Assembly (NCBI RefSeq): GCF_022482905.1
Contig: NZ_JAKVOI010000001.1
Span: 2,481,958-2,545,957 of the forward strand
Source: Clostridium sp.
Lineage (GTDB): Bacteria; Bacillota; Clostridia; Clostridiales; Clostridiaceae
DNA length: 64,000 bases
Direction of reading: 5' to 3'
The notes under the pieces were generated by a model. It was given only the letters and a program-made list of their open reading frames with translations. It was not told the origin of the DNA and did no database searches. Positions 1 to 64,000 of the stretch are shown here, one piece after another. Each line of letters opens with the position of its first letter. Position 1 is the stretch's first letter. The position numbers and the translations under genes were made by a program.

Positions 1-522
1 CTCAACTAAATTTCTGCCGTACTTTACAAGTGCTTCATAAGTACCTTCCGGGTCCTGTGTATCCACTGTCTGATTTCCCCTTACCTTGTACAGCACCTCC
101 AGAAAGCTGTTTTTATTTACATTGAATTTTCTCAACATACCATCTACATCGCTTGAGTGTACTTCCATAATCCCAAGCATGACATGTTCTACACTTATAT
201 AGGAATCCTTGAACTTCCTGGCTGTTTTCTCAGCCTCAACAAGCACCTGTTCAAATCTTCTAGTAACATAAACAGAAGATTTCTGTGCCGCCTCTCCCAT
301 TACTTTCGGCATCTTGTTCAAAATGGACTCCGTCTCTCTTCTCATTGATTCAATATTTACTCCCATTTTTTGAAATATATTGGGAATTAATCCGTCTTCC
401 TCGGAAATTACTGCAGAAAACAGATGTATGGTGTCAACCTGCTGGTGATTATGTCTCACAGCTGTAAGCTGTGCTTCATTCAAGCACTGCTGAACTTTTA
501 CAGTAAGTTTATCTATATTCAT
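1..522 (-). CDS. clpB: ATP-dependent chaperone ClpB, N-terminal part (cut by window edge)
   Basis: The first 174 codons of ClpB, the Hsp100 disaggregase that rescues aggregated proteins with DnaK in the cytoplasm. The reading frame is open to the window edge. Visible residues cover the N-terminal Clp repeat domain, with MNIDKLTVKVQQCLNEAQ at the start, DSYISVEHVMLG in the middle, and DTQDPEGTYEALVKYGR leading into the first AAA module. The ATG at 522 follows an AAGGAGG ribosome site. A perfect CtsR box lies just upstream, which supports a heat-shock Clp gene. ClpC is less likely because the DTQDPEGTYEALVKYG linker is typical of ClpB. Confidence 0.93.
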   Translation of the reverse strand, partial: MNIDKLTVKVQQCLNEAQLTAVRHNHQQVDTIHLFSAVISEEDGLIPNIFQKMGVNIESMRRETESILNKMPKVMGEAAQKSSVYVTRRFEQVLVEAEKTARKFKDSYISVEHVMLGIMEVHSSDVDGMLRKFNVNKNSFLEVLYKVRGNQTVDTQDPEGTYEALVKYGRNLVE

Positions 523-537
523 CTTCACGGCCTCCTT

Positions 538-554
538 TTTGACCTTCTTTGACC
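538..554 (-). promoter_or_regulatory. CtsR operator in front of clpB
   Basis: On the minus strand this reads GGTCAAA-GAA-GGTCAAA. It matches the known CtsR heptad direct repeat (RGTCAAA-NAN-RGTCAAA) exactly and lies between the -10 and the ribosome site of clpB. Repression by CtsR at normal temperature is inferred from the Bacillus and Clostridium paradigm. The ctsR gene is not in this window. Confidence 0.9.
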
Positions 555-562
555 TTAACTAG

Positions 563-591
563 ATAATATTATTATATTTCCATTTATTCAA
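563..591 (-). promoter_or_regulatory. Probable SigA promoter of clpB
   Basis: Minus strand TTGAAT, 17-base spacer, TATTAT. The -10 ends nine bases upstream of the CtsR box, so a bound repressor would cover the start site. A second TATAAT lies inside the spacer region, so the exact -10 is uncertain. Confidence 0.5.
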
Positions 592-665
592 CCTTTGTAT
601 CTGGCTGAATTTTTCAATTCAAGTCGCAAATTCGGTATTACAGGGATATATATCAGCATATCCTG

Positions 666-1934
666 CTATTTCATGTAAATTCTCAAAGATCTATCCTTCA
701 AGTATATGGCATAATTGAAACATTTGATTGACTCGGAAAGCTTTCCATTCCTGTAGTACATACTCCCCATTTCAATATGTCTCTTACATATGCTGCCTGT
801 GTCGGAAAATTTCAGTAAAAGTCCCAGGGAAATATCCATGTAAATTTCAGCATCTTTAGTATTTCCCTGCTTTTCAAGTATAACGGCCTTGTAATAATAG
901 CATCTCTCCATCAGCTCGGCATCATTCAAAATTATTGATTTATCCAGCGCAATATTACATATACTCAGAGATCGACCCATAAAATTGTTTTCAATTAATT
1001 TATTTATTATGTCCAGTATTATGTAAACCTTTTCCCGGTCAATATGATTTTGAAGTGAATTTACGTCTAAAACCTTGTCCACATACTCCAGCGCGCTGTT
1101 TTTCATATTAACTGTAAACATCGTGGAAGCATACCCCAGCATTAACATTGATATATACTCCAGGTTCTGTCCTAAAAGCCCGTATGCCTTTTCTTCATAC
1201 TTTAAAAAATCTTCTTTCCTATATATCAGGCACAACACTGACTTCATACCATATACTACCGCTTTTTTGACAGAATCGGTCAAATAATTTATATGTATCA
1301 TTATATGATTCATAAATATGCAGGCTTCAGAGTATTTTTTCATTTTAATCAGACAGTATTCTTTATAGTACATTGCATCAATATTTACATTGTCAATTTT
1401 CCTGGAAATGCTTATCGCATTATCGTAATAACTCACCGCCTGTATGTACTCTTTGCTTCTAAGCAGAAGCAATCCTATGTCCATATAGTAAAGTACAATA
1501 TTTTCCAGAGAACAGCTCTTTTCAAGGTACTTATAGTATTCAGGAATATTACTTCTTGCCATACTCAGCTGACTCTTGTCTATATAATAGCCAAACTGCA
1601 GATGCATTATCTCAAAGCATAGATCATAATATCGATAATTTTCTGCAAATTCAAGATTGTATTCCACTTTCTGTACAAAATCAGGAATGCCACCTTTACT
1701 TAGTATTCCTATATTATCCGCTATCTGATTTCTTATATTTTGTTTCAAATAGTCAATATCCACATCCAGCTTATCTGATAAATATTCCAGAATCCAGTAT
1801 TCCGGTTTTATTTTGTTATTCTCAATACAGCTCATCTTGGAGACAGATATCTTGTTGCCGCATACATCTTTTAAAGTCATTCTCTTATGTATCCGTGCCC
1901 TTTTGATCTTATCTCCAACGGAAAGTATCTCCAT
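666..1934 (-). CDS. XRE-family regulator with TPR-like repeats (copy 2)
   Basis: 422 residues. An N-terminal Cro/C1 helix-turn-helix (about residues 6-65, starting MEILSVGDKIKRARI) is followed by a long all-helical region with tetratricopeptide-like segments such as YRNGKLSESIKCFNYAI near the C-terminus. This layout is typical of RRNPP-type (Rap/NprR/PlcR-like) peptide-sensing regulators of Firmicutes, which bind DNA through the HTH and a signal peptide or partner through the TPRs. The ligand here is unknown. It lies 30 bases downstream of a related regulator in the same direction, so the pair is probably an operon arising from duplication. Start chosen at the ATG after AGGGGTG. Confidence 0.8.
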   Translation of the reverse strand: MEILSVGDKIKRARIHKRMTLKDVCGNKISVSKMSCIENNKIKPEYWILEYLSDKLDVDIDYLKQNIRNQIADNIGILSKGGIPDFVQKVEYNLEFAENYRYYDLCFEIMHLQFGYYIDKSQLSMARSNIPEYYKYLEKSCSLENIVLYYMDIGLLLLRSKEYIQAVSYYDNAISISRKIDNVNIDAMYYKEYCLIKMKKYSEACIFMNHIMIHINYLTDSVKKAVVYGMKSVLCLIYRKEDFLKYEEKAYGLLGQNLEYISMLMLGYASTMFTVNMKNSALEYVDKVLDVNSLQNHIDREKVYIILDIINKLIENNFMGRSLSICNIALDKSIILNDAELMERCYYYKAVILEKQGNTKDAEIYMDISLGLLLKFSDTGSICKRHIEMGSMYYRNGKLSESIKCFNYAIYLKDRSLRIYMK

Positions 1935-1964
1935 AAGTACACCCCTAGTTCATTCCGAATGTTT

Positions 1965-3260
1965 CTAAATTATATTCAGTTCTTTAAAATTATCTACTCC
2001 CTGGCTCAGATATCTGGCAGCTTCTGCATCGTTGCCCATATCCATGTAAAACTTTCCCAGTAAAATTGATATCTTCCCTGCCTCTTCTGAAAGTCCTAAA
2101 TTTTTAACAAAATTAAGTGCCATTATAAGTGTATTTTCAGCTTCTTTTTTATTTTTTTCAAGCATTCCCACTCTGTATTTGAGTATATAGTATTCTATCA
2201 GTGCATTATTGTTTCCATCTTCAACATGAGAGAGAATTTCTTCAAGTACATTTCTTGCACTTTTTACGTCCTTCAATTTTATATAATTTATACAAATATT
2301 TTTAAGAGTTTCCACTATATTCGGATCCTTTATTTTAAGCCTTAATTCTCTTGATTTATTCAAATGGACAAATGACTCTTCTATATTGTCAAATTCACAG
2401 AACAATTTTCCCAGATTATTTTCAATCCTGGCAATATTCTCAACATCTTTTATCTCACTGTATATTTCAAGTGCTTTTCTCGAATATTTTATAGAATTGT
2501 CCAGATCGTTCTTTTTATTATATTCGTCTGCAATAAGAAGTATGGTATTGGCATATTCACTGCTGTTCTCCATTTTCCCGAATTTTTCTTTGGCAAGATA
2601 TGAATAATTTATTGCCTTTTCTATATTATCCAATTTGAAATATACACAGGCCGTGTAATAATAAATCTTTCCAAGCAGATACTCATCGCAGAAATTATTA
2701 TCATTATATATTTTTTCAGCATGTCCAAAATAATTTAAGGAAGAATGATAGGAATTGAGTTTCATAGTTGTTTTCCCAAGATATACAAAAGTCTTTATTA
2801 TCTCTTCATAATTGTTGTTTTTTATAAAAATAACATTTGCAGACAGGAAAAATTGTTGTGCATTATCATATTCATGTTTCATTAAAAAAATTTTACCTTT
2901 CAAATGCATGCTTCTTGCAATCTTATATTCCAGATTATACTTTTGGGCATAATAAAGTGCATTTTCAATATATTTTTCGCCCCGAATCATATCGTTGTTT
3001 ATTATACAGGACTCAGCTACATTTTCAAAATATGTACAGTTCTTTTCCGCCTGAATCTCTTCCGATTCCATAAGATATTCAATAGAAGTGTTAAGTTCCT
3101 TTGCCAGATACTCCAGAAGATCCATACTTGGCTTTGATTTTCCGGATTCAACAAGACTTATCTGACCTGGCGTTATTCTGTCACCTGCAAGGTTTTTCAA
3201 TGTCATATTCAGTTCTTTTCTTCTTCTCCTGATCTTTTCTCCAAGAGAAAGTATCTCCAT
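1965..3260 (-). CDS. XRE-family regulator with TPR repeats (copy 1)
   Basis: 431 residues from the preferred start. The N-terminal HTH (MEILSLGEKIRRRRKELN, residues 1-60) matches the start of the downstream paralogue. The rest is a run of TPR-type helical hairpins, for example YDNAQQFFLSAN, LDNSIKYSRKALEIY and MGNDAEAARYLSQG. An earlier in-frame ATG exists at 3281, but that stretch contains the GGAGGAAGGG ribosome site for the ATG at 3260, so the shorter form is preferred. Probable cytoplasmic DNA-binding regulator of the RRNPP-like architecture. Its targets and ligand cannot be read from the sequence. Confidence 0.8.
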   Translation of the reverse strand: MEILSLGEKIRRRRKELNMTLKNLAGDRITPGQISLVESGKSKPSMDLLEYLAKELNTSIEYLMESEEIQAEKNCTYFENVAESCIINNDMIRGEKYIENALYYAQKYNLEYKIARSMHLKGKIFLMKHEYDNAQQFFLSANVIFIKNNNYEEIIKTFVYLGKTTMKLNSYHSSLNYFGHAEKIYNDNNFCDEYLLGKIYYYTACVYFKLDNIEKAINYSYLAKEKFGKMENSSEYANTILLIADEYNKKNDLDNSIKYSRKALEIYSEIKDVENIARIENNLGKLFCEFDNIEESFVHLNKSRELRLKIKDPNIVETLKNICINYIKLKDVKSARNVLEEILSHVEDGNNNALIEYYILKYRVGMLEKNKKEAENTLIMALNFVKNLGLSEEAGKISILLGKFYMDMGNDAEAARYLSQGVDNFKELNII

Positions 3261-3385
3261 GGATTTCCACCCTTCCTCCAATATGGATTATTTACGATAT
3301 TATATCATAAATTTACCACTATATAAATGTATCTGACAGACATTCCCGTATATAAGCGCGGAAAATCTGCCAGATCCAGCTGCAC

Positions 3386-3535
3386 TTATCTAATCCATCC
3401 CATAAAATCACCTGCAGCATTTTTAATGCGTCTGGAAGTTTTTTTCATCTTTCTTTTGGCTGATCTATCGACTTCCATCATCATTCCAACTGCAGCACCA
3501 ATCAAAATGCCTGTTACAAATTTACTGTGCATCAT
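3386..3535 (-). CDS. Small YtxH-like membrane protein, 49 residues
   Basis: A short gene with ribosome site AGAGGTGA in front of tandem ATG codons. The product begins with a hydrophobic, glycine/alanine-rich segment (FVTGILIGAAVGMMME, residues 6-21), followed by a strongly basic tail (SAKRKMKKTSRRIK). A single N-terminal membrane anchor with a charged helix is the usual YtxH/general-stress small-protein layout. The function is unknown. It stands between the XRE pair and the DUF1232 gene, all leftward. Real coding status rests on the good ribosome site and protein-like composition. Confidence 0.7.
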   Translation of the reverse strand: MMHSKFVTGILIGAAVGMMMEVDRSAKRKMKKTSRRIKNAAGDFMGWIR

Positions 3536-3581
3536 AATAAATCACCTCTACATTATAATGTGCAGATTTGTATTTTTTTAT

Positions 3582-4526
3582 TTATTGCTGTAAGTCAATT
3601 CTTTTCTTAATAAATTTTTTTAAAGCTTCCGATATATCCGTAAAATTTTTTACTCCGACTATGTTGGACATATACTTTATGGCTTCACGTGCAATCAACA
3701 CTACATTATCTTTCCCCCGCCAATTTTCAAGCAGTATATTTTCAGGTACTTCGTCAATTATCATGTTAAGTGCAAAAAATGCCACGGCAACATCATCCAT
3801 CTGTCCCAGAACAGGTATGAAGCCAGGTATCAGATCCACAGGACTTATTATGTATATCAGTGCATTTGCCAGTATGATTTTGACCTTTGCCTTTACTCTC
3901 CTGTCTTTAAAAAGTCCCCAGAACAAAAGTATAACATCCGGCATCATAAGAATATAATCTGACACTTTAGAATATTTGTCAGGTATTTTGTCAATAATTT
4001 TTTTTCTTAAATTATCATATTTCCTATACAGAGAGTCCGAATATTTATAATCGTTTTTCCCTATATATGGAAATTTTTTGTCTTTTTCATACACTATATT
4101 TTCTACACATACTTCCATTACCCCGGGTGAAACCGTTATTCCCTTCAAATCCAGATTGAAACGCGGTATAAGCTTTCTTGCAGTATCCAGATCTATGATT
4201 ACAGTATCCCTGTCTATCTTTATACCATAATTCAGAAAATTTCCAAGCAGTTTTTTTGCAAGCTTATCCTTCACTGCACCCGGAACTCCCATTTTACATA
4301 TCTTCAATTTGTATATTTTAAGGTTTAAATTATTGTCTCTGACATTCCCTATTCCAATTTTAAGTTTAAAGGGTACCGTAAATTTCTTCCCGTATTGTCC
4401 ACTGATAGTTATTATATCATCTATTGATATTTCCCCTATATGCAGCCCCTCTATGTGAACATAATCTTCTATCAGCTCCAGTATATCCCCCTCTGTCAAT
4501 TTAATATCAGCAGCAGACACTTTCAT
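3582..4526 (-). CDS. DUF1232 (YkvA-like) domain protein
   Basis: 314 residues. The C-terminal part carries the DUF1232 signature: a hydrophobic hairpin around ALIYIISPVDLIPGFIPVLG followed by DDVAVAFFALNMI. This suggests membrane association of that part. The N-terminal ~180 residues look like a soluble beta-rich domain (repeated short beta strands, VTVSPGVMEV-type) of no family I recognise; a lipid-binding LmeA/DUF2993-like fold is possible. The start was moved 24 codons downstream to the ATG at 4526 because GGGAGGAG precedes it. Function unknown. Confidence 0.75.
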   Translation of the reverse strand: MKVSAADIKLTEGDILELIEDYVHIEGLHIGEISIDDIITISGQYGKKFTVPFKLKIGIGNVRDNNLNLKIYKLKICKMGVPGAVKDKLAKKLLGNFLNYGIKIDRDTVIIDLDTARKLIPRFNLDLKGITVSPGVMEVCVENIVYEKDKKFPYIGKNDYKYSDSLYRKYDNLRKKIIDKIPDKYSKVSDYILMMPDVILLFWGLFKDRRVKAKVKIILANALIYIISPVDLIPGFIPVLGQMDDVAVAFFALNMIIDEVPENILLENWRGKDNVVLIAREAIKYMSNIVGVKNFTDISEALKKFIKKRIDLQQ

Positions 4527-4631
4527 TTTATATTCTCCTCCCATCAATAATAAATAAAGTATACAATAAATTTTCGGGCCTGTGAATTGTATCCTCAATT
4601 GCTATCAATTACATTAGCAAATTTTATGATT

Positions 4632-4660
4632 TTGATTAGACTAATAGTAATCAATATTAT
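4632..4660 (+). promoter_or_regulatory. Promoter of the FtsH-like gene with a palindrome in the spacer
   Basis: TTGATT, 17-base spacer, TATTAT. The -35 and spacer form an inverted repeat, TTGATTA-N9-TAATCAA (4632-4654), which could be an operator. A second TATAAT follows at 4663-4668. No regulator is identified. Confidence 0.45.
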
Positions 4661-4693
4661 ATTATAATTGCATGGAAAGGGGTAGGTGATTTA

Positions 4694-6424
4694 ATGAAGA
4701 AAATCAAGAATAAAATGTTGATACTGCCGATTTTGATAATTCTCATATCACTATCAGTGTTGATTCTTTCAAAATATATCGGTGATCCCATTACGTCAAA
4801 ACCATATAGTTCCTTCAAAAACAATCTCGAAAAGGGCAATATACGCAAGGTTTACATCATAAATTCACAGCAGATAAAATTTGTATTAAAAGACGGAAAT
4901 GTATATGAAACCGACAACCCTGAAAACACAAACTTCAAAGAGGAACTCCTGAGCAAAAATATAGCCGTATTCAAAAGTTATCCGTTGAACAACCTGCAGA
5001 GATACTCATCCATGACTCTGGTTCTATCCGTAATATGGCTCATTGCAGTGGGTATGAAGTCATCCAGGATAAAGGCAAGGGGTTCCCTGTCCGTTGATTC
5101 TCTGGATGCAGCTGCTGTGGAAAATCCGGATTTTACCTTTAAAAACATGGCTGGAAATGAAGAAGCCAAAGAAAGTGTCCAGGATGTAGTTGATTTTTTG
5201 ATCGACCCTGAAAAATACAGATCATACGGCGCCCGTATTCCAAAGGGAATAATACTCTACGGTGAACCTGGAACTGGAAAAACTCTTCTCGCCAAGGCAA
5301 CGGCGGGTGAAGCCGGAGTACCCTTCTATGCAGTATCAGGCTCTGATTTTGTGCAGATATACGTAGGGGTAGGTGCCAGCCGTATAAGACAGCTTTTCAA
5401 AAAGGCAAGGAACAACAAAACCGGTAAATCAATCATATTCATAGATGAAATAGATGCCATAGGTAAAAGGAGGGACGGCTCTGCAGCTTCAGGATCAGAT
5501 GAAAGAGATCAGACTTTAAATGCACTGCTCACGGAGATGTCAGGTTTCAATGAAAATTCCGGAATTGTTGTCATGGCTGCCACAAACAGGCTTGATACAC
5601 TGGACCCGGCACTTCTGAGACCCGGAAGATTCGACAGGCATATTGAAGTAACACTTCCAGACATATCTGCAAGGGAAAAAATAATCAGGCTTCATCTTGA
5701 AAACAAACCTGCAGGAAATATAGATATAAAAGAATGGTCCCAAAAAACAGCCTATTTTTCAGGCGCAAAAATAGAGAACCTCATAAACGAAGCTGCAATT
5801 ATTGCCTGCAAAGAAAACAGTCCCACTATTCAAGACAAACATGTTGACAGGGCATTTTCCATAGTCCTGGCCGGATATGAGAAGAAAAACAGGGATTATA
5901 TAAAAGACATTGACAGGAAAATTACTTCCTATCATGAAATTGGACACGCTCTTGTATCCTCAAAGGTACTTCCCAATGAAAAAGTATCAAAAATTACAAT
6001 AATACCAAGTACAAAAGGTGCGGGAGGATATACGCTGAGTATCCCCGAGGACAGACTATATCAGAATAAAGCATATCTCACAAACAAGATGATGGTGTTA
6101 TTGGGCGGACGTGCAGCCGAGGACATTGTATTCGGCTCCGACTACATTACTACCGGGGCACACAATGATCTTCAGAGGTGTACAAACATAGCCTATAGTA
6201 TGATAACAAAATATGGAATGGGGCAGGCTCTCGGACTTTTAAACATGGAGCAGCTGTCAGACCTTAATATAAACCAGGACAGCATAATTTTGGAATGCAG
6301 GAATCTGGTCGACAGCATCTATAATAAAACCAAAAAACTCCTGAATGAAAACAGAGACTTTCTTGAAGAAAAATCAAAATTACTCCTTGAAAAAGAAACT
6401 CTTTTTGAAAAAGACCTGCTATAA
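4694..6424 (+). CDS. FtsH-type membrane AAA metalloprotease
   Basis: 576 residues. Order of domains: transmembrane segment (about 9-27), small extracytoplasmic domain, second transmembrane segment (about 107-121), AAA module with Walker A GEPGTGKT (190-197), Walker B IIFIDEID (247-254) and the second region of homology RPGRFDR (309-315), then the zinc protease domain with HEIGH (414-418) and a probable third ligand Asp492 in GAHNDL. FtsH degrades unstable membrane and cytosolic proteins using ATP. At 576 residues it is shorter than the usual ~600-650, losing mainly the C-terminal tail. Clostridia often carry several FtsH paralogues and I cannot tell whether this is the housekeeping one. It is a single-gene unit with ribosome site AAAGGGG. 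Confidence 0.9.
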   Translation: MKKIKNKMLILPILIILISLSVLILSKYIGDPITSKPYSSFKNNLEKGNIRKVYIINSQQIKFVLKDGNVYETDNPENTNFKEELLSKNIAVFKSYPLNNLQRYSSMTLVLSVIWLIAVGMKSSRIKARGSLSVDSLDAAAVENPDFTFKNMAGNEEAKESVQDVVDFLIDPEKYRSYGARIPKGIILYGEPGTGKTLLAKATAGEAGVPFYAVSGSDFVQIYVGVGASRIRQLFKKARNNKTGKSIIFIDEIDAIGKRRDGSAASGSDERDQTLNALLTEMSGFNENSGIVVMAATNRLDTLDPALLRPGRFDRHIEVTLPDISAREKIIRLHLENKPAGNIDIKEWSQKTAYFSGAKIENLINEAAIIACKENSPTIQDKHVDRAFSIVLAGYEKKNRDYIKDIDRKITSYHEIGHALVSSKVLPNEKVSKITIIPSTKGAGGYTLSIPEDRLYQNKAYLTNKMMVLLGGRAAEDIVFGSDYITTGAHNDLQRCTNIAYSMITKYGMGQALGLLNMEQLSDLNINQDSIILECRNLVDSIYNKTKKLLNENRDFLEEKSKLLLEKETLFEKDLL

Positions 6425-6440
6425 CCTGAATATAAATAGA

Positions 6441-6481
6441 AAGCATCCGGTTGATCTGTTAAAAGCCGTCACCGGATGCTT
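6441..6481. terminator. Convergent terminator between ftsH-like and rhomboid genes
   Basis: Inverted repeat AAGCATCCGGT (6441-6451) and ACCGGATGCTT (6471-6481), an 11-bp stem followed by TTT on the plus strand. The right arm lies inside the last codons of the rhomboid gene. It probably serves both directions. Confidence 0.75.
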
Positions 6482-7499
6482 TTCCAATTAAAATTCCGGA
6501 AGATATTACACCACCCAGCAGTCCTCCCACATGCCCGAAATTATCTATATTGGAGGAAGAAAATCCAAATATGAGGTTGACTGTTATTACCGACAATATA
6601 CTGTATATATATTCTTTATTTATTCTTCCCTTCATTTTCAGTGCAAAAATCAATGTAGCTCCAAGCAGTCCGAATATTGCACCAGATGCACCTATGGAGA
6701 TATTCGGTGAAAAAAAATAACTTAGAAGGGATGAAGCTATTCCCGAAAAAAAGTATATAAATGTATACCTCAGTTTCCCGTATACCTTCTCCACCAGTGG
6801 TCCAACAACCAGAAGCGCATACATGTTGAATGCAAGATGTACAATTCCTGCATGTAAAAACATACAGGACAGCAATCTATAATATTGTCCTGATGAAATA
6901 AGGGAATTGACCTTTGCTCCAAGGAGCACAAGAACATTTGTATTGCTTGTAAAAAAATCTCCGGACAACACAGCTGTCACAATATAAAAAATCACATTCA
7001 TGGCTGCAAGCAGATATGTTATTCCAGCACCTCCAATATTAATTGTCCTGTCTTTATTTTTCAATCCGGTAATTCTATCCATGCAGCTGCCTATCTTATA
7101 TAAAATGTCCCGAGGCACCCCATTTGAGTATAAAATTTTATTGAAACTGCCGTTTATCAGAATTAATCCACATTGTGGATAACTTTCCCCTTCATGGATA
7201 TACTTTTTCTGGATATCAACGGATTCATCCAGCAATATTACTATGATCCTTATTTTTTCATATCCATAGATGCCGTTCAGTTTTAAGCGCATTCCCACTA
7301 TATCTATTTTATAATAGGAATTCAAGTCTGAAAAAACCATTACATCCAGACTTCCTGTATTTCTGTTCTCATAGTATGCCCCCCATTTGCCTGTAATTCC
7401 GGGGGCATCTTTAATCTCCATAATATTGAACCCATACCTTCTGTATAGTTCATTTAGAAGCTGTCTTATATATTTAATCATCATATTCTCCCAAATCAC
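6459..7499 (-). CDS. Rhomboid family intramembrane serine protease
   Basis: 346 residues from a GTG start. The ~160-residue N-terminal domain is soluble. The membrane part has the rhomboid signatures: HAGIVHLAFNM (about 216-226), catalytic Ser272 in GASGAIFG and catalytic His323 in HVGGLLGG. Rhomboids cleave transmembrane substrates within the bilayer, and the substrate here is unknown. The GTG start overlaps the stop of the upstream HD-GYP gene (GTGA). An ATG five codons in, after TTGGGAGA, is an alternative start. The overlap implies translational coupling with the HD-GYP gene. The architecture resembles the YqgP/GluP type with an N-terminal cytosolic extension. Confidence 0.88.
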   Translation of the reverse strand: MIWENMMIKYIRQLLNELYRRYGFNIMEIKDAPGITGKWGAYYENRNTGSLDVMVFSDLNSYYKIDIVGMRLKLNGIYGYEKIRIIVILLDESVDIQKKYIHEGESYPQCGLILINGSFNKILYSNGVPRDILYKIGSCMDRITGLKNKDRTINIGGAGITYLLAAMNVIFYIVTAVLSGDFFTSNTNVLVLLGAKVNSLISSGQYYRLLSCMFLHAGIVHLAFNMYALLVVGPLVEKVYGKLRYTFIYFFSGIASSLLSYFFSPNISIGASGAIFGLLGATLIFALKMKGRINKEYIYSILSVITVNLIFGFSSSNIDNFGHVGGLLGGVISSGILIGKASGDGF

Positions 7500-8542
7500 G
7501 CTACTCCTAAAATAATAGTACTCGTATCACTGAGCAGATCTGTTTCATGGTAACTCATGCTCTTTCCTTTAAAAATCCTGACTACAGGTCTGTCCGGGAA
7601 TCCCCTGTTCTGCTTTACAATGTACCCGTCCTCGCCATTTGACAACCTTACATGGCACCCAAGGGGATATATTGCAAAAGTATTTTTGAAATTCAGAACC
7701 ATATTCCTGTCAAAAATACTGCCGCTTCCGGAGAGTATCAGTTCGTATGCATCATTTGGACTGAACTTCTTCCTGTAGCACCTGTCATTGCTTATTGCAT
7801 CATATACATCACATATACATACAAGCTTTGCAAATCTGCTTATCTGGTTTCCCGTCAGCTTATTGGGATAGCCCCTGCCGTCAACCCTCTCATGATGCTG
7901 CCCGACTACTTTTATAACTGAATCCGGAATTGAATAAACTTTTTCAAGCAGATTTACTCCATAAATTGGATGTTTTTTTATTTCTGAAAATTCTTCCTCT
8001 GTAAGCCTTCCTGTTTTGTTGAGTATCTTGATGGGGACTTTGATCTTTCCAATATCATGAAGTATACCCCCTATCCCCAGTTCCTTCAAATGGTTTCTGT
8101 CAAATTTCTCGGTTATTCCCAGAAATGATGACATAATACAAGTATCAAGGGAATGTATAAACGTATAATTGTCATAGGTTTGTATATCATAAAGGCTCTT
8201 GTTCACATCTCCCAGATCCACTATATAGTCTATCATGTTTTCAACTGTTTTTATGGAATCCTTGAATACCTTTCTTTCGCCGTTGTACAACTTGGTGAAT
8301 ACATTTGCCATACTCTTCATGGAGGCCTGCTTGAGCCGTGTGAGTTTTTCATCTTCTATTTCAATGTCGCTGAGCCGCTCATCCTCTACATATATATAAA
8401 ATACTCCAAGCTCCTTCAGCTTTTTTACGTAAACATCGGTCAACGTCACCCCTGCCCTGAGCAGTATCTGTCCATCCGGTGTAAAGATACTCTTCCCGAG
8501 TACTTCATTTTCTGTAACCATATCTATAAATTCCAGTCTCAT
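7496..8542 (-). CDS. HD-GYP domain protein, probable cyclic-di-GMP phosphodiesterase
   Basis: 348 residues. An N-terminal ~100-residue domain (EVLGKSIFTPDGQILLRAG) of the DUF3391-like type precedes the HD-GYP domain. Key motifs are ILHDIGK (HD pair near 162-163) and HHERVDGRGYP (near 216-226), the full HD-GYP signature, so the enzyme is probably active in hydrolysing c-di-GMP. No signal-receiver or membrane segment is present. The ATG at 8542 is chosen; a GTG directly before it is possible. It is co-transcribed with the rhomboid gene through a 4-base overlap. Its c-di-GMP role may touch surface functions, but no direct link is visible. Confidence 0.87.
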   Translation of the reverse strand: MRLEFIDMVTENEVLGKSIFTPDGQILLRAGVTLTDVYVKKLKELGVFYIYVEDERLSDIEIEDEKLTRLKQASMKSMANVFTKLYNGERKVFKDSIKTVENMIDYIVDLGDVNKSLYDIQTYDNYTFIHSLDTCIMSSFLGITEKFDRNHLKELGIGGILHDIGKIKVPIKILNKTGRLTEEEFSEIKKHPIYGVNLLEKVYSIPDSVIKVVGQHHERVDGRGYPNKLTGNQISRFAKLVCICDVYDAISNDRCYRKKFSPNDAYELILSGSGSIFDRNMVLNFKNTFAIYPLGCHVRLSNGEDGYIVKQNRGFPDRPVVRIFKGKSMSYHETDLLSDTSTIILGVA

Positions 8543-8669
8543 CACTTCACCTCGACAAGTTTCATTGTATATTAATTCAATATAAAAATGCTTTTATATA
8601 TTTACTTAAGATGAATTTAAAGTTATCATATATATTAGAATTATATTTGGAAATATATGGGGGATAAAC

Positions 8670-8996
8670 ATGAAAAAATTTATATGTATTCTAACAGCAG
8701 TTTTACTAACTCTTGCCATTATATGGTATGGATATAATTTAAACAAATGCAGAGATTTCAATTATGCAGTTGACAGATATTTTACTTCAGGCATACTCAA
8801 TAAATACAAGCTATACAATATTGACAAAAAACAAATTTATTTTTCCAATGGAAATGTATCATTTTTAAAGGTTGACGGAATTTCAGCAAGATCTCCTCAT
8901 GAAAAAATAAATTATACAGTATTCATAAAAAGAAACAGCAGCGGTATATGGAAAATAGAAAAAGTTTATCCTGATGACACAGGTGGAAACCAGTAA
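8670..8996 (+). CDS. Small secreted or membrane-anchored protein of unknown function
   Basis: 108 residues. An N-terminal hydrophobic stretch (FICILTAVLLTLAIIWYGY, residues 4-22) without a lipobox looks like an uncleaved anchor or signal peptide. The rest is a ~85-residue extracytoplasmic domain, ending in a strand-rich part (INYTVFIKRNSSGIWKIEKV) like small DUF4829/NTF2-like lipoproteins, though I cannot assign a family. The ribosome site GGGGGA lies 8 bases upstream. It converges on the Fur-family gene with only 7 bases between stop codons. Confidence 0.6.
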   Translation: MKKFICILTAVLLTLAIIWYGYNLNKCRDFNYAVDRYFTSGILNKYKLYNIDKKQIYFSNGNVSFLKVDGISARSPHEKINYTVFIKRNSSGIWKIEKVYPDDTGGNQ

Positions 8997-9003
8997 ATTT
9001 TTT

Positions 9004-9438
9004 CTATTTATTTTTTAAAAGTTTGCTTCTGCACTGCCTGCATATTCCATACAGTTTGAAATCCAGGCTTTCATCCGTAAGTAAAAATCCGGTTTTGTTT
9101 TTTACCATGTCCTCTATCTGCTGCATCGGGCAGTCTATTTCTATCTCCCTGTGGCACAGCTTGCACTGGAGTACATGTTTGTGGTTTCTCTTTATAATGG
9201 CATAACCAGACTTATTTTTGTCCAGATCAAATCTCTTTATTATATTCTTATCATAAAATAATTCCAGCGTCCTGTATATAGTTGACATGTTAATATTTAG
9301 ATTTTCCAGCCTGCACCGGGTGAGTACATCCTCTGCACTCATAACACCGTCACTTCTGAGAAATATTTTCAAAATACATGTTCTGGGTTTTGTAACCTTT
9401 ATATCCCGTTCCCTCAAATAGCCTTCAATATTATCCAC
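9004..9438 (-). CDS. Fur-family metal- or peroxide-responsive repressor
   Basis: 144 residues. The winged-helix DNA-binding half includes MSTIYRTLELF, the conserved Fur recognition helix. The C-terminal half includes NHKHVLQCKLCHREIEIDC and CRQCRS, which give the two CxxC structural zinc pairs and the His-rich regulatory site. This fits Fur/Zur/PerR, and the short NHKH-LQC arrangement is closest to Zur or Fur, but the sequence cannot settle the metal. GTG start after GGGGTGA. Single gene, leftward. Confidence 0.85.
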   Translation of the reverse strand: MDNIEGYLRERDIKVTKPRTCILKIFLRSDGVMSAEDVLTRCRLENLNINMSTIYRTLELFYDKNIIKRFDLDKNKSGYAIIKRNHKHVLQCKLCHREIEIDCPMQQIEDMVKNKTGFLLTDESLDFKLYGICRQCRSKLLKNK

Positions 9439-9484
9439 AAAATCACCCCAAGTTCAATTAAAAGCATATTATATACATTATACC

Positions 9485-10219
9485 TCATAAAAATACATCA
9501 TAGAAATAAAAATTGAGCATATAACCATTATCATCAAGCCACTTTTGAGCATCCCTGTAATCCGGAATGACCGACTCAACCAGGTTCCAGTATGTCCTGG
9601 AATGGTTCATGTATACCATGTGGCAGAGCTCATGAACTACTACATAATCTATTGCTTTAAGCGGTGCCATCATAAGCCTGCAATTGAAACTTAAATTTCC
9701 ACCTGAAGAACAGCTTCCCCATATTGTCTTCTGGGATCTGACGGATATTTTCAACGGTCTTACACCCAGTATCTCCCTGTAAATATCAATTCTCTCCATG
9801 AGTACTGCATACAAATTCTTCTTATAGGCTTTATATACCTCACATCTCATGGACTCCCTGTCAGAGAAGAGTTTTTCATTTCCGCAGATAATAACCCTGT
9901 CATCCGCAAATTTTACAGATAATTTATCTGTATTTATTTCATATTTTTCTACGGGAAGTACCTTTCCAAGAAACGGGAGACCGGTCATACCACCTATACC
10001 CAGCTTCTTCAATTTATCCTTCCTCTCTTTTACAGTATTCAGCCTTTGAAGTATCCACTCATTCTTGTCCCGTACAATACTTTCAACAACTTTCATGTCA
10101 GTATGAACCGGACAACTCACAATTATTTCGCCACTGTTTTCAACTCTTATATTTATATTTTTTATGTTTTTTCTAACTATTCTGCAGTCTATAAACATAT
10201 TACCACATTTTATTCTCAT
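9485..10219 (-). CDS. YgjP/DUF45-family metallopeptidase-like protein
   Basis: 244 residues. It carries TIWGSCSSGGNLSFNCRL and the zinc motif VVHELCHMVYMNHS, followed by WNLVESVIPDYRDAQKWL, all hallmarks of the YgjP (WLM/SprT-like) family. HExxH-type residues (HELCH) and a downstream His are present. Family members have been described as metal-dependent hydrolases, including a UTP pyrophosphatase activity for YgjP, so the substrate here is open. Cytoplasmic, no signal peptide. Ribosome site GGGAG 10 bases upstream. Confidence 0.82.
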   Translation of the reverse strand: MRIKCGNMFIDCRIVRKNIKNINIRVENSGEIIVSCPVHTDMKVVESIVRDKNEWILQRLNTVKERKDKLKKLGIGGMTGLPFLGKVLPVEKYEINTDKLSVKFADDRVIICGNEKLFSDRESMRCEVYKAYKKNLYAVLMERIDIYREILGVRPLKISVRSQKTIWGSCSSGGNLSFNCRLMMAPLKAIDYVVVHELCHMVYMNHSRTYWNLVESVIPDYRDAQKWLDDNGYMLNFYFYDVFL

Positions 10220-10326
10220 TTTACATGTTCTCCCTGATAAACTACACTTCTCTTTATATTTTGCAATTTCACCATTGAATTGTCAATTCGAAATGATAAA
10301 CTTAAAATGTAAAGGAGGGATCATGG

Positions 10327-11262
10327 ATGAATATCAAAAAAGCAGCAGTACTGGGAACCGGTACAATGGGACATGGGATTTCCCAGATTTGTGCAATGGC
10401 AGGACTGCACGTAAACATGTATGGAAGGTCCGATGCCAGTCTTGAAAGAGGTTTTACAAAAATAGAAAACAGCCTGAAGGATCTGATGGAGGAGGGAAAA
10501 CTGACAGACTGCAAGGTCAGGAAAATCCTCTCCAGAATAAATGGTGTAAAATCCATTGAAGCTGCCTCAAGCGGTGCTGAAATCATAATAGAGTGCCTGG
10601 CGGAAGATCTGCAGCTCAAGCAGAAAATATTCAATAAACTGGATAGTATCTGCAGCAGAGAAGTAATACTGGCTACAAACACCTCCGGGCTGAGTCCCAC
10701 TAAAATATCAGAAGCTGTGAATTATCCGGAAAGAGTTGTGGTTGCCCACTTCTGGAATCCACCCCAGTTCATTCCCCTGGTAGAGGTAGTTCCGGGGAAG
10801 CATACATCCGGAGAAATCATGGACAGAACCATGGAATTTATAGACTTTATAGGTAAAAAAGGTGTACGCCTCGAAAAGGAATGTCCCGGTTTCATAGGGA
10901 ACAGGCTTCAGCTTGCCCTTTTGAGAGAAGCACTCTATATAGTCGAACAGGGCTTTGCAAAACCTGAAGAAGTAGACAAAGCAGTAGAATACAGCTTCGG
11001 CAGAAGGCTCCCTGCAACAGGACCTCTCTGCAGTGCCGATATGGGAGGTCTTGACATATTCTACAATATATCATCATATCTGTTCAGGGAGCTGTGCAGT
11101 TCAAAGGATGCCTCGGAGATGCTGAAGCAGCTTGTGGACGCAGGAAAGCTCGGTCTTAAAGCAGGGAATGGATTTTACAACTGGACAGATGATTTTTCAG
11201 ATAAGAAGCAGGAAGAACGAACAAGGGTACTGAAGTATTTTCTCCAGCAGGACAATAAATAA
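10327..11262 (+). CDS. 3-hydroxyacyl-CoA dehydrogenase family NAD-dependent oxidoreductase
   Basis: 311 residues. The N-terminal Rossmann fold begins AAVLGTGTMGHGISQ, the NAD-binding GxGxxG. The central signature HFWNPPQFIPLVEVVPG and the C-terminal helical domain (KECPGFIGNRLQ, GLKAGNGFYNW) are those of the 3-hydroxyacyl-CoA dehydrogenase superfamily. The true butyrate-pathway Hbd usually has HFFNP followed by a Met/Lys-rich stretch. The WNPPQFIPLVEVV form is closer to lambda-crystallin/carnitine-dehydrogenase-like paralogues, so the substrate is uncertain. No thiolase or crotonase gene adjoins it. Start at 10327 after AAAGGAGGG; an ATG four bases earlier is out of frame. Confidence 0.85.
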   Translation: MNIKKAAVLGTGTMGHGISQICAMAGLHVNMYGRSDASLERGFTKIENSLKDLMEEGKLTDCKVRKILSRINGVKSIEAASSGAEIIIECLAEDLQLKQKIFNKLDSICSREVILATNTSGLSPTKISEAVNYPERVVVAHFWNPPQFIPLVEVVPGKHTSGEIMDRTMEFIDFIGKKGVRLEKECPGFIGNRLQLALLREALYIVEQGFAKPEEVDKAVEYSFGRRLPATGPLCSADMGGLDIFYNISSYLFRELCSSKDASEMLKQLVDAGKLGLKAGNGFYNWTDDFSDKKQEERTRVLKYFLQQDNK

Positions 11263-11266
11263 AAGG

Positions 11267-11297
11267 AAGCCGGCACAATAAAATTCAGTGCCGGCTT
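11267..11297. terminator. Convergent terminator between the dehydrogenase and fruA
   Basis: Perfect 10-bp inverted repeat AAGCCGGCAC and GTGCCGGCTT with an 11-base loop, placed between the two convergent stop codons. Confidence 0.85.
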
Positions 11298-11311
11298 AGT
11301 AAAATATTTAT

Positions 11312-13201
11312 CTATTCATTTTGAGCAATAGGTTTTTTCACAATTCCAAGAAGTGCCGCTGTTATAAATGCACCCAACAATATGGCAAATATATAGGAAA
11401 ATGCATTTCCGTATACAATAGGTATTACAAATATTCCACCATGAGGTGCCGGAAGTCCTATATTGAACAACATTGAAAGTGCTCCCGCAACTGCCGCTCC
11501 TGCTACGGAGGCTGGAATAACCCTTGCAGGATCGGATGCTGCAAATGGTATGGCCCCTTCTGTTATAAAGGTTACACCCATTATATAGCATGTCTTCCCT
11601 GCATCTCTCTCATCCCTTGTAAATCTATTCTTGAACAAGGTAGTTGCTATTGCAATTCCAAGGGGAGGCACCATTCCACCAGCCATTATTGCTGCATGTG
11701 GTGTAAATTTTCCCGCAGTTATCATTGCTATTCCAAAAGCATAGGCTGCTTTGTTTACAGGGCCGCCCATATCCACAGCCATCATTCCTCCAAGTATGAG
11801 TCCCAGTATTATCTTGTTGGCGGTTCCCATGGAGCCAAGCCACTGTATAAGGAAATTGTTTATGTCCTTTACAGGATTTACAATAAATACGAGCATTATT
11901 ATTCCCGTTATGAATATGCCGAGAAGCGGGTACAGAAGCACCGGTTTTATTCCCTCAAGTGACTGTGGAAGCTTTGAGAATACTTTCTTCAGAAGAACAA
12001 CTACATATCCTCCCAGAAACCCTGCAACAAGTCCTCCCAGAAATCCCGCACCATTATTTGCCGCTATGAGTCCGCCTACCATTGCAGGTGCAAATCCAGG
12101 TCTGTCTGCTATACTCATTCCTATAAATCCTGCAAGCACGGGTACCATAAGGGAAAAGGCATAAGTACCTCCTACATCATGTATGAGCTGTGCTATTACG
12201 TTAAAAGAAGGGTCCTTTGGATCGTAGCTTTTGATACCGAACATGAAGGAAATGGCTATAAGTATACCACCGCCTACTACGAAAGGAAGCATGTTGGAAA
12301 CTCCACTCATGAGGTGCTTGTAGAATCCAACCTTGCTGCCACCGCCTGCCGCAGCACTTTTCCCCTTATTATCTGCATGATATACAGGGGCTTCTCCTCC
12401 TGCCGCCTTGTTTATAAGTCCTTCCGGGTTCTTGATTGCCTCGGATACAGATACCTGTACAAGTTTCTTTCCATCGAATCTATCCATCTCAACCTGCTTG
12501 TCAGCAGCTACAATTACTCCATCTGCCTTTTCTATATCCTCATCCGTAAGTCTGTTTTTTACACCTGTGGACCCGTTTGTCTCAACCTTTATGTCTATTC
12601 CCATATCAGCTGCCTTGTTGTTGAGTGCATCTGCAGCCATATAGGTGTGTGCTATACCTGTAGGGCATGCTGTAACTGCAAGTACGAATTTGTTGGAGCC
12701 ATGATCTACGATTTCATCTTTCTTTTCACCCTGGGACTTTATATACTGTTTTTCCTGTTCATCTATCATTCCAAGAACTTCATATTCAGACGAAGCATTC
12801 AAGAGCCTGTTTTTGAAATCTTTGTCCATAAGCATACTTGACAGCCTTGCAAGTGTATCCAGATGCTCATTGTCCGCTCCTGCACTTGCTGCTATCATGA
12901 AGAACAGTTGTGCATCGGTCCCATCCAGTGAATCATAATCCAGTCCTTCTTTTTTTATTCCAAATGCCAGTGCAGGAGTCTTCACAGCTTCCGTCTTTGC
13001 ATGGGGTATTGCTATGCCCTCCCCTATTCCAGTTGAAAATTCAGACTCTCTTTTTAATATGGTATTTTTGTATTCTTCCTTGTCATTCAACTTTCCTGCA
13101 GAATCCAGTATATTTACCAGTTCATCTATTACGCCGGCTTTATTTTCTGCATCAAGCCTTATTTTTATGGTATCTTTCTCCAAAAGTTCGGTAATCTTCA
13201 T
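11312..13201 (-). CDS. fruA: Fructose-specific PTS enzyme IIABC
   Basis: 629 residues. Domains in order: EIIA (1-150) with phospho-His67 in IAIPHAKTE; EIIB (about 172-265) with phospho-Cys179 in TACPTGIAHTYMAA; and a membrane EIIC (about 290-620) with many hydrophobic segments and the GPVNKAAYAFG motif. It imports fructose and releases it as fructose-1-phosphate. This is the usual single-chain Firmicutes FruA length. Last gene of fruR-fruK-fruA, 23 bases after fruK, with ribosome site AAAGGAGG. Substrate assignment is strongly supported by the neighbouring 1-phosphofructokinase. Confidence 0.95.
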   Translation of the reverse strand: MKITELLEKDTIKIRLDAENKAGVIDELVNILDSAGKLNDKEEYKNTILKRESEFSTGIGEGIAIPHAKTEAVKTPALAFGIKKEGLDYDSLDGTDAQLFFMIAASAGADNEHLDTLARLSSMLMDKDFKNRLLNASSEYEVLGMIDEQEKQYIKSQGEKKDEIVDHGSNKFVLAVTACPTGIAHTYMAADALNNKAADMGIDIKVETNGSTGVKNRLTDEDIEKADGVIVAADKQVEMDRFDGKKLVQVSVSEAIKNPEGLINKAAGGEAPVYHADNKGKSAAAGGGSKVGFYKHLMSGVSNMLPFVVGGGILIAISFMFGIKSYDPKDPSFNVIAQLIHDVGGTYAFSLMVPVLAGFIGMSIADRPGFAPAMVGGLIAANNGAGFLGGLVAGFLGGYVVVLLKKVFSKLPQSLEGIKPVLLYPLLGIFITGIIMLVFIVNPVKDINNFLIQWLGSMGTANKIILGLILGGMMAVDMGGPVNKAAYAFGIAMITAGKFTPHAAIMAGGMVPPLGIAIATTLFKNRFTRDERDAGKTCYIMGVTFITEGAIPFAASDPARVIPASVAGAAVAGALSMLFNIGLPAPHGGIFVIPIVYGNAFSYIFAILLGAFITAALLGIVKKPIAQNE

Positions 13202-13224
13202 AACAAATCCTCCTTTTTTATAAA

Positions 13225-14130
13225 CTAAAGCCTTTTTATCTCCACTTCAGGAAGCAGTCTCTCTATATCTTCCTTCCTGCACAGATCCATGGAAAAGGCT
13301 GTAGCACTTCCAGCTGCCGCACCGTATTTGAAAGCATCAACTATACTTGAACCTTTTGTATACCGGGACAGAAATCCTGCAACAAGTGAATCGCCGGACC
13401 CCACGGAATTCTTCACTTCCCCCTCTGGTGCAGATGCACTGTAGACACCTTCGCTGCATATAAGAAGGGCTCCTTCTTTTCCCATCGATACTATGACATT
13501 CTGTGCTCCCGTGCCACGCAGCTTCTGGGCATAGTAAATCACCTTTTCGGTTTCCTTGATTTCTACATCAAACAACTCCCCAAGTTCATGTATATTGGGT
13601 TTTATCAACAGCGGACTATATTGAAGCGTATCGGCAAGTGCCTCTCCCGTAGTATCCACAACTACTTTTCCCTTTCCGCACTTTGTCTGGATTGTGGAAT
13701 ATATATTCCTGGGTACGGATTTCTGCACATTTCCTGCAAGTACTATAAAGTCATCTTCCTTCAAATCCTTCACTTTTTCAAACAGCTTGTTCAAGTCATC
13801 TCTGCTTATATCCGGTCCTGATCCATTTATCTCGGTTTCTTCAACTGATTTCAGCTTTACATTTATCCTCGTATCCTGCTGAACCTGTATGAAGTCAGTT
13901 GAAATTCCAGCATCCCTGAGAGAGTCCTCTATAAACTTTCCGGTAAATCCTCCAATAAATCCAAGTGCCCTGCTCTCAACGCCGATATTCTTCAAAACCC
14001 TGGATACATTTATTCCCTTGCCGCCTGCATATTTTTCATCATTTTTCACCCTGTTGATGGTTCCCACCGTGAAATCATCCACCTGTATTACATAATCTAT
14101 TGAGGGATTGAAAGTTACTGTATATATCAT
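13225..14130 (-). CDS. fruK: 1-phosphofructokinase
   Basis: 301 residues of the PfkB/ribokinase fold. N-terminal NPSIDYVIQVDDF and GGKGINVSRVLKNIG are the sugar-binding motifs. The C-terminal VGSGDSLVAGFL is the anion hole and catalytic Asp motif. It phosphorylates fructose-1-phosphate to fructose-1,6-bisphosphate for glycolysis. Position between a DeoR regulator and fructose PTS distinguishes it from tagatose-6-phosphate kinase. Its ATG overlaps the stop of fruR by four bases, so translation is coupled. Confidence 0.95.
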   Translation of the reverse strand: MIYTVTFNPSIDYVIQVDDFTVGTINRVKNDEKYAGGKGINVSRVLKNIGVESRALGFIGGFTGKFIEDSLRDAGISTDFIQVQQDTRINVKLKSVEETEINGSGPDISRDDLNKLFEKVKDLKEDDFIVLAGNVQKSVPRNIYSTIQTKCGKGKVVVDTTGEALADTLQYSPLLIKPNIHELGELFDVEIKETEKVIYYAQKLRGTGAQNVIVSMGKEGALLICSEGVYSASAPEGEVKNSVGSGDSLVAGFLSRYTKGSSIVDAFKYGAAAGSATAFSMDLCRKEDIERLLPEVEIKRL

Positions 14131-14888
14131 TTATCCATCACAACCTTTACTCTGGTTTTTTCTGCATACTCTTTATAATTTTCCACCCTGCAGTCGGTAA
14201 TTATGTCAGCTTCTTTAAGATCTGCCACCTTTACAAAACTAACTTCACCGAACTTGCTTTCATCTGCAAGAACATAACTCTGTCTTGAATGTTTTATGAC
14301 ACATGTCTTGAGTGCGGCTTCTTCTGAATCAGGAGTTGTGAATCCATATTCAAGATGTATTCCATTCATGCCCATAAAACACTTGTCAAACCTGAACTTT
14401 TGAAGGTTGCCCAGTGCATCGGCACCTATAACCGCTCCTGTTCTATTTTTTATGCTGCCTCCAAGTATATATCCATTTATATTGTTCTCTGTAACGGCAT
14501 TTATATGCTTCAGTCCATTTGTAACTATTACTATTTCCCTGCCCTTCAGATATCGAATCATCTCAAAAGTGGAAGTACCGGCATCAATATATATGCAGTC
14601 ACCGTCATCCACACAGGAAGCGGCAAATTCTGCTATTTTTCTCTTCTGCACAACATTCTGTACCTCCTTTTCACCATAGCTCTGCTCTATAAGTCTTCCT
14701 CTTGGTACTGCCGCCCCTCCCCGTATTCTCCTGACTGCATTCATCTTTTCCAGACAGGTGAGATCCCGCCTTATAGTGGATTCTGAAGTATTCAGAATGT
14801 CAACCAGGTCATTAACCTTTACAATTCCGTTCTTTTCCAGTTCATTCAATATTATTTTATGACGCTGTTCCGTCAGCAAGACATTCAC
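14127..14888 (-). CDS. fruR: DeoR-family repressor of the fructose operon
   Basis: 253 residues. The N-terminal DeoR HTH (ILNELEKNGIVKVNDLVDIL, STIRRDLTCLE) precedes a sugar-phosphate-sensing domain with DAGTSTFEM and GVTTPDSEEA-like segments. DeoR-type FruR proteins respond to fructose-1-phosphate. It is the first gene of the fru operon and faces its own operator array, so autoregulation is likely. Confidence 0.9.
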   Translation of the reverse strand: MNVLLTEQRHKIILNELEKNGIVKVNDLVDILNTSESTIRRDLTCLEKMNAVRRIRGGAAVPRGRLIEQSYGEKEVQNVVQKRKIAEFAASCVDDGDCIYIDAGTSTFEMIRYLKGREIVIVTNGLKHINAVTENNINGYILGGSIKNRTGAVIGADALGNLQKFRFDKCFMGMNGIHLEYGFTTPDSEEAALKTCVIKHSRQSYVLADESKFGEVSFVKVADLKEADIITDCRVENYKEYAEKTRVKVVMDK

Positions 14889-14919
14889 CTTCTCTACAAC
14901 TTATTGATAGTCTATTAAC

Positions 14920-14948
14920 ATTATAATATACATTTCAATCAAAATCAA
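14920..14948 (-). promoter_or_regulatory. fruRKA promoter
   Basis: Minus strand TTGATT (14948-14943), exact 17-base spacer, TATAAT (14925-14920). The -35 lies inside the repeated FruR-type operator array, so repressor and polymerase would compete. Confidence 0.75.
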
Positions 14949-14967
14949 TCATAATCATTCAAAATCA
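14933..14967 (-). promoter_or_regulatory. Tandem decamer operator array, probably FruR
   Basis: On the minus strand three phased decamers, TGATTTTGAA, TGATTATGAT and TGATTTTGAT, follow each other without gaps, then a partial TGAAA. Ten-base spacing places each on the same helix face. DeoR-family repressors are known to bind such TGATT-type direct repeats. The array sits between the divergent fruR gene and the carbonic-anhydrase-like gene. Confidence 0.7.
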
Positions 14968-14979
14968 GTCATAAAAATA

Positions 14980-14988
14980 TGGTATAAT
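14980..14988 (+). promoter_or_regulatory. Extended -10 promoter for the carbonic-anhydrase-like gene
   Basis: TGGTATAAT is an extended -10 on the plus strand. No good -35 stands 17 bases upstream. It is immediately next to the operator array, so the fructose regulator could influence it. Confidence 0.4.
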
Positions 14989-15027
14989 CTCAAATATAAA
15001 AATATTATCGACAAAGGAAGTATGAAT

Positions 15028-15408
15028 ATGGATGGAAATTTTGCTACATTGCTGAACTGTATGGATGGGAGAACCCAGCTCCCTGCAATAAACTGGATAA
15101 GAGAGAATTTTGATGTGGACTACGTGGATATAATATCGGAACCCGGCATAGACAGAGTTATTGCCGTAAAAGACAGGACATTCATGAATTCACTTGACAA
15201 AAAGATGGACATATCCTTGAATTCCCATGGATCAAACATTATATTCGTGGCAGGTCACCATGACTGTGCAGGAAATGATACTGACAGGGCTGGACATATA
15301 AGACACATTAAAGCTTCAGTAGAAATACTTGAAAATTTATACAAAGGTGTCCCTGTAATAGGCCTGTGGATAAACGAGATTTTCGAAGTGGAAAGAATCC
15401 CTGGCTGA
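15028..15408 (+). CDS. Short carbonic-anhydrase-like zinc protein
   Basis: 126 residues. NCMDGRTQ near the N-terminus and GHHDCAGN in the middle correspond to the Cys/Asp-Arg and His-x-x-Cys zinc-ligand motifs of beta-type carbonic anhydrases. The classic motif is CxDSR, and here Ser is Gly. The protein is much shorter than a normal ~180-220-residue enzyme, so catalysis is uncertain. The ATG at 15028 is preferred over 15022 because AAAGGAAG is then 7 bases away. Possible role in zinc or CO2 handling; inference only. Confidence 0.65.
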   Translation: MDGNFATLLNCMDGRTQLPAINWIRENFDVDYVDIISEPGIDRVIAVKDRTFMNSLDKKMDISLNSHGSNIIFVAGHHDCAGNDTDRAGHIRHIKASVEILENLYKGVPVIGLWINEIFEVERIPG

Positions 15409-15409
15409 T

Positions 15410-15460
15410 TTAGAGGAATTAGAACCCGTCCTGTTTTTAAACGGATTCTAATTCCTCTAA
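15410..15460. terminator. Long convergent hairpin terminator
   Basis: 15-bp arms TTAGAGGAATTAGAA and TTCTAATTCCTCTAA, extended further inward by CCGT/ACGG past one mismatch. It lies between the plus-strand carbonic-anhydrase-like gene and the minus-strand DUF2140-like gene, overlapping the latter's stop codon. Confidence 0.75.
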
Positions 15461-16020
15461 TAGAACACTATGGTCACACTGCCGTCTGACAGTTCAAGTT
15501 CCCTCATCTTCAACGAAAACAGACTTGTATCTATGATTATTTTATTATCCTTTAAGGACACTCTCTTTATATCATACTTTTTTACAATATTGACGACAAT
15601 ACTCTTTGGCAGGCTCAACTTTCCGGCCTTGAAATCATTTATCTCATATACTATTCTGCCATTTTCAAGATAGGGTTTTCCCGAAATGGAAAGAAGGACA
15701 TCTATTCCCCTGTAATTTGACGGCAGATATATTGTAAATTTGTCTTTAAGTATTCCGGTATATATTGCTTTTACCTTCAAATCGCCAAACTTATTCTCTC
15801 CTATGGGATACAGACCTATGAGTTCATTTAATTCCTCGCTGCTTAACGTTATGGAGCCATTGTTTGCCGGCATATTGATTATTTTTGATGCAAGCTGTTC
15901 TGAAGGCTGTGGGAAATCCGGTATGTTTGAAGAATTCCAGGTAATCATACCTATAAGTACTGATAAAACAATTATCAGAGGCAGGATAACAAACAAGAGT
16001 ATTTTTAATTTTTTCGTCAT
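15457..16020 (-). CDS. YpmS/DUF2140-like membrane-anchored protein
   Basis: 187 residues. One N-terminal transmembrane segment (ILLFVILPLIIVLSVLIG) is followed by an extracytoplasmic domain with SEELNELI, FTIYLPSNYRGID and KLSLPKSIV. The same order is seen in the protein encoded at 52748-53692 (SEEVNELI, LKFYIPVTYRKLN, KINIPENYV), so the two are paralogues. The family's function is unknown. The start was set at the ATG at 16020 after GGGAG, not at an upstream TTG. Confidence 0.7.
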   Translation of the reverse strand: MTKKLKILLFVILPLIIVLSVLIGMITWNSSNIPDFPQPSEQLASKIINMPANNGSITLSSEELNELIGLYPIGENKFGDLKVKAIYTGILKDKFTIYLPSNYRGIDVLLSISGKPYLENGRIVYEINDFKAGKLSLPKSIVVNIVKKYDIKRVSLKDNKIIIDTSLFSLKMRELELSDGSVTIVFY

Positions 16021-16110
16021 AAATTCATCTCCCGGAATCAAGTTACAATTTTATTATACTTATTTATAATATGCATCTTTTATAAAAACTTTCCCATTAA
16101 TTTTTCAGAC

Positions 16111-16148
16111 AAAAAAGTAGAGCCATAGACAAACCTGCCCGGCCCTAC
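16111..16148 (-). terminator. Terminator after ilvE
   Basis: On the minus strand GTAGGGCC ... GGCTCTAC followed by TTTTTT: an 8-bp stem with one mismatch, a 16-base loop and a U-tract, 17 bases after the ilvE stop. Confidence 0.7.
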
Positions 16149-16164
16149 ATAAATATCACAGTTT

Positions 16165-17079
16165 TTAATAAACAGGAGTACAGTACTCTGCATATTTAGG
16201 ATTCTTGCCTACAGTCAGTGTGAAGAAGAGTTCTTTCAGCTTCCTGCAGATTTCTCCTTCTTTTCCGTCCCCAACAATTCTGTGGTCAACTTCAACTATT
16301 GGAGTAACCTCCATGGCAGTTCCACTGAAGAATATTTCATCTGATGCATAAAGCTCTGTTCTTGTAACACTTCTTTCAACAACTTCAAGTCCAAGATCTT
16401 CCTTTGCCAGCCTTATGACAAGATCTCTCGTTATTCCCTCAAGTATATTGTCGGAAGCTGAAGGAGTTATGAGTTTTCCCTTCTTGTATATGAACAGGTT
16501 CTCTCCCGGTCCTTCGCAAACATGTCCCGATCTTGTAAGGAATATTGCCTCGTCAAACCCTGCCCTGTGTGCCTCAAGAGATGCAAGGGCTGAATTCAAA
16601 TAAGACGCTGTGGCCTTTACTCTTGGCGGTATCATGTTATCTTCAATTCTTCCCCATGATGTTATTCCAACACTCAATTCAGATTTTCCAGCATATTTGT
16701 CCAGAGGCTGACAGTATATAACAACTTTTACATCTGGATCTGTAAGACTTGGTCCTATATCATGTGCATCGTTATAAATTATAGGTCTTATGTATGTAGT
16801 GCGCTTGAATTCATTTTTCTTTAAAAGTTCTACAGTGAATTTTACAAGATCATCTACGGTGTACGGAATGTTGAGATTAAGTGTCTTGGCAGACTGGAGC
16901 ATCCTTGTATAGTGATCCTTCAACCTGAACCCAAAAAGCTGCTTCTGGTCTTCATCCCAGTAAGCCCTTATTCCTTCAAAACAACCAAGTCCATAGTTGA
17001 AAGCCTTGCTTCTTATACCAACCGTTACTTCACTTTCATCTACAATTTCTCCCTGGTAAAATACGTACGATTTCGACAT
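16165..17079 (-). CDS. ilvE: Branched-chain amino acid aminotransferase
   Basis: 304 residues of PLP fold type IV. Visible signatures are GCFEGIRAYW near the N-terminus, the catalytic Lys in RVKATASYLNS, and the C-terminal GTAMEVTPIVEVD. It interconverts valine, leucine and isoleucine with their 2-oxo acids. Length and motifs match IlvE rather than D-amino acid aminotransferase. Start at the ATG following GAGGGGG. Single gene with its own terminator. Confidence 0.92.
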   Translation of the reverse strand: MSKSYVFYQGEIVDESEVTVGIRSKAFNYGLGCFEGIRAYWDEDQKQLFGFRLKDHYTRMLQSAKTLNLNIPYTVDDLVKFTVELLKKNEFKRTTYIRPIIYNDAHDIGPSLTDPDVKVVIYCQPLDKYAGKSELSVGITSWGRIEDNMIPPRVKATASYLNSALASLEAHRAGFDEAIFLTRSGHVCEGPGENLFIYKKGKLITPSASDNILEGITRDLVIRLAKEDLGLEVVERSVTRTELYASDEIFFSGTAMEVTPIVEVDHRIVGDGKEGEICRKLKELFFTLTVGKNPKYAEYCTPVY

Positions 17080-17143
17080 CAAAAAGCCCCCTCAATAATA
17101 TTATCACGTTTATAAATAAATATACAGCTACAGAAAAATTAAG

Positions 17144-17734
17144 TCAATAATTTTTAAGATCTTTCAATTTATAGTATATAACATAAAAGACAAGTATTCC
17201 AATCAAACTTCCCGCGAAGTCTATCACCACATCACTTACAAGTGATGTTCTTCCAGGTACAAGCTGTTGGTGAAACTCATCTGTAACAGCATATAAAAGG
17301 CATATGAACATTATATATACTATAGCTTGTTTACCTCTTAATTTAAATACATGAAGCACTCCTGAAACTATAATGGCAAGCACAAGATACTCAAAAGCAT
17401 GGGCATTTTTTCTCAAAATGAGATTCAATCTTTCCTGCCTGTTTTGAGGAATTCTGAATGCCTCTTTTATTCTGGCCTTGATTGAAACCTTCTCCTTTAC
17501 ATTTTGTGATTGCTGCTCTGAAGATTTCCCTGTTTCCCCTGGCAATATGCTTTTCCCCTCCTTTATACGTTTCAGATCATCCAGTATATTATAGCTTCTC
17601 TTATTGGACACATTCCCATTATTAGAGGAATTATAGAATATAAAACCCATCCATGTAATACACAGTACAATCAAAACAATCTTTTTAATAACATCACCTT
17701 CTTCAAGCCACTGCCTGAATTCTATTCCGGGCAC
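17144..17734 (-). CDS. VanZ-family membrane protein
   Basis: About 180-196 residues. One N-terminal transmembrane segment (VLIVLCITWMGFIFY) is followed by a polar linker and three more membrane segments with the VanZ motif TDEFHQQLVPGRTSLVSD. VanZ-like proteins give low-level teicoplanin resistance in enterococci; their general role is unclear. The start is uncertain: the first in-frame start is a GTG overlapping the stop of the upstream ATPase gene by 13 bases. A natural N-terminus would begin at IKKIVLIV, after AAGAAGGTGAT, where the codon is ATT. Confidence 0.75.
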   Translation of the reverse strand: MPGIEFRQWLEEGDVIKKIVLIVLCITWMGFIFYNSSNNGNVSNKRSYNILDDLKRIKEGKSILPGETGKSSEQQSQNVKEKVSIKARIKEAFRIPQNRQERLNLILRKNAHAFEYLVLAIIVSGVLHVFKLRGKQAIVYIMFICLLYAVTDEFHQQLVPGRTSLVSDVVIDFAGSLIGILVFYVIYYKLKDLKNY

Positions 17735-19419
17735 ACATAATAAATATCCTTTTTCCCTACCACAACAATCAATACTTTCTTCAATCTTTCTTTCCCCAGT
17801 CCTTCCTGAACCATTTTACTTTCTCCATACAATTGAAGCTGTTTCAATCCCTGCTCCTTTACTTTCTCCAAAGTGTTCCTATCACTTTCTTTTATATATT
17901 TCAATTCTATAATCCACTGAAATTTAGTTATATCTTCAAGCTGAATTTTTCTTTTAAGCATCAAATCCACATAGCCTTTGTTGTTCTCATCTTCACTTTT
18001 TATGAAATAGGTACCATCCACTCCTAAAAGAGTTAGAAATATCATTTTTACATTTTTTTCATCCATCTGTATGAGATCCCTGTTGGAAAAACTCTCCAGT
18101 ATGTCTTTTAAAAGCTCTACCATGGATTCTATACTGCCGTGCATTCGCATTTCATTTACTGCAATTCTAACCTTTTGAATTTCAATATTGTACTTTCCCC
18201 TTATATTCTGAAATTGCTGTTCCCAATAAATTGTCTTTATAACATAATTGGGTATCCTCAGTACAGTACCAAGGGGACCTGCCTCTTTTATAGTAAGCAT
18301 CCCCAGATAAAACAGCAGGGACTTGAAGTTTTCCTTTTCACTGTACATAGTATTGATGTTAAACCTGTCTACAAGAATTGTTGATGTTTCACCATCAGAC
18401 ATTATTTCCTTTAAAGCTTCCATGTCATTGAAATTATATGCAAGCTGGTTGACCTTCCCGTAATCTGTCTTTACATTATTATCTATCATTTCTTTAGGAT
18501 AACGGTCATATGCCAGATAGCCATCGAGAAAATACATGGCCATATCTGGATTGAAAACAGGCCTGCAATTTTCATTGAATTTATATCCGTCATAATAGGT
18601 TATCATATCAGTACAGATTTTTTTTCTAAGTTCCACATCATCTATATTGACTTCATCCATAATCCATGAAAGTTCCTGCCGTGTAAATCCAAGCATTGCA
18701 TTGAGCTTTTCATCCAGAGTATAGTTCCTCGTTATGTTAAAGCCGCTGGTCAGGTCATCCAGCATTATAGGACTCACCCCAGTCATGAATATTCTTGCAA
18801 AGTTATCCATAGTTGCATCTTTTACTGCCTTGTAAAATACTTTGACAAAGCCCTCTCCGTGAAGGATACTGTTATAGGTATTCTGTTTACCTCCTGTTAT
18901 CAGTTCGTTGGCAAAGTTGTCATATTCATCTATCAGAAGGAATACCTGCTGATTGCTTATTTTGCTGATCATGTTCAGATGAGATATCACCATTTCGGCA
19001 CTCATATCATCAGAAGGCAATCTGCTTTCTTCCAATAAATCATGATATTTATATAAAAATTCTCTTGCAGATGACATAACTTTAAAATTAAAGCTTTCTC
19101 TAAGTTTTTCTTCACCATACCCTGCGTCCACTCCTGCAAAACTTATTCTCAAGATTAAAAAACTGTTTCTGTACTCGGTAGGATTCTTGCCTATATAAAG
19201 ATCGCCAAACAACTTTTCAAACTTATCCTTTTTATTTATATCATAATAATTGTCCAGCATCGATATAAACAGACTCTTCCCAAATCTTCGGGGCCTTATA
19301 AAAAATTGATATGGTGCATATTGTTCCAGTACATCTATATAAGAGGTTTTATCTACATAAAGGTAGTTCTTCTCCCTCAAAACTTCAAAGTTGGAAATTC
19401 CATAAGGTATCCTCTTCAT
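17722..19419 (-). CDS. AAA-ATPase-like / PD-(D/E)XK nuclease-like protein, copy A
   Basis: 565 residues. The N-terminal AAA-ATPase_like domain (PF09820 type) starts with IPYGISNFEVLRE, has a modified P-loop RPRRFGKS (43-50) and Walker B VFLLIDEYDNF (159-169). The C-terminal part has a PD-(D/E)XK nuclease-like core: Asp485 in GYVDLML and Glu505-x-Lys507 in IIELKY. These abundant paralogous families occur in clostridia and Bacteroidetes. Their role is not established; links to mobile DNA or defence have been proposed. Copy B at 19951-21648 is nearly identical except for residues ~83-159. Ribosome site GGGAG. Confidence 0.85.
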   Translation of the reverse strand: MKRIPYGISNFEVLREKNYLYVDKTSYIDVLEQYAPYQFFIRPRRFGKSLFISMLDNYYDINKKDKFEKLFGDLYIGKNPTEYRNSFLILRISFAGVDAGYGEEKLRESFNFKVMSSAREFLYKYHDLLEESRLPSDDMSAEMVISHLNMISKISNQQVFLLIDEYDNFANELITGGKQNTYNSILHGEGFVKVFYKAVKDATMDNFARIFMTGVSPIMLDDLTSGFNITRNYTLDEKLNAMLGFTRQELSWIMDEVNIDDVELRKKICTDMITYYDGYKFNENCRPVFNPDMAMYFLDGYLAYDRYPKEMIDNNVKTDYGKVNQLAYNFNDMEALKEIMSDGETSTILVDRFNINTMYSEKENFKSLLFYLGMLTIKEAGPLGTVLRIPNYVIKTIYWEQQFQNIRGKYNIEIQKVRIAVNEMRMHGSIESMVELLKDILESFSNRDLIQMDEKNVKMIFLTLLGVDGTYFIKSEDENNKGYVDLMLKRKIQLEDITKFQWIIELKYIKESDRNTLEKVKEQGLKQLQLYGESKMVQEGLGKERLKKVLIVVVGKKDIYYVCPE

Positions 19420-19443
19420 ATCATCAGCTCCCTCTGTATCCTT
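17722..19443. repeat. Left copy of a 1722-bp tandem direct repeat
   Basis: Aligns base for base with 19951-21672 at a constant offset of 2229, covering the whole ATPase gene and its ribosome site. Outside 18946-19177 I see only isolated substitutions. The match stops sharply at both ends, just outside the gene. Confidence 0.9.
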
Positions 19444-19452
19444 ATCTAAATT

Positions 19453-19755
19453 TTACTTCTTATAGGAATTAAACATTTCAGAAGGCTCTTCAACTTCAGG
19501 ACATTTATATAATTCAAAAGGATCTATATCAAGACATTCGCCTGGATCATAAGTTCCTTGAATGTCCCATGCCAAAGTTCCGTTCAGTACAGTACATCTA
19601 TCTATAAAAATATTTTTATCTTTTATCTGTCTAAAAATCCCTTTATTTATTACACTGGAGGCATCAAACAGTTTTATTGATCCATCATCAAAGTAAACAT
19701 ATACTTTATAATCTTCAGTAGGTATCACCTGTACAACTTCTGGAAAATACTCCAT
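19453..19755 (-). CDS. DUF2442 domain protein
   Basis: 100 residues beginning MEYFPEVVQVIPTEDYKVYVYFDDGSIKLFD, the DUF2442 pattern, with DIDPFELY near the end. DUF2442 genes are often found beside DUF4160 genes in toxin-antitoxin-like pairs, but no DUF4160 partner is visible here. The start was set at the ATG after AAGGAGGG, 16 codons inside the longest frame. It lies between the two ATPase copies, so it is either the original neighbour or was enclosed by the duplication. Confidence 0.8.
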   Translation of the reverse strand: MEYFPEVVQVIPTEDYKVYVYFDDGSIKLFDASSVINKGIFRQIKDKNIFIDRCTVLNGTLAWDIQGTYDPGECLDIDPFELYKCPEVEEPSEMFNSYKK

Positions 19756-19950
19756 AGAAAATCCCTCCTTATGATAATGGTGATATTTTATTAAGTCTTT
19801 CATGTAATCTTGACAATTCCCAATTCTGCATTAATTCATTATAATTTATAGTTATCCTTATACCAAAAAACAAACTTATTTCGGGCAAAGTAAGCACTCC
19901 CTTTCAGTGATAACTCTTTTGTTATTATTTTTATTATACCCCATAATTCC

Positions 19951-21648
19951 CTATTCCGGGCACACATAACAAATATCCTTTTTCCCTACCACAACAATCA
20001 ATACTTTCTTCAATCTTTCTTTCCCCAGTCCTTCCTGAACCATTTTACTTTCTCCATACAATTGAAGCTGTTTCAATCCCTGCTCCTTTACTTTCTCCAA
20101 AGTGTTCCTATCACTTTCTTTTATATATTTCAATTCTATAATCCACTGAAATTTAGTTATATCTTCAAGCTGAATTTTTCTTTTAAGCATCAAATCCACA
20201 TAGCCTTTGTTGTTCTCATCTTCACTTTTTATGAAATAGGTACCATCCACTCCTAAAAGAGTTAGAAATATCATTTTTACATTTTTTTCATCCATCTGTA
20301 TGAGATCCCTGTTGGAAAAACTCTCCAGTATGTCTTTTAAAAGCTCTACCATGGATTCTATACTGCCGTGCATTCGCATTTCATTTACTGCAATTCTAAC
20401 CTTTTGAATTTCAATATTGTACTTTCCCCTTATATTCTGAAATTGCTGTTCCCAATAAATTGTCTTTATAACATAATTGGGTATCCTCAGTACAGTACCA
20501 AGGGGACCTGCCTCTTTTATAGTAAGCATCCCCAGATAAAACAGCAGGGACTTGAAGTTTTCCTTTTCACTGTACATAGTATTGATGTTAAACCTGTCTA
20601 CAAGAATTGTTGATGTTTCACCATCAGACATTATTTCCTTTAAAGCTTCCATGTCATTGAAATTATATGCAAGCTGGTTGACCTTCCCGTAATCTGTCTT
20701 TACATTATTGTCTATCATTTCTTTAGGATAACGGTCATATGCCAGATAGCCATCGAGAAAATACATGGCCATATCTGGATTGAAAACAGGCCTGCAATTT
20801 TCATTGAATTTATATCCGTCATAATAGGTTATCATATCAGTACAGATTTTTTTTCTAAGTTCCACATCATCTATATTGACTTCATCCATAATCCATGAAA
20901 GTTCCTGCCGTGTAAATCCAAGCATTGCATTGAGCTTTTCATCCAGAGTATAGTTCCTCGTTATGTTAAAGCCGCTGGTCAGGTCATCCAGCATTATAGG
21001 ACTCACCCCAGTCATGAATATTCTTGCAAAGTTATCCATAGTTGCATCTTTTACTGCCTTGTAAAATACTTTGACAAAGCCCTCTCCGTGAAGGATACTG
21101 TTATAGGTATTCTGTTTACCTCCTGTTATCAGTTCGTTGGCAAAGTTGTCATATTCATCTATCAGAAGGAATACAGGCATTTCTACTTTTCCAGCAAGAT
21201 GTGATATATACTCGACAGCTGCTTCTGCTTTCATGGAATATCCTTCTATTTCCTCACCAGTAAAAAAATTCGAGTACTTAACAATAAAGTTCTTCACAGA
21301 AAAAGTTACTTTTGTATTAAAGCTTTCTCTAAGTTCTTCTTCACCATGCCCTGCATCCACTCCTGCAAAACTTATTCTCCATACCAAAAAACTGTTTCTG
21401 TCCTCAGTAGGATTCTTGCCTATATAAAGATCGCCAAACAACTTTTCAAACTTATCCTTTTTATTTATATCATAATAATTGTCCAGCATCGATATAAACA
21501 GACTCTTCCCAAATCTTCGGGGCCTTATAAAAAATTGATATGGTGCATATTGTTCCAGTACATCTATATAAGAGGTCTTATCTACATAAAGGTAGTTCTT
21601 CTCCCTCAAAACTTCAAAGTTGGAAATTCCATAAGGTATCCTCTTCAT
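19951..21648 (-). CDS. AAA-ATPase-like / PD-(D/E)XK nuclease-like protein, copy B
   Basis: 565 residues, the same length as copy A, with the same P-loop RPRRFGKS, Walker B FLLIDEYDNF and nuclease-like D...ExK core. Residues 1-82 and 160-565 are the same as copy A apart from one change (ICYVCPE against IYYVCPE). Residues ~83-159, between P-loop and Walker B, are replaced by a different sequence (FTGEEIEGYSMKAEAAVEYI in place of LEESRLPSDDMSAEMVISHL) without a length change. Tandem duplicate in the same orientation; likely stand-alone transcription from its own ribosome site GGGAG. Confidence 0.85.
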   Translation of the reverse strand: MKRIPYGISNFEVLREKNYLYVDKTSYIDVLEQYAPYQFFIRPRRFGKSLFISMLDNYYDINKKDKFEKLFGDLYIGKNPTEDRNSFLVWRISFAGVDAGHGEEELRESFNTKVTFSVKNFIVKYSNFFTGEEIEGYSMKAEAAVEYISHLAGKVEMPVFLLIDEYDNFANELITGGKQNTYNSILHGEGFVKVFYKAVKDATMDNFARIFMTGVSPIMLDDLTSGFNITRNYTLDEKLNAMLGFTRQELSWIMDEVNIDDVELRKKICTDMITYYDGYKFNENCRPVFNPDMAMYFLDGYLAYDRYPKEMIDNNVKTDYGKVNQLAYNFNDMEALKEIMSDGETSTILVDRFNINTMYSEKENFKSLLFYLGMLTIKEAGPLGTVLRIPNYVIKTIYWEQQFQNIRGKYNIEIQKVRIAVNEMRMHGSIESMVELLKDILESFSNRDLIQMDEKNVKMIFLTLLGVDGTYFIKSEDENNKGYVDLMLKRKIQLEDITKFQWIIELKYIKESDRNTLEKVKEQGLKQLQLYGESKMVQEGLGKERLKKVLIVVVGKKDICYVCPE

Positions 21649-21672
21649 ATCATCAGCTCCCTCTGTATCCTT
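19951..21672. repeat. Right copy of the 1722-bp tandem direct repeat
   Basis: Partner of 17722-19443. The divergent block here is 21175-21406. The flanks on both sides are unrelated to those of the left copy. Confidence 0.9.
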
Positions 21673-21725
21673 TATATTATTTTACCATTTTGCAGCAGAA
21701 TAATATACCTGGATACTGAATGTTT

Positions 21726-21770
21726 ACTATAAATAATTATCTTCCAAATTGGAAAACTATAAATAAATTA
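21726..21770 (+). promoter_or_regulatory. Repeat-flanked palindrome upstream of the secreted helical protein
   Basis: Direct repeat ACTATAAATAA (21726 and 21756, 30 bases apart) flanks the palindrome TTCCAAATTGGAA (21742-21754). TATAAA within the repeats could serve as -10 elements. Looks like an operator and promoter, not identified. Confidence 0.4.
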
Positions 21771-21789
21771 ATTTTAGGAGGACGATAAT

Positions 21790-22389
21790 ATGCTGAAAAA
21801 AAGTATCAAAATATTATACACCCTGACCATTCTGATTTCACTGAACATCACTACTGCTCAGGTCCACGCCGTATCCTGCAAAAACCTGTCATCAATCAAC
21901 CAGACTTCACCGGGAAGACACCGAAAATCCCACTGGAAGCTCAGCCTCGACAAGCTTGTTGAAAATGGTACTATAAACGTGAAACAAAAAGATGCCGTAC
22001 TGGAATTGATGAGATCGGACAAATTCCGCAGTTCGTCAAAAAAGAAACATGGATGCTTCAAAGATAAATTGAATACACTGGTTCAGAATAAAACTATAAC
22101 TGAAAAGCAGAAATCCGCTGTAGATCAACTGCTAGATGCTTCAAAGAATCAGGGTAAAAATTTCATGAACTCCTTCAGCGATGGTCTGGATGAGCTCGCA
22201 GACAAAAAAGTCATAACCCAAGCACAGAGATCTGCCATCAAGGATTTGTTTGTCTCCTGTAGAAAAGAGCATAGAAAACAATTTGCCGAATCTTTAAACA
22301 ATGGACTGGAGACCCTTGTAAAAAACAACACAATAACTCAGAATCAGAAAAAAGCCATAATAAAAGAACTTACCAGCTTCAAGCACTGA
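21790..22389 (+). CDS. Secreted protein with four ~42-50-residue helical repeats
   Basis: 199 residues with a signal peptide ending near AQVHAVS (about residue 29). The mature part is four repeats built on the pattern L..L...NGTIN..Q..A: DKLVENGTINVKQKDAV, NTLVQNKTITEKQKSAV, DELADKKVITQAQRSAI and ETLVKNNTITQNQKKAI. The repeat resembles an EF-hand-like or helix-loop-helix unit seen in clostridial secreted proteins, but I do not recognise a characterised family. Basic and exported. Strong ribosome site AGGAGG. Single gene closed by a convergent terminator. Confidence 0.7.
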   Translation: MLKKSIKILYTLTILISLNITTAQVHAVSCKNLSSINQTSPGRHRKSHWKLSLDKLVENGTINVKQKDAVLELMRSDKFRSSSKKKHGCFKDKLNTLVQNKTITEKQKSAVDQLLDASKNQGKNFMNSFSDGLDELADKKVITQAQRSAIKDLFVSCRKEHRKQFAESLNNGLETLVKNNTITQNQKKAIIKELTSFKH

Positions 22390-22422
22390 CAGCATGTACA
22401 GTAAAACACACACCAAAAGCAA

Positions 22423-22447
22423 AAGCCGGGAAAACTCTCCCCGGCTT
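22423..22447. terminator. Convergent terminator
   Basis: AAGCCGGG and CCCGGCTT, an 8-bp stem with a 9-base loop, between the convergent stop codons at 22389 and 22451. Confidence 0.8.
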
Positions 22448-22450
22448 ATA

Positions 22451-23302
22451 TTACTTTTCCTTTTTATACAATTTATAGGCTATGGACCAGCCCTTCAGTT
22501 CCTGTGGTTTTTCAGGTTTTATGTTCGTCTGAAATGAAAAATTGCAGAGCCTTGCCCTGTAGGGACTGACTTCAAAGTTGTCCAGTTCAAACTGATTTGA
22601 ATAAACTACAACATTATCCTCATTCAACAAGGTTACAGGGATTTTACTCAGAGAAATAGGCTTGAGGGATGCATTTCTCATGACACAGGTGGCAAGTATG
22701 CTCCCATCCGTGTTTATCCCGATACTGAAGGTGGATATGCTGAATTCGCCCTCCTCCAGTTCCGGCAGTCCTTCAAGAAACTGCTCAAGGACCTGCCTGT
22801 CCTTGTCCTCTATGTCTTCAGGAAGTCCTTCATATCTCGTACGTACCTTCCTGCTTATTTTAAATGTTCCACTTAAAGCCAGTTCCCAGTTTTCCGGTAT
22901 TATGTCGAATTTTACATTTTTCTTGTCAAAGTAAACCTTTATAGGTCTTACAGAATGAGGTGGAAGCTGTCCTAACTTTCTGAGATCAAATATCTGATCT
23001 GCAATGATATTTCCCTCTGAATCCTTGATTACAAAAGGTATATCCTCCAGATTGAGATTCTCGGAAAGACCGTTCCTTACATATACCTTCATCTCATATT
23101 TATCTTCATATTCATATAAGTATACACCGGAAACATTCAGTTCCCCTTCTTTTATGGGAGGCAGTTCTTTTACCTCATCTTCCATAATTTCCTTCTGGAC
23201 ATCCGATACTACAACACTATCCTTTTCAAGAAGAGACAGTTTTGTGGATACGTAATCCTCTCTATCATTATCCTGCAGCTTATTATCTGTTTTTTTAACC
23301 AT
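22451..23302 (-). CDS. SLAP-domain protein, S-layer-assembly type
   Basis: 283 residues. Two related beta-rich repeats (about residues 45-135 and 175-275) contain the SLAP pattern: GVYLYEYEDKYEMKVYVRNGL...IPFVIKDSEGNIIADQIFDL and FSISTFSIGINTDGSILATCVMRNA...IPVTLLNEDNVVVYSNQFEL. SLAP repeats occur in S-layer-associated proteins, including an accessory-Sec-linked S-layer assembly protein of bacilli. No signal peptide is seen, so it may act in the cytoplasm, and no secA2 is in the window. The start was set at 23302, since GGAGG lies 11 bases before it and the longer frame lacks a ribosome site. Confidence 0.75.
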   Translation of the reverse strand: MVKKTDNKLQDNDREDYVSTKLSLLEKDSVVVSDVQKEIMEDEVKELPPIKEGELNVSGVYLYEYEDKYEMKVYVRNGLSENLNLEDIPFVIKDSEGNIIADQIFDLRKLGQLPPHSVRPIKVYFDKKNVKFDIIPENWELALSGTFKISRKVRTRYEGLPEDIEDKDRQVLEQFLEGLPELEEGEFSISTFSIGINTDGSILATCVMRNASLKPISLSKIPVTLLNEDNVVVYSNQFELDNFEVSPYRARLCNFSFQTNIKPEKPQELKGWSIAYKLYKKEK

Positions 23303-23461
23303 ATATCGTTGTTCCTCCATTTGTGTTTTCATGTAAATACAATAATTATATTATACTATAATAAAAAGCTTTATTCTATACAGTATGACAAATTACCACA
23401 ATGATGCCGTATAGTAATTTTATATCCCGGATGGTATAATAAGCTAAAGGGGGTATGACAA

Positions 23462-25210
23462 ATGAAGCATCCTTCAAAATATTATTTAATGCTGATTCTA
23501 TGCCTGTCGGCGGCACTTATCCTTTCTACACTGCCTCAATCATCGAAGGTCATGGCGGACAGCGGTAAAACTTATTCCATAATCCCTATAGATTCTTCCT
23601 CCGACAGTACAGTCATATATACATTCCAGGGCAGTACAGCAAAGATAAAAAGCGGCAATCTGTACGGTCTTGTGTCTTCTGAAGGTAAAATACTTGCAGA
23701 ACCGCAGTTCACTTCCATATCAAGCTTTCAAGGCGGCTATGCAAAGATCCAGAAGGGAACAAAATACGGAATTATTTCCCGGGAGGGCAGGATAATAATA
23801 GCTCCTGAATTCGACGATATTTCATACTTTTACAGCGAGGGAATCGCAGAGGTGTGCATGAATTCAAAATGGGGACTTGTAGACAGATCCGGGAAAAAGC
23901 TGACGGAACCTGAATTCGACTATATATATGAACCTGAAGACGGCTTTATCAGGGTGAGGGAAAACAACAAATACGGTTTTCTGGATATAAAGGGAAATGT
24001 ACTCTGGAACTGCAATCTTGATGATGCCTCGGACTTCAATGAAGGTTATGCAGCTGTAAAATCAGGTTCTTCCTGGGGCTTATTGGACAAGTCAGGCAAT
24101 TTCACAAGCCTCGGCTTTGATGCTTTAAAAGCACCGCGGAACAGCATGCTCCCCGTGAAGAAAGACGGAAGCTGGGGAATTGCAGATATGAAAGGCAATC
24201 TGATTATACCTGAAAAATACAAGGACATATCCTTTTTAAACGACAATCTCATCAAGATAAATACCGGAAGCAAATACGGACTGATAGACAAAAATGGAAG
24301 TACTATACTTGATGATGACTATGATGGAATAAACTATGTCAACAACGGCATGTATTCCATAAAACGTGCAGACAAGACAGGACTGATGGATTCCAGCGGC
24401 AGGATAGTTCTTCAGCCGCAGTTCGACTGGATGGACAATTTCAGCGAGGGCAAGGCCATAGTGAGCATAAACGGCAGGTACGGTTTCATAAATAAGGATC
24501 TGACGGATATGAAATACAAATATAATCTCTATGACGCTGACAAAATATATGCCTTCAGCGAAGGCCTTGCAAGAATTGAGAAGAACGGAAAATACGGCTT
24601 CATGGACAGCAATGGGAATATTGTCATAGAGGCTAAATTTACAAGCGCCCGTGACTTCAGTGAAGGCTATGCCGCCGTGGCAGTTGAGAAAGTCACGAAA
24701 GGAGACTCGTCTTCCAGGCTTTCTACAAAGTGGGCATATATAGACAGGCTTGGTTCCACTTTTACAGGATATGACTTTGACAGTGCCTCGTCCTTCAGCA
24801 GTGGTTCAGCGGCAGTACTCCAGGGCAGTTCCTGCAGCATTATAAAAAACAGCGATATCAAATTTCTCGGAAATAAAACCGAATCGGACAGCCATAAAAT
24901 CTGGCAGATAAATTTCAACAGGCCGCTGGACGACAAAACCGTGAAAAATAGTTCGGATGACAGCATCATAACAAGCAGCATGGAAATGACCATGGCAAAC
25001 AACGTAAAAGTTACGGACAGCACCGGAAAGGTCATTGACATATCCATGGAATTCAGGAGTCCCTCGTCAATAATCATAAATCCACCGCCTGAGGGCTACA
25101 CCAGGGGAGAACAGTATACAATAACAATACTGGACAATATAAAAGACAAATCAGGAGTTAAAATAACACCTTCAATAACAAAGATTGACTTTTCAATAGC
25201 CGGGAACTGA
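23462..25210 (+). CDS. Secreted WG-repeat protein with C-terminal Ig-like domain
   Basis: 582 residues with a signal peptide (LMLILCLSAALILSTLP). Residues ~45-450 are about ten WG/KWG beta repeats of the form YGLVSSEGKILAEPQF, YGIISREGRIIIAPEF and YGFMDSNGNIVIEAKF. The last ~110 residues (IWQINFNRPLDDKTVKN ... YTITILDNIKDKSGVKI) resemble the Big_5/SbsA-type Ig-like domains of the S-layer proteins nearby. The repeats probably form a binding surface at the cell wall; the ligand is unknown. Ribosome site AAAGGGGG. A TGGTATAAT extended -10 stands at 23432-23440. Confidence 0.85.
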   Translation: MKHPSKYYLMLILCLSAALILSTLPQSSKVMADSGKTYSIIPIDSSSDSTVIYTFQGSTAKIKSGNLYGLVSSEGKILAEPQFTSISSFQGGYAKIQKGTKYGIISREGRIIIAPEFDDISYFYSEGIAEVCMNSKWGLVDRSGKKLTEPEFDYIYEPEDGFIRVRENNKYGFLDIKGNVLWNCNLDDASDFNEGYAAVKSGSSWGLLDKSGNFTSLGFDALKAPRNSMLPVKKDGSWGIADMKGNLIIPEKYKDISFLNDNLIKINTGSKYGLIDKNGSTILDDDYDGINYVNNGMYSIKRADKTGLMDSSGRIVLQPQFDWMDNFSEGKAIVSINGRYGFINKDLTDMKYKYNLYDADKIYAFSEGLARIEKNGKYGFMDSNGNIVIEAKFTSARDFSEGYAAVAVEKVTKGDSSSRLSTKWAYIDRLGSTFTGYDFDSASSFSSGSAAVLQGSSCSIIKNSDIKFLGNKTESDSHKIWQINFNRPLDDKTVKNSSDDSIITSSMEMTMANNVKVTDSTGKVIDISMEFRSPSSIIINPPPEGYTRGEQYTITILDNIKDKSGVKITPSITKIDFSIAGN

Positions 25211-25211
25211 C

Positions 25212-25249
25212 AAATCAGGAACGATCCCCAACGGGACCGTTCCTGATTT
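25212..25249. terminator. Convergent terminator
   Basis: AAATCAGGAACG and CGTTCCTGATTT form a 12-bp stem with further pairing inside (CCCC against GGG), between the WG-repeat gene and the lipoprotein gene. Confidence 0.8.
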
Positions 25250-25265
25250 CACCATTTCAAGCTCT

Positions 25266-25664
25266 TTATTTTATATTTATTTTCGCAACATTCTTATTGT
25301 TTTTCACCGCTATTACACTTACAGGCATATCCTTGTGCTCTTTTTTCAGTTCATCGGCATATTTCTGTGCAAGGGCCTTTGCATCGGAATCTTTCGTTCC
25401 ATCCTTCACTACCATGGTGGCTATGACCTTTTTGCTCTGGACATATACTTTGCCATTCAATATTATATTCTCGCCCTTCAGCTTTTTGGTTTTATTCTCG
25501 TCTACAGCTATCTTCGCTCCTCTTGTACTCCCCTGATTTTGTGAAGCCTTTTTAGAGGTATCCACTCCCTGGGATGATTTATTCCCGAAGGAACAAGCTG
25601 TAAGAGACACAACCAATAGTATAAGCACAGCCAAAATGCCAAGTTTTCTTGATCTGGTTTTCAC
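25266..25664 (-). CDS. Small lipoprotein of unknown function
   Basis: 132 residues with a type II signal peptide: hydrophobic LGILAVLILLVVSLTAC, lipobox LTAC with the Cys at about residue 24. The mature protein has a Ser/Gln/Lys-rich linker, then a ~75-residue alpha/beta domain (KVIATMVVKDGTKDSDAKALAQKYADELKK ... VSVIAVK) reminiscent of the YhcN/YlaJ sporulation lipoprotein family; this is only a resemblance. The GTG at 25664 is chosen because GGAGAG lies 8 bases upstream; a GTG three codons earlier overlaps that site. Confidence 0.65.
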   Translation of the reverse strand: MKTRSRKLGILAVLILLVVSLTACSFGNKSSQGVDTSKKASQNQGSTRGAKIAVDENKTKKLKGENIILNGKVYVQSKKVIATMVVKDGTKDSDAKALAQKYADELKKEHKDMPVSVIAVKNNKNVAKINIK

Positions 25665-25774
25665 TATTATCACTCTCCATGTATTAACTCCGGGATTTTG
25701 CCCCGCTAGAGTTTATTGTAACACATTTTGAAGATTTTAATAGAGCTTTTCACAGTGTTAATAGATTTTTAAAA

Positions 25775-26971
25775 TCAATTCTCCAGATTGTACTGGAACT
25801 GCTGCACTGCCTCCATATAGTCATTCTGTGCATTTTTCAGGTTTACGAGTTCACTGTCCAGTGCCAGCTTGGCCGAATCTGCCTGAAGCTGTACTTCTGT
25901 TCCAAGTTTTACCTTGGACAATATAGTATCGTAATTAGCCTGTGCACTGGCTACCTTTGCGTTTTCAACAGCTACATTGTCTTCAAGATTTTTAAGGTTG
26001 TAATAATCGTTCCACAGTCCCAGCTTGAGATTCAATTCAGTATCTGCAAGGGAATTCTGCAGATCCTGTATGCTGAGCCCCGTACTCACCTCGCCTGTGG
26101 CATCATTATAGGAATATTGCTTGTATATATCCTCTTTTATATTGAGTATTGCAAGATTGTTGTTTATCTTGCCTATGTCATAGTCATTTTTGACTGCACT
26201 TTCAATCCTGTTTGCAATATTGCCGTCGTCAAACTTTTTGTACTCCTTCTGTGCAGGGGTAAGGGTCAGTTCACTGTCGAGATCCATATTTATGGCCTGC
26301 TTTATACTCAGAAGGTTCTGCTGGAGCTGTGACTCGGGTGTATTCAGTGATGCCTGAAACTGGCTCTTCTGAACATTCAGGGATTCAAGAGCATCGGAAG
26401 TTAGAACACCCTGCTCTATTTTCTCTTTGGTCTGTTCAATCTGCTGGTCCACATTTTCTATCTGTGCATCTATAGTATTTATCTGATCCTGGCAGGTAAG
26501 TGCAGACATATACTGCTTTTCAACAGTAAACTTCATATTCTGAAGTGAATCCTCCCTGTCATGCTTTGCATCTTTTATATTCTGATCGTCAACTTTAGGT
26601 ATGACATCGGTCTGAAGTTTTATATTTACGTACTGTCCTCTAGGGTAGTTCACTTCACTTGTGTCACTATCTTTTATAAGTGTGGCATTCATGCTGTCCC
26701 TGTCATACTGCCTCTGATAGAGCAATATCTTCTGGTCCTTGGACTTGATCTGTATGTTGTTTTTTTCTATATACCCGAGCACCTGGTCAAGGTTCAACGT
26801 CTGATCTCCTATTATTGAATATTGGGAAGTGACAGAACCTGTACCTTCAGCTGCTGCGGAAATGGAAGCAGTTGAACCTGCAGCACCTGCTGTTGGAGCC
26901 GCCGCAAGACATACTGTACCTGTACTGAGTGTAACTGTCAGTGCAGTGAATATAATGAGTTTGTTTCTCAT
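25775..26971 (-). CDS. TolC-family coiled-coil protein (second of a pair)
   Basis: 398 residues with a signal peptide (IIFTALTVTLSTGTVCLA). The mature protein has long amphipathic helices with repeated TolC-type segments, e.g. QIDQTKEKIEQGVLTSDALESLNVQKSQ and YDTILSKVKLGTEVQLQADSAKLAL, the duplicated outer-membrane-factor pattern. In diderms TolC forms the outer-membrane exit duct; the other genes here indicate a monoderm, so the protein presumably works in the wall space. It follows its paralogue by 17 bases. Start moved three codons to the ATG after AAGGAGG. Confidence 0.8.
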   Translation of the reverse strand: MRNKLIIFTALTVTLSTGTVCLAAAPTAGAAGSTASISAAAEGTGSVTSQYSIIGDQTLNLDQVLGYIEKNNIQIKSKDQKILLYQRQYDRDSMNATLIKDSDTSEVNYPRGQYVNIKLQTDVIPKVDDQNIKDAKHDREDSLQNMKFTVEKQYMSALTCQDQINTIDAQIENVDQQIEQTKEKIEQGVLTSDALESLNVQKSQFQASLNTPESQLQQNLLSIKQAINMDLDSELTLTPAQKEYKKFDDGNIANRIESAVKNDYDIGKINNNLAILNIKEDIYKQYSYNDATGEVSTGLSIQDLQNSLADTELNLKLGLWNDYYNLKNLEDNVAVENAKVASAQANYDTILSKVKLGTEVQLQADSAKLALDSELVNLKNAQNDYMEAVQQFQYNLEN

Positions 26972-26988
26972 ATTTGCCATCCTCCTTT

Positions 26989-28122
26989 TTAATTGATTTT
27001 CGATGTATCATTTCCTATATCGCAGGCCTGACCCAGCTTGAACTGTGCCATCCATATATCTCTCTGTGCAGCTTTCACTGTATTCTGGGCACTTTTCAAA
27101 TCCAGCGCTGCAGTATCAAAATCTATTTTGCTGATAACCCCTACATCATATTTTACGCGCTGGGTATCATAACGGGTCTTGGAAAGGGCAAGTGCATCCT
27201 TTTTGGACTTAAGCATCCTGTTTTTAACCTGGAGGTCATTGTAAAGGCTGTTTATCTCCGGGATTATGTTCAACTTCTGAATCTCAAGGCTGTCGGAAGC
27301 ATTGTCCACATTTGCCTGTGCCAGTCTGTTCGGTACGGACTGCGTATTGGGGAATACACCGCTTACCACTTTATATTCAAACTTCTGCAGATTTATATTT
27401 TCCTGGGCTACAAGTATCTCCGCCCTCTTTTCAAGTGCACCGTTCAAATATTCATCGTAGCTTCTTATATAAGGTGTTTCAGTGAACTTGTCTCTCAGTA
27501 AAGTATCATATTTTGTGTAAAGATCGGCACCCAGAATCTTGTTCATATTCATAACATCCAGGTCATACTTTCTCTGTGCTCCATCCAGTTTGGCCTTTTG
27601 CGTATTGTAATCCGCCTCCGCCTTTTTCTCATCTGAAGGAGATATCAAACCAAGGCTCAGTTTTGACTTTGCACTGCTATACTTTTCCTCTTCATTGGCC
27701 ATTTTCTGATTTTCAAAATCAAGCTCATCCCTGTCATTCATGAGGGCAGTATACTGGGTATAGGCAGACAGCTTTATTTCATTTTCAGCCACGGATTTCA
27801 TCTGTGTGTACTTGTACTCGGAAAACTTGTCCTCTCTGCGTGGATTGGATATTCCCTGCATAAGGGAAAGTCTTGTATATGCATCCATGTCCGGGCCACC
27901 CTGATCCAGCTGGTCAGCGTAGCTGCTAGCATTCTTTACATCCGCATCATATGAATTCTGTGCCTGTTTTATGGAAATGTCCATGCTCTTGACCTTGTAG
28001 GAACTTGATATGGCAGCATCTATGGATGCATCTATATCCAGGGTATTTCCGGCTGCAAAAGCCGGAGTACCCGAAAATACAATAGCCAGTATGCACAACA
28101 CTGCTGTTTTTAACTTGTTCAT
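26989..28122 (-). CDS. TolC-family coiled-coil protein (first of a pair)
   Basis: 377 residues with a signal peptide cleaved near AFAAGN. Two related helical halves include YSSAKSKLSLGLISPSDEKKAEADYNTQKAKLDGAQ and YDTQRVKYDVGVISKIDFDTAALDLKSAQNTV, the hallmark internal duplication of TolC/OEP proteins. It forms an apparent two-gene unit with the gene at 25775. There is no efflux pump or membrane-fusion gene beside it. The nearest upstream neighbour is the S-layer-like gene at 28252-31563. Ribosome site GGGAGG. Confidence 0.8.
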   Translation of the reverse strand: MNKLKTAVLCILAIVFSGTPAFAAGNTLDIDASIDAAISSSYKVKSMDISIKQAQNSYDADVKNASSYADQLDQGGPDMDAYTRLSLMQGISNPRREDKFSEYKYTQMKSVAENEIKLSAYTQYTALMNDRDELDFENQKMANEEEKYSSAKSKLSLGLISPSDEKKAEADYNTQKAKLDGAQRKYDLDVMNMNKILGADLYTKYDTLLRDKFTETPYIRSYDEYLNGALEKRAEILVAQENINLQKFEYKVVSGVFPNTQSVPNRLAQANVDNASDSLEIQKLNIIPEINSLYNDLQVKNRMLKSKKDALALSKTRYDTQRVKYDVGVISKIDFDTAALDLKSAQNTVKAAQRDIWMAQFKLGQACDIGNDTSKIN

Positions 28123-28215
28123 ATTTACCTCCCTTCCTGTTCATCAAAATGTTTTTATACTAACAATTACAAAATAATTTTACCATAAATATAAAAATAT
28201 TGCCATATATTCAAT

Positions 28216-28246
28216 AGAGGATTGTCATTTTTCATGACAATCCTCT
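28216..28246. terminator. Terminator after the 1103-residue CWB2 gene
   Basis: 12-bp perfect inverted repeat AGAGGATTGTCA and TGACAATCCTCT with a 7-base loop, 6 bases past the stop codon. Confidence 0.8.
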
Positions 28247-28251
28247 TCTGT

Positions 28252-31200
28252 TTATTTTGCAGTTACAGTATATCCGCTCAAGTCATCACCTGAAGGTGAG
28301 TAAATGGTATATGCAGCATCTTCATGTTTTTCACTTCTTATGCTGATACCGGCACCACTGCTGTTTGCAGCTATCTTGATAACATCCCCCTTGTCGAAGG
28401 AAGCTGCGTTGAATCTGTAGATTACAGTCTTTCCGTCAACACTTATGGCATTTGGAGTGACTGTCCTACCTGTACTTACATCTGTAAATATGAAATCATC
28501 TGAATACTGACTTTGTATGGCAGTATCTATATCCTGATTGAATACCACTTTTACAGTATCCGCATTTGAGGCATTTGTGGCAGTAAATTGATTTGATCTT
28601 GTTATAGGAGGTATATAAACCTTTGTGGAACCTGTCCTTATATTTCTCCCTGCAGAATCCATGGAATTATTATTGACTACACTTAAGGTTGTACTTTCAC
28701 CACAGTCCTTTATGCCTTCTACCTTTTCGCCATCCTTAACCCCCGACTTGTATATTAATATGACATCATTTCCAGTGCTGTACGCATTGTCCGGCTTGTA
28801 TCCATCCACCTTGAAATCATTCAAGTCAAGTGAATCAAGTGCTCCGGAAAGAGAAACCTTGACGCTTATATCATCACCGCTGAATGTCATCTCGGCCGTA
28901 CCCGATATAATTTTAGGCCCATTGCTGCTGGTTGTACTTATATCCCCTATATATGACCCGAGATCAATAGGTGTCCCGTCCTGATCCACCACATTTTCAA
29001 CCCCGACCTGGATTACATTTCTGGCTGTGGTTCCTTCTCCGATGGTATAATTTGAAGGGAATTCAACAGTTACACTTTTATCATCATAGGAAGGTGTTAC
29101 AATTGCCCCCCCAGGCAAATTCTTGACCTCTCCTGTTCCGTCCCTGAACACATAATTTGATTTGTCGGATATGGAAGCATCGTCCATGGTATGATTGAAA
29201 AATATAGCAACAGCCTGATCATTGTCAAATCTTTTGACTATTTCAGTAACGCTTACACCTTTGCTGTCCATACCCGATAGAGTGGCAGTATAGGTAGTCA
29301 TGACATTCGGTTTTGCCTCGGTGTCTATGATATTTTTCACCGTCAACGTATATTTAGATCCGTTCAACGTACCATCGTCAAATTTGAGATCAAAAGTTCT
29401 GTTGTTGTTTCCATCCACGGTTATGGTATTGACATTGTTCAACTTGTAGCTTATGTCATTTCCATCAGAATCCATGAGTTTGTAGTTGCCTGTATTTGTG
29501 GCATAACTTCTTACAACATCCTTGTTGAATTTGACCCTTATTGTCTCTTCATCCAGAATATTTGAAGAGGCAACTTCGGGCTTTTCGCTGCTGCTTCCAT
29601 AATAGAGGGTGGTACTTGTCTGATTGATGGTATTATAGAAGGTATCCTGCACATCATCCTTGACCAGAACCGTATTTGTCCCCTGCTCCAGCATGTCCCC
29701 GACGTTCTTTATCCTAACGGTGCTGTCCCCCGAACCGGGTTCGAAGGTTACATAGGACTCATCAACATCCACATCGTCACCGTTTATCTCATAGTTGTCC
29801 GGGTCAAGTGCTGTTTCCTGGTCCATTGCCCTGTTGTACTTTATATATATTGTACCTGCATTGTCACTCGTAACACTTTCTACCTTTGGTGCTCCATATA
29901 CAGATTCAACTGTGAAATTCTTTGATTGGCTCTGAATTGGAATATTGGCCGCATTGTCAAATTTACTCCCCGATGTGCCATCAGGAATGGTAAAGGTATT
30001 GCTGCCTACAGGAAGTGTGGAATTAAAATAGAGGTCAACCCCATCCGACCAGTCACCGGATTTATCCTTGAACTCCGTATCGGAAGTATCCAGGCCGTAG
30101 TTCCTAACGCTTCTATTATTTATTTTCATGGAAGCCAGATCGTCTTCATCCATTCTTACAGCTTCTGAAAATTTAACCCTCAATTTGTTGCCCCCCACAG
30201 GAGTGACGGATTCAATTGACGGAGATCCTGTTTCCTGAAATGTAACTTCCTTTTCATATTCTGTGATACTGGAAGACAGTTCATCGGAAAGCACATTATT
30301 CTTTACGGTAAAATTGACCTTCTTCCCCTGTTTGAAGGGATTCTTGAAGGTAATTACGACCGTCCTGCCGTCATCCTGCAGATATGCGGAGGACTGGGTC
30401 TGTGCCTCCGAGCCAAGAGAACTCCCATCTATTTCATAATTTGCAATTCTCTCTGCAGAGCTTTCATCCACTGCAGTATTGAATACAACCTTTATCTGAT
30501 TCAGCCCAACCGCTGCTACAGAATTTACAGTGCTGCTGTCATTTGCAATTCCTGCTGCCGCATTCTTTATATCCGAGACTGTGGCATCTGAAATCACACC
30601 CTTTTCCGAAATTATATTTACCTCCGTTGAGCCGGATGCCTTTGACCTTATGTAGTCAAGTGCATTACCCGTCTGTGCGTCACCCTCTCCATTTACAATA
30701 ACAAGGGGTGAAGAGTTTATTCCTGCAAGAGATGCAGCTATAAGTGAATCGGCATATCTGGCTCCCGAAGCATTGGCCACATATATTTTGTCGGATTTCA
30801 AGCTGCCGTCAAAGGCCTTCAATACATTTAGATTTGTTGCAAACCTGTCGGCACCGCCGTTTATTCTTGCAACAGCACCAAGTGACTTGTAGGTATCGTC
30901 ACTTATGGTATTGCTCGTACCAACTACGGTAACAGCCGAATTATGACGGTCGACGAAATCCGCCACAGAAGACATGCTTGTCCTGTCATTTCCCCCGAGA
31001 AGAAGTATCTGGCCTTTTGCTGCAGCAACCGGAGCTGCGGAAAGGGTGTCCGAGAAATTGCCTCCACCTGCCATAAGGACATTTGAAGGGTCAACGCCAA
31101 GTTTTACGAGCTGTTCTGCAACAGATGCATTGGTGTCATATCTGTTCCCGCCGTAGAGTTCAATCAGATTGTAGTTCTCATCTCTGAGCTGATTTCTTAT

Positions 31201-31563
31201 TGCCTGGGATATTACTCCCGTTCCTCCTATGATGTATATATTCTTCGGTTTCAATTTGTCCAGTGCAGCTTTTGCACTGCTGTTCAAATATGTACCCCCC
31301 GTGAGGAGTATCGGTGCATCAAGCTGTTTTGAAAGTGCAACGGAACTAAGTGCATCTGCATAACCTTCGCCTGAAACAAGCAGTACGTTTTCACTATCCG
31401 TCCAGTTGGAAGTTGCCGCAAGAGCTGCCGTTTCATAGCTGTCCGCACCTTCAACACTTGTAACACTTCCTGCGGCTTCTGCAGATACAGCCGGAACTGC
31501 CGCAGAGAGAACAAGTGAAAGAATCGTGGTACTTCCTATGGTTTTAATTGCCCTTTTATTCAT
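28252..31563 (-). CDS. S-layer-like protein with three CWB2 repeats and Ig-like domains
   Basis: 1103 residues. A signal peptide (STTILSLVLSAAVPAVSAEA) is followed by three CWB2 repeats (to about residue 340), each with the DRYxT-type and IIGGTGVIS-type motifs that bind secondary cell-wall polymers. The rest is a chain of SbsA/Big_5-like modules (VGLNQIKVVFNTAVDES, RVKFSEAV, RVKFNKDVVRSY, AIFFNHTMDD). It parallels the 1211-residue protein at 58495 along most of its length but lacks that protein's C-terminal module. Start at the ATG after TGGAGGTAGGG. It directly follows two sigma-like genes (53 bases); an extended -10, TGGTACAAT, occurs in that gap. Confidence 0.88.
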   Translation of the reverse strand: MNKRAIKTIGSTTILSLVLSAAVPAVSAEAAGSVTSVEGADSYETAALAATSNWTDSENVLLVSGEGYADALSSVALSKQLDAPILLTGGTYLNSSAKAALDKLKPKNIYIIGGTGVISQAIRNQLRDENYNLIELYGGNRYDTNASVAEQLVKLGVDPSNVLMAGGGNFSDTLSAAPVAAAKGQILLLGGNDRTSMSSVADFVDRHNSAVTVVGTSNTISDDTYKSLGAVARINGGADRFATNLNVLKAFDGSLKSDKIYVANASGARYADSLIAASLAGINSSPLVIVNGEGDAQTGNALDYIRSKASGSTEVNIISEKGVISDATVSDIKNAAAGIANDSSTVNSVAAVGLNQIKVVFNTAVDESSAERIANYEIDGSSLGSEAQTQSSAYLQDDGRTVVITFKNPFKQGKKVNFTVKNNVLSDELSSSITEYEKEVTFQETGSPSIESVTPVGGNKLRVKFSEAVRMDEDDLASMKINNRSVRNYGLDTSDTEFKDKSGDWSDGVDLYFNSTLPVGSNTFTIPDGTSGSKFDNAANIPIQSQSKNFTVESVYGAPKVESVTSDNAGTIYIKYNRAMDQETALDPDNYEINGDDVDVDESYVTFEPGSGDSTVRIKNVGDMLEQGTNTVLVKDDVQDTFYNTINQTSTTLYYGSSSEKPEVASSNILDEETIRVKFNKDVVRSYATNTGNYKLMDSDGNDISYKLNNVNTITVDGNNNRTFDLKFDDGTLNGSKYTLTVKNIIDTEAKPNVMTTYTATLSGMDSKGVSVTEIVKRFDNDQAVAIFFNHTMDDASISDKSNYVFRDGTGEVKNLPGGAIVTPSYDDKSVTVEFPSNYTIGEGTTARNVIQVGVENVVDQDGTPIDLGSYIGDISTTSSNGPKIISGTAEMTFSGDDISVKVSLSGALDSLDLNDFKVDGYKPDNAYSTGNDVILIYKSGVKDGEKVEGIKDCGESTTLSVVNNNSMDSAGRNIRTGSTKVYIPPITRSNQFTATNASNADTVKVVFNQDIDTAIQSQYSDDFIFTDVSTGRTVTPNAISVDGKTVIYRFNAASFDKGDVIKIAANSSGAGISIRSEKHEDAAYTIYSPSGDDLSGYTVTAK

Positions 31564-31607
31564 AAAATCCCTACCTCCAGTGTTTTTTGGAATATATGAA
31601 TATTGTA

Positions 31608-31616
31608 CCATAGATA
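31608..31616 (-). promoter_or_regulatory. Extended -10 in front of the 1103-residue CWB2 gene
   Basis: Minus strand TGGTACAAT, preceded by the bases ATCTA. The 12-base run around it is the same as at the S-layer P2 promoter except C for T in the hexamer (ATCTATGGTAtAAT). No matching GTAGAA -35 is present here. Confidence 0.4.
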
Positions 31617-32189
31617 CTAATTTTTTAGGAAAATCTTTTTCAATTTGTCCAGTGCAATTTTCTTCCTGTATACGGCAGTTCTATAGCTTACATTCCTTGA
31701 CTCCGCATATTCTCCCAGGGACTTCTCCTCAAGATAATACCAGAAAATAATATCCTTTTCATCCCGGGACAGCTTGTCCATGCTACTTGCAAGTTCAGAT
31801 TCATTTTCTCTGGTCACAAAATCCTCCTCGATATTCTCACCGGAAACCAGGGTATCCATGAGTTCACAGCCCCCGTCATTCACACTGTTCAGGCTGCAGC
31901 TGAAGGGCTTTCCAAGATTCTTCCTCATTAGACTGTAAAAATTTTTTACTATAGAGTTTGTAACATAGGCGGTAAACGAATTTTTCCCCACATCATACCT
32001 GTTCACGGCTGTGATAACAGACCTGTAGCCCTCCTGGATGAGATCCTCCATTTCATAACCCCTTATATATATTGTTCTCGCCTTTTTCACTATAAATCCC
32101 TCAAAGCTCCTGCAAATTTCCTCCAGCGCCCGTCTGTCACCATTTTTTGCACTTTCAACAAGTTTTTCAAGCTTGATTCTATCCTTCAT
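31617..32189 (-). CDS. Sigma-70-family RNA polymerase sigma factor
   Basis: 190 residues. A region 2-like segment (FEGFIVKKARTIYIRGYEMEDLIQEGYRSVITAVNRYD ... FTAYVTNSIVKNFYSLMRK) contains the DLIQEG core-binding motif. A region 4-like HTH follows at the C-terminus (LSRDEKDIIFWYYLEEKSLGEYAESRNVSYRTAVYRKKIALDKL). The size fits a small alternative sigma factor close to the SigH/UviA/TcdR size class; no anti-sigma gene adjoins. It sits between a second sigma-like gene (18 bases upstream) and the CWB2 gene, all leftward, suggesting a dedicated regulator of surface proteins. Confidence 0.85.
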   Translation of the reverse strand: MKDRIKLEKLVESAKNGDRRALEEICRSFEGFIVKKARTIYIRGYEMEDLIQEGYRSVITAVNRYDVGKNSFTAYVTNSIVKNFYSLMRKNLGKPFSCSLNSVNDGGCELMDTLVSGENIEEDFVTRENESELASSMDKLSRDEKDIIFWYYLEEKSLGEYAESRNVSYRTAVYRKKIALDKLKKIFLKN

Positions 32190-32207
32190 GACAAGCCACC
32201 CCCAAAT

Positions 32208-32813
32208 TTATCTCAGAAATTCCAGGTCGAATTCCAGCAGCTTTTTCTTCAGCTTGTTTCGCAACCTGTAGCCCGTCTGATTAAGTGCATTTGCATTTCC
32301 CTCATTTTCCCTGAGATACTCTTCGACACTGCCGTAGTGCTGGATTATGCTGTTGTATTCCATCTCACCTCTGGACAAACCAGTCTTTTCAATAAGGTAG
32401 TCGTACATCATGCTGTTTACCACTCTGTCCTCAAGGGATTCGGATCTATTGTACTGATGGTAGAAAGCACCTGCTTCCATTTCACTGTCGGAGGGCAGAG
32501 CACCAAGCTTCCCCTTTCTCCTCCTCAGATACCTGCTGTAATTCAATACCGTGTTCTTCACAACCCTGTAACCGTAGCTTCTGAACTGTTTCCAGCTGTT
32601 CCCCCTGAAGGCGGTCATGGAACTTACAAGATTCTTCAGTGAAATACTCATGATATCATCCTCGTCCGAATTGCCGAACTCAACTCCAATATAGTCATTG
32701 TACATTCTTCTCATGGCACCTGTAAAACAGAGCTGAAGCCTTGATATACATGCGTCCTCCCCCCTTAAAATCCCCTCTACAAATTCTCTTAAATCGGTGT
32801 CAACGTTTTCCAT
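32208..32813 (-). CDS. Divergent sigma-factor-like protein
   Basis: 201 residues. The middle aligns with region 2 of its neighbour: DDIMSISLKNLVSSMTAF against EDLIQEGYRSVITAVNRY, then FRSYGYRVVKNTVLNYSRYLRRRKGK against FTAYVTNSIVKNFYSLMRKNLGK. The C-terminal ~60 residues are basic and helical (TGYRLRNKLKKKLLEFDLEFL) and may be a degenerate region 4. It could be a second sigma subunit, as in the two-part SigO-RsoA system of Bacillus subtilis, or a diverged sigma. First gene of the apparent operon. Confidence 0.6.
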   Translation of the reverse strand: MENVDTDLREFVEGILRGEDACISRLQLCFTGAMRRMYNDYIGVEFGNSDEDDIMSISLKNLVSSMTAFRGNSWKQFRSYGYRVVKNTVLNYSRYLRRRKGKLGALPSDSEMEAGAFYHQYNRSESLEDRVVNSMMYDYLIEKTGLSRGEMEYNSIIQHYGSVEEYLRENEGNANALNQTGYRLRNKLKKKLLEFDLEFLR

Positions 32814-33046
32814 TAAAATTCTCCCTTCATAGTTAATAATTTAAAGTTATTAAGTCTAAAGTTCGAGCCATATCAATGTTTAAACTGTATCTATATTATA
32901 AGACACCAACTTTTTCAAGAAAATAACGGATTTTTTGTAATTTTTTTCATAAAGTTGAAAAACTGCATAAAAAACAGCCCTAAAGACTGTTTCAGATTGT
33001 ACATGTTTTCACAATACTACTTACAATAATTTTCTTTAAAAATAAG

Positions 33047-33086
33047 AAAAGTATCCGGGTTTGCAAAATCAAGCCCGGATACTTTT
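33047..33086 (-). terminator. Terminator of the rhamnose operon
   Basis: 13-bp arms AAAAGTATCCGGG and CCCGGATACTTTT with a 14-base loop, directly after the rfbC stop codon. Confidence 0.85.
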
Positions 33087-33088
33087 TA

Positions 33089-33655
33089 TCATAATTGCAG
33101 TTCCTTCAATCTCGGCCACAACTTGTCTTTATCGGAAAAGATGATATTTTCAATTCCTATCCCATCAAGAGGCCATTTTATTCCTACATCGGGATCATTC
33201 CAGATAAGTCCGCCCTCGTCTTCCGGATGATAGAAATCCGTACATTTGTAGCAAAATTCCGCCTCATCTGAAAGTACAAGAAATCCATGTGCAAAGCCCT
33301 GTGGAATATAGAACTGTTTTCTGTTCTCTTCTGACAGAATAACTCCAATCCATTTTCCATAAGTCGAGGAACCTCTTCTCAAATCCACTGCCACATCAAA
33401 CACTTCACCCTTGACAACTCTAACAAGCTTTCCCTGAGAATGTTTTTTCTGAAAATGCAGTCCTCTTAAAACGCCCTTTCTGGACTTAGACTGGTTATCC
33501 TGTACAAATTTCATGTCAAGTCCAGCTTCCCTGAATTCATTGTAATTATATGTCTCCATGAAATATCCCCTGTTGTCCCCGAAGATACCCGTTTCTATTA
33601 TGTATACTCCATCTATATCCGTACATTTAAATTCAAACTTCCCCATCTCGATCAT
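33089..33655 (-). CDS. rfbC: dTDP-4-dehydrorhamnose 3,5-epimerase
   Basis: 188 residues, the usual length. Cupin-fold enzyme with VYIIETGIFGDNRGYFMETYN, LRGLHFQ with the catalytic His, and PQGFAHGFLVLSDEAEFCYKCTDFY. It converts dTDP-4-dehydro-6-deoxyglucose to the rhamno form. Last gene of rfbB-rfbA-acetyltransferase-rfbD-rfbC, 10 bases after rfbD. ATG at 33655; a second ATG three codons later is about as likely from ribosome-site spacing. Confidence 0.94.
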   Translation of the reverse strand: MIEMGKFEFKCTDIDGVYIIETGIFGDNRGYFMETYNYNEFREAGLDMKFVQDNQSKSRKGVLRGLHFQKKHSQGKLVRVVKGEVFDVAVDLRRGSSTYGKWIGVILSEENRKQFYIPQGFAHGFLVLSDEAEFCYKCTDFYHPEDEGGLIWNDPDVGIKWPLDGIGIENIIFSDKDKLWPRLKELQL

Positions 33656-33665
33656 TTCCCTTTCT

Positions 33666-34541
33666 TCATATTTTTTCTATAAAGGACTTCAATGCATCCT
33701 TCCATGGTCTCATGTCATCGCCTATTGTACACCTTAGCATCATATTGTCGAGAGATGAATACTCCGGCCTCTTTGCAGCTCTCTCAAGCTTGTCTGAGGT
33801 AATTGGAGATACACTGCAGTCTATACCTGCATAATCCACAATTTTACCCGCAAAATCATACCAGCTGCATTCCCCTTTCCCCGTACAGTGATATATTCCA
33901 TACTCATTTGTAAGAGCAATTTTCAGAATATGATAAGCTAGATCCTCCGCATTTGTCGGATTTCCCCTCTGGTCATCAACTACATCAAGGTGTCCTTTTT
34001 CCCTTGCCGCCTTGAGTATGGTATAGACAAAATTTTTCCCGTACACGCCATAGAGCCAGGAAGTCCTCACTATAAAATACTTTCTGCAATTTTCCCTTAT
34101 GTACTGTTCTCCAAGCAGCTTTGTCCTTCCGTACACGCTCATCGGCTTAGGCACATCATACTCCCTGAAAGGCACACTTCCCTTTCCATCGAAGACGTAA
34201 TCCGTAGAAACATGTATCAATCTTGCCCCTGTAATTGAAGCTGAACGGGCCAGATTTCTCGGTCCTATGGAATTTACCTTAAAAGCACTGTCAAAGTTCT
34301 CTTCACATCCATCAACATTCGTGTATGCCGCACAATTTATGATGACATCGGGTCTGAAATCCTCCACACAGTTAAGTACATCACTAAACCTTGCTATGTC
34401 AAGTTCATTCCTTCCCAAGTACTTAACTTCTGCATTTGAATACAACTTATCGATGTAACCTATATCAGTTTTACCCTTTTTCAGAACTGAAGAAATCTCC
34501 GAGGCAAGCTGTCCCTTTGCCCCTGTAACAAGAATTTTCAT
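33666..34541 (-). CDS. rfbD: dTDP-4-dehydrorhamnose reductase
   Basis: 291 residues of the short-chain dehydrogenase family. N-terminal MKILVTGAKGQLASEIS binds NADPH; RLIHVSTDYVFDG and YGRTKLLGE (Tyr-x-x-x-Lys) form the active site. It makes dTDP-L-rhamnose, the last step of the pathway. Start set at the ATG after GGGGGCGAT. A 93-base gap separates it from the acetyltransferase upstream. Confidence 0.94.
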   Translation of the reverse strand: MKILVTGAKGQLASEISSVLKKGKTDIGYIDKLYSNAEVKYLGRNELDIARFSDVLNCVEDFRPDVIINCAAYTNVDGCEENFDSAFKVNSIGPRNLARSASITGARLIHVSTDYVFDGKGSVPFREYDVPKPMSVYGRTKLLGEQYIRENCRKYFIVRTSWLYGVYGKNFVYTILKAAREKGHLDVVDDQRGNPTNAEDLAYHILKIALTNEYGIYHCTGKGECSWYDFAGKIVDYAGIDCSVSPITSDKLERAAKRPEYSSLDNMMLRCTIGDDMRPWKDALKSFIEKI

Positions 34542-34634
34542 TTGTATCGCCCCCAATATTTTAAATCAATAGGTTCTGCCCCTACCTTATCCTTAAATAT
34601 ATTATAACCATTTTCAGCGGAAACTTCAGTCTTA

Positions 34635-35189
34635 TTACAGGTGTCGAATAACCTGTGCCGGATTACCTGCAATCAACACATTGTCGGGAAAGGATTTTGT
34701 CACCACGGAGCCTGCACCTACCACTACATTATTGCCAAGGGTAACTCCAGGTACCAGAATCGATCCGCCGCCTATCCAGGCATTATCACCGACGGTAACC
34801 GGCCTGCCAAGTCCTATCATTGCCGTACGCCTTTCAACGTCCAGAGGATGTTCAGCTGCATATATCTGGACATGAGGTGCAAACAGACAATTATCACCAA
34901 TGGTAATGGGTGCTACATCAAGCATTGCACAATCATAATTGCAAAGAAAATTATCTCCGATGGAAATATTATAGCCGAAATCACAGTGGAAAAAAGGCTG
35001 AATATCCATATTCTTTCCAACCCGCTTAAAAAGCTGGCGAAGAATAGCCTGTTTTTCTTTCTGCTGTTCGTCCGTCAGATTATTCAGCTTTCGAACAAGT
35101 CCTCTTGCCCGGAATATATCGGCCATCAATTCCGGATCACGTATTTGGTAAGGCTCTCCGGCCAAAAATTTGCTTTTTTCAGAATCCAT
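34635..35189 (-). CDS. Sugar O-acetyltransferase of the maltose acetyltransferase (Maa) type
   Basis: 184 residues. The N-terminal Mac domain (FLAGEPYQIRDPELMADIFRARGLVRKLN) is followed by a left-handed beta-helix with hexapeptide repeats and IYAAEHPLDVERRT with the catalytic His. Such enzymes use acetyl-CoA to acetylate sugars such as maltose, glucose or galactosides. Its place inside the rhamnose operon suggests acetylation of a surface sugar, but Maa-type enzymes are also found in unrelated contexts. Confidence 0.88.
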   Translation of the reverse strand: MDSEKSKFLAGEPYQIRDPELMADIFRARGLVRKLNNLTDEQQKEKQAILRQLFKRVGKNMDIQPFFHCDFGYNISIGDNFLCNYDCAMLDVAPITIGDNCLFAPHVQIYAAEHPLDVERRTAMIGLGRPVTVGDNAWIGGGSILVPGVTLGNNVVVGAGSVVTKSFPDNVLIAGNPAQVIRHL

Positions 35190-35218
35190 TTTATCTATTC
35201 TCCTCTCATAAATCCCGA

Positions 35219-36097
35219 TCAGGATCTGACTCTGTCCATGAGACTCAAGATATATTTTCCGTAGTCCACCTTCTTCAGGGGTTCTGCCAGCTTTACAAGC
35301 TGGTTGTCATCTATGTATCCTTTTCTATATGCAATCTCCTCGATGCAGGCAACATACAGTCCCTGTCTCGTCTGAACCGCCTCAACAAAATTTGCAGCAT
35401 TCAACAACCCACGGGGTGTTCCCGTATCGAGCCAGGCCATTCCCCTTCCGAACAGCTCCACTTTAAGCCTTCCCTGTCTCAGGTATTCGTTGTTCACATC
35501 CGTAATTTCAAGTTCGCCTCTCCCTGAAGGCTTTATGTTCTTTGCGATGTCAACAACGTCATTGTCATAAAAGTACAGTCCGGGAACTGCATAGTTCGAT
35601 TTAGGACTGGATGGCTTCTCCTCTATGGATACAACATTGAATTCACTGTCGAATTCAACTACCCCGAAATCTTTCGGATTGCTTACATGATACCCAAAAA
35701 TAGTGGAACAGTCCTTTCTGCCTGAAGCCACTTCAAGCCTCTGAGTAAAACCATAGCCGTAAAATACATTATCCCCAAGAACAAGGGCTGCATCATCATT
35801 TCCGATAAATTTTTCACCTACTATAAAGGCCTCTGCAAGTCCGCCGGGTTTATATTGAATTTCATATGTAAAATCAAGGCCGAGCTGGCTGCCGTCTCCG
35901 AAAAGCTCCTTGAAGGTATCTATGTCCCTGGGAGTTGATATTATAAGTATCTCCCTTATTCCTGCAAGCATGAGTACGGACAGGGGATAGTAGATCATAG
36001 GCTTGTCATATACAGGTACTATCTGCTTTGATATGACCTTTGTCATAGGGTAGAGTCTTGTCCCTGAACCGCCTGCAAGTATAATTCCCTTTCTCAT
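35219..36097 (-). CDS. rfbA: Glucose-1-phosphate thymidylyltransferase
   Basis: 292 residues. [17 protein letters not shown] is the nucleotide-binding start; [19 protein letters not shown] and [19 protein letters not shown] follow in order. First committed step of dTDP-sugar synthesis (dTTP plus glucose-1-phosphate). Located 25 bases after rfbB. Normal full length for RmlA. Confidence 0.95.
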
Positions 36098-36122
36098 TTG
36101 TCACGCACATCCTTTCTGCAAT

Positions 36123-37172
36123 TTACAAGTACATTTTTTTGTAATAGTTCTGGTACTGGCCGGAGGTGACATTTTCCATCCAATCCCTGTTCTTCAGATA
36201 CCATTTTATTGTCTTTACTATTCCAGTTTCAAATACGGTCTCGGGATACCAGCCAAGTTCATTTTTTATTTTTTTGGGGTCTATTCCATATCTCCTGTCA
36301 TGCCCTTTCCTGTCCTCCACATATTTTACAAGGTCTTCACCTACTGCTGAATCCACATTGTCATGTATATATGAAATTATAGTCTTCACTATATGTACAT
36401 TCGTCCTCTCGTTGTGTCCGCCGATATTATACACCTGACCTGTCCTGCCACTGTCCACAACCATATCTATTGCCCTGCAGTGATCTTCAACATAAAGCCA
36501 GTCCCTTATGTTCATTCCATCACCGTATACCGGAATATCCCTTTTATCGAGGCAGTTGTTTATAACGAGAGGTATCAATTTCTCGGGGAATTGATAAGGC
36601 CCGTAGTTGTTGGAACACCTAGTGATATTCACAGGCATCCTGTAGGTATCGTAATAAGCTTTTACCATAAGATCCGCAGATGCCTTGCTTGAAGAGTATG
36701 GACTGTGGGAATCGAGAGGAGTTGTCTCTGTAAAATATCCCTCACTTTCAAGTGATCCATAAACTTCATCCGTAGAAACCTGAAGGTACCTTTTACCTTT
36801 CTTGAAACCTTCTCCTTCAGCCCAAAAATGCTTTGCCGTATTCAGAAGAGTTACAGTCCCAAGCACATTAGTTGTTACAAATATTTCAGGATTTTTTATG
36901 CTCCTGTCCACATGAGATTCCGCTGCAAAGTTCACCACATAGTCTATGTCATATTTTTCAAACACAGCATTCAATTTATCCCTGTCACATATATCACCTT
37001 GGACAAACGTATAATTTGGATTGTCAGCTACAGATTCAAGATTTTCCAGATTTCCAGCATAGGTAAGCTTGTCATAGTTTATTATCTTTATGTCTCTATA
37101 CTTTTTTAATATATAATGAATGAAGTTGGAACCTATAAATCCTGCTCCTCCTGTTACTAAATAGGTTTTCAT
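36123..37172 (-). CDS. rfbB: dTDP-glucose 4,6-dehydratase
   Basis: 349 residues. NAD site YLVTGGAGFIGSNFI, catalytic STDEVYGSL and YSSSKASADLM (Tyr-x-x-x-Lys), and RCSNNYGPYQFPEKLIPL are all present. It converts dTDP-glucose to the 4-keto-6-deoxy form. First gene of the rhamnose unit, separated from the flippase gene by a terminator and preceded by a TATAAT. Confidence 0.95.
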   Translation of the reverse strand: MKTYLVTGGAGFIGSNFIHYILKKYRDIKIINYDKLTYAGNLENLESVADNPNYTFVQGDICDRDKLNAVFEKYDIDYVVNFAAESHVDRSIKNPEIFVTTNVLGTVTLLNTAKHFWAEGEGFKKGKRYLQVSTDEVYGSLESEGYFTETTPLDSHSPYSSSKASADLMVKAYYDTYRMPVNITRCSNNYGPYQFPEKLIPLVINNCLDKRDIPVYGDGMNIRDWLYVEDHCRAIDMVVDSGRTGQVYNIGGHNERTNVHIVKTIISYIHDNVDSAVGEDLVKYVEDRKGHDRRYGIDPKKIKNELGWYPETVFETGIVKTIKWYLKNRDWMENVTSGQYQNYYKKMYL

Positions 37173-37227
37173 TTATATCCCCTTTCAATAAAGTGTATTT
37201 ATTTATAATAATTTACAATATATTTAT

Positions 37228-37256
37228 ATTATATACTGGTTATATAATGATTAAAA
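37228..37256 (-). promoter_or_regulatory. Possible rfbB promoter
   Basis: Minus strand TTTTAA, 17 bases, TATAAT, about 56 bases upstream of rfbB and just downstream of the flippase terminator. The -35 is poor. Confidence 0.4.
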
Positions 37257-37281
37257 GTACTTTCAGAATAGTGCTATTATT

Positions 37282-37313
37282 AAAAAATAGAGTGAATCTC
37301 TTCGCTCTATTTT
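37282..37313 (-). terminator. Terminator after the flippase gene
   Basis: On the minus strand AAAATAGAG, a 12-base loop, CTCTATTTTTT: a 9-bp stem running into a T-tract and overlapping the flippase stop. It separates the polysaccharide core from the rhamnose genes. Confidence 0.75.
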
Positions 37314-38710
37314 CTAATCTTATTCTTAGCAAATTCAAATGCTTTACTAATTAAACTTTTATTGAACACAACAAATATTATTACAGATAAAATCATAATT
37401 ACTATCTCTACAATTTTATTATTACTATAATATGTAAAAATAAATAAAACAGAAATTATAGATAAAATTATCAATCTCTTTAAATCAATATCTATCCTAA
37501 AGTATTTTCTAGTTTGCCACAACCTAGTAAGCCACATTACTAGGAACGCGATCATTGTAGAAAACGATGCACCTTGTATTCCAATAACAGGTATTAAAGC
37601 TATATTAATTATTACATTTATAACTCCTCCAATTACAGAAGTATAAAATGCTCCTATGGTATCCTTTGAACTTAGATAACCTGTCCCATAAAATAAAGAA
37701 AATGAATTGAATATTGTACCTATATATAAAAATGGTACAAACATCCATGCGGACTCAAATTTAACATTAACCATAAGATGCATAATGAATTTTGTAAAAG
37801 CTAACAATCCAATTACTGCTGTAAATTGAAAAGTCATTAATACATTAAACATCCTTGTATAAAATACATTTCTATCTTTGGAACCATATTCTGTTATAGC
37901 ACTTTCCTGCCAAGCCAAATTAAATATAGTATTTAACATAATTAATATAGATGGAAATTTATTTGAAATAGCATAAATTCCATTAGCTTCCACTCCCTTA
38001 TAAAAAGTTAAAAAATATCTATCAGATACATTCATTAGCCACCAGCTAATTACATTTGGTATTAATGGTATAGAAAAAACAATTAACTTCCTTTTTATTA
38101 TATTATTATTTAATTTAAGTTTTATATAATTATGAATTTTTAATTTTCCATCCAAGTAAATTATTATAATTATAGAAGATAAAATATTTGATACTATAAG
38201 CGAACCTACTTTCATATGCATTATAGTAATAAATAATATATTAGATACTAATATAACAACAGTAGATATTATTCCAGATACAGAATAATCTACATTTTTT
38301 CGAAATCCTCTTGCAATCTGTGACCATAATACAGATAGTATACTAAAATCAATTTGTAATAAAATTAGATATTCATATTTAAAACTTTTAAATTGAATAA
38401 ATATAATGTATATTATGCTAAATACCATCAGATTTCTTGTTATCATAAAAAATGAATTCGAGATAACATGGGCAGATTCAGCATCATCTTTGGATTCTAG
38501 TAAATATCTATATAATCCATCATAGATTTGAAATGTTACAATTGGAGTCAATAATGCAACTGTAGTAGTTATTAGGTCAAAATATCCATAGTCATTAGTG
38601 GATAAATAATATGTATAGAATGGTAGTAATATAAAGGATAAAACTTTTGATCCAAAATTACCTATTGCATATATAATTGTATTCTTAACTAAAGTTCCTT
38701 CTTTACTCAT
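37307..38710 (-). CDS. Polysaccharide flippase (Wzx/RfbX-like)
   Basis: 467 residues with about 12-14 hydrophobic segments, starting IIYAIGNFGSKVLSFILLPFY, the MOP/polysaccharide synthase signature. It presumably flips the lipid-linked repeat unit across the membrane. Last gene of the AT-rich core. The base composition is clearly more AT-rich than the neighbouring rhamnose genes. Confidence 0.88.
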   Translation of the reverse strand: MSKEGTLVKNTIIYAIGNFGSKVLSFILLPFYTYYLSTNDYGYFDLITTTVALLTPIVTFQIYDGLYRYLLESKDDAESAHVISNSFFMITRNLMVFSIIYIIFIQFKSFKYEYLILLQIDFSILSVLWSQIARGFRKNVDYSVSGIISTVVILVSNILFITIMHMKVGSLIVSNILSSIIIIIYLDGKLKIHNYIKLKLNNNIIKRKLIVFSIPLIPNVISWWLMNVSDRYFLTFYKGVEANGIYAISNKFPSILIMLNTIFNLAWQESAITEYGSKDRNVFYTRMFNVLMTFQFTAVIGLLAFTKFIMHLMVNVKFESAWMFVPFLYIGTIFNSFSLFYGTGYLSSKDTIGAFYTSVIGGVINVIINIALIPVIGIQGASFSTMIAFLVMWLTRLWQTRKYFRIDIDLKRLIILSIISVLFIFTYYSNNKIVEIVIMILSVIIFVVFNKSLISKAFEFAKNKIRK

Positions 38711-38791
38711 AAAAGACCTCTTAATCTTTGAATATATTTTCCATATTATATCTAATATTAAATTATTTACTTTATTTAATATTATTAATTT

Positions 38792-39949
38792 CTATTTATT
38801 TTTATTGCTTGAATTTATTACCCGAACAATCTTTCTTTTTACCCTACTGGCAAAATTTACCTTAGTATATTTTATTATCGCTTTCTCTACATCCATATTG
38901 TGAATAACTTTAAAATATTTCTTTCTATTTTTATTATAATTTACTGATTTAATTATAGATTGATTATATTTAGTTGCATAATCTAAATTGCTTCTTGTTA
39001 CTTCCATATCGGATAAAATTTCACTAAAAATTTGTAAACTTTTTTCATTATTTAAAATTACTAAAGAAACCCCTTTGTCATCATCAAAATCAGGGCATAT
39101 TTTTTCAATTCCCCAATAGTCAGCTAAAGAAAACTCACTATTACTCTTATAATTTTTGGCTTTGCACTCATAACAAGACGGTCTTAAATATAGATCTTTT
39201 AAAAACCCCTGCATAAAGATATCTTTATCTACAGTTCTAGAATAAATTTTACCATTTTTAAATTCAGTTACATGGCTATATTTATGCCATCCATATTTTT
39301 TATCTCTAAATTTTACTAACTTGACTTTTGAATTGTTAACTCGTGCCAAATAATCTATATACTTCTTAAATACAAGTGGACTAGGTACTCCATGACATAC
39401 TACATCAACTGTTATTAAGTTTAAATATTTTTTTTGTAAAAACGTATTTAATCCTTTTATCTGACATTGAGTTCCACTAAAAAGCACTACTCTATTATTA
39501 TCCAAAAATTCTTTTGCTTGTTTATAGCTATCCATTATACTACTCTGAACGTATTTAGAGCCATAAAATTTGTTACAATCCTCTAAAGTTTCTGTATAAG
39601 TATGTATTACCTTAAAATCTTCATTAAAAGCTGCTCCAAATACAACACCTTTATTTAAAACAGCATATTTACACAGTACACTAAATATTCCTCCAGAAGA
39701 ACTTTCCAATCGTATATTTTCATTTATATTCTTACAAGCATATGCAATACTTGAAAATTGTTTTTTTGGTAAATCATTATTAAAAGGACATACTTTCTCA
39801 CATAATCTACAATTAATACACTTGTCCATATCTACATTAGGATAATAAAAACCTTCATCATCTTCAATCATTGATATACAACTCTTAGGACATATATTAT
39901 TACAAGCATAACATCCACAACAATCTTTTTTATTAATTATGTTTATCAT
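38792..39949 (-). CDS. Iron-sulfur protein with F420-hydrogenase beta-subunit-like domain
   Basis: 385 residues. Two 4Fe-4S clusters at the N-terminus (CCGCYACNNICPKSC and CINCRLCEKVCPF) precede an FrhB-like N and C domain (SSGGIFSVL, FSGTQCQIKGL, VCHGVPSPLVFKKY, FSLADYWGI). In polysaccharide loci of many bacteria this family accompanies polysaccharide pyruvyl transferases, as here (2-base gap region to the next gene). Its reaction in that setting is unknown; F420 use in a Clostridium is doubtful. ATG start chosen over an upstream TTG, with AAGAAGGA before it. Confidence 0.82.
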   Translation of the reverse strand: MINIINKKDCCGCYACNNICPKSCISMIEDDEGFYYPNVDMDKCINCRLCEKVCPFNNDLPKKQFSSIAYACKNINENIRLESSSGGIFSVLCKYAVLNKGVVFGAAFNEDFKVIHTYTETLEDCNKFYGSKYVQSSIMDSYKQAKEFLDNNRVVLFSGTQCQIKGLNTFLQKKYLNLITVDVVCHGVPSPLVFKKYIDYLARVNNSKVKLVKFRDKKYGWHKYSHVTEFKNGKIYSRTVDKDIFMQGFLKDLYLRPSCYECKAKNYKSNSEFSLADYWGIEKICPDFDDDKGVSLVILNNEKSLQIFSEILSDMEVTRSNLDYATKYNQSIIKSVNYNKNRKKYFKVIHNMDVEKAIIKYTKVNFASRVKRKIVRVINSSNKNK

Positions 39950-39972
39950 TATATATTTTCCTTCTTTCAATT

Positions 39973-41100
39973 CTACATTATAGCATCTTTTAAATATTGT
40001 ATTGACTTTAATTTTTCTATTTTTAATATAGAATCAACATTTTCATAATTAACATTAAATATTTGTTTATCGGAAGTTACATTTTTATCCAATCTGGAAT
40101 TTAAATTAAATAATGAAAGTAATGTTTCTATCCTAGAATTCATAGAAACTTCTTTGCTTTTTCTCTCAAAAACTATGAAAGGTACTTTCATTATTATAGA
40201 AAAAACAGTACCATGAAATGAATCAGTACATACCAACGAAGCATCCTTGATTAAATCAATAAATTCACTTGGATCAATTGAATACTTCTCAACATCATTA
40301 ATATCAAGCAAATTAAAAATTCCCATATTATTTTTTTGGGCAATATTTTTTATTCTATTAATATAATTTTTTTCTTTATTACCTAAAAAATATACTAGGA
40401 TATATTTATTTTTTGGCTTACATAATGCCTTACGTGAAATTTCCAACCATTCATTTTTATCCAATAGTAATGTTGGATCAACTAATACTTCTACATTTCT
40501 TCCCGTTAATTGGTTTATAATATCAGCTCCAGCCTTTTCTCTAACTGATAAATATTTAATTTGACTAAGCCATTTAATATATGATTGTTTCATTTTATTT
40601 GGAAAATCATTAACTCCTAAACTTGGAGAAAATGCAATACTCTTTCCATAATCAGTAAATGTCAAAAAATATAGATTAGCTGATTGTGAATGATATGGAT
40701 TCCATATTTGATCACTTCCACATACAAAATAATCATAATTAGAATTTAATTCTAACGGTATTTTAGTACCTGATGTTTGAAATTTACTAAATTTAATGTA
40801 TTTAGAATTAAATTTAGTAAATGTTTGATTTCTCTTTAACTTTGCATATAATTTATACCACTTTTTATTTTTTATACTAATAAATTTATTAATTAAATTA
40901 AGATAACTTAAAAATATATATTTTATTACTTTCTTAAATTTTCTATAAATTAATTCTTTATTTGATAAGTTTCCATAAAAATTATATATAGTTTCCGCAT
41001 TAAATCCTAAATCTTCCATAACCTTCTGAGTTGCAAAATTTTGCAGACGATTCCCATAATTAGTTCCATGTGTTATAGTAATAATACCAACTTTTTTCAT
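39973..41100 (-). CDS. Polysaccharide pyruvyl transferase family protein
   Basis: 375 residues. VGIITITHGTNYGNRLQNFATQKVM, FVCGSDQIWNPYHS, VSVREKAG-like SVREKAGADII, and TDSFHGTVFSIIMKVPFIVF form the family pattern (CsaB/WcaK/EpsO). It would add ketal pyruvate to a surface sugar. CsaB-type pyruvylation of wall polymers anchors SLH S-layers, but this member lies in an exopolysaccharide core and its target is not known. ATG start after AAAGGTGA. Confidence 0.85.
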   Translation of the reverse strand: MKKVGIITITHGTNYGNRLQNFATQKVMEDLGFNAETIYNFYGNLSNKELIYRKFKKVIKYIFLSYLNLINKFISIKNKKWYKLYAKLKRNQTFTKFNSKYIKFSKFQTSGTKIPLELNSNYDYFVCGSDQIWNPYHSQSANLYFLTFTDYGKSIAFSPSLGVNDFPNKMKQSYIKWLSQIKYLSVREKAGADIINQLTGRNVEVLVDPTLLLDKNEWLEISRKALCKPKNKYILVYFLGNKEKNYINRIKNIAQKNNMGIFNLLDINDVEKYSIDPSEFIDLIKDASLVCTDSFHGTVFSIIMKVPFIVFERKSKEVSMNSRIETLLSLFNLNSRLDKNVTSDKQIFNVNYENVDSILKIEKLKSIQYLKDAIM

Positions 41101-41132
41101 ATAACTCACCTTTTTCTGAAATATTAAACTAT

Positions 41133-42191
41133 CTATCTTCTTAATATTTTTTCAAAATTTTCAACACTTTTATTCCAGTCAAATTTAAGAACACTTTTAT
41201 ACCCTGCTTCAGATATATTTCTTAAAAGTTGTTTATCATCCAATAATTGTTGAATATTATATTCCATAGTATCTGTATCATTAGGTTCCGAAAGCATAAC
41301 ATTTTGACTATGTATGCCTATTTCATCAAAACATCCTACCCTTGTTCCTACTACAGCACATTTACATGCCATAGCTTCTAGGGGAGTTAATCCCCACCCC
41401 TCAAATTTACTAGGGAATATAAAAATATCAGAGGCACTATATATTTGTCTTAATTCTTCTTTTGAAGGATTTAAATAAAAATCAGCATAATCAGGAATAT
41501 CATCACCTTTTTCCATACCAAATAATATTAATTTTAAATTAGGATATCTATCTCTAATCCCTTCAAAAGCCTTTAATCCTTCTTTATATCCTTTCCAATC
41601 TTGTCTACTATACATCATAGATATAATATTATTATTAAAATTCTTTCTATTGTTATAAAATTCATTAAAATCTATACCATTATAAGCTATATCAACATTA
41701 CTTTTTTTGAATTTGTTTTTCATTAAATCTTTTAACCATTGTGCTATAACAATCTGTTTAAGTGGCAATTTATATGTATTATCAACTTCTTCTTTTTTTC
41801 CACTCCATATTTCATAATGTTGTATGAAATAATATTTTTTACCTTTCATATCATCTAAATTATATATATCATAAGCTGTTGGCCATGCAGTGGCAATTAC
41901 AACATCAGCATCTCTTATATATTTATTATTTATTTTAGGAACAAGTTTTACAGGTACATTTAATCTGAACCAATCCACCTTGGTGCCCCTTTTGAAAGTA
42001 TTTCCAATACTTGATTTTATAGTTTTAAGTTTGCCTATAATGCCCTTATTATTAAACCTATAAGCTCTCATGGGAACATAAATAACAATATCATGTCCAC
42101 ATTCACTTAATCTGTTGGCATATTCAAATATTATTTTTATTCCTCCTGTTTTACCTGTAAAAGGAATTATAAAATTTATTTTCAATTTCAT
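41133..42191 (-). CDS. Family 4 glycosyltransferase
   Basis: 352 residues of the GT-B fold. INFIIPFTGKTGGIKIIFEYANRL is the N-terminal glycine loop; FIFPSKFEGWGLTPLEAMACKCAVVGT is the GT4 E-x7-E donor-binding motif. WsaF/rhamnan-type relatives have the same layout. Adds a sugar to the repeat unit; donor and acceptor unknown. Confidence 0.86.
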   Translation of the reverse strand: MKLKINFIIPFTGKTGGIKIIFEYANRLSECGHDIVIYVPMRAYRFNNKGIIGKLKTIKSSIGNTFKRGTKVDWFRLNVPVKLVPKINNKYIRDADVVIATAWPTAYDIYNLDDMKGKKYYFIQHYEIWSGKKEEVDNTYKLPLKQIVIAQWLKDLMKNKFKKSNVDIAYNGIDFNEFYNNRKNFNNNIISMMYSRQDWKGYKEGLKAFEGIRDRYPNLKLILFGMEKGDDIPDYADFYLNPSKEELRQIYSASDIFIFPSKFEGWGLTPLEAMACKCAVVGTRVGCFDEIGIHSQNVMLSEPNDTDTMEYNIQQLLDDKQLLRNISEAGYKSVLKFDWNKSVENFEKILRR

Positions 42192-42218
42192 CACCACTTT
42201 TTAACTAAAATATTTATC

Positions 42219-43115
42219 TTAATACCTAATATATTTTTTATAACTTTTAATACCATCCATAATAGCTTTGGATTGGTCTTTTTTATTTTTAAAAATATAT
42301 TGAAGGCATCTAATAAATCTAGTTGTATAAAAAAATTTTTTTGACAGCATAAACATGAAACCAGAAATATTCTCCTTATATTTATTCATAAACAGAAGTC
42401 TATTTCTAGTACACCATTTAATAGAAAATGGTGACTCTTCACCACCTGAAGATAATCCAACCTTATGATAAATTATAGCTTTTGGATTATACCATATCTT
42501 ATATCCACCATTTCTAACTTTTACACAAAAATCTACATCCTCAAAATACATAAAATAATCTTCTGATAAAAGCCCTACTTTTTCAAAAACTTCTCTTTTA
42601 ATAAGCATACAACATCCAGTCATAAAATCTATTTCCTTTTCATCATCACACTGTCCATTATCAATTTGTCTCATTCCATAGTGAGCTCCAATAAATTTAA
42701 ACCAATCAATATATCCTCCACCATACCAGATTATACTCTTCTTGGGATGATACATTATTTTACATCCAACTAATCCTACTTTATTATTCTTATTAAATGA
42801 ATTAATCATATTATCTAAAAAATCAATTTTTACTAATGTATCATTATTTAAAAGCATTATATAATCGGCATCATGATTCAATGCATATTTAATGCCTAAA
42901 TTATTTCCTCCTGCAAATCCTAAATTTTTCTTTGATTCTATGATTATAGAATTATTCGTTTTTTGTCTCAATATATTCAATGAATCATCAGAAGAAGCAT
43001 TATCGACTATTATTATTTTATAATTTTTATAATTTATTTTCTTTAAGCTATTTACACATTCTATTGTATCTTTATATCCATTATAATTTACTAAAATTAT
43101 GTATACTAACATCAT
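42219..43115 (-). CDS. Family 2 glycosyltransferase
   Basis: 298 residues of GT-A fold. VYIILVNYNGYKDTIECVNSL, IVDNASSDDSL, NLGFAGGNN, LLNNDTLV (DxD-like NND) and EDVDFCVKVRNGGYKIWY match rhamnosyltransferase-type GT2 enzymes such as WbbL. A rhamnosyl donor is plausible given the rfb genes downstream, but not proven. Start at the ATG following AAAGGA. Confidence 0.86.
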   Translation of the reverse strand: MMLVYIILVNYNGYKDTIECVNSLKKINYKNYKIIIVDNASSDDSLNILRQKTNNSIIIESKKNLGFAGGNNLGIKYALNHDADYIMLLNNDTLVKIDFLDNMINSFNKNNKVGLVGCKIMYHPKKSIIWYGGGYIDWFKFIGAHYGMRQIDNGQCDDEKEIDFMTGCCMLIKREVFEKVGLLSEDYFMYFEDVDFCVKVRNGGYKIWYNPKAIIYHKVGLSSGGEESPFSIKWCTRNRLLFMNKYKENISGFMFMLSKKFFYTTRFIRCLQYIFKNKKDQSKAIMDGIKSYKKYIRY

Positions 43116-43337
43116 TAAAACCAATCCTTTTTTATATTAAAATATAATATATTTATACACTAAATGGATATCACTTAAATATGCCAAAATTAAAAACATA
43201 ATCAATACTATAAACTAATCTTGTATATTAAAATATGAGCTTTTCTCGAAAAAGTGGACACCACAGAGTTAGAAATTCTCTCAATATCGCATAATTACTA
43301 TTGTTATTATTGACTATATTATTTTTCATAAAATCAA

Positions 43338-44250
43338 TTATGATGCCATTAAAATATTAAGTCCTTTTCTGAACTGAGATGGTATCTTATAGCCAATTGC
43401 CTGATTCCTCCTCTGGTTATTGTAGTATATTTCAATATACCAGAATATATCACGGCCTTGCCTCTTCCCGTATTTTGTATTCTTTCTGATAGAGCAATTC
43501 ACACTTTATGGTGCTGAAGAATGTTTCAGCACATGCATTATCATAACAGTTACCTTTACGGCTCATACTGCATATTATTTTATTTGTTTTTAAGAATTCC
43601 TGATATTTCTGTTGCAGTATTGTATCCCCCTGTCTGAGTGATGTATCAATCCTGGTGCAGGTCTGTACCTTTTTACAGCATTTTTAAGTGCATTTACACA
43701 CAGTGATGTCTTCATATTATCTGCTGTTGACCATCCTACTATTCCTTTGTACATATATCTTTTACAGTTGCAAGGTATAACCACCCTTCGTGTGTACCAA
43801 TATAACTAATGTCAGTTACCCATACGGAATTTGGATTTTCAACTTTAAAATTTTGATTTAACAGATTTTCAGCTACTGGCAGTTTATGATCTGAGTATGT
43901 AGTTGCCTTGAATTTTCTTTTCCTTATGGAATAAAGTTTATTTTCTTTTTGAATCCTGTAAAGTCTCTGTCTGCTGCAATGTGGAAATTTCTCTCTTACG
44001 TCACAGAGAAGCTTGTCAAGTCCACAAATTCCACGGTTCTTAAAATAACTGTTTCTTGCTATTTTCAGTATCTGCTTATTTTTAGCTTTTATCTTACTCT
44101 TTAAAGGACTGTTCCATAAGTAATATCCACTGCGTGACACATTAAATAATTTGCACATCTTTGTAACCGAATGTATGCCGCGCTGACTTTTTATAAATTT
44201 ATAGATTACCTTCGGTTGTCCTGGACAAAGATGGCGGCAGATTTTTTAAT
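43338..44250 (-). pseudogene. IS3-family transposase orfB, frameshifted
   Basis: Translating across frames recovers almost the whole DDE transposase: VIYKFIKSQRGIHSVTKMCK, then NPNSVWVTDISYIGTHEGWLY (first Asp), GLIHHSDRGIQYC (second Asp), CYDNACAETFFSTIKCELL (Glu), and IEIYYNNQRRNQAIGYK at the end. At least three frame changes break it, near 43745, 43620 and 43445. It cannot make an active enzyme as read. Confidence 0.85.
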
Positions 44251-44492
44251 ATATCAACTGACTCCTCAAGCTCATTGATTTTTTTCTGTTTTTCTCTAAG
44301 TTTATGTTTAAGTTCATCTATCTTGGATTTTGCAGGATCTTCTTTCTTCTTTTTTCTATTTAACCAATTTCTCAAGGTTTTCTCATTTATACCTAAATCA
44401 TTTGCCACACTGTTTACAGATCTACCTTCTTCTACAAGCCTTATAGCATCTGCTCTGAATTCTGTATTATAACTCTTACCATTACCTGACAT
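44199..44492 (-). CDS. IS3-family transposase orfA (HTH protein)
   Basis: 97 residues. An N-terminal HTH_Tnp_1 domain (YNTEFRADAIRLVEEGRSVNSVANDLGINEKTLRNWL) and a leucine-zipper-like coil (IDELKHKLREKQKKINELEESVDILKN) are typical of IS3 orfA. The frame leaves the expected C-terminus (KSAAIFVQDNRR) at an A-run at 44242-44247 that seems one base short; this run could also be the programmed slippage site. Ribosome site GGAGGAG. Confidence 0.8.
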   Translation of the reverse strand: MSGNGKSYNTEFRADAIRLVEEGRSVNSVANDLGINEKTLRNWLNRKKKKEDPAKSKIDELKHKLREKQKKINELEESVDILKNLPPSLSRTTEGNL

Positions 44493-44558
44493 TTCTTATC
44501 TCCTCCATATGATTATTATAGCTAACTCATATGTGTTCATCAATTCGAGTACAGGTCA

Positions 44559-44758
44559 GATTCACAATATTTTTTTAAAAGCTACCTTATTTAATATAAA
44601 AATCAAAGTAGTTATAAAATAATTTAACTTCTAAGAAAGGCTGGATCTTATTTATTCTTTAATTACAATAAACATATTGGATCAATTCTTATAACTAAAG
44701 TAAAACAGCTTACTGTATTAGTTTCAAATATTATTAAAATCATAATGTTATACAATGC
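44559..44758. other. Intergenic stretch between the IS element and wzy
   Basis: About 200 very AT-rich bases. I see no gene, hairpin with U-tract or clear promoter in it. Confidence 0.6.
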
Positions 44759-46120
44759 TCAAATAGAATTATATTTTATTTTTAAACTATCTATAAAAGC
44801 TAATCCTATCCAAAAATTCAAATACGCCATAGTATCAAACTGTAACATTATTGATAATAAACTACAAGTAAAAAATAAAATTATATTTTTATTAAATAAT
44901 TTAAATTTAGCTTTTAATACTTTTCTTAATATATTAAATATAAAAATAGAAAATATGATAAAACCAATAATACCACATTCACATAATATTTTTATATATA
45001 AAGACTTAGGAGTAGTAAATCCTGCATTAATATAACTTAAAACTTCACTAAAATTAGTTGCCTCTGGAAATTTTGATAAAATAATATTAGTAAATTCAAA
45101 CCTATAATTCCCCAACCCTATACCAACTAATGGATTTTTCACAAAAATTAGCAGTCCAATAATAGGAAATATTATTCTAACATATAGTGAACCATCACTT
45201 AATAAATAACTATAAAAATTATTTCTAATTAGTGATATATTCTCTATTCTTTGCATAAAATAATATCCTGTACCGAATATACTTTTAGCTACAAAAAATA
45301 TTATTTCAAATAAGAATACAAACATTATAGTATATAATACTATCTTAAGAATAAGCTTTATACAATTTTTTTTATATTTAATTATAAAATACAACATAAA
45401 AGAAAAAAACAAAGAAATAATTGATTGTAAGGAAAAACAAAATATAAACAAAACTAACCCTATATAAAACCACTTTTTATATTTACTGTCTACTTTTTTC
45501 ATATAATAAAAAATAGGTATAGAAAACAAAAGCTGTAAACCAGCCCAAGATGGTTCTGCACTTGCTAATGATATTCTATCAGTTCTCCCAATACCCCCAA
45601 AAAAAGAATTCATATTAGCCAATACATCAATAGGTAACACATGCAATATAGATAATATTTGAATTAAGCCTATTATATAAATTAATATATATCCTCTACA
45701 AAATATACTAAAAAATTTTTTAACATATTCATCATTATTCTTACACTTTATAGACTCTTGATTAAAATAAAATTTAAAACAAATAAAAATAAGTGTTCCT
45801 AAAATTAGTGGTGGAAATGATTGCTTCACACCACTAAAATCATTATATTTGAAATTAGAAATTATTATCGACATAATAAAAGCATACATGTCAAAAATAA
45901 GTAACCATAAAGTATTTTTATATAATCTAAAATTAATCAGAGATATCGTTAAAGGAATTATTAAAAATATAACACTAATAGGTCTATACATTCTCGACTG
46001 CATAATAGGTAATGAATCAAATCCTATTAATAAAATAGATATATCAATTAATAATTTGTCAATAGTAAAATGTGACTTTATCATATTTTTTTCTTTTGTT
46101 GATACCGACAATAATGACAT
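44759..46120 (-). CDS. O-antigen/exopolysaccharide polymerase (Wzy-like)
   Basis: 453 residues, about 12 hydrophobic segments, with a large loop including the PLVGIGLGNYRFEF region typical of Wzy/O-antigen ligase families. It would polymerise repeat units outside the membrane. Its ATG overlaps the stop of the upstream glycosyltransferase gene (TAATG), and GGAGGA lies inside that gene's end. Strongly AT-rich. Confidence 0.78.
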   Translation of the reverse strand: MSLLSVSTKEKNMIKSHFTIDKLLIDISILLIGFDSLPIMQSRMYRPISVIFLIIPLTISLINFRLYKNTLWLLIFDMYAFIMSIIISNFKYNDFSGVKQSFPPLILGTLIFICFKFYFNQESIKCKNNDEYVKKFFSIFCRGYILIYIIGLIQILSILHVLPIDVLANMNSFFGGIGRTDRISLASAEPSWAGLQLLFSIPIFYYMKKVDSKYKKWFYIGLVLFIFCFSLQSIISLFFSFMLYFIIKYKKNCIKLILKIVLYTIMFVFLFEIIFFVAKSIFGTGYYFMQRIENISLIRNNFYSYLLSDGSLYVRIIFPIIGLLIFVKNPLVGIGLGNYRFEFTNIILSKFPEATNFSEVLSYINAGFTTPKSLYIKILCECGIIGFIIFSIFIFNILRKVLKAKFKLFNKNIILFFTCSLLSIMLQFDTMAYLNFWIGLAFIDSLKIKYNSI

Positions 46121-47220
46121 TAAATTTGTTTCCTCCAAATAAATGATTTAAATTTATCACTTAAATATTCTAGCTCATATTTTTTTTCTAATTTTATTAC
46201 ACCTTTATATTCTAAATTAAAAAAGTCTTTCATTTTAAGCTCTAAGTTTTTATATGTATCAATCAAATCATTATTTAAACTAAAATAATTATTATTTAAA
46301 CCGCAAATTTCCTTAAATACATCCAAATTACTCAATATTACTGGTTTTCCTATAATCAATGCCTCAACTGGCGGTATGCCAAATCCTTCAGCATAAGACG
46401 GAAAAATAAAAGCTGAACATTTATATAAAAGTTTCCACTTAATTTCATCATTTATATATCCTAAATACTCTATTTTATTAGGATATTTTTCTATTAAATC
46501 ATTCATTCTATTTTCAATTTTCTTATCTCGTATACTCCCTGCAATTTTTAATAGTTTATCTCCACCATCATCTATATATTTTTTATAGGACTCAAGTAAA
46601 ACATGAACTCCTTTTCTCTTTTCTATATTTCCAATATATAAAAAATAATTACCATCATCAAATCTAAACCTATATTTAGGCTTATCTACTATATTATAAG
46701 AAACAAAATCCTTTTTATTCAATGATTCTTTAAAGTATTGGTTAGTTTGATTTTTAGTAAAGTTTGATACATATATTATATAATCACAATTATTTATACT
46801 CTTTTTTAAAAAATACTTAAAATAAAGTCTATATTTCAAACTATAATATTCAGGTGTTGTTATAGGAAATATATCATGTATAGTTATCATAACTTTTATT
46901 TTTGGATTATTTTTTTTCAGATTTTTAGATACTATTTGATTAGGCTCCCAGAAAATTTCGGGATTTTCTCTTTTTATAACATTATCTATAAAATCAAAAT
47001 ATTTAAATACTTCTATATTTTTATCAACTTTCCTATTATAAGATATAATTTTAAGTCCCTTGTTATTAAGTTCAATAATTTCATCACTCAACAAAACATC
47101 CGTGACTCCAAATATATCCAATTCTTTATATTTCATCAGTCCTTTAACAAAATTATAAATATAGATACCTATTCCACTAGGATTTTGTGATAATTTTCTC
47201 AAGTCAACTAATATTTTCAT
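46120..47220 (-). CDS. Family 4 glycosyltransferase
   Basis: 366 residues from the preferred start. MKILVDLRKLSQNPSGIGIYIYNF opens a GT-B fold; TIHDIFPITTPEYYS, FLYIGNIEKRKGVHVLLESY and AFIFPSYAEGFGIPPVEALIIGKPVI are the GT4 (mannosyltransferase-like) motifs. The mannose reading would fit manC upstream but is inference. Up to ten extra N-terminal codons are possible. Confidence 0.85.
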   Translation of the reverse strand: MKILVDLRKLSQNPSGIGIYIYNFVKGLMKYKELDIFGVTDVLLSDEIIELNNKGLKIISYNRKVDKNIEVFKYFDFIDNVIKRENPEIFWEPNQIVSKNLKKNNPKIKVMITIHDIFPITTPEYYSLKYRLYFKYFLKKSINNCDYIIYVSNFTKNQTNQYFKESLNKKDFVSYNIVDKPKYRFRFDDGNYFLYIGNIEKRKGVHVLLESYKKYIDDGGDKLLKIAGSIRDKKIENRMNDLIEKYPNKIEYLGYINDEIKWKLLYKCSAFIFPSYAEGFGIPPVEALIIGKPVILSNLDVFKEICGLNNNYFSLNNDLIDTYKNLELKMKDFFNLEYKGVIKLEKKYELEYLSDKFKSFIWRKQI

Positions 47221-47267
47221 ATTACTCATCACTTTCAAACTAATTTTCATACTATCATCAGAAACAA

Positions 47268-48521
47268 TTAAAATATTTTCTTAAAATTATTTAAAGTATT
47301 TTCCCATATATAATTTTCTAATATGTTTCTTTTACTATTTAAAATAACATATTGCTTAAATTCTTCATCTTTTAATAATTTGACTATAGCATCCGAAAAA
47401 TCATCTATATTATTTTTAATTAAGATATCTATATTATTTTTAGCCTTTATACCTTCCGCACCAATATTATTTGTAACTACCGGCACACCCATAGCCATAC
47501 TCTCTAGAACCTTAGTTTTAATACCAGAACCATAAAGCAACGGTGCTACTATAACTTCACATTCTTGAACATATTTTCTTATATCATCTACTTCTCCTGT
47601 AACTTCAATATCTTTTATATCTTTGAATTTAAATTTGTATTCTTCATTGCATTTTCCTATAATTCTAAACCTAGAATCTGGGATTTCATTCTTTACTAAT
47701 GGAAAAATATCTTTCAAAAAATAATCTACTGCATCTCTATTATGAGGTACATACATATTTCCTAAAAATCCTATTAAATTTTTATTCTTATTATTAGAAA
47801 CATTCTTGGAATAATAATCATAATCCACACCAATAGTTACATCAAAGGCCTTATTAATTTTTATCTTTTCATTTAATTCAGCTGCCTCTATAGGTGAAAC
47901 AAATATTATATTATCAAACTCTCCACAAACCTGCATTTCATATTTTTGCAATAATTTTGCTTCTGTCTCCAAAAGTTTCTTGCCAATAAATTTCCCATCA
48001 AAGACTTTTCTTAAAAATGCAGGTATTTTTTTTTCGTATTGCCCCAAAATATTGCCAGAATTATTCAAACTTTTTGCTTGTCTATAATATCTCTTTGACA
48101 ATAAATCATCCATATCTAATATTTTTTTCCCCTTAAAATTATTTATATTTTTTACATACTCAGCAGTTCTAGCCATGTCACATATTAAAATGTCTGGATT
48201 AATTTTACTTATAATATTAGAAATATGTTTTTGTGTACTTTTTGAATAATATATTGAAACCTGCAATGGCCACACTTTTGAAAACATACTTTTCATTATA
48301 ATATTACTCACTTTTTCTAATTTACCTGGCTGTTGTACTATATATTGTTTATTAATAAACTTCGGCGTTAGATCATAATTTTTATCATCAATAAAACTAA
48401 TCAGGTTAACTTCACAACCAAATATTTCTTTTAAACCCTTACAATAATTATAAAGAACAACTTCTCTACCGCCTGTCATTGGATATATAGCCCTAGTCGT
48501 TATAAATACTACCTTTTTCAT
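47268..48521 (-). CDS. Family 4 glycosyltransferase
   Basis: 417 residues. VVFITTRAIYPMTGGREVVLYNYCKGL, IGFLGNMYVPHNRDAVDYFL, and VIVAPLLYGSGIKTKVLESMAMGVPVVTNNIGAEGI show a GT-B/GT4 enzyme of the EpsH1/PEP-CTERM-associated type. Substrate unknown. First gene of the AT-rich core after manC. Confidence 0.84.
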   Translation of the reverse strand: MKKVVFITTRAIYPMTGGREVVLYNYCKGLKEIFGCEVNLISFIDDKNYDLTPKFINKQYIVQQPGKLEKVSNIIMKSMFSKVWPLQVSIYYSKSTQKHISNIISKINPDILICDMARTAEYVKNINNFKGKKILDMDDLLSKRYYRQAKSLNNSGNILGQYEKKIPAFLRKVFDGKFIGKKLLETEAKLLQKYEMQVCGEFDNIIFVSPIEAAELNEKIKINKAFDVTIGVDYDYYSKNVSNNKNKNLIGFLGNMYVPHNRDAVDYFLKDIFPLVKNEIPDSRFRIIGKCNEEYKFKFKDIKDIEVTGEVDDIRKYVQECEVIVAPLLYGSGIKTKVLESMAMGVPVVTNNIGAEGIKAKNNIDILIKNNIDDFSDAIVKLLKDEEFKQYVILNSKRNILENYIWENTLNNFKKIF

Positions 48522-48575
48522 AATATATACCACTCTCTAAGATAAATTATTAAGACATTTGTACAAATCTAATTT

Positions 48576-49658
48576 TTAATTTACAACATTCCTCTTTATC
48601 TCTTTAATCCTGTCAATATCCTTTTTCTTTCCTACAAAAATTATATCATCACTTTCTACGACAAATACATCGTCAAGTCCTACAACTACAATTGGTTTGT
48701 CCTTGGAATATACAATATTGTTGCTGCTTCCAAAGCTCTTTATATTGCCTATGCACACATTATCATTGCAGTCCTTTTCCCTGTATCTCTCCACTGCATA
48801 CCATGTTCCTATGTCATCCCATCCAAAATCCGATGGGATCACATATATATTCTCCGCCTTTTCCATTATGCCGTAGTCTACAGAAATATTATCAACCTGT
48901 GGATACTTTTCTTCCAGTGCACTGTCAAAATTTTCGCTGTCTGTCTCAAATATATCCTTCAAAATTCTGTATGTATTATGAAGATACATCTTTGTAAGCT
49001 TTATTATTGTACTGCATTTCCAGATGAACATACCGCCGTTCCAGAGAAAATTTCCCTCTTTAACATATTTCCTTGCCGTATCTTCATCAGGCTTTTCCAC
49101 AAATCTCTGAACTCTGAAAACACTGAAGTGTTCCTTGGTAACTGCAGCCTCATCATCAATTATGCATTGCCCATTATTAAATGCAAATTGGATATACCCA
49201 TATCCTGTTTCGGGTCTGTCAGGTTTCATTCCCAGTGTGACTATTCCATCTTCCTTTGATTTTATAAATTCATATCCGTAATTTATTGTATCCCTGAATT
49301 CATACGGATCAACTACCAGATGGTCAGATGGGAGTACCACAATTGATGCATTACTGTACCTTTTTTGTATATAAAAAGCTGAAAGTGCTATACATGGTGC
49401 TGTATTTCTTCCAACGGGCTCGACTATTATATTGTCCTCCGGCAAATCCGGAAGCTGTTTTTTCACAAGATCCACATATCTTCTCGCAGTCACCACGAAT
49501 ATTCTATCTACTGGTATAAGCGAAAGAAGTCTTTCCACTGTCATCTGTATCATTGTCTTTTCACCAAGCAGTTTCAAAAACTGCTTTGGCTTCTCGTCAG
49601 TTGAAAGCGGCCAGAACCTTTCACCTTTCCCACCTGCCATTATAAGCGCACACAGCAT
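48576..49658 (-). CDS. manC: Mannose-1-phosphate guanylyltransferase
   Basis: 360 residues, the single-domain type without the isomerase cupin. MAGGKGERFWPLST is the nucleotidyltransferase start; EPVGRNTAPCIALSA, VVLPSDHLV, FVEKPDEDTARKYVKEGNFLWNGGMF-type and VPSDFGWDDIGTW-type motifs follow. It makes GDP-mannose, so the polysaccharide probably contains mannose or a GDP-mannose-derived sugar such as fucose. No manB is in the window. Confidence 0.92.
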   Translation of the reverse strand: MLCALIMAGGKGERFWPLSTDEKPKQFLKLLGEKTMIQMTVERLLSLIPVDRIFVVTARRYVDLVKKQLPDLPEDNIIVEPVGRNTAPCIALSAFYIQKRYSNASIVVLPSDHLVVDPYEFRDTINYGYEFIKSKEDGIVTLGMKPDRPETGYGYIQFAFNNGQCIIDDEAAVTKEHFSVFRVQRFVEKPDEDTARKYVKEGNFLWNGGMFIWKCSTIIKLTKMYLHNTYRILKDIFETDSENFDSALEEKYPQVDNISVDYGIMEKAENIYVIPSDFGWDDIGTWYAVERYREKDCNDNVCIGNIKSFGSSNNIVYSKDKPIVVVGLDDVFVVESDDIIFVGKKKDIDRIKEIKRNVVN

Positions 49659-49672
49659 AAAAACACTCCATT

Positions 49673-50347
49673 CTATCTTGCCCCGTCATCTCCAAGAAAC
49701 ACCGAAAAAGTTTTGAACACTAGTTTCAAATCCAGAAATGTACTTCTCTCTTCTATGTACCTGATATCAAGCTTCATCCACTCATCAAAGTCTATATTGC
49801 TTCTCCCCATAACCTGCCAATAACATGTCAGTCCAGGTTTCACAATAAGTTTCATTTTCTGGTAACCGGTAAATTTTACAACCTCCCTTGGAAGATTGGG
49901 TCTCGGTCCCACAAGGGACATTTCTCCCCTGATCACATTGAACAGCTGTGGAAGTTCGTCAAGACTTGTTTTTCTTATAAACTTTCCGACTTTTGTAACC
50001 CTAGGATCTTCTTTCATTTTGAACGTGGGACCTGTCATCTCATTTTTATCCTTAAGCTTGTCCAGTAATTCTTCAGCTCCAGAAACCATGGATCTGAACT
50101 TGTACATTTTAAACAGTTTCCCATTTTTCCCAACTCTCTCCTGTGAAAATATTGCCGGCCCTTTCGAATCCAGTTTTATTGCTGCAGCAATACCAATCAT
50201 AATCGGAGAAAAAATAATTATTCCCATAAGAGAACATATAATATCCATCATTCTTTTGATAAAATAGTAAGCCCTGCTTTTTCTGTACTTGTCTACATCA
50301 TATTCATATTCACCCACATGCAAAGGTGTTTCCTGCAGTTCAGTCAA
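49673..50347 (-). CDS. Priming sugar-phosphate transferase (undecaprenyl-phosphate)
   Basis: 224 residues. One hydrophobic hairpin (MMDIICSLMGIIIFSPIMIGIA), then the bacterial sugar transferase core: KMYKFRSM, RKTSLDELPQLFNVIRGEMSLVGPRPNLP and KPGLTCYWQVMGRS. It transfers the first sugar phosphate to undecaprenyl phosphate to start repeat-unit synthesis. Lacks the long WbaP/WcaJ N-terminal membrane domain. TTG start with GGGGGGAG eight bases upstream. Confidence 0.9.
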   Translation of the reverse strand: MTELQETPLHVGEYEYDVDKYRKSRAYYFIKRMMDIICSLMGIIIFSPIMIGIAAAIKLDSKGPAIFSQERVGKNGKLFKMYKFRSMVSGAEELLDKLKDKNEMTGPTFKMKEDPRVTKVGKFIRKTSLDELPQLFNVIRGEMSLVGPRPNLPREVVKFTGYQKMKLIVKPGLTCYWQVMGRSNIDFDEWMKLDIRYIEERSTFLDLKLVFKTFSVFLGDDGAR

Positions 50348-50507
50348 AATAATCTCCCCCCTATTTCAACATCTTTGTTTTCCATTATAATACCAATTAC
50401 TTTATTTTACAATGTCAAAACCGCATATTCTAACAAAATAGCCGATAAAATAAAGGAAAATTACATATTTTAGAGTTTATTATGTTCTCACTAAGCATAT
50501 CTTCGAA

Positions 50508-51221
50508 CTATTTTCTTTTTTTCCTCTTTTTATGCTTGTTGCCATCTTCATCATAATATGAGTAATAGTAACCATAGTATCCCTTTTCCCTGACCTCAAG
50601 CTTGTTCAAAACCGTACCCAGTATGTTTGCATTCACCTTCTCAAGAAGCTGCTTGGCCTTTACTGCCGCATCCCTCTCTGCCTGTGATGAAGCTACTACA
50701 AGCAGGCACCCATCTGCATATCTGGACAGCAGCTGTGCATCAGTTACTGCAATTATAGGCGGAGTGTCTATTATTATGTATTCATATCTGTTTTTCAAAT
50801 CTTCTATGAATTTTCCCATCTTCTTCGACCCAAGAAGTTCTGCCGGGTTCGGTGGTTTCGTACCTGATGTGAGAAGTGAAAGATTTTCTATTCCCACATC
50901 CTTAACCACATCTTCAAAGCCAATCTTGTCCGCAAGGACATCTGAAAGCCCTGCCTGATTGGATGTAAAAAATATCTTGTGAAGTTTTGGTTTCCTCTGA
51001 TCACAATCTATGAGTATCGTGCTTGATCCGCTTTCAGCCATTACAACTGCAAGATTCGAAGCCGTAGTTGATTTCCCCTCTCCTGGTCCCGAACTCGTAA
51101 GCATTATTGTCTGTATTTTCTTGTCAAAAGATGAAAATTGTATGTTCGTTCTCAATGTCCTGTAAGCTTCTGAAATAGGAGCTCTTGGATTTTTTATAGT
51201 AACAAGATCTGGTTTCTGCAT
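50508..51221 (-). CDS. CapB/CpsD-type tyrosine kinase
   Basis: 237 residues. Walker A SSGPGEGKSTTASNLA, Walker A-prime TILIDCDQRKP, and Walker B YIIIDTPPI of the BY-kinase family. The C-terminal tail GYYGYYYSYYDEDG is the autophosphorylated Tyr cluster. It works with the Wzz-like protein and is reversed by the PHP phosphatase to control chain length. ATG chosen three codons inside the GTG start because GGAG sits 8 bases before it. Confidence 0.92.
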   Translation of the reverse strand: MQKPDLVTIKNPRAPISEAYRTLRTNIQFSSFDKKIQTIMLTSSGPGEGKSTTASNLAVVMAESGSSTILIDCDQRKPKLHKIFFTSNQAGLSDVLADKIGFEDVVKDVGIENLSLLTSGTKPPNPAELLGSKKMGKFIEDLKNRYEYIIIDTPPIIAVTDAQLLSRYADGCLLVVASSQAERDAAVKAKQLLEKVNANILGTVLNKLEVREKGYYGYYYSYYDEDGNKHKKRKKRK

Positions 51222-51249
51222 CGTATTCACTCCATTTGCATTTTCGCTT

Positions 51250-52017
51250 TTATTTTCTGAAAAAGCTGAAGAATCCTTTTTTGATTTTTACTCTCCCCGA
51301 ACACAGATCTATATGTTCATTTGCAAGAAGTTTTAAGGCATTGTCTCCAGCTGTTTTCGCAATTTTACTATCAATTGCCCCTGCAATTTCCATGGCCTCA
51401 CTGAGACCCGGTCTTCTACTGGAACTTGAATGGGCATCGGAACCTATGAAGCTGCATATTCCATTTTTCACAAGAATATCTGCAGTCTTTTTCACCCTGC
51501 TTCCGAATTTTCCGCATATGCTTCCTGCATTTATCTGTATAAGGCATCCTTCATCTATGAATTCATTTATATTCTCCGGATTTTCAATTATGTACCTGTA
51601 TCTCTCGGGATGTGCCATTATCGGCCTTATCCCCCTTATTTTGAGCTCGTATATTATGTCAAATCCACCATGGGGCATTTTTTCCATGGAAAATTCCACA
51701 AGCATGTAGTCCGTACCTGCAAGAGCGGCTATATGCCCCTTTTCGTACTCCTCAATGCTATGACTGTCGAGGAATACTTCCTGACCTGGATATAGCTTTA
51801 CACCAATCCCTCTGTTCACAGACAACCGATTTACCTCTTCAGTCAATTTCACCACATCTTCATGGTTGTTTTCATAGTATCCCCTGTAAAAGTGAGGGGT
51901 CACTATCACTTCTGCAATTCCGTCATCCCTGATTATTTCAAGCATCTTCTCCGTCTCTTCCATGGACTTAGAACCGTCGTCTATTCCAGGAAGCAGATGA
52001 ATGTGCATGTCAATCAT
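51250..52017 (-). CDS. CpsB/CapC-type tyrosine-protein phosphatase (PHP fold)
   Basis: 255 residues. MIDMHIHLLPGIDDGSKS, VTPHFYRGYYENN, MAHPERYRY and FIGSDAHSSSSRRPG are the metal-binding PHP motifs. It dephosphorylates the CapB kinase. Usual length for the family. Ribosome site AAAGGAGG. Neighbours CapB (29-base gap) and Wzz (25-base gap) support the role. Confidence 0.92.
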   Translation of the reverse strand: MIDMHIHLLPGIDDGSKSMEETEKMLEIIRDDGIAEVIVTPHFYRGYYENNHEDVVKLTEEVNRLSVNRGIGVKLYPGQEVFLDSHSIEEYEKGHIAALAGTDYMLVEFSMEKMPHGGFDIIYELKIRGIRPIMAHPERYRYIIENPENINEFIDEGCLIQINAGSICGKFGSRVKKTADILVKNGICSFIGSDAHSSSSRRPGLSEAMEIAGAIDSKIAKTAGDNALKLLANEHIDLCSGRVKIKKGFFSFFRK

Positions 52018-52042
52018 TTATTATTGCCTCCTTTGCACGGGA

Positions 52043-52726
52043 TCAATTGTCCTGCATCTTTGGTATTATGCCGATAACAGGAAGATCAAGATACCTCTCC
52101 ACATCCTCCTCCGTCTTTATGGTACTGTCGGAGTACTCAAGAAGAAAGGCCAGCCCTACGGATACCAGAAGACCCAGGAAAAATGCAATTGCAATGTTGA
52201 GTGCCTTTTTAGGCTTCACAGGCTTGTTCGGAAACTGGGGCATATCCATGATCTGTATGTCGCCGCCTGTAGGATATACCCTCTTGCTCTCATCCACAAA
52301 TGAATTGGACATTGCATTTACTATGTTCACCGCCTGCTGAGGGTCCCTGCTTTCAGCCCTTATTGTAAGTATCTGCGTACCCTGTTCCGGAGTTACAGTG
52401 ACCATCTTCTGAAGCTGTTCAACCGTCAGATTGTCATTCAATCTGTTTAGGGTTTCCTTTGCAACAGAATTTGACTGTGCAATCTGTGCATAGGTCTTTA
52501 CAAGATTCTGGTACATCATTACATCACTATTATCTGTTCTTATATCACTGCTTTTCGGTTTTCCAACAATTATAGTCGAACCTGCTTCATAGGTCGGTTT
52601 TATTACAAAAAAGCTTGCCAGTCCGGCTGCTATTGCGCACCCTATTGTTATGCACAATATAAGCTTGAATCTCTTTTCCAATATATGAAAAAAGTCCTTC
52701 AGATTAAGAGTTATTTCTTCGTCCAT
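52043..52726 (-). CDS. Chain-length determinant / kinase activator (Wzz, YveK-type)
   Basis: 227 residues. Two transmembrane segments (about 19-40 and 178-198) flank an extracytoplasmic Wzz domain with YEAGSTIIVGKP, LTIRAESRDPQQAVNIVNAM and FPNKPVKPKKALN, the proline-rich Wzz motif. Paired with the separate CapB, the standard Firmicutes arrangement. Ribosome site AAAGGGGG. Confidence 0.9.
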   Translation of the reverse strand: MDEEITLNLKDFFHILEKRFKLILCITIGCAIAAGLASFFVIKPTYEAGSTIIVGKPKSSDIRTDNSDVMMYQNLVKTYAQIAQSNSVAKETLNRLNDNLTVEQLQKMVTVTPEQGTQILTIRAESRDPQQAVNIVNAMSNSFVDESKRVYPTGGDIQIMDMPQFPNKPVKPKKALNIAIAFFLGLLVSVGLAFLLEYSDSTIKTEEDVERYLDLPVIGIIPKMQDN

Positions 52727-52747
52727 AATTTTCCCCCTTTAAATTTT

Positions 52748-53692
52748 TCAATTGAGTTTTTCCTGAATTTTTTTCAGGGTATCTTCGTCAAGGTTTGACG
52801 TTACAGCAGCTTTCACACGTTTTTTGCCTTCAGGGGAAAGCTTTTCGTAGTCGGCCTGTGCAGAAACAAGCGCAGCTTCATCCCTGCTGTTTATAGCAGA
52901 TAATATCTCCGATATAACTGCCTGTTCATTGTCCGATGCCGTTTCTCCTGAATTTTGATTCTTTTCCCCTGAAGATGCTGTCTTTCCAGGTTGAGAAGTA
53001 CCATTTCCACTGGAATTTTGCACACTATTTTTCCCGACAGAACCATTCTGATCCTGCCCCGTATTTTCCGAAGAATCTATCGTGTCTTTAAACCATTTCA
53101 ACTTCTGTTCAATGCTCATGCCGCCCCTGGCTGCATCCATGAGAAGCATTTTATTCTGGACACCAATGCTTTCCACCTTTATTGGAACCACACTGGAGGG
53201 CATACTTATGACTCCTCCTTCGGCTTTCAATTTACTATTCAGCTTTCCTGAAAGTTTGCCAAGCACATAATTCTCAGGTATGTTTATCTTTCCAAGCTTG
53301 GAATATGAAGGATCATATATTATCCTGTCATTTTTCAAATACGCTCTGCCTTCAGAGGTCAGGAGAAAATTGAGTTTCCTGTAGGTCACAGGTATGTAGA
53401 ATTTCAGAGTATTATTCGTAATGTCTGCATTTACTCCCTTGACTGTGATATCTCCTGAAGTTCTGCTTTTCCCGAAAAGTGGAGATATAAGTTCATTCAC
53501 TTCTTCTGAATCAAGCTTTATGATACCGCCGTCTTTTTGAGCTCCCATTATTTTATCGACTACTTCCGGCGAAAATTTATACTCCTTGACACTATATGAA
53601 GAATTCCAGAATACAAGTGAAAAAAATACTACAGCCGCCGCTATAATGATAACAATCAGTGCCGCTACTATTTTTGATTTGGCTTTTTTCAT
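52748..53692 (-). CDS. DUF2140/YpmS-like membrane protein with C-terminal linker and helical tail
   Basis: 314 residues. One N-terminal transmembrane segment (IVAALIVIIIAAAVVFFSLVFW), then a domain homologous to the protein at 15457-16020. A Ser/Asn/Gln-rich linker (about 205-250) and a short helical tail (AVISEILSAINSRDEAALVSAQADYEKLSPEGKKRVKAAV) follow. The YEKLSPEGKKRVKAA element resembles YEALSENDKNALKEA in the CWB2 protein at 53848. First gene before wzz, so it may belong to the polysaccharide operon. Function unknown. Confidence 0.65.
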   Translation of the reverse strand: MKKAKSKIVAALIVIIIAAAVVFFSLVFWNSSYSVKEYKFSPEVVDKIMGAQKDGGIIKLDSEEVNELISPLFGKSRTSGDITVKGVNADITNNTLKFYIPVTYRKLNFLLTSEGRAYLKNDRIIYDPSYSKLGKINIPENYVLGKLSGKLNSKLKAEGGVISMPSSVVPIKVESIGVQNKMLLMDAARGGMSIEQKLKWFKDTIDSSENTGQDQNGSVGKNSVQNSSGNGTSQPGKTASSGEKNQNSGETASDNEQAVISEILSAINSRDEAALVSAQADYEKLSPEGKKRVKAAVTSNLDEDTLKKIQEKLN

Positions 53693-53802
53693 ATTCAGCT
53701 CCTAATTACAATATTTTATTTTATTATAACATTTTTGATATTATTATTAAATTTAAAATTAAACAGGTCACAAAAAGTTCATACTAAAATATATGTATTA
53801 TA

Positions 53803-53834
53803 AATGCCCATCTGCAAAAAGGCAAATGGGCATT
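53803..53834 (-). terminator. Terminator after the CWB2 gene at 53848
   Basis: AATGCCCAT and ATGGGCATT with GC/GC pairing continuing inward (TGC and GCA), just past the stop codon. Closes the leftward CWB2 block before the polysaccharide locus. Confidence 0.8.
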
Positions 53835-53847
53835 CTTATGGTCATTC

Positions 53848-55191
53848 TTACAATAGGCCAAATTCACTTGCAAGTGCAATCTGATCTAAAAGACTTACAG
53901 TAGATTGTATAGCTTCTTTCAATGCATTTTTATCATTTTCTGAAAGTGCTTCATATTCACTTTTTACTTCTGCAGCTTCAGCATCATTTTGATAGTCATA
54001 ATCCGCATCTGAAGAATGTTTGTCCACGACACTTACAATTCCGTCAACTACGGACTGCTGTGCACTATTTAGTCCTTTTATGGTCTTAATTGAATTTACG
54101 GCCGAAATCAGGTGCGAATTACTGTCGGAAGATGATCCTCCCCCGCCACCGCCACCTGTAGATGGATTCTCTTCATCCTCATCCTCTGCTTCATCCACAA
54201 CCTTCTGGAGGCTGGATATGAGTGAATCAGGAACTGAAGCACTTCCACCGACAGGTACTATACTTGCAGTACTACCCACATTTGACTTTATGAAATCTTC
54301 AACTGTTTTGCTCAGCGTATTGTAGGTGAGTATGACAGGCGAAGAAGTCTTTGCCGCCAGTGAAGAAGCTGAAAGGGCATCTGCAAATTCATTTCCTTTG
54401 GGGCCTGCACCTCTAACTACATATAGCTTGTCAAATTTTATACTGGACTTGAAATAGGTCATCACATTTACATTGGTTGCATATCTGTCGCTTCCCCCTA
54501 TTCTGACAGGCGCAGGAAGGGATGAAATTGAGCTGTCTGTTATAACACCATTTCCTCCCACTATGTAGGATTTTGTTATGGAAGCTTTTTTTGAAGTTAT
54601 GTACTCGCTGACAGCCTTTGGAACTGCATTTCTGGAAGTCAGCAATATCGGATATCCCTGACTTGCAGCTACAGGCGCTATGGACAGTGCATCTGCATAA
54701 CCCTGCCCGAAGGCAAGAACCACCTTGTCAAAGCTTCCAAGTTCTTTTGCGACGGCAGCCGAGGTTTCATACCTGTCGGCTCCTCCGATTCTGGTTACAT
54801 TCAAAGACATTGATGATTTCAGCTCATTTTCTATGGAATCCGAAATTGCTCCCTTTCCCCCTATTTCTATTACGTGGGTTGCCTTGAGTCTATTTATCTC
54901 CGTCTTTACAGTGCTGTTCAAGGTTTTGCTTCCCGTAAGAAGTATCGGTGCATCATGCTTCTTTGCAAGAGGTGCGGCACAGAGGGCATCTGCATAGTTC
55001 TCACCGCTTGCAAGTATTACATAGTCGGAAGTTGTCCATCCGCTTTTTGATACTGCAGCCGAGGTTTCGTATCTGTCTTTCCCTCCAAGCCTTGAAGCTG
55101 CTGCAGAGGATGTCTGTGGAAGTGCAATTGCCGAAGAAAGTGCAACTACAAAACTCAATATTATATTTGAAACAATCTTTTTTCTGTTCAT
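53848..55191 (-). CDS. CWB2 cell-wall protein with helical C-terminal domain
   Basis: 447 residues. Signal peptide, then three CWB2 repeats (about 33-325) marked by GGKDRYETSAAVSKSGW, GGADRYETSAAVAKELG and GGSDRYATNVNVM. A Gly/Ser linker (about 340-355) leads to an ~85-residue helical domain with QQSVVDGIVSVVDKH and YEALSENDKNALKEAIQ. Anchored to the wall, with an unknown presented domain. Start set at the ATG after AAGGAGG. Confidence 0.87.
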   Translation of the reverse strand: MNRKKIVSNIILSFVVALSSAIALPQTSSAAASRLGGKDRYETSAAVSKSGWTTSDYVILASGENYADALCAAPLAKKHDAPILLTGSKTLNSTVKTEINRLKATHVIEIGGKGAISDSIENELKSSMSLNVTRIGGADRYETSAAVAKELGSFDKVVLAFGQGYADALSIAPVAASQGYPILLTSRNAVPKAVSEYITSKKASITKSYIVGGNGVITDSSISSLPAPVRIGGSDRYATNVNVMTYFKSSIKFDKLYVVRGAGPKGNEFADALSASSLAAKTSSPVILTYNTLSKTVEDFIKSNVGSTASIVPVGGSASVPDSLISSLQKVVDEAEDEDEENPSTGGGGGGGSSSDSNSHLISAVNSIKTIKGLNSAQQSVVDGIVSVVDKHSSDADYDYQNDAEAAEVKSEYEALSENDKNALKEAIQSTVSLLDQIALASEFGLL

Positions 55192-55212
55192 CTTTTCCTC
55201 CTTCAATTTAAT

Positions 55213-55239
55213 AGAACCCAGGTGGCTTACCTGAGTTCT
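55213..55239 (-). other. Intercistronic hairpin without U-tract
   Basis: In minus-strand RNA AGAACUCAGGU pairs with ACCUGGGUUCU (11 bp, one G-U pair) around the loop AAGCC. It lies between two CWB2 genes, only about 20 bases before the next ATG. The pairing is better in minus-strand RNA than in plus-strand RNA, which has a C-A mismatch. Could be a leaky terminator or RNA stabiliser. Confidence 0.55.
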
Positions 55240-55251
55240 GTTTGATGTTTT

Positions 55252-57072
55252 TTAGTTTTCTGCTGTTGATGGGTTAACTTTTATATCTATATAGTCTGAG
55301 CCACTCAGATATAATTTATATGTTCCAGTAAAATAGCTTCTATCACTATTATAAGCTGGCAACACAAAATTGTTTTCTAATTGTTTAACTGCATCTTCAG
55401 TATTCTTGCTTGCATTAAAGATTACGGTATCTCCTTTAACAACCCTTGTTACATCTATACTCTCATAACTAATCTTAGGAGTCTGTGATGCCAACTTTAT
55501 TCCTTCAGGATTTTGTGTAAAATACTTATCTATCTGTGTATCTATATCATTTTTAAAGTCGTTATAAGCTCCTTCTGCATCATCTGCATGTGATTCAATT
55601 ACAGCTTTAATTTTATCAGGTTCAAGTTTTCCATCTTCGTCAAAGTATTGAGAGCCCAATCCTGACAAGAATTGCAATATTGTTTTGTCATTATTTATTT
55701 TAATATTGCCAAAGTGAGTACTCAATTTATCATTTACCTTTTCTATATCCTGATTAAACTTAGCAACATCTGTTATAACACCGTCTTCAATACCATATCT
55801 TGTCTGTGCTTTTGCAAATACGTCCTGTAAGTCATTTATTCCTTCTGTAGTATCTTTCAGATTTACATTTACATATTCATCATCACTTTGTCCAGGCAAG
55901 TCATCTATGGTAAAATATCTATTTCTCAAGGTAGTATTATTTACCTTATTTTTATATTCTGTATATTTACTACTAAGAATTCCTGTTCCACTCTTTAAAT
56001 CATCAGTGATATTACTATAATTATCACCACCACTTGATGAGCCACCACCACCACCGCCTGTGCTTGGTGATTTGGTTATAGCATCTTTAAGCTGTGATAT
56101 GACTGAATCAGGCAGTACAGCTGATCCTCCAAGTGCTATAATTTTTGTATTCTTGTTAAGAAGATCTTTAAACAGGTCTTTAGTATAAGAACTTACAGAC
56201 TGTGCTGTTATTACAACTGCACTCTTCTTTTTTGCGGCAAGCGCCGAACCTGTAAGTGAATCAGGGAATTTACTATCACTGGCAACAAATATATTACTGA
56301 AATCAAGTTCATCTGCAAATTCTCTTATTACCTTGGAGTTTGTCTCATATCTGTCAGTTCCACCGAGTCTTTCCCCTCCGGGAAGACTGTTCAAAATGGA
56401 ATCACTTACTACTCCATCTCCACCTGCTACATAAGACTTTGTTATACCTGATTCAGATTTTATGTAATCAGACACTGAATCCGGGAGTTCATTATCTTGT
56501 GTAAGAACTATAGGCGCACCTTCGATAGCTGCTATAGGTGCTACTGAAAGTGCATCAGGAAATTTCAAACCATTTGCAACAAATATGCTGTCTGAAGCTC
56601 CAATTGCCTCTGCCACTTTTACTGAAGTTTCAAATCTGTCTGCTCCTCCATACCTTTTAACGTCTGAAGATGCAATTTCTGATTTTATCTTGTTTTCAAC
56701 ACCTTGTGAAACTACACCGTCTCCACCTACAATTATAAAATGCTTGGCTCCAAGTTTCTTTATCTCCTCAAGAACAGTTGAATCCAAATTATTCGACTGA
56801 GTCAGAAGTATAGGTGCATCCTTAGCTTTTGCAAGCGGTGCGGCAGTCAGGCTGTCCGCATAATTTTGTCCATTTGCAATTACAACATAATCGGAACCGT
56901 CCTTCCATCCCTCCTGTGATATCAGGGAAGCTGTTTCATACCTGTCAGCTCCTCCTATTCTCTGTGTAGTATTGTCTGCAGCTTTTACTCCCGTAGTTGA
57001 AACTACTGAGCTTGAAATGACCAGAGTTGCAAGACTGCAAAACGACACAAGTTTTCTGTTCCTTTTCTGCAT
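55252..57072 (-). CDS. CWB2 cell-wall protein with an unrecognised C-terminal domain
   Basis: 606 residues. Signal peptide (VSFCSLATLVISSSVVSTTGVKA), then three CWB2 repeats (about 34-330; GGADRYETASLIS, GGADRFETSVKVA, GGTDRYETNSKVI). A glycine-rich linker is followed by ~250 residues of largely helical sequence (LKSGTGILSSKYTEYKNK, YNDFKNDIDTQIDKYF) that I do not recognise. Ends with a beta-rich stretch (YFTGTYKLYLSGSDYIDIKV). A GTAGAA-N18-TATAAT promoter lies about 110 bases upstream. Confidence 0.87.
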   Translation of the reverse strand: MQKRNRKLVSFCSLATLVISSSVVSTTGVKAADNTTQRIGGADRYETASLISQEGWKDGSDYVVIANGQNYADSLTAAPLAKAKDAPILLTQSNNLDSTVLEEIKKLGAKHFIIVGGDGVVSQGVENKIKSEIASSDVKRYGGADRFETSVKVAEAIGASDSIFVANGLKFPDALSVAPIAAIEGAPIVLTQDNELPDSVSDYIKSESGITKSYVAGGDGVVSDSILNSLPGGERLGGTDRYETNSKVIREFADELDFSNIFVASDSKFPDSLTGSALAAKKKSAVVITAQSVSSYTKDLFKDLLNKNTKIIALGGSAVLPDSVISQLKDAITKSPSTGGGGGGSSSGGDNYSNITDDLKSGTGILSSKYTEYKNKVNNTTLRNRYFTIDDLPGQSDDEYVNVNLKDTTEGINDLQDVFAKAQTRYGIEDGVITDVAKFNQDIEKVNDKLSTHFGNIKINNDKTILQFLSGLGSQYFDEDGKLEPDKIKAVIESHADDAEGAYNDFKNDIDTQIDKYFTQNPEGIKLASQTPKISYESIDVTRVVKGDTVIFNASKNTEDAVKQLENNFVLPAYNSDRSYFTGTYKLYLSGSDYIDIKVNPSTAEN

Positions 57073-57180
57073 AATAACCCCTCCATTTTCTATGAATTTT
57101 ACATAAATGCGCTATTAATAGTTTTAAATATTATCGTAAAGTGATTTAATATCTTTACACATTTACACAATATACTTATT

Positions 57181-57210
57181 ATTATACAGTGTACTTGTAT
57201 TAATTTCTAC
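57181..57210 (-). promoter_or_regulatory. GTAGAA-N18-TATAAT promoter (CWB2 gene at 55252)
   Basis: Minus strand GTAGAA, exactly 18 bases, TATAAT. Same spacing and same -35-like hexamer as the two boxes before the main S-layer gene. A start site here would give a leader of about 100 bases. Confidence 0.6.
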
Positions 57211-57445
57211 AAAAGTTTTAAATATCCTTCCTTATTTATAGAATTTTATAGAATTTTTTGAACAAATCTTCCAATTTCTAAATTGCCTCTTTCTTTATGA
57301 ACACTGCATTTCTGCAGCTAATAATGCAGCAAGAAAAGCTCTATCCATATATCATCCTTGGATAGGACAGTAAATCTCGTACCCCTGTTTAATCAATAAT
57401 AGCATTATCAAACAATACTATTATTAATTATCTTCTATAAAATAA
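57211..57445. other. AT-rich intergenic stretch
   Basis: No gene seen. It contains imperfect inverted repeats (CTGCAG with GCTGCAtt near 57310; CTATCC with GGATAG near 57343-57367; AATAATAG with CTATTATT near 57399-57425). None has a U-tract. Confidence 0.5.
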
Positions 57446-57481
57446 AAATTACTATAGAAACATAATCCTATAGCAATTTTC
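57446..57481 (-). terminator. Terminator of the S-layer transcription unit
   Basis: Minus strand AAAATTGCTATAG ... CTATAGTAATTTTT: 13-bp stem with one mismatch, then T-rich sequence. It is the first hairpin with a U-tract after the S-layer gene, its small neighbour and the frameshifted frame. Confidence 0.6.
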
Positions 57482-57540
57482 AAATAAATATTAGCTCAGC
57501 TGTTCTATTTTATACAAATCTGTGGACATCCTCATTTAAT

Positions 57541-57736
57541 TCAGTAAATATCTATTAAATCAAAATCATTTTCATCTACAGGAATCTCACTAATAGTACC
57601 ATCTGGATTCTCTACTTGATTATATATCACAGAAAGCATTTCTGTTGTTTTCAGTGTCTCTGTAGCAATCTGTGCATTAAAGTTCTGCTGTGTCTATACC
57701 ATTCATAGCATAGGATGGTTTTAATGACATAATCAT
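57541..57736 (-). pseudogene. Small frameshifted gene downstream of the S-layer unit
   Basis: The frame from the ATG at 57736 reads MSLKPSYAMNGIDTAEL then stops. Removing one T from the TTT at 57676-57678 restores one frame of 64 residues: AELNAQIATETLKTTEMLSV and NPDGTISEIPVDENDFDL, ending LIDIY at 57541. The product is not recognised. Starts 11 bases after the stop of the gene at 57748. Could be a sequencing error instead of a true mutation. Confidence 0.55.
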
Positions 57737-57747
57737 ATTTATTTAAA

Positions 57748-58431
57748 TTAGTAAATAGCTTCAAGATCAAAGTCTTCCGAATCATCGGTAGTCGTTGACT
57801 TAAAGGTTAGTTTAGCATCAGCTTCAACTGCAGTTAAATCTTCAGCTATGTCTATTGAATAAACTCCTGTATCGAGTTTGGTAAGTTTCTGATCACCATA
57901 ATAGATATCATACTTTCCATAATCGGAAGTATTGGTTAAAGTAACAACTATCATTATTTTCTTTCCCACTTCTATTGATGGTTTTACAGCTGTTGTATGT
58001 ACAACTGATACTCCATCATTTGCATCTGTAACAACTACATTTCCTGATGAATCTGTGGATACCTGTTTTATCTGATCAACTATATTTGCATTTTTAGCTT
58101 TACTACTGCTTACATAATCATCCATGGAAAATTCGCCTGGTTGTGTTACATAAGCTAATTTTACGTCCTTTGCAAGAACATAAAAGTTGTTTACATCATC
58201 ATAGTAAGCAAGAGGACCATTTGATGTAAGCCTAGAAGTATAATCAGTATATAACGGTTTATCCATAGCATATGCAGTCTTAAGGGCAACATAATCATAT
58301 CTATATAAAATACCACTAGAATCCTTTATTAAAGTGTATTTAACTTTTGCCTGTACCTGTGATACAATAGCCACGGTTATTGCAAATGCACACGATAATA
58401 TAACAGATACGCTTACTAATTTTTTATTCAC
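57748..58431 (-). CDS. Small secreted protein sharing the S-layer C-terminal module
   Basis: 227 residues with a signal peptide (VSVILSCAFAITVAIVSQVQA). The N-terminal part (TLIKDSSGILYRYDYVALKTAYAM) is not recognised. The last ~80 residues (HTTAVKPSIEVGKKIMIVVTL ... YDIYYGDQKLTKLDTGVYSIDIAED) are nearly identical to the C-terminus of the 1211-residue protein upstream, also at DNA level. No CWB2 repeat. It follows the S-layer gene by 63 bases. The first codon is GTG. Possibly an S-layer partner. Confidence 0.75.
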   Translation of the reverse strand: MNKKLVSVSVILSCAFAITVAIVSQVQAKVKYTLIKDSSGILYRYDYVALKTAYAMDKPLYTDYTSRLTSNGPLAYYDDVNNFYVLAKDVKLAYVTQPGEFSMDDYVSSSKAKNANIVDQIKQVSTDSSGNVVVTDANDGVSVVHTTAVKPSIEVGKKIMIVVTLTNTSDYGKYDIYYGDQKLTKLDTGVYSIDIAEDLTAVEADAKLTFKSTTTDDSEDFDLEAIY

Positions 58432-58450
58432 AATAATTCTCCTCTTTATT

Positions 58451-58483
58451 AATCTAAATAGGGCTTGAAGCCCTATTTAGATT
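58451..58483 (-). other. Intercistronic perfect hairpin without U-tract
   Basis: 15-bp perfect arms AATCTAAATAGGGCT and AGCCCTATTTAGATT around a 3-base loop, 12 bases after the S-layer stop codon and 20 bases before the next start codon. No T-run follows on the minus strand. It may limit read-through and stabilise the abundant S-layer mRNA. Confidence 0.65.
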
Positions 58484-58494
58484 GATAAAATTTC

Positions 58495-61400
58495 CTAACT
58501 TAGAGATTTAAATGTTATGTTAGTATCAGCTTCATCTTTAGTTACATCTTCAGCTATATCTATTGAGTAAACTCCTGTATCAAGTTTGGTAAGTTTCTGA
58601 TCACCATAATAGATATCATACTTTCCATCATCAGAAGTATTTGTTAAAGTAACAATTATCATTGTTTTCTTTCCAACATCAAGTGATGGTTTTACTGCTG
58701 TAGTATGTGCAACTCCAGTATCTCCTCCGCCATCTTGAAGTGTCAAAGTAACATAATTTGTCTCTGTATCATCCGATGTAGGTACATAGTATGCATAATC
58801 TCCAGAAAGATCTTTCTTTGTAGATATCTTTGTAGAAGTAACTGGCTTAACTGCAATTTTCACCTTATTATCTGTTGCTTCTGCTTTAAGATCATTGAAG
58901 TCACTGCCTGTAAATTTAAATGTTACTGTATTGCCATCTGCTGATGCGGAAGAAGCATCCACAGTTGTTCCGCCTACATTGAATGTAAAGTCTGAAGGTT
59001 TAACACTGCTTATTTCAATTGGAGTATCAAACTCAACCTTTATGTCTGCTTCGTTGGAAGTAGAAGTTGCTGTCCAGTTCTGAACATCATTGCCGTCTTT
59101 GTTTATAATCAGCTTAGGTGCTGCATCATAGCTATATACCTGAACATCAGAAGCTGTTACTGGTTTGCCAAGTATATCATTTACTTCTCCTACAATGTTA
59201 AGTTTTGCTTCAATACCACCAGCTTTTACCTTGTTTATCAAAGTATCAGTGCGGCTGTCGTCATCATCATCACTGTCGAAAGTAAGAGTTACTTTGCTTC
59301 CATCTACACCGATGGTACTTGGAGTCTGTCCATTTAATGTAAAATCAGTCTTGTCTGCAGTGTCTTCATCGATTGGCTGAGTAAAGCTTACATCTGCCTT
59401 AAGATCATCACCATCATATTTAACACTTAATGAAGTTGGTTTAACAGTAGTACCACCATCATATGCTACAAGAGTTCCACCATTGTTTCCAGTGCTCAGG
59501 GAATTCCCGTCCTCATCCTTGATACCAGTTGCATATATTGATTTTATAGTATTTTCATCTGATTTATCACCATCATCAGTAGCAAGTGACGTATCACTCA
59601 AATCAATTGTTACACTCTTGTTGTCATCATTTACTGTAACGTCCGCACTGCTTGGAAGTGTCTTTGTATCTCCCTTTTCATTTACATATTCATAGCTGTC
59701 TGTATCATCCAGTGTGCTTGAATCCATTGCCTTGTTGAATACAATGACAATTGTGTCGGCATCAACTTTATATGCATCTGCCTTTGCCTTTACATCCTCT
59801 GCGCCATCAAATGTATCAGTATAATCATCCATTACATTTGGAGTCTTAGCTGTATCCTGAATATTCTTTACTGTCAACGTGTATTGTGAATCTGTGAGAT
59901 CTTCACCTACATTTATATCAACTATATCTGTAGTATCTCCATCTTCAATTTTGTCATCACCAGGAACTGTAATATTATCTATCTCACCTGTTATATCAGT
60001 ACCGTCATTGTCCTTCAATTTATAATTTGATTTATTTGTAGCATAAAGTGCATCTACATCCTTGCTGAATTTAACTCTTATAGTATCATCATCAAGAGCA
60101 TAAATTGAAGTTACTGTAGGTTTTGTAGTATCTTCCTCCAATGTAAATGATTCATTGGTATCATCCTCTACATGATTTCCATAAGCATCTTTTACGTCAT
60201 CACTGATGGATATTGTATTTGAATTTTTATTCAACAGGCCGCTTACCTTGGTTATTTTAACCTGGGTATCATCCTCTTTGAGTGCTACAGCATCAGATGG
60301 AATAGTTTTACCATTTATTTTATAATAACCACTCTTTACAGCTGTCTTGGCATCCATTGGTCTGTCAAAGTTAACCTTAACCGTGCCATCGTCTTTAGCT
60401 TCTATACTCTTGATTTCCGGTGCACTGCTGAGATCATCAACTGAAAAATCTTCGGTAGTTTCTTCAACCGGGAATCCTGCTGCATCTTCAAGAGCATTGT
60501 CATCTCCGTCTGAAACCTTTAATGTATTGTCTCCTGTTGGAAGCTTTGAATCAAAATACAGTTCTACTTCATCTGTATAATAATAATCTTCCCCAGTAGC
60601 CTTTATTCCATCATCCAATTCTGAATAATCATAATTTATTCCAAAGGAAGACAAATTCTTTCCATTTATCTTAAGCTTGGATACTACTGATTTGAGTGCT
60701 GCTTCTTCATCTGATCCATCTGCCTTTACGGCTTCGGAGAATACAATATCAAGTTTGTTGTTTCCTCTTACACTGACTGAATCAACTGTAGGAGCTGTAG
60801 TGTCAGAGAATGTTACAGTCTGTGTGAATTCAGGAACTGTCTCTGACTTGTCGGAAGTAAGTATTGCCTTCTTTACTGTTACATCCACATCATCATTCTG
60901 CTTCTGTGCATCGGCAAGAGTGATCAAAACAGTCTTATCGTCATCCTGAAGAGTTGCAACGGCATCGCCATCAGTAAGTGCATCTCCGTCAACCTTGTAA
61001 TTTGCTACTTCTTTAGCCGTATCTTCATCAACTTCCTGATTGAATACAATCTTAATCTGGTTCAAGCCTACTGTATCGATTGATGAAACTTCCGCATCTC
61101 CACCATTGTTATTACTTGGATTTACTGCATTGTTGATTGCACTAACTGTAGAATCCGTAACAACTCCAGTTCCTCCAACTACCTGAAGGTCAGTTGTCTT
61201 TGTAGCCTTTGTTCCTATATATTTTACTGCATTGCTTGTAGCTGCTGCATCTTCTGTATCAAGAAGTACAAGTGGTGCTGAATATTTTCCGGCTACTGCT
61301 GAAGCAACCAGAGCATCTGCATAACCCTGTCCTGAAGCGTTTGCTGCATAAAGCTTGTCAGTCTTCAGGTCGCTGTCGAATTTATTCAATACGTTGAGGT

Positions 61401-62130
61401 TTGTCTCAAATCTGTCTGTTCCGCCGTCTACCCTGCTGTCAGCCTTCAATGCATCATATACTGCATCGCTTACTACATTTGTAGTTCCAACTACGGTAAC
61501 ATTTGCATCCTTTGCAAAATCAGTTGTTGCACTCAAGGAAGCAACATTGTTGTTTGTAAGAAGCAGTATTTCATCTTTAGCTGCTGCAACCGGTGCTACG
61601 GAAAGTGCATCCGAGAAACCAGTTCCTGCTACTGCTATTATATTGTCCTTGCTTACTCCAAGGTCAACCAGCTTCTGAGCTACTGCAAGGTTTGTATCAT
61701 ATCTGTCTTTTCCGCCAAGTCTTTCAACATTGCTGTATGTTCCCTTGAGTCCGCTCTCAATTGCATCTGATATTGAAGCTGTTCCTCCAACAATATATAC
61801 ATTCTTTGGACTCAATTTTGTCAATGCGGAACTTGCATCGGCACTAAGCTCATCTGGAGTTGTAAGTAAAATTGGAGCGTTCAATTTCTTTGCCAGTACG
61901 GATGCACTTACTGAATCTGCATAACCCTGTCCTGAAACCAGTACGACATTTTCACTGCCTTCTGCCCAGTTTTCTGTAGCAACCTGTGCTGCGGTTGCAT
62001 ATCTGTCTGCTCCACCTGCTCTTGTTACGGAACCAGCTGCTGCTTTTGCAGGTCCAGTTGTAAGAGCTGTAGTCAAAACCAATGACATAAGTGTAGCACT
62101 TGCAAGCACTTTTGTAGATTTCTTACTCAT
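58495..62130 (-). CDS. Probable main S-layer protein, CWB2 type
   Basis: 1211 residues. Signal peptide (cleavage near AKA-AAG, residue 30), three CWB2 repeats at about 37-340 (GGADRYATAAQVA, GGKDRYDTNLAVA, GGTDRFETNLNVL), then a chain of SbsA/Big_5-like modules (VGLNQIKIVFNQEVDED, KLDIVFSEAV, RVKFSKDVDALYA, VIVFNKAMDSS). A distinct C-terminal module (about 1135-1211) is shared with the gene downstream. Asp/Thr/Ser-rich with few bulky or sulfur residues, as usual for S-layer proteins. Strong ribosome site GAGGAGGG, long leader and two promoters point to very high expression. Confidence 0.88.
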   Translation of the reverse strand: MSKKSTKVLASATLMSLVLTTALTTGPAKAAAGSVTRAGGADRYATAAQVATENWAEGSENVVLVSGQGYADSVSASVLAKKLNAPILLTTPDELSADASSALTKLSPKNVYIVGGTASISDAIESGLKGTYSNVERLGGKDRYDTNLAVAQKLVDLGVSKDNIIAVAGTGFSDALSVAPVAAAKDEILLLTNNNVASLSATTDFAKDANVTVVGTTNVVSDAVYDALKADSRVDGGTDRFETNLNVLNKFDSDLKTDKLYAANASGQGYADALVASAVAGKYSAPLVLLDTEDAAATSNAVKYIGTKATKTTDLQVVGGTGVVTDSTVSAINNAVNPSNNNGGDAEVSSIDTVGLNQIKIVFNQEVDEDTAKEVANYKVDGDALTDGDAVATLQDDDKTVLITLADAQKQNDDVDVTVKKAILTSDKSETVPEFTQTVTFSDTTAPTVDSVSVRGNNKLDIVFSEAVKADGSDEEAALKSVVSKLKINGKNLSSFGINYDYSELDDGIKATGEDYYYTDEVELYFDSKLPTGDNTLKVSDGDDNALEDAAGFPVEETTEDFSVDDLSSAPEIKSIEAKDDGTVKVNFDRPMDAKTAVKSGYYKINGKTIPSDAVALKEDDTQVKITKVSGLLNKNSNTISISDDVKDAYGNHVEDDTNESFTLEEDTTKPTVTSIYALDDDTIRVKFSKDVDALYATNKSNYKLKDNDGTDITGEIDNITVPGDDKIEDGDTTDIVDINVGEDLTDSQYTLTVKNIQDTAKTPNVMDDYTDTFDGAEDVKAKADAYKVDADTIVIVFNKAMDSSTLDDTDSYEYVNEKGDTKTLPSSADVTVNDDNKSVTIDLSDTSLATDDGDKSDENTIKSIYATGIKDEDGNSLSTGNNGGTLVAYDGGTTVKPTSLSVKYDGDDLKADVSFTQPIDEDTADKTDFTLNGQTPSTIGVDGSKVTLTFDSDDDDDSRTDTLINKVKAGGIEAKLNIVGEVNDILGKPVTASDVQVYSYDAAPKLIINKDGNDVQNWTATSTSNEADIKVEFDTPIEISSVKPSDFTFNVGGTTVDASSASADGNTVTFKFTGSDFNDLKAEATDNKVKIAVKPVTSTKISTKKDLSGDYAYYVPTSDDTETNYVTLTLQDGGGDTGVAHTTAVKPSLDVGKKTMIIVTLTNTSDDGKYDIYYGDQKLTKLDTGVYSIDIAEDVTKDEADTNITFKSLS

Positions 62131-62269
62131 AATTGTAATACCCTCCTCAAATTTTAAGTGAATCTTAATTAAAATTCTTTTTTATTATATATATATATAT
62201 TTTAAATATATACTTATTGAATTTTGAATACATGTCCAATAATAAGACACCATTCCTAAAACAGACATT

Positions 62270-62299
62270 ATTATACCATAGATATATCACAGATTCTAC
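62270..62299 (-). promoter_or_regulatory. S-layer promoter P2 (proximal)
   Basis: Minus strand GTAGAA, 18 bases, TATAAT, with the extended element TGG before TATAAT. Also shares TATG with P1 just before the -10. Confidence 0.65.
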
Positions 62300-62370
62300 T
62301 AATTCAGTACAATATTAAATGATATTGATAAAAATCTATTAGTTGTATAATTAATGCAATTCTAATGTTT

Positions 62371-62400
62371 ATTATAGCATAGTTGAATTTCAAATTCTAC
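62371..62400 (-). promoter_or_regulatory. S-layer promoter P1 (distal)
   Basis: Minus strand GTAGAA, 18 bases, TATAAT, with TGC immediately before TATAAT (extended -10). Located 101 bases upstream of P2. Confidence 0.65.
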
Positions 62401-62598
62401 AGGCTATATATACCAACACCTGCATTTATTTCATTGATATACTATTCTACACAAGTTGAAAAAATCCTTCTTTTTCTGCAAAATTATACACTAATAAAAA
62501 ATTTCTTATAATAATACTATTTTTTTGTTTACATCTATTAGACGTGCCATCTTTAGCAGATGTTCCAAAAATTTTAAATTTTTTTTCATATTTTTTTG

Positions 62599-63639
62599 TT
62601 ATTCTATACCAATAACCCCGAATGGATCATCATTCTTGAAATAGCTCTCAACCTGGGAGTTTATTACCCCGGTTCCCCCTACCATTATTATTTTAGGACT
62701 CTCCTTCTTTGAAAGAATGTAATTTCTTGCCTTTATAGTCGGGTCATTTACTGCAGAACCGGAAAGTACAAGTGGTGAACCATCCTTTGCCGCTGCCGCC
62801 GATGCCGAAAGCGCATCTGCAAACTGAAGCTGGGTACTTCCGCCGAAAGCCACATAGATCGTGTCGAAGTCAATTCCCCCATTGTTGTCGAAATAATCAA
62901 GCACTGCAAGGTTTGTCTCATAACGGTCCTTTGTGTTTCCCGTTATCTTTGTGCCCTTTACGGAATTTACAACAGAAGCCGGCAGAACTCCATCGCCGCC
63001 TACAGCCTTTATCGTAAGCCCGCTGGCCACTTCTTTTATTACAGGGCTGACATCCGTGTCTCCTGAAAACAGTACTGGATACCCCTTCTGTGCGGCAATT
63101 GCCGCCACGGACAGGGCATCAGGGTAGTTGTATCCATACACGAGCATTCCTGTCTTCTGATTGCTCATGGACAGAACCTTTTTTGCCACTGCCGCATTTG
63201 TACCCATTCGTGTAGTGTCGCCCGTACCCTCAATACGCTCTACTTTATACTGAGTCTTGAGGCTTATCTCAATGGAAACTGAAACTACACCAGTACCCCC
63301 TATTATGTAGATATTTTTTGCACCAAGATCTTTTATGGTGTCAGCCACTTCACTTTCAAGCTCATCGCTCCCGGCTGTCAGTAGTATGGGCGCCTCGAGC
63401 TGTTTTGCAAGCGGCGTTGCACTTACGGCATCTGCATAGTTGTAGCCATTTACAAGTATTACATTACTGGCAGATGAAAACTGCTGTTTTGCAAGTTCAT
63501 CCGCCGTGCCTATTCTTCCCCCTGCACCTCCGTCTATTCTCGTGACACTGGGTGCTGCATATGCCCCTGTACTTCCAAAGCCAAAAGCAAGTACAAGGGA
63601 GATTGCCGCAGACATTGCAATTTTCCTCATTTTAACCAT
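62599..63639 (-). CDS. Minimal CWB2 cell-wall protein
   Basis: 346 residues. Signal peptide (AISLVLAFGFGSTGAYAAP), then three CWB2 repeats filling nearly the whole mature chain (SSASNVILVNGYNYADAVSATPLA, IYIIGGTGVVSVSIE, MLVYGYNYPDALSVAAIA). No effector domain follows; the chain ends DPFGVIGIE. The first motif is modified (GGAGGRIGTADELA in place of DRYxT). It may cap or pack the wall lattice. The gene is read away from a divergent SleB-type gene. Ribosome site GGAAGGGG. Confidence 0.85.
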   Translation of the reverse strand: MVKMRKIAMSAAISLVLAFGFGSTGAYAAPSVTRIDGGAGGRIGTADELAKQQFSSASNVILVNGYNYADAVSATPLAKQLEAPILLTAGSDELESEVADTIKDLGAKNIYIIGGTGVVSVSIEISLKTQYKVERIEGTGDTTRMGTNAAVAKKVLSMSNQKTGMLVYGYNYPDALSVAAIAAQKGYPVLFSGDTDVSPVIKEVASGLTIKAVGGDGVLPASVVNSVKGTKITGNTKDRYETNLAVLDYFDNNGGIDFDTIYVAFGGSTQLQFADALSASAAAAKDGSPLVLSGSAVNDPTIKARNYILSKKESPKIIMVGGTGVINSQVESYFKNDDPFGVIGIE

Positions 63640-63720
63640 AAACTGCGTACCCCTTCCTTAATTTTTATGTTCATGTAGTTTAAAGGCAAATTTTCATAAT
63701 TATCTACCAAAGTCAATAAC

Positions 63721-63749
63721 ATTATATAACATTAATTTGCATTTTTGAA
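63721..63749 (-). promoter_or_regulatory. Promoter of the minimal CWB2 gene
   Basis: Minus strand TTCAAA, 17 bases, TATAAT. Unlike the S-layer promoters it has no GTAGAA box. Confidence 0.5.
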
Positions 63750-63844
63750 CATTAAAATAAAAAGAATATATAAAATTTAATTGTAACTTTTTGGTGCTGT
63801 TCAAATAAACTGATAATGTAGTAATATTCACGAGGTGAAAACAG

Positions 63845-64000
63845 ATGGCTTTTTCGGATAGAGAGCTGCTTGCCAGAATCATAAAATGCGAGGCCGGCGG
63901 TGAGGGTGACAATGGAATGAGGGCTGTCGCCACTGTTGTCATGAACAGGGTGAGGGTACCTTATGGAGAATACCAGAGAATCGGCCAGGGCGATATACGG
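63845..64000 (+). CDS. SleB/CwlJ-type cell wall hydrolase, N-terminal part (cut by window edge)
   Basis: The first 52 residues begin MAFSDRELLARIIKCEAGGEG, then MRAVATVVMNRV. This is the start of the Hydrolase_2 (SleB/CwlJ) domain with the catalytic Glu in IKCEAGGEG. Such enzymes hydrolyse spore cortex peptidoglycan during germination. No signal peptide is present, which favours a CwlJ-like or cytoplasm-facing form over SleB. Ribosome site GAGGTGA. The frame is open at the right edge. Confidence 0.85.
   Translation, partial: MAFSDRELLARIIKCEAGGEGDNGMRAVATVVMNRVRVPYGEYQRIGQGDIR

Follow-up and report, generated by a model that had tools for sequence, protein, structure and literature searches.

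A duplicated DUF1703-family gene pair in Clostridium sp. with an apparently exchanged cassette in its STAND-like NTPase domain

Two gene copies and their single divergent block

The window analysed here is a 64,000-nucleotide stretch of a Clostridium sp. genome, in which two 565-residue genes lie on the reverse strand with two short features between them. These copies are the only matches to PF09820 in the whole genome (E ≤ 0.001), which is assembled on a single 3.57-Mb contig. The features are as follows.

17722..19419, reverse strand: copy 1, predicted 565-residue STAND-like NTPase and PD-(D/E)XK nuclease (PF09820 + PF08011), cassette type I (ORF, Pfam, AlphaFold)
17722..18945, reverse strand: copy 1 near-identical block, 3' part of the gene (partner 19951–21174; 2 differences)
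18946..19089, reverse strand: copy 1 exchanged cassette, codons 111–158, type I
19090..19179, reverse strand: copy 1 codons 81–110, mildly diverged cassette flank (9 nt differences between copies)
19178..19443, reverse strand: copy 1 near-identical block, 5' part of the gene and 24 nt upstream (partner 21407–21672; 1 difference)
19453..19803, reverse strand: DUF2442 gene between the copies (Pfam)
19840..19947, reverse strand: remnant of a DUF4160 gene (whole gene in front of DUF2442 in genome G008)
19951..21648, reverse strand: copy 2, predicted 565-residue STAND-like NTPase and PD-(D/E)XK nuclease, cassette type II (ORF, Pfam, AlphaFold)
21175..21318, reverse strand: copy 2 exchanged cassette, codons 111–158, type II; nearest relative in C. 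carboxidivorans, 88.7% nucleotide identity (codons 111–157)
21319..21408, reverse strand: copy 2 codons 81–110, mildly diverged cassette flank
21673..21708, reverse strand: copy 2 upstream element, GTAAAATAATATA and a partial inverted repeat (read by eye)

Aligned at a shift of 2229 bases, the two copies match base for base between the stop codon (17722) and a point 24 nt in front of the ATG (19443), with the exception of positions 17741, 18481 and 19348 and of the block 18946–19177. Outside this block 3 of 1,490 bases differ (17722–19443 against 19951–21672), compared with 96 of 232 inside it. Most of the latter fall in the strongly exchanged core 18946–19089, where 87 of 144 bases differ; codons 82–110 hold 8 differences in 87 bases, and 'ISFAGVDAGxGEE' is readable there in both copies. 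The original prediction of two near-identical ORFs with one divergent block of equal length, lying between the P-loop and Walker B, is borne out (Walker A, residues 42–49; Walker B, residues 160–167). Its limits of about residues 83–159 describe the block as a whole (codons 81–158), but the strong exchange is narrower, and the scattered changes proposed for the rest of the proteins reduce to a single residue, Y560C. Because of this contrast in density and the recurrence of the pattern in relatives, it is not a product of chance.

The DUF2442 gene was rejected as a conserved operon partner after searches of family loci and of 13 genomes of the same genus, its own included. Besides its own locus, a single weak match was found at the family loci searched (L034, 30% over 59 residues). 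Among the 13 genomes, an 85% relative in G008 lies 6.6 kb from a broken copy, and three others carry weak relatives (22–33%). Sequences similar to the element upstream of copy 2 occur upstream of four relatives (L141, L034, L142 and L148), and the element is not present upstream of copy 1. No terminal inverted repeats were found at the gene edges.

Domains, predicted structure and defence searches

By sequence, both copies are members of the DUF1703 family (AAA-ATPase_like + PDDEXK_9), with PF09820 at 191–194 bits (cut-off 26.1) followed by PF08011 at 72–73 bits (cut-off 25.5). Pfam placed AAA-ATPase_like from residue 5 and PDDEXK_9 up to residue 558, with no other domain. Across 52 sequences, R42, P43, R44, F46, G47 and K48 of the non-canonical P-loop RPRRFGKS are invariant (52/52), as are D164, E165, Y166 and D167 of the Walker B motif DEYD, while R45 and S49 are conserved in at least 90%. 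The C-terminal domain is a predicted PD-(D/E)XK nuclease, with D485, E505 and K507 of the D..ExK active site invariant in all 52 and the family glutamine Q527 in at least 90%. The available parts of the DUF1703 papers (PMC1913061, PMC6387759) describe the same two domains, P-loop, Walker B and nuclease motifs, the P-loop and Walker B being those given by Knizewski 2007 (PMC1913061).

A sequence search against solved structures gave no meaningful match (best E 0.041). In the AlphaFold models a STAND/NLR-like NTPase module precedes a nuclease similar to that of Wolbachia CidB/CinB. Archaeal ATPases (PDB 2qen, 2fna) match model residues 2–400, leaving the C-terminal nuclease part outside; entries of the VIA list less than 1 Z apart count as ties, and absence from it carries no weight. 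As modelled, the NTPase is STAND-like and a relative of the archaeal ATPases and of NLR nucleotide-binding modules. Both cassettes are predicted to form the same two amphipathic helices within it, the roughly 48 codons covering the last part of one helix and, after a loop, a second helix directly before Walker B. The first helix shows periodic variability (p 0.004); in the second the periodicity is not significant (p 0.15).

The Pfam architecture of the copies does not show the tripartite STAND layout of N-terminal effector, NTPase and C-terminal sensor (PMC12931631). Unlike the STAND immunity NTPases (Avs/AVAST, NLRs, CED-4/Apaf-1), they have the effector at the C-terminus and the NTPase at the N-terminus; unlike canonical STAND sensors, they carry no C-terminal repeat sensor, and their variation lies inside the nucleotide-binding domain. 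As for the Wolbachia proteins, the CI-like toxins are noted to lack this AAA-ATPase domain and to differ considerably at the nuclease core sites (PMC6387759). A defence review table, available in part, lists PF09820 in RADAR (RdrA), PARIS1 and Old-Tin proteins (PMC10952713); the two copies, in which this domain is also present, match none of the PADLOC models at E ≤ 1, including those for AVAST/Avs.

We then considered the surroundings of the family, covering 126 of the 151 ORFs found at 19 loci (L143, which is partly identical to L038, L139 and one surplus ORF were left out). At least one of these ORFs was matched by 112 PADLOC families, the best 25 of which reach at most 9 ORFs each, counted without a background rate; among these 25, the top counts equal those of ABC_tran matches and two families are GajB/UvrD-like. 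The best 25 of 171 neighbouring Pfam families, likewise without background, are mainly general ones. A tblastn search with copy 2 retrieved 54 plasmid and 28 phage records, all below 60% identity, and viral contigs gave 23 relatives at 23–49% identity. No hsdS, hsdM or hsdR domain was found among the Pfam matches of the two copies, the DUF2442, VanZ and 199-residue ORFs and nine further proteins of the window.

Cassette types among close relatives

Sorted by eye, the cassettes of 22 close relatives make up five types, of which III and IV do not form clean clades. Genes that share a type have backbones 80.8% identical, against 80.7% for genes of different types, and cassettes of one type share 78.0% nucleotide identity, close to the backbone value. 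Cassette distances hardly correlate with distances over the remaining gene sequence (r = 0.08), compared with r = 0.57–0.83 for windows clear of the cassette. The backbone tree requires 14 type changes among the 22 genes, cassette and backbone reject each other's trees, and each copy changes its nearest relative at codons 111–157. These comparisons show that cassette type varies independently of the backbone and that the cassette has been traded as a unit many times, both within a species and across species, probably by homologous recombination in the conserved flanks.

The cassette region is also the most variable one among close relatives, with an identity of 0.42–0.60 over residues 106–150 against means of 0.88 (1–81) and 0.81 (159–565). 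Among 64 members further removed, cassette and backbone distances rise together (r = 0.76), which shows that free exchange is visible only among close relatives. Pairs from other genomes repeat the swapped-cassette pattern; of 131 pairs compared, 44 diverge most strongly in some other segment, and a single broken gene (L008) accounts for 13 of these. Each half of the C-terminal part likewise rejects the tree of the other, and recombination is therefore not confined to the cassette. Recombination at this one place, as originally proposed, is strongly supported, by the relatives rather than by the pair alone; in this pair it may have taken the form of cassette import or of homogenisation of everything else. 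In a second pair, from Clostridium sp. KNHs214, additional differences lie next to the cassette (codons 164–257) and favour import of the cassette there.

Intragenic recombination among paralogues has already been reported for the DUF1703 expansion of Cardinium, whose paralogues average 39% amino acid identity, with no homogenisation mentioned in the available part of the report (PMC6387759). Unlike the present case, the available parts of the DUF1703 papers describe neither exchange of a single cassette nor discrete types shared across species (PMC1913061, PMC6387759). The literature surveyed in part on comparable exchange in STAND or AAA proteins yielded nothing on this family. The partly available hsdS literature (PMC7394358) offers an evolutionary analogy from type I restriction, with a conserved backbone, exchangeable specificity blocks and, within one genome, duplicate copies carrying different blocks. 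The likeness lies in how the genes evolve; the cassette here is part of an NTPase rather than a DNA-recognition subunit, and its specificity role is putative.

Possible explanations and meaning

The reading we favour, with about even confidence, is that repeated recombination exchanges the surface with which a STAND-like nuclease recognises a partner or ligand, most likely for defence. At rest the protein would be an autoinhibited NTPase switch, and a ligand or partner would be read by the variable outer face of the cassette, the exposure of which is presumed. NTP-driven rearrangement or oligomerisation might then activate the nuclease against DNA, so that a changed cassette would alter recognition, or allow escape from an inhibitor, with switch and nuclease constant. 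The purpose would most likely be defence against phages or mobile DNA. A specificity or partner role is plausible for two amphipathic helices; the recognition role, and any defence role, are what we infer from this pattern. MalT helices 7 and 8 are located after Walker B. Regulator docking as in MalT-MalY, which in the part of that work available to us involves these helices, was therefore set aside as a direct precedent for the cassette.

The high variability of the cassette in close relatives, and its agreement with the backbone in the wider family, would also suit a loosely constrained outer surface, on which imported DNA does little damage and leaves specificity unchanged. Loose constraint, however, predicts gradual drift rather than discrete types with an internal identity near that of the backbone, or the 14 type changes. 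Other variable regions (256–270 and 406–420) track the backbone (r = 0.59–0.64 for windows over them), and we regard this account as unlikely. The equivalent region of ORC/Cdc6 and TnsC-like ATPases contacts DNA or a transposition-type partner. By the same token the gene might be mobile or DNA-targeting, its cassette setting the target site through such a contact, and to this we assign a similarly low probability.

Gene conversion alone, in which old paralogues were homogenised outside their cassettes, heterology halting the tracts without selection on the cassette, would fit the very recent identity, which reaches no further than the gene itself plus 24 nt upstream of it and stops at the heterology. 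It is nevertheless improbable, as it leaves unexplained the shared types on unlike backbones across genomes and the nearest-neighbour switch at 111–157, and the additional KNHs214 differences look like an imported flank. Short reads can mis-join near-identical repeats of 1.2 kb, but an assembly artefact as main cause was rejected and is hardly credible, given that the contig is single, that the copies have distinct unique flanks and two different cassettes whose relatives occur elsewhere, and that other genomes show the same pattern; if misassembly did occur, at worst the flanks of the two cassettes could be interchanged.

Returning to recognition by the cassette, a bolder and rather doubtful form would make the protein a widespread bacterial single-protein NLR-like nuclease, whose sensor is the NTPase cassette of about 48 residues rather than a repeat domain. 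Its cassettes would be traded between species as immune-type recognition alleles, and near-identical copies with different cassettes would widen or switch recognition. Copy 1, without the upstream element of copy 2, could be a stored alternative cassette.

The DUF1703 family is widespread, and the original prediction that its role has yet to be established is in line with the available part of its literature, which states no known function. The single site where nature swaps a module is the probable seat of its specificity. With one backbone, two cassettes and only one other residue changed, copies 1 and 2 therefore form a natural cassette-swap pair, in which the role of the cassette is directly testable without engineering. 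If the favoured reading is true, STAND-type sensing can sit inside the nucleotide-binding domain.

The gene pair

The window occupies positions 2,481,958-2,545,957 of one 3.57-Mb contig, and a whole-genome domain search matched PF09820 in the source genome only to the two genes of the pair, c1 and c2.

Features of the pair, in window coordinates
17722-19419, minus strand: c1, 565 codons
19453-19947: truncated DUF4160 remnant followed by a DUF2442 gene, between c1 and c2
19951-21648, minus strand: c2, 565 codons
21673-21708: inverted-repeat-like element upstream of c2; related genes of other Clostridium genomes have a similar one upstream

Both proteins combine AAA-ATPase_like (PF09820, residues 5-224) with PDDEXK_9 (PF08011, 453-558), which is the architecture of the DUF1703 family in the available text of Knizewski et al. 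(PMC1913061). P-loop residues R42, P43, R44, F46, G47 and K48, Walker B D164-D167, and nuclease residues D485, E505 and K507 are invariant in 52 aligned sequences. A 2229-base shift aligns c1 with c2 from the stop codon through 24 nt upstream of the ATG. By recount, 3 of 1,490 nucleotides differ outside 18946-19177 and 96 of 232 inside, including 83 of 138 bases in codons 111-156 and 8 of 87 in codons 82-110. The original prediction described proteins alike save for scattered changes and a divergent block at residues ~83-159; the block was borne out, with 43 of the 44 residue differences in 83-158, whereas the scatter came down to one change at residue 560. Third codon positions were 28.3% identical in the cassette (codons 111-158, between P-loop and Walker B) versus 99.4% in the backbone (the rest of the gene), a contrast indicating replacement of the block, not its mutation.

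Decoupling of cassette and backbone

We compared 22 genes, c1 and c2 included, with >70% identity to c1 and a long open frame, obtained by searching 98 and 206 genomes for the family, plus one genome-contig scan; fragments were dropped, yet a 5'-broken copy from genome G008 was retained. The alignment is gap-free across residues 79-162 in all five cassette types. Cassette-tree support was 100 for type I, 100 for II and 97 for V, while III and IV were not clean clades.

Cassette types, assigned by eye (G numbers are genomes)
Type I: c1, C. liquoris, C. acetireducens, G227, G224; variants G171, BP5
Type II: c2, C. carboxidivorans, C. acetireducens, cel8
Type III: G004, G008, CS001
Type IV: Hathewaya (two copies), G217, KNHs214, G229; variant G219
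Type V: Hathewaya, KNHs214

Backbone nucleotide identity was 80.8% within types (46 pairs) versus 80.7% between types (185 pairs), an equality free of circularity; over the same pairs cassette identity was 78.0% versus 57.3%, a contrast partly circular because the types were read from the cassette. Away from the cassette, the correlation between a 46-codon window and the remaining gene was r 0.57-0.83; it came to 0.13-0.14 over cassette windows, 0.43 for window 139-184 and 0.08 at codons 111-156, a value equalled or exceeded in 728 of 5,000 permutations. Restricting the set to a single gene from each genome (17 genes, with five removed) left the cassette at r 0.06 (equalled or exceeded in 483 of 2,000 permutations) and the other ten windows at 0.43-0.76. 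In AU tests the backbone tree was rejected by the cassette (2e-32), and the cassette tree by the backbone (2e-41). Each half of the C-terminal part likewise rejected the tree of the other, less strongly (8e-4, 2e-4), so some recombination falls outside the cassette too. On the backbone tree the five types required 14 changes, against 4 on the cassette tree; shuffled types on the backbone tree required a mean of 12.9, with 14 or fewer in 4,714 of 5,000 shuffles. Along the whole gene c2 has c1 as its closest relative, apart from codons 111-157, where C. carboxidivorans takes that place (88.7%); c1 at these codons is closest to G224 (75.9%). The cassette was less alike than the backbone in 158 of 231 pairs (p<0.001) and more alike in 4 of 231 (p<0.05, uncorrected), c2-C. 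carboxidivorans among them (p 0.005).

Five of six same-genome pairs are of unlike type, the two type IV Hathewaya copies being the other. The KNHs214 pair (locus L143, G228:C11:223000-242000), with 7.7 kb between copies, shares 98.2% of the backbone and 68.8% of the cassette, and its extra differences at codons 164-257 look like imported flank. Recombination, which the original prediction proposed to test by aligning relatives, is upheld by the mutual tree rejection and by the switch of nearest relative at codons 111-157, and these comparisons demonstrate exchange at the level of the cassette. In a low-coverage Anaerolineae MAG, two genes are 93% identical over the backbone and 39% over the cassette, with the segment at 107-158; for two from separate Aminicenantes MAGs the values are 79% and 24%. 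An uncalibrated divergent-segment score was passed by 131 of 132 pairs at ≥72% identity; the strongest segment lay within 85-170 in 87 of the 131 (median edges 112-158) and elsewhere in 44, 13 of them owing to one broken N-terminus. Counting against the generality of the exchange, distances in the cassette keep step with those of the backbone across 64 more remote members (r 0.76).

Locus history and surroundings

VanZ and SLAP, the genes on either side of the region, adjoin in strain cel8, where window ~17703-22450 has no counterpart. The DUF4160-DUF2442 pair is intact in G008 (L204:6620-7242). Unlike c2 with its relative-shared upstream element, possibly a promoter or operator, c1 directly follows DUF2442. 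A 14-nt inverted repeat (19844-19857/21751-21764; 93% complementary, AT-rich) brackets c2 and may be chance. A 199-aa ORF (21790-22389), with a signal-peptide-like start and, by eye, internal repeats, lies within the region absent from cel8 and found no relative in the family-gene loci compared.

An S-layer-type cluster at 22451-31611 encodes one SLAP-domain, one WG-repeat and one CWB2 protein as well as two OEP (TolC-like) domain proteins, the source organism being a Clostridium relative. The family gene lies near S-layer-type genes in the source genome, G001 and G008; at G008 L204:10151-18930 two CWB2 (S-layer-type) genes flank a broken family gene. Six of 13 same-genus genomes carry the family gene (E≤1e-60), and four of these six hold a broken copy (G001, G004 as a second copy, G008, G011), a frequency suggestive of turnover that would fit conflict genes or mobile genes.

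Possible role of the cassette

As the original prediction held, the role of these families is not established: the available text on Cardinium, with 25 paralogues and intragenic recombination, calls it still to be determined (PMC6387759), and the literature found on PF09820, PF08011, DUF1703 and PDDEXK_9, as far as its text was available, contained no functional assay of the DUF1703 family. The main rival readings are that the cassette is a tolerated surface patch, or that the genes have a DNA-targeting or mobile role. In the accessible parts of the sources, family fragments are handled as mobile-element candidates (PMC12039267), and PF09820 is entered for RADAR, PARIS1 and Old-Tin proteins (PMC10952713). 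We favor the reading that the exchanged cassette would serve recognition, as a surface of a STAND-like switch controlling a predicted nuclease, whose purpose would most likely be defence.
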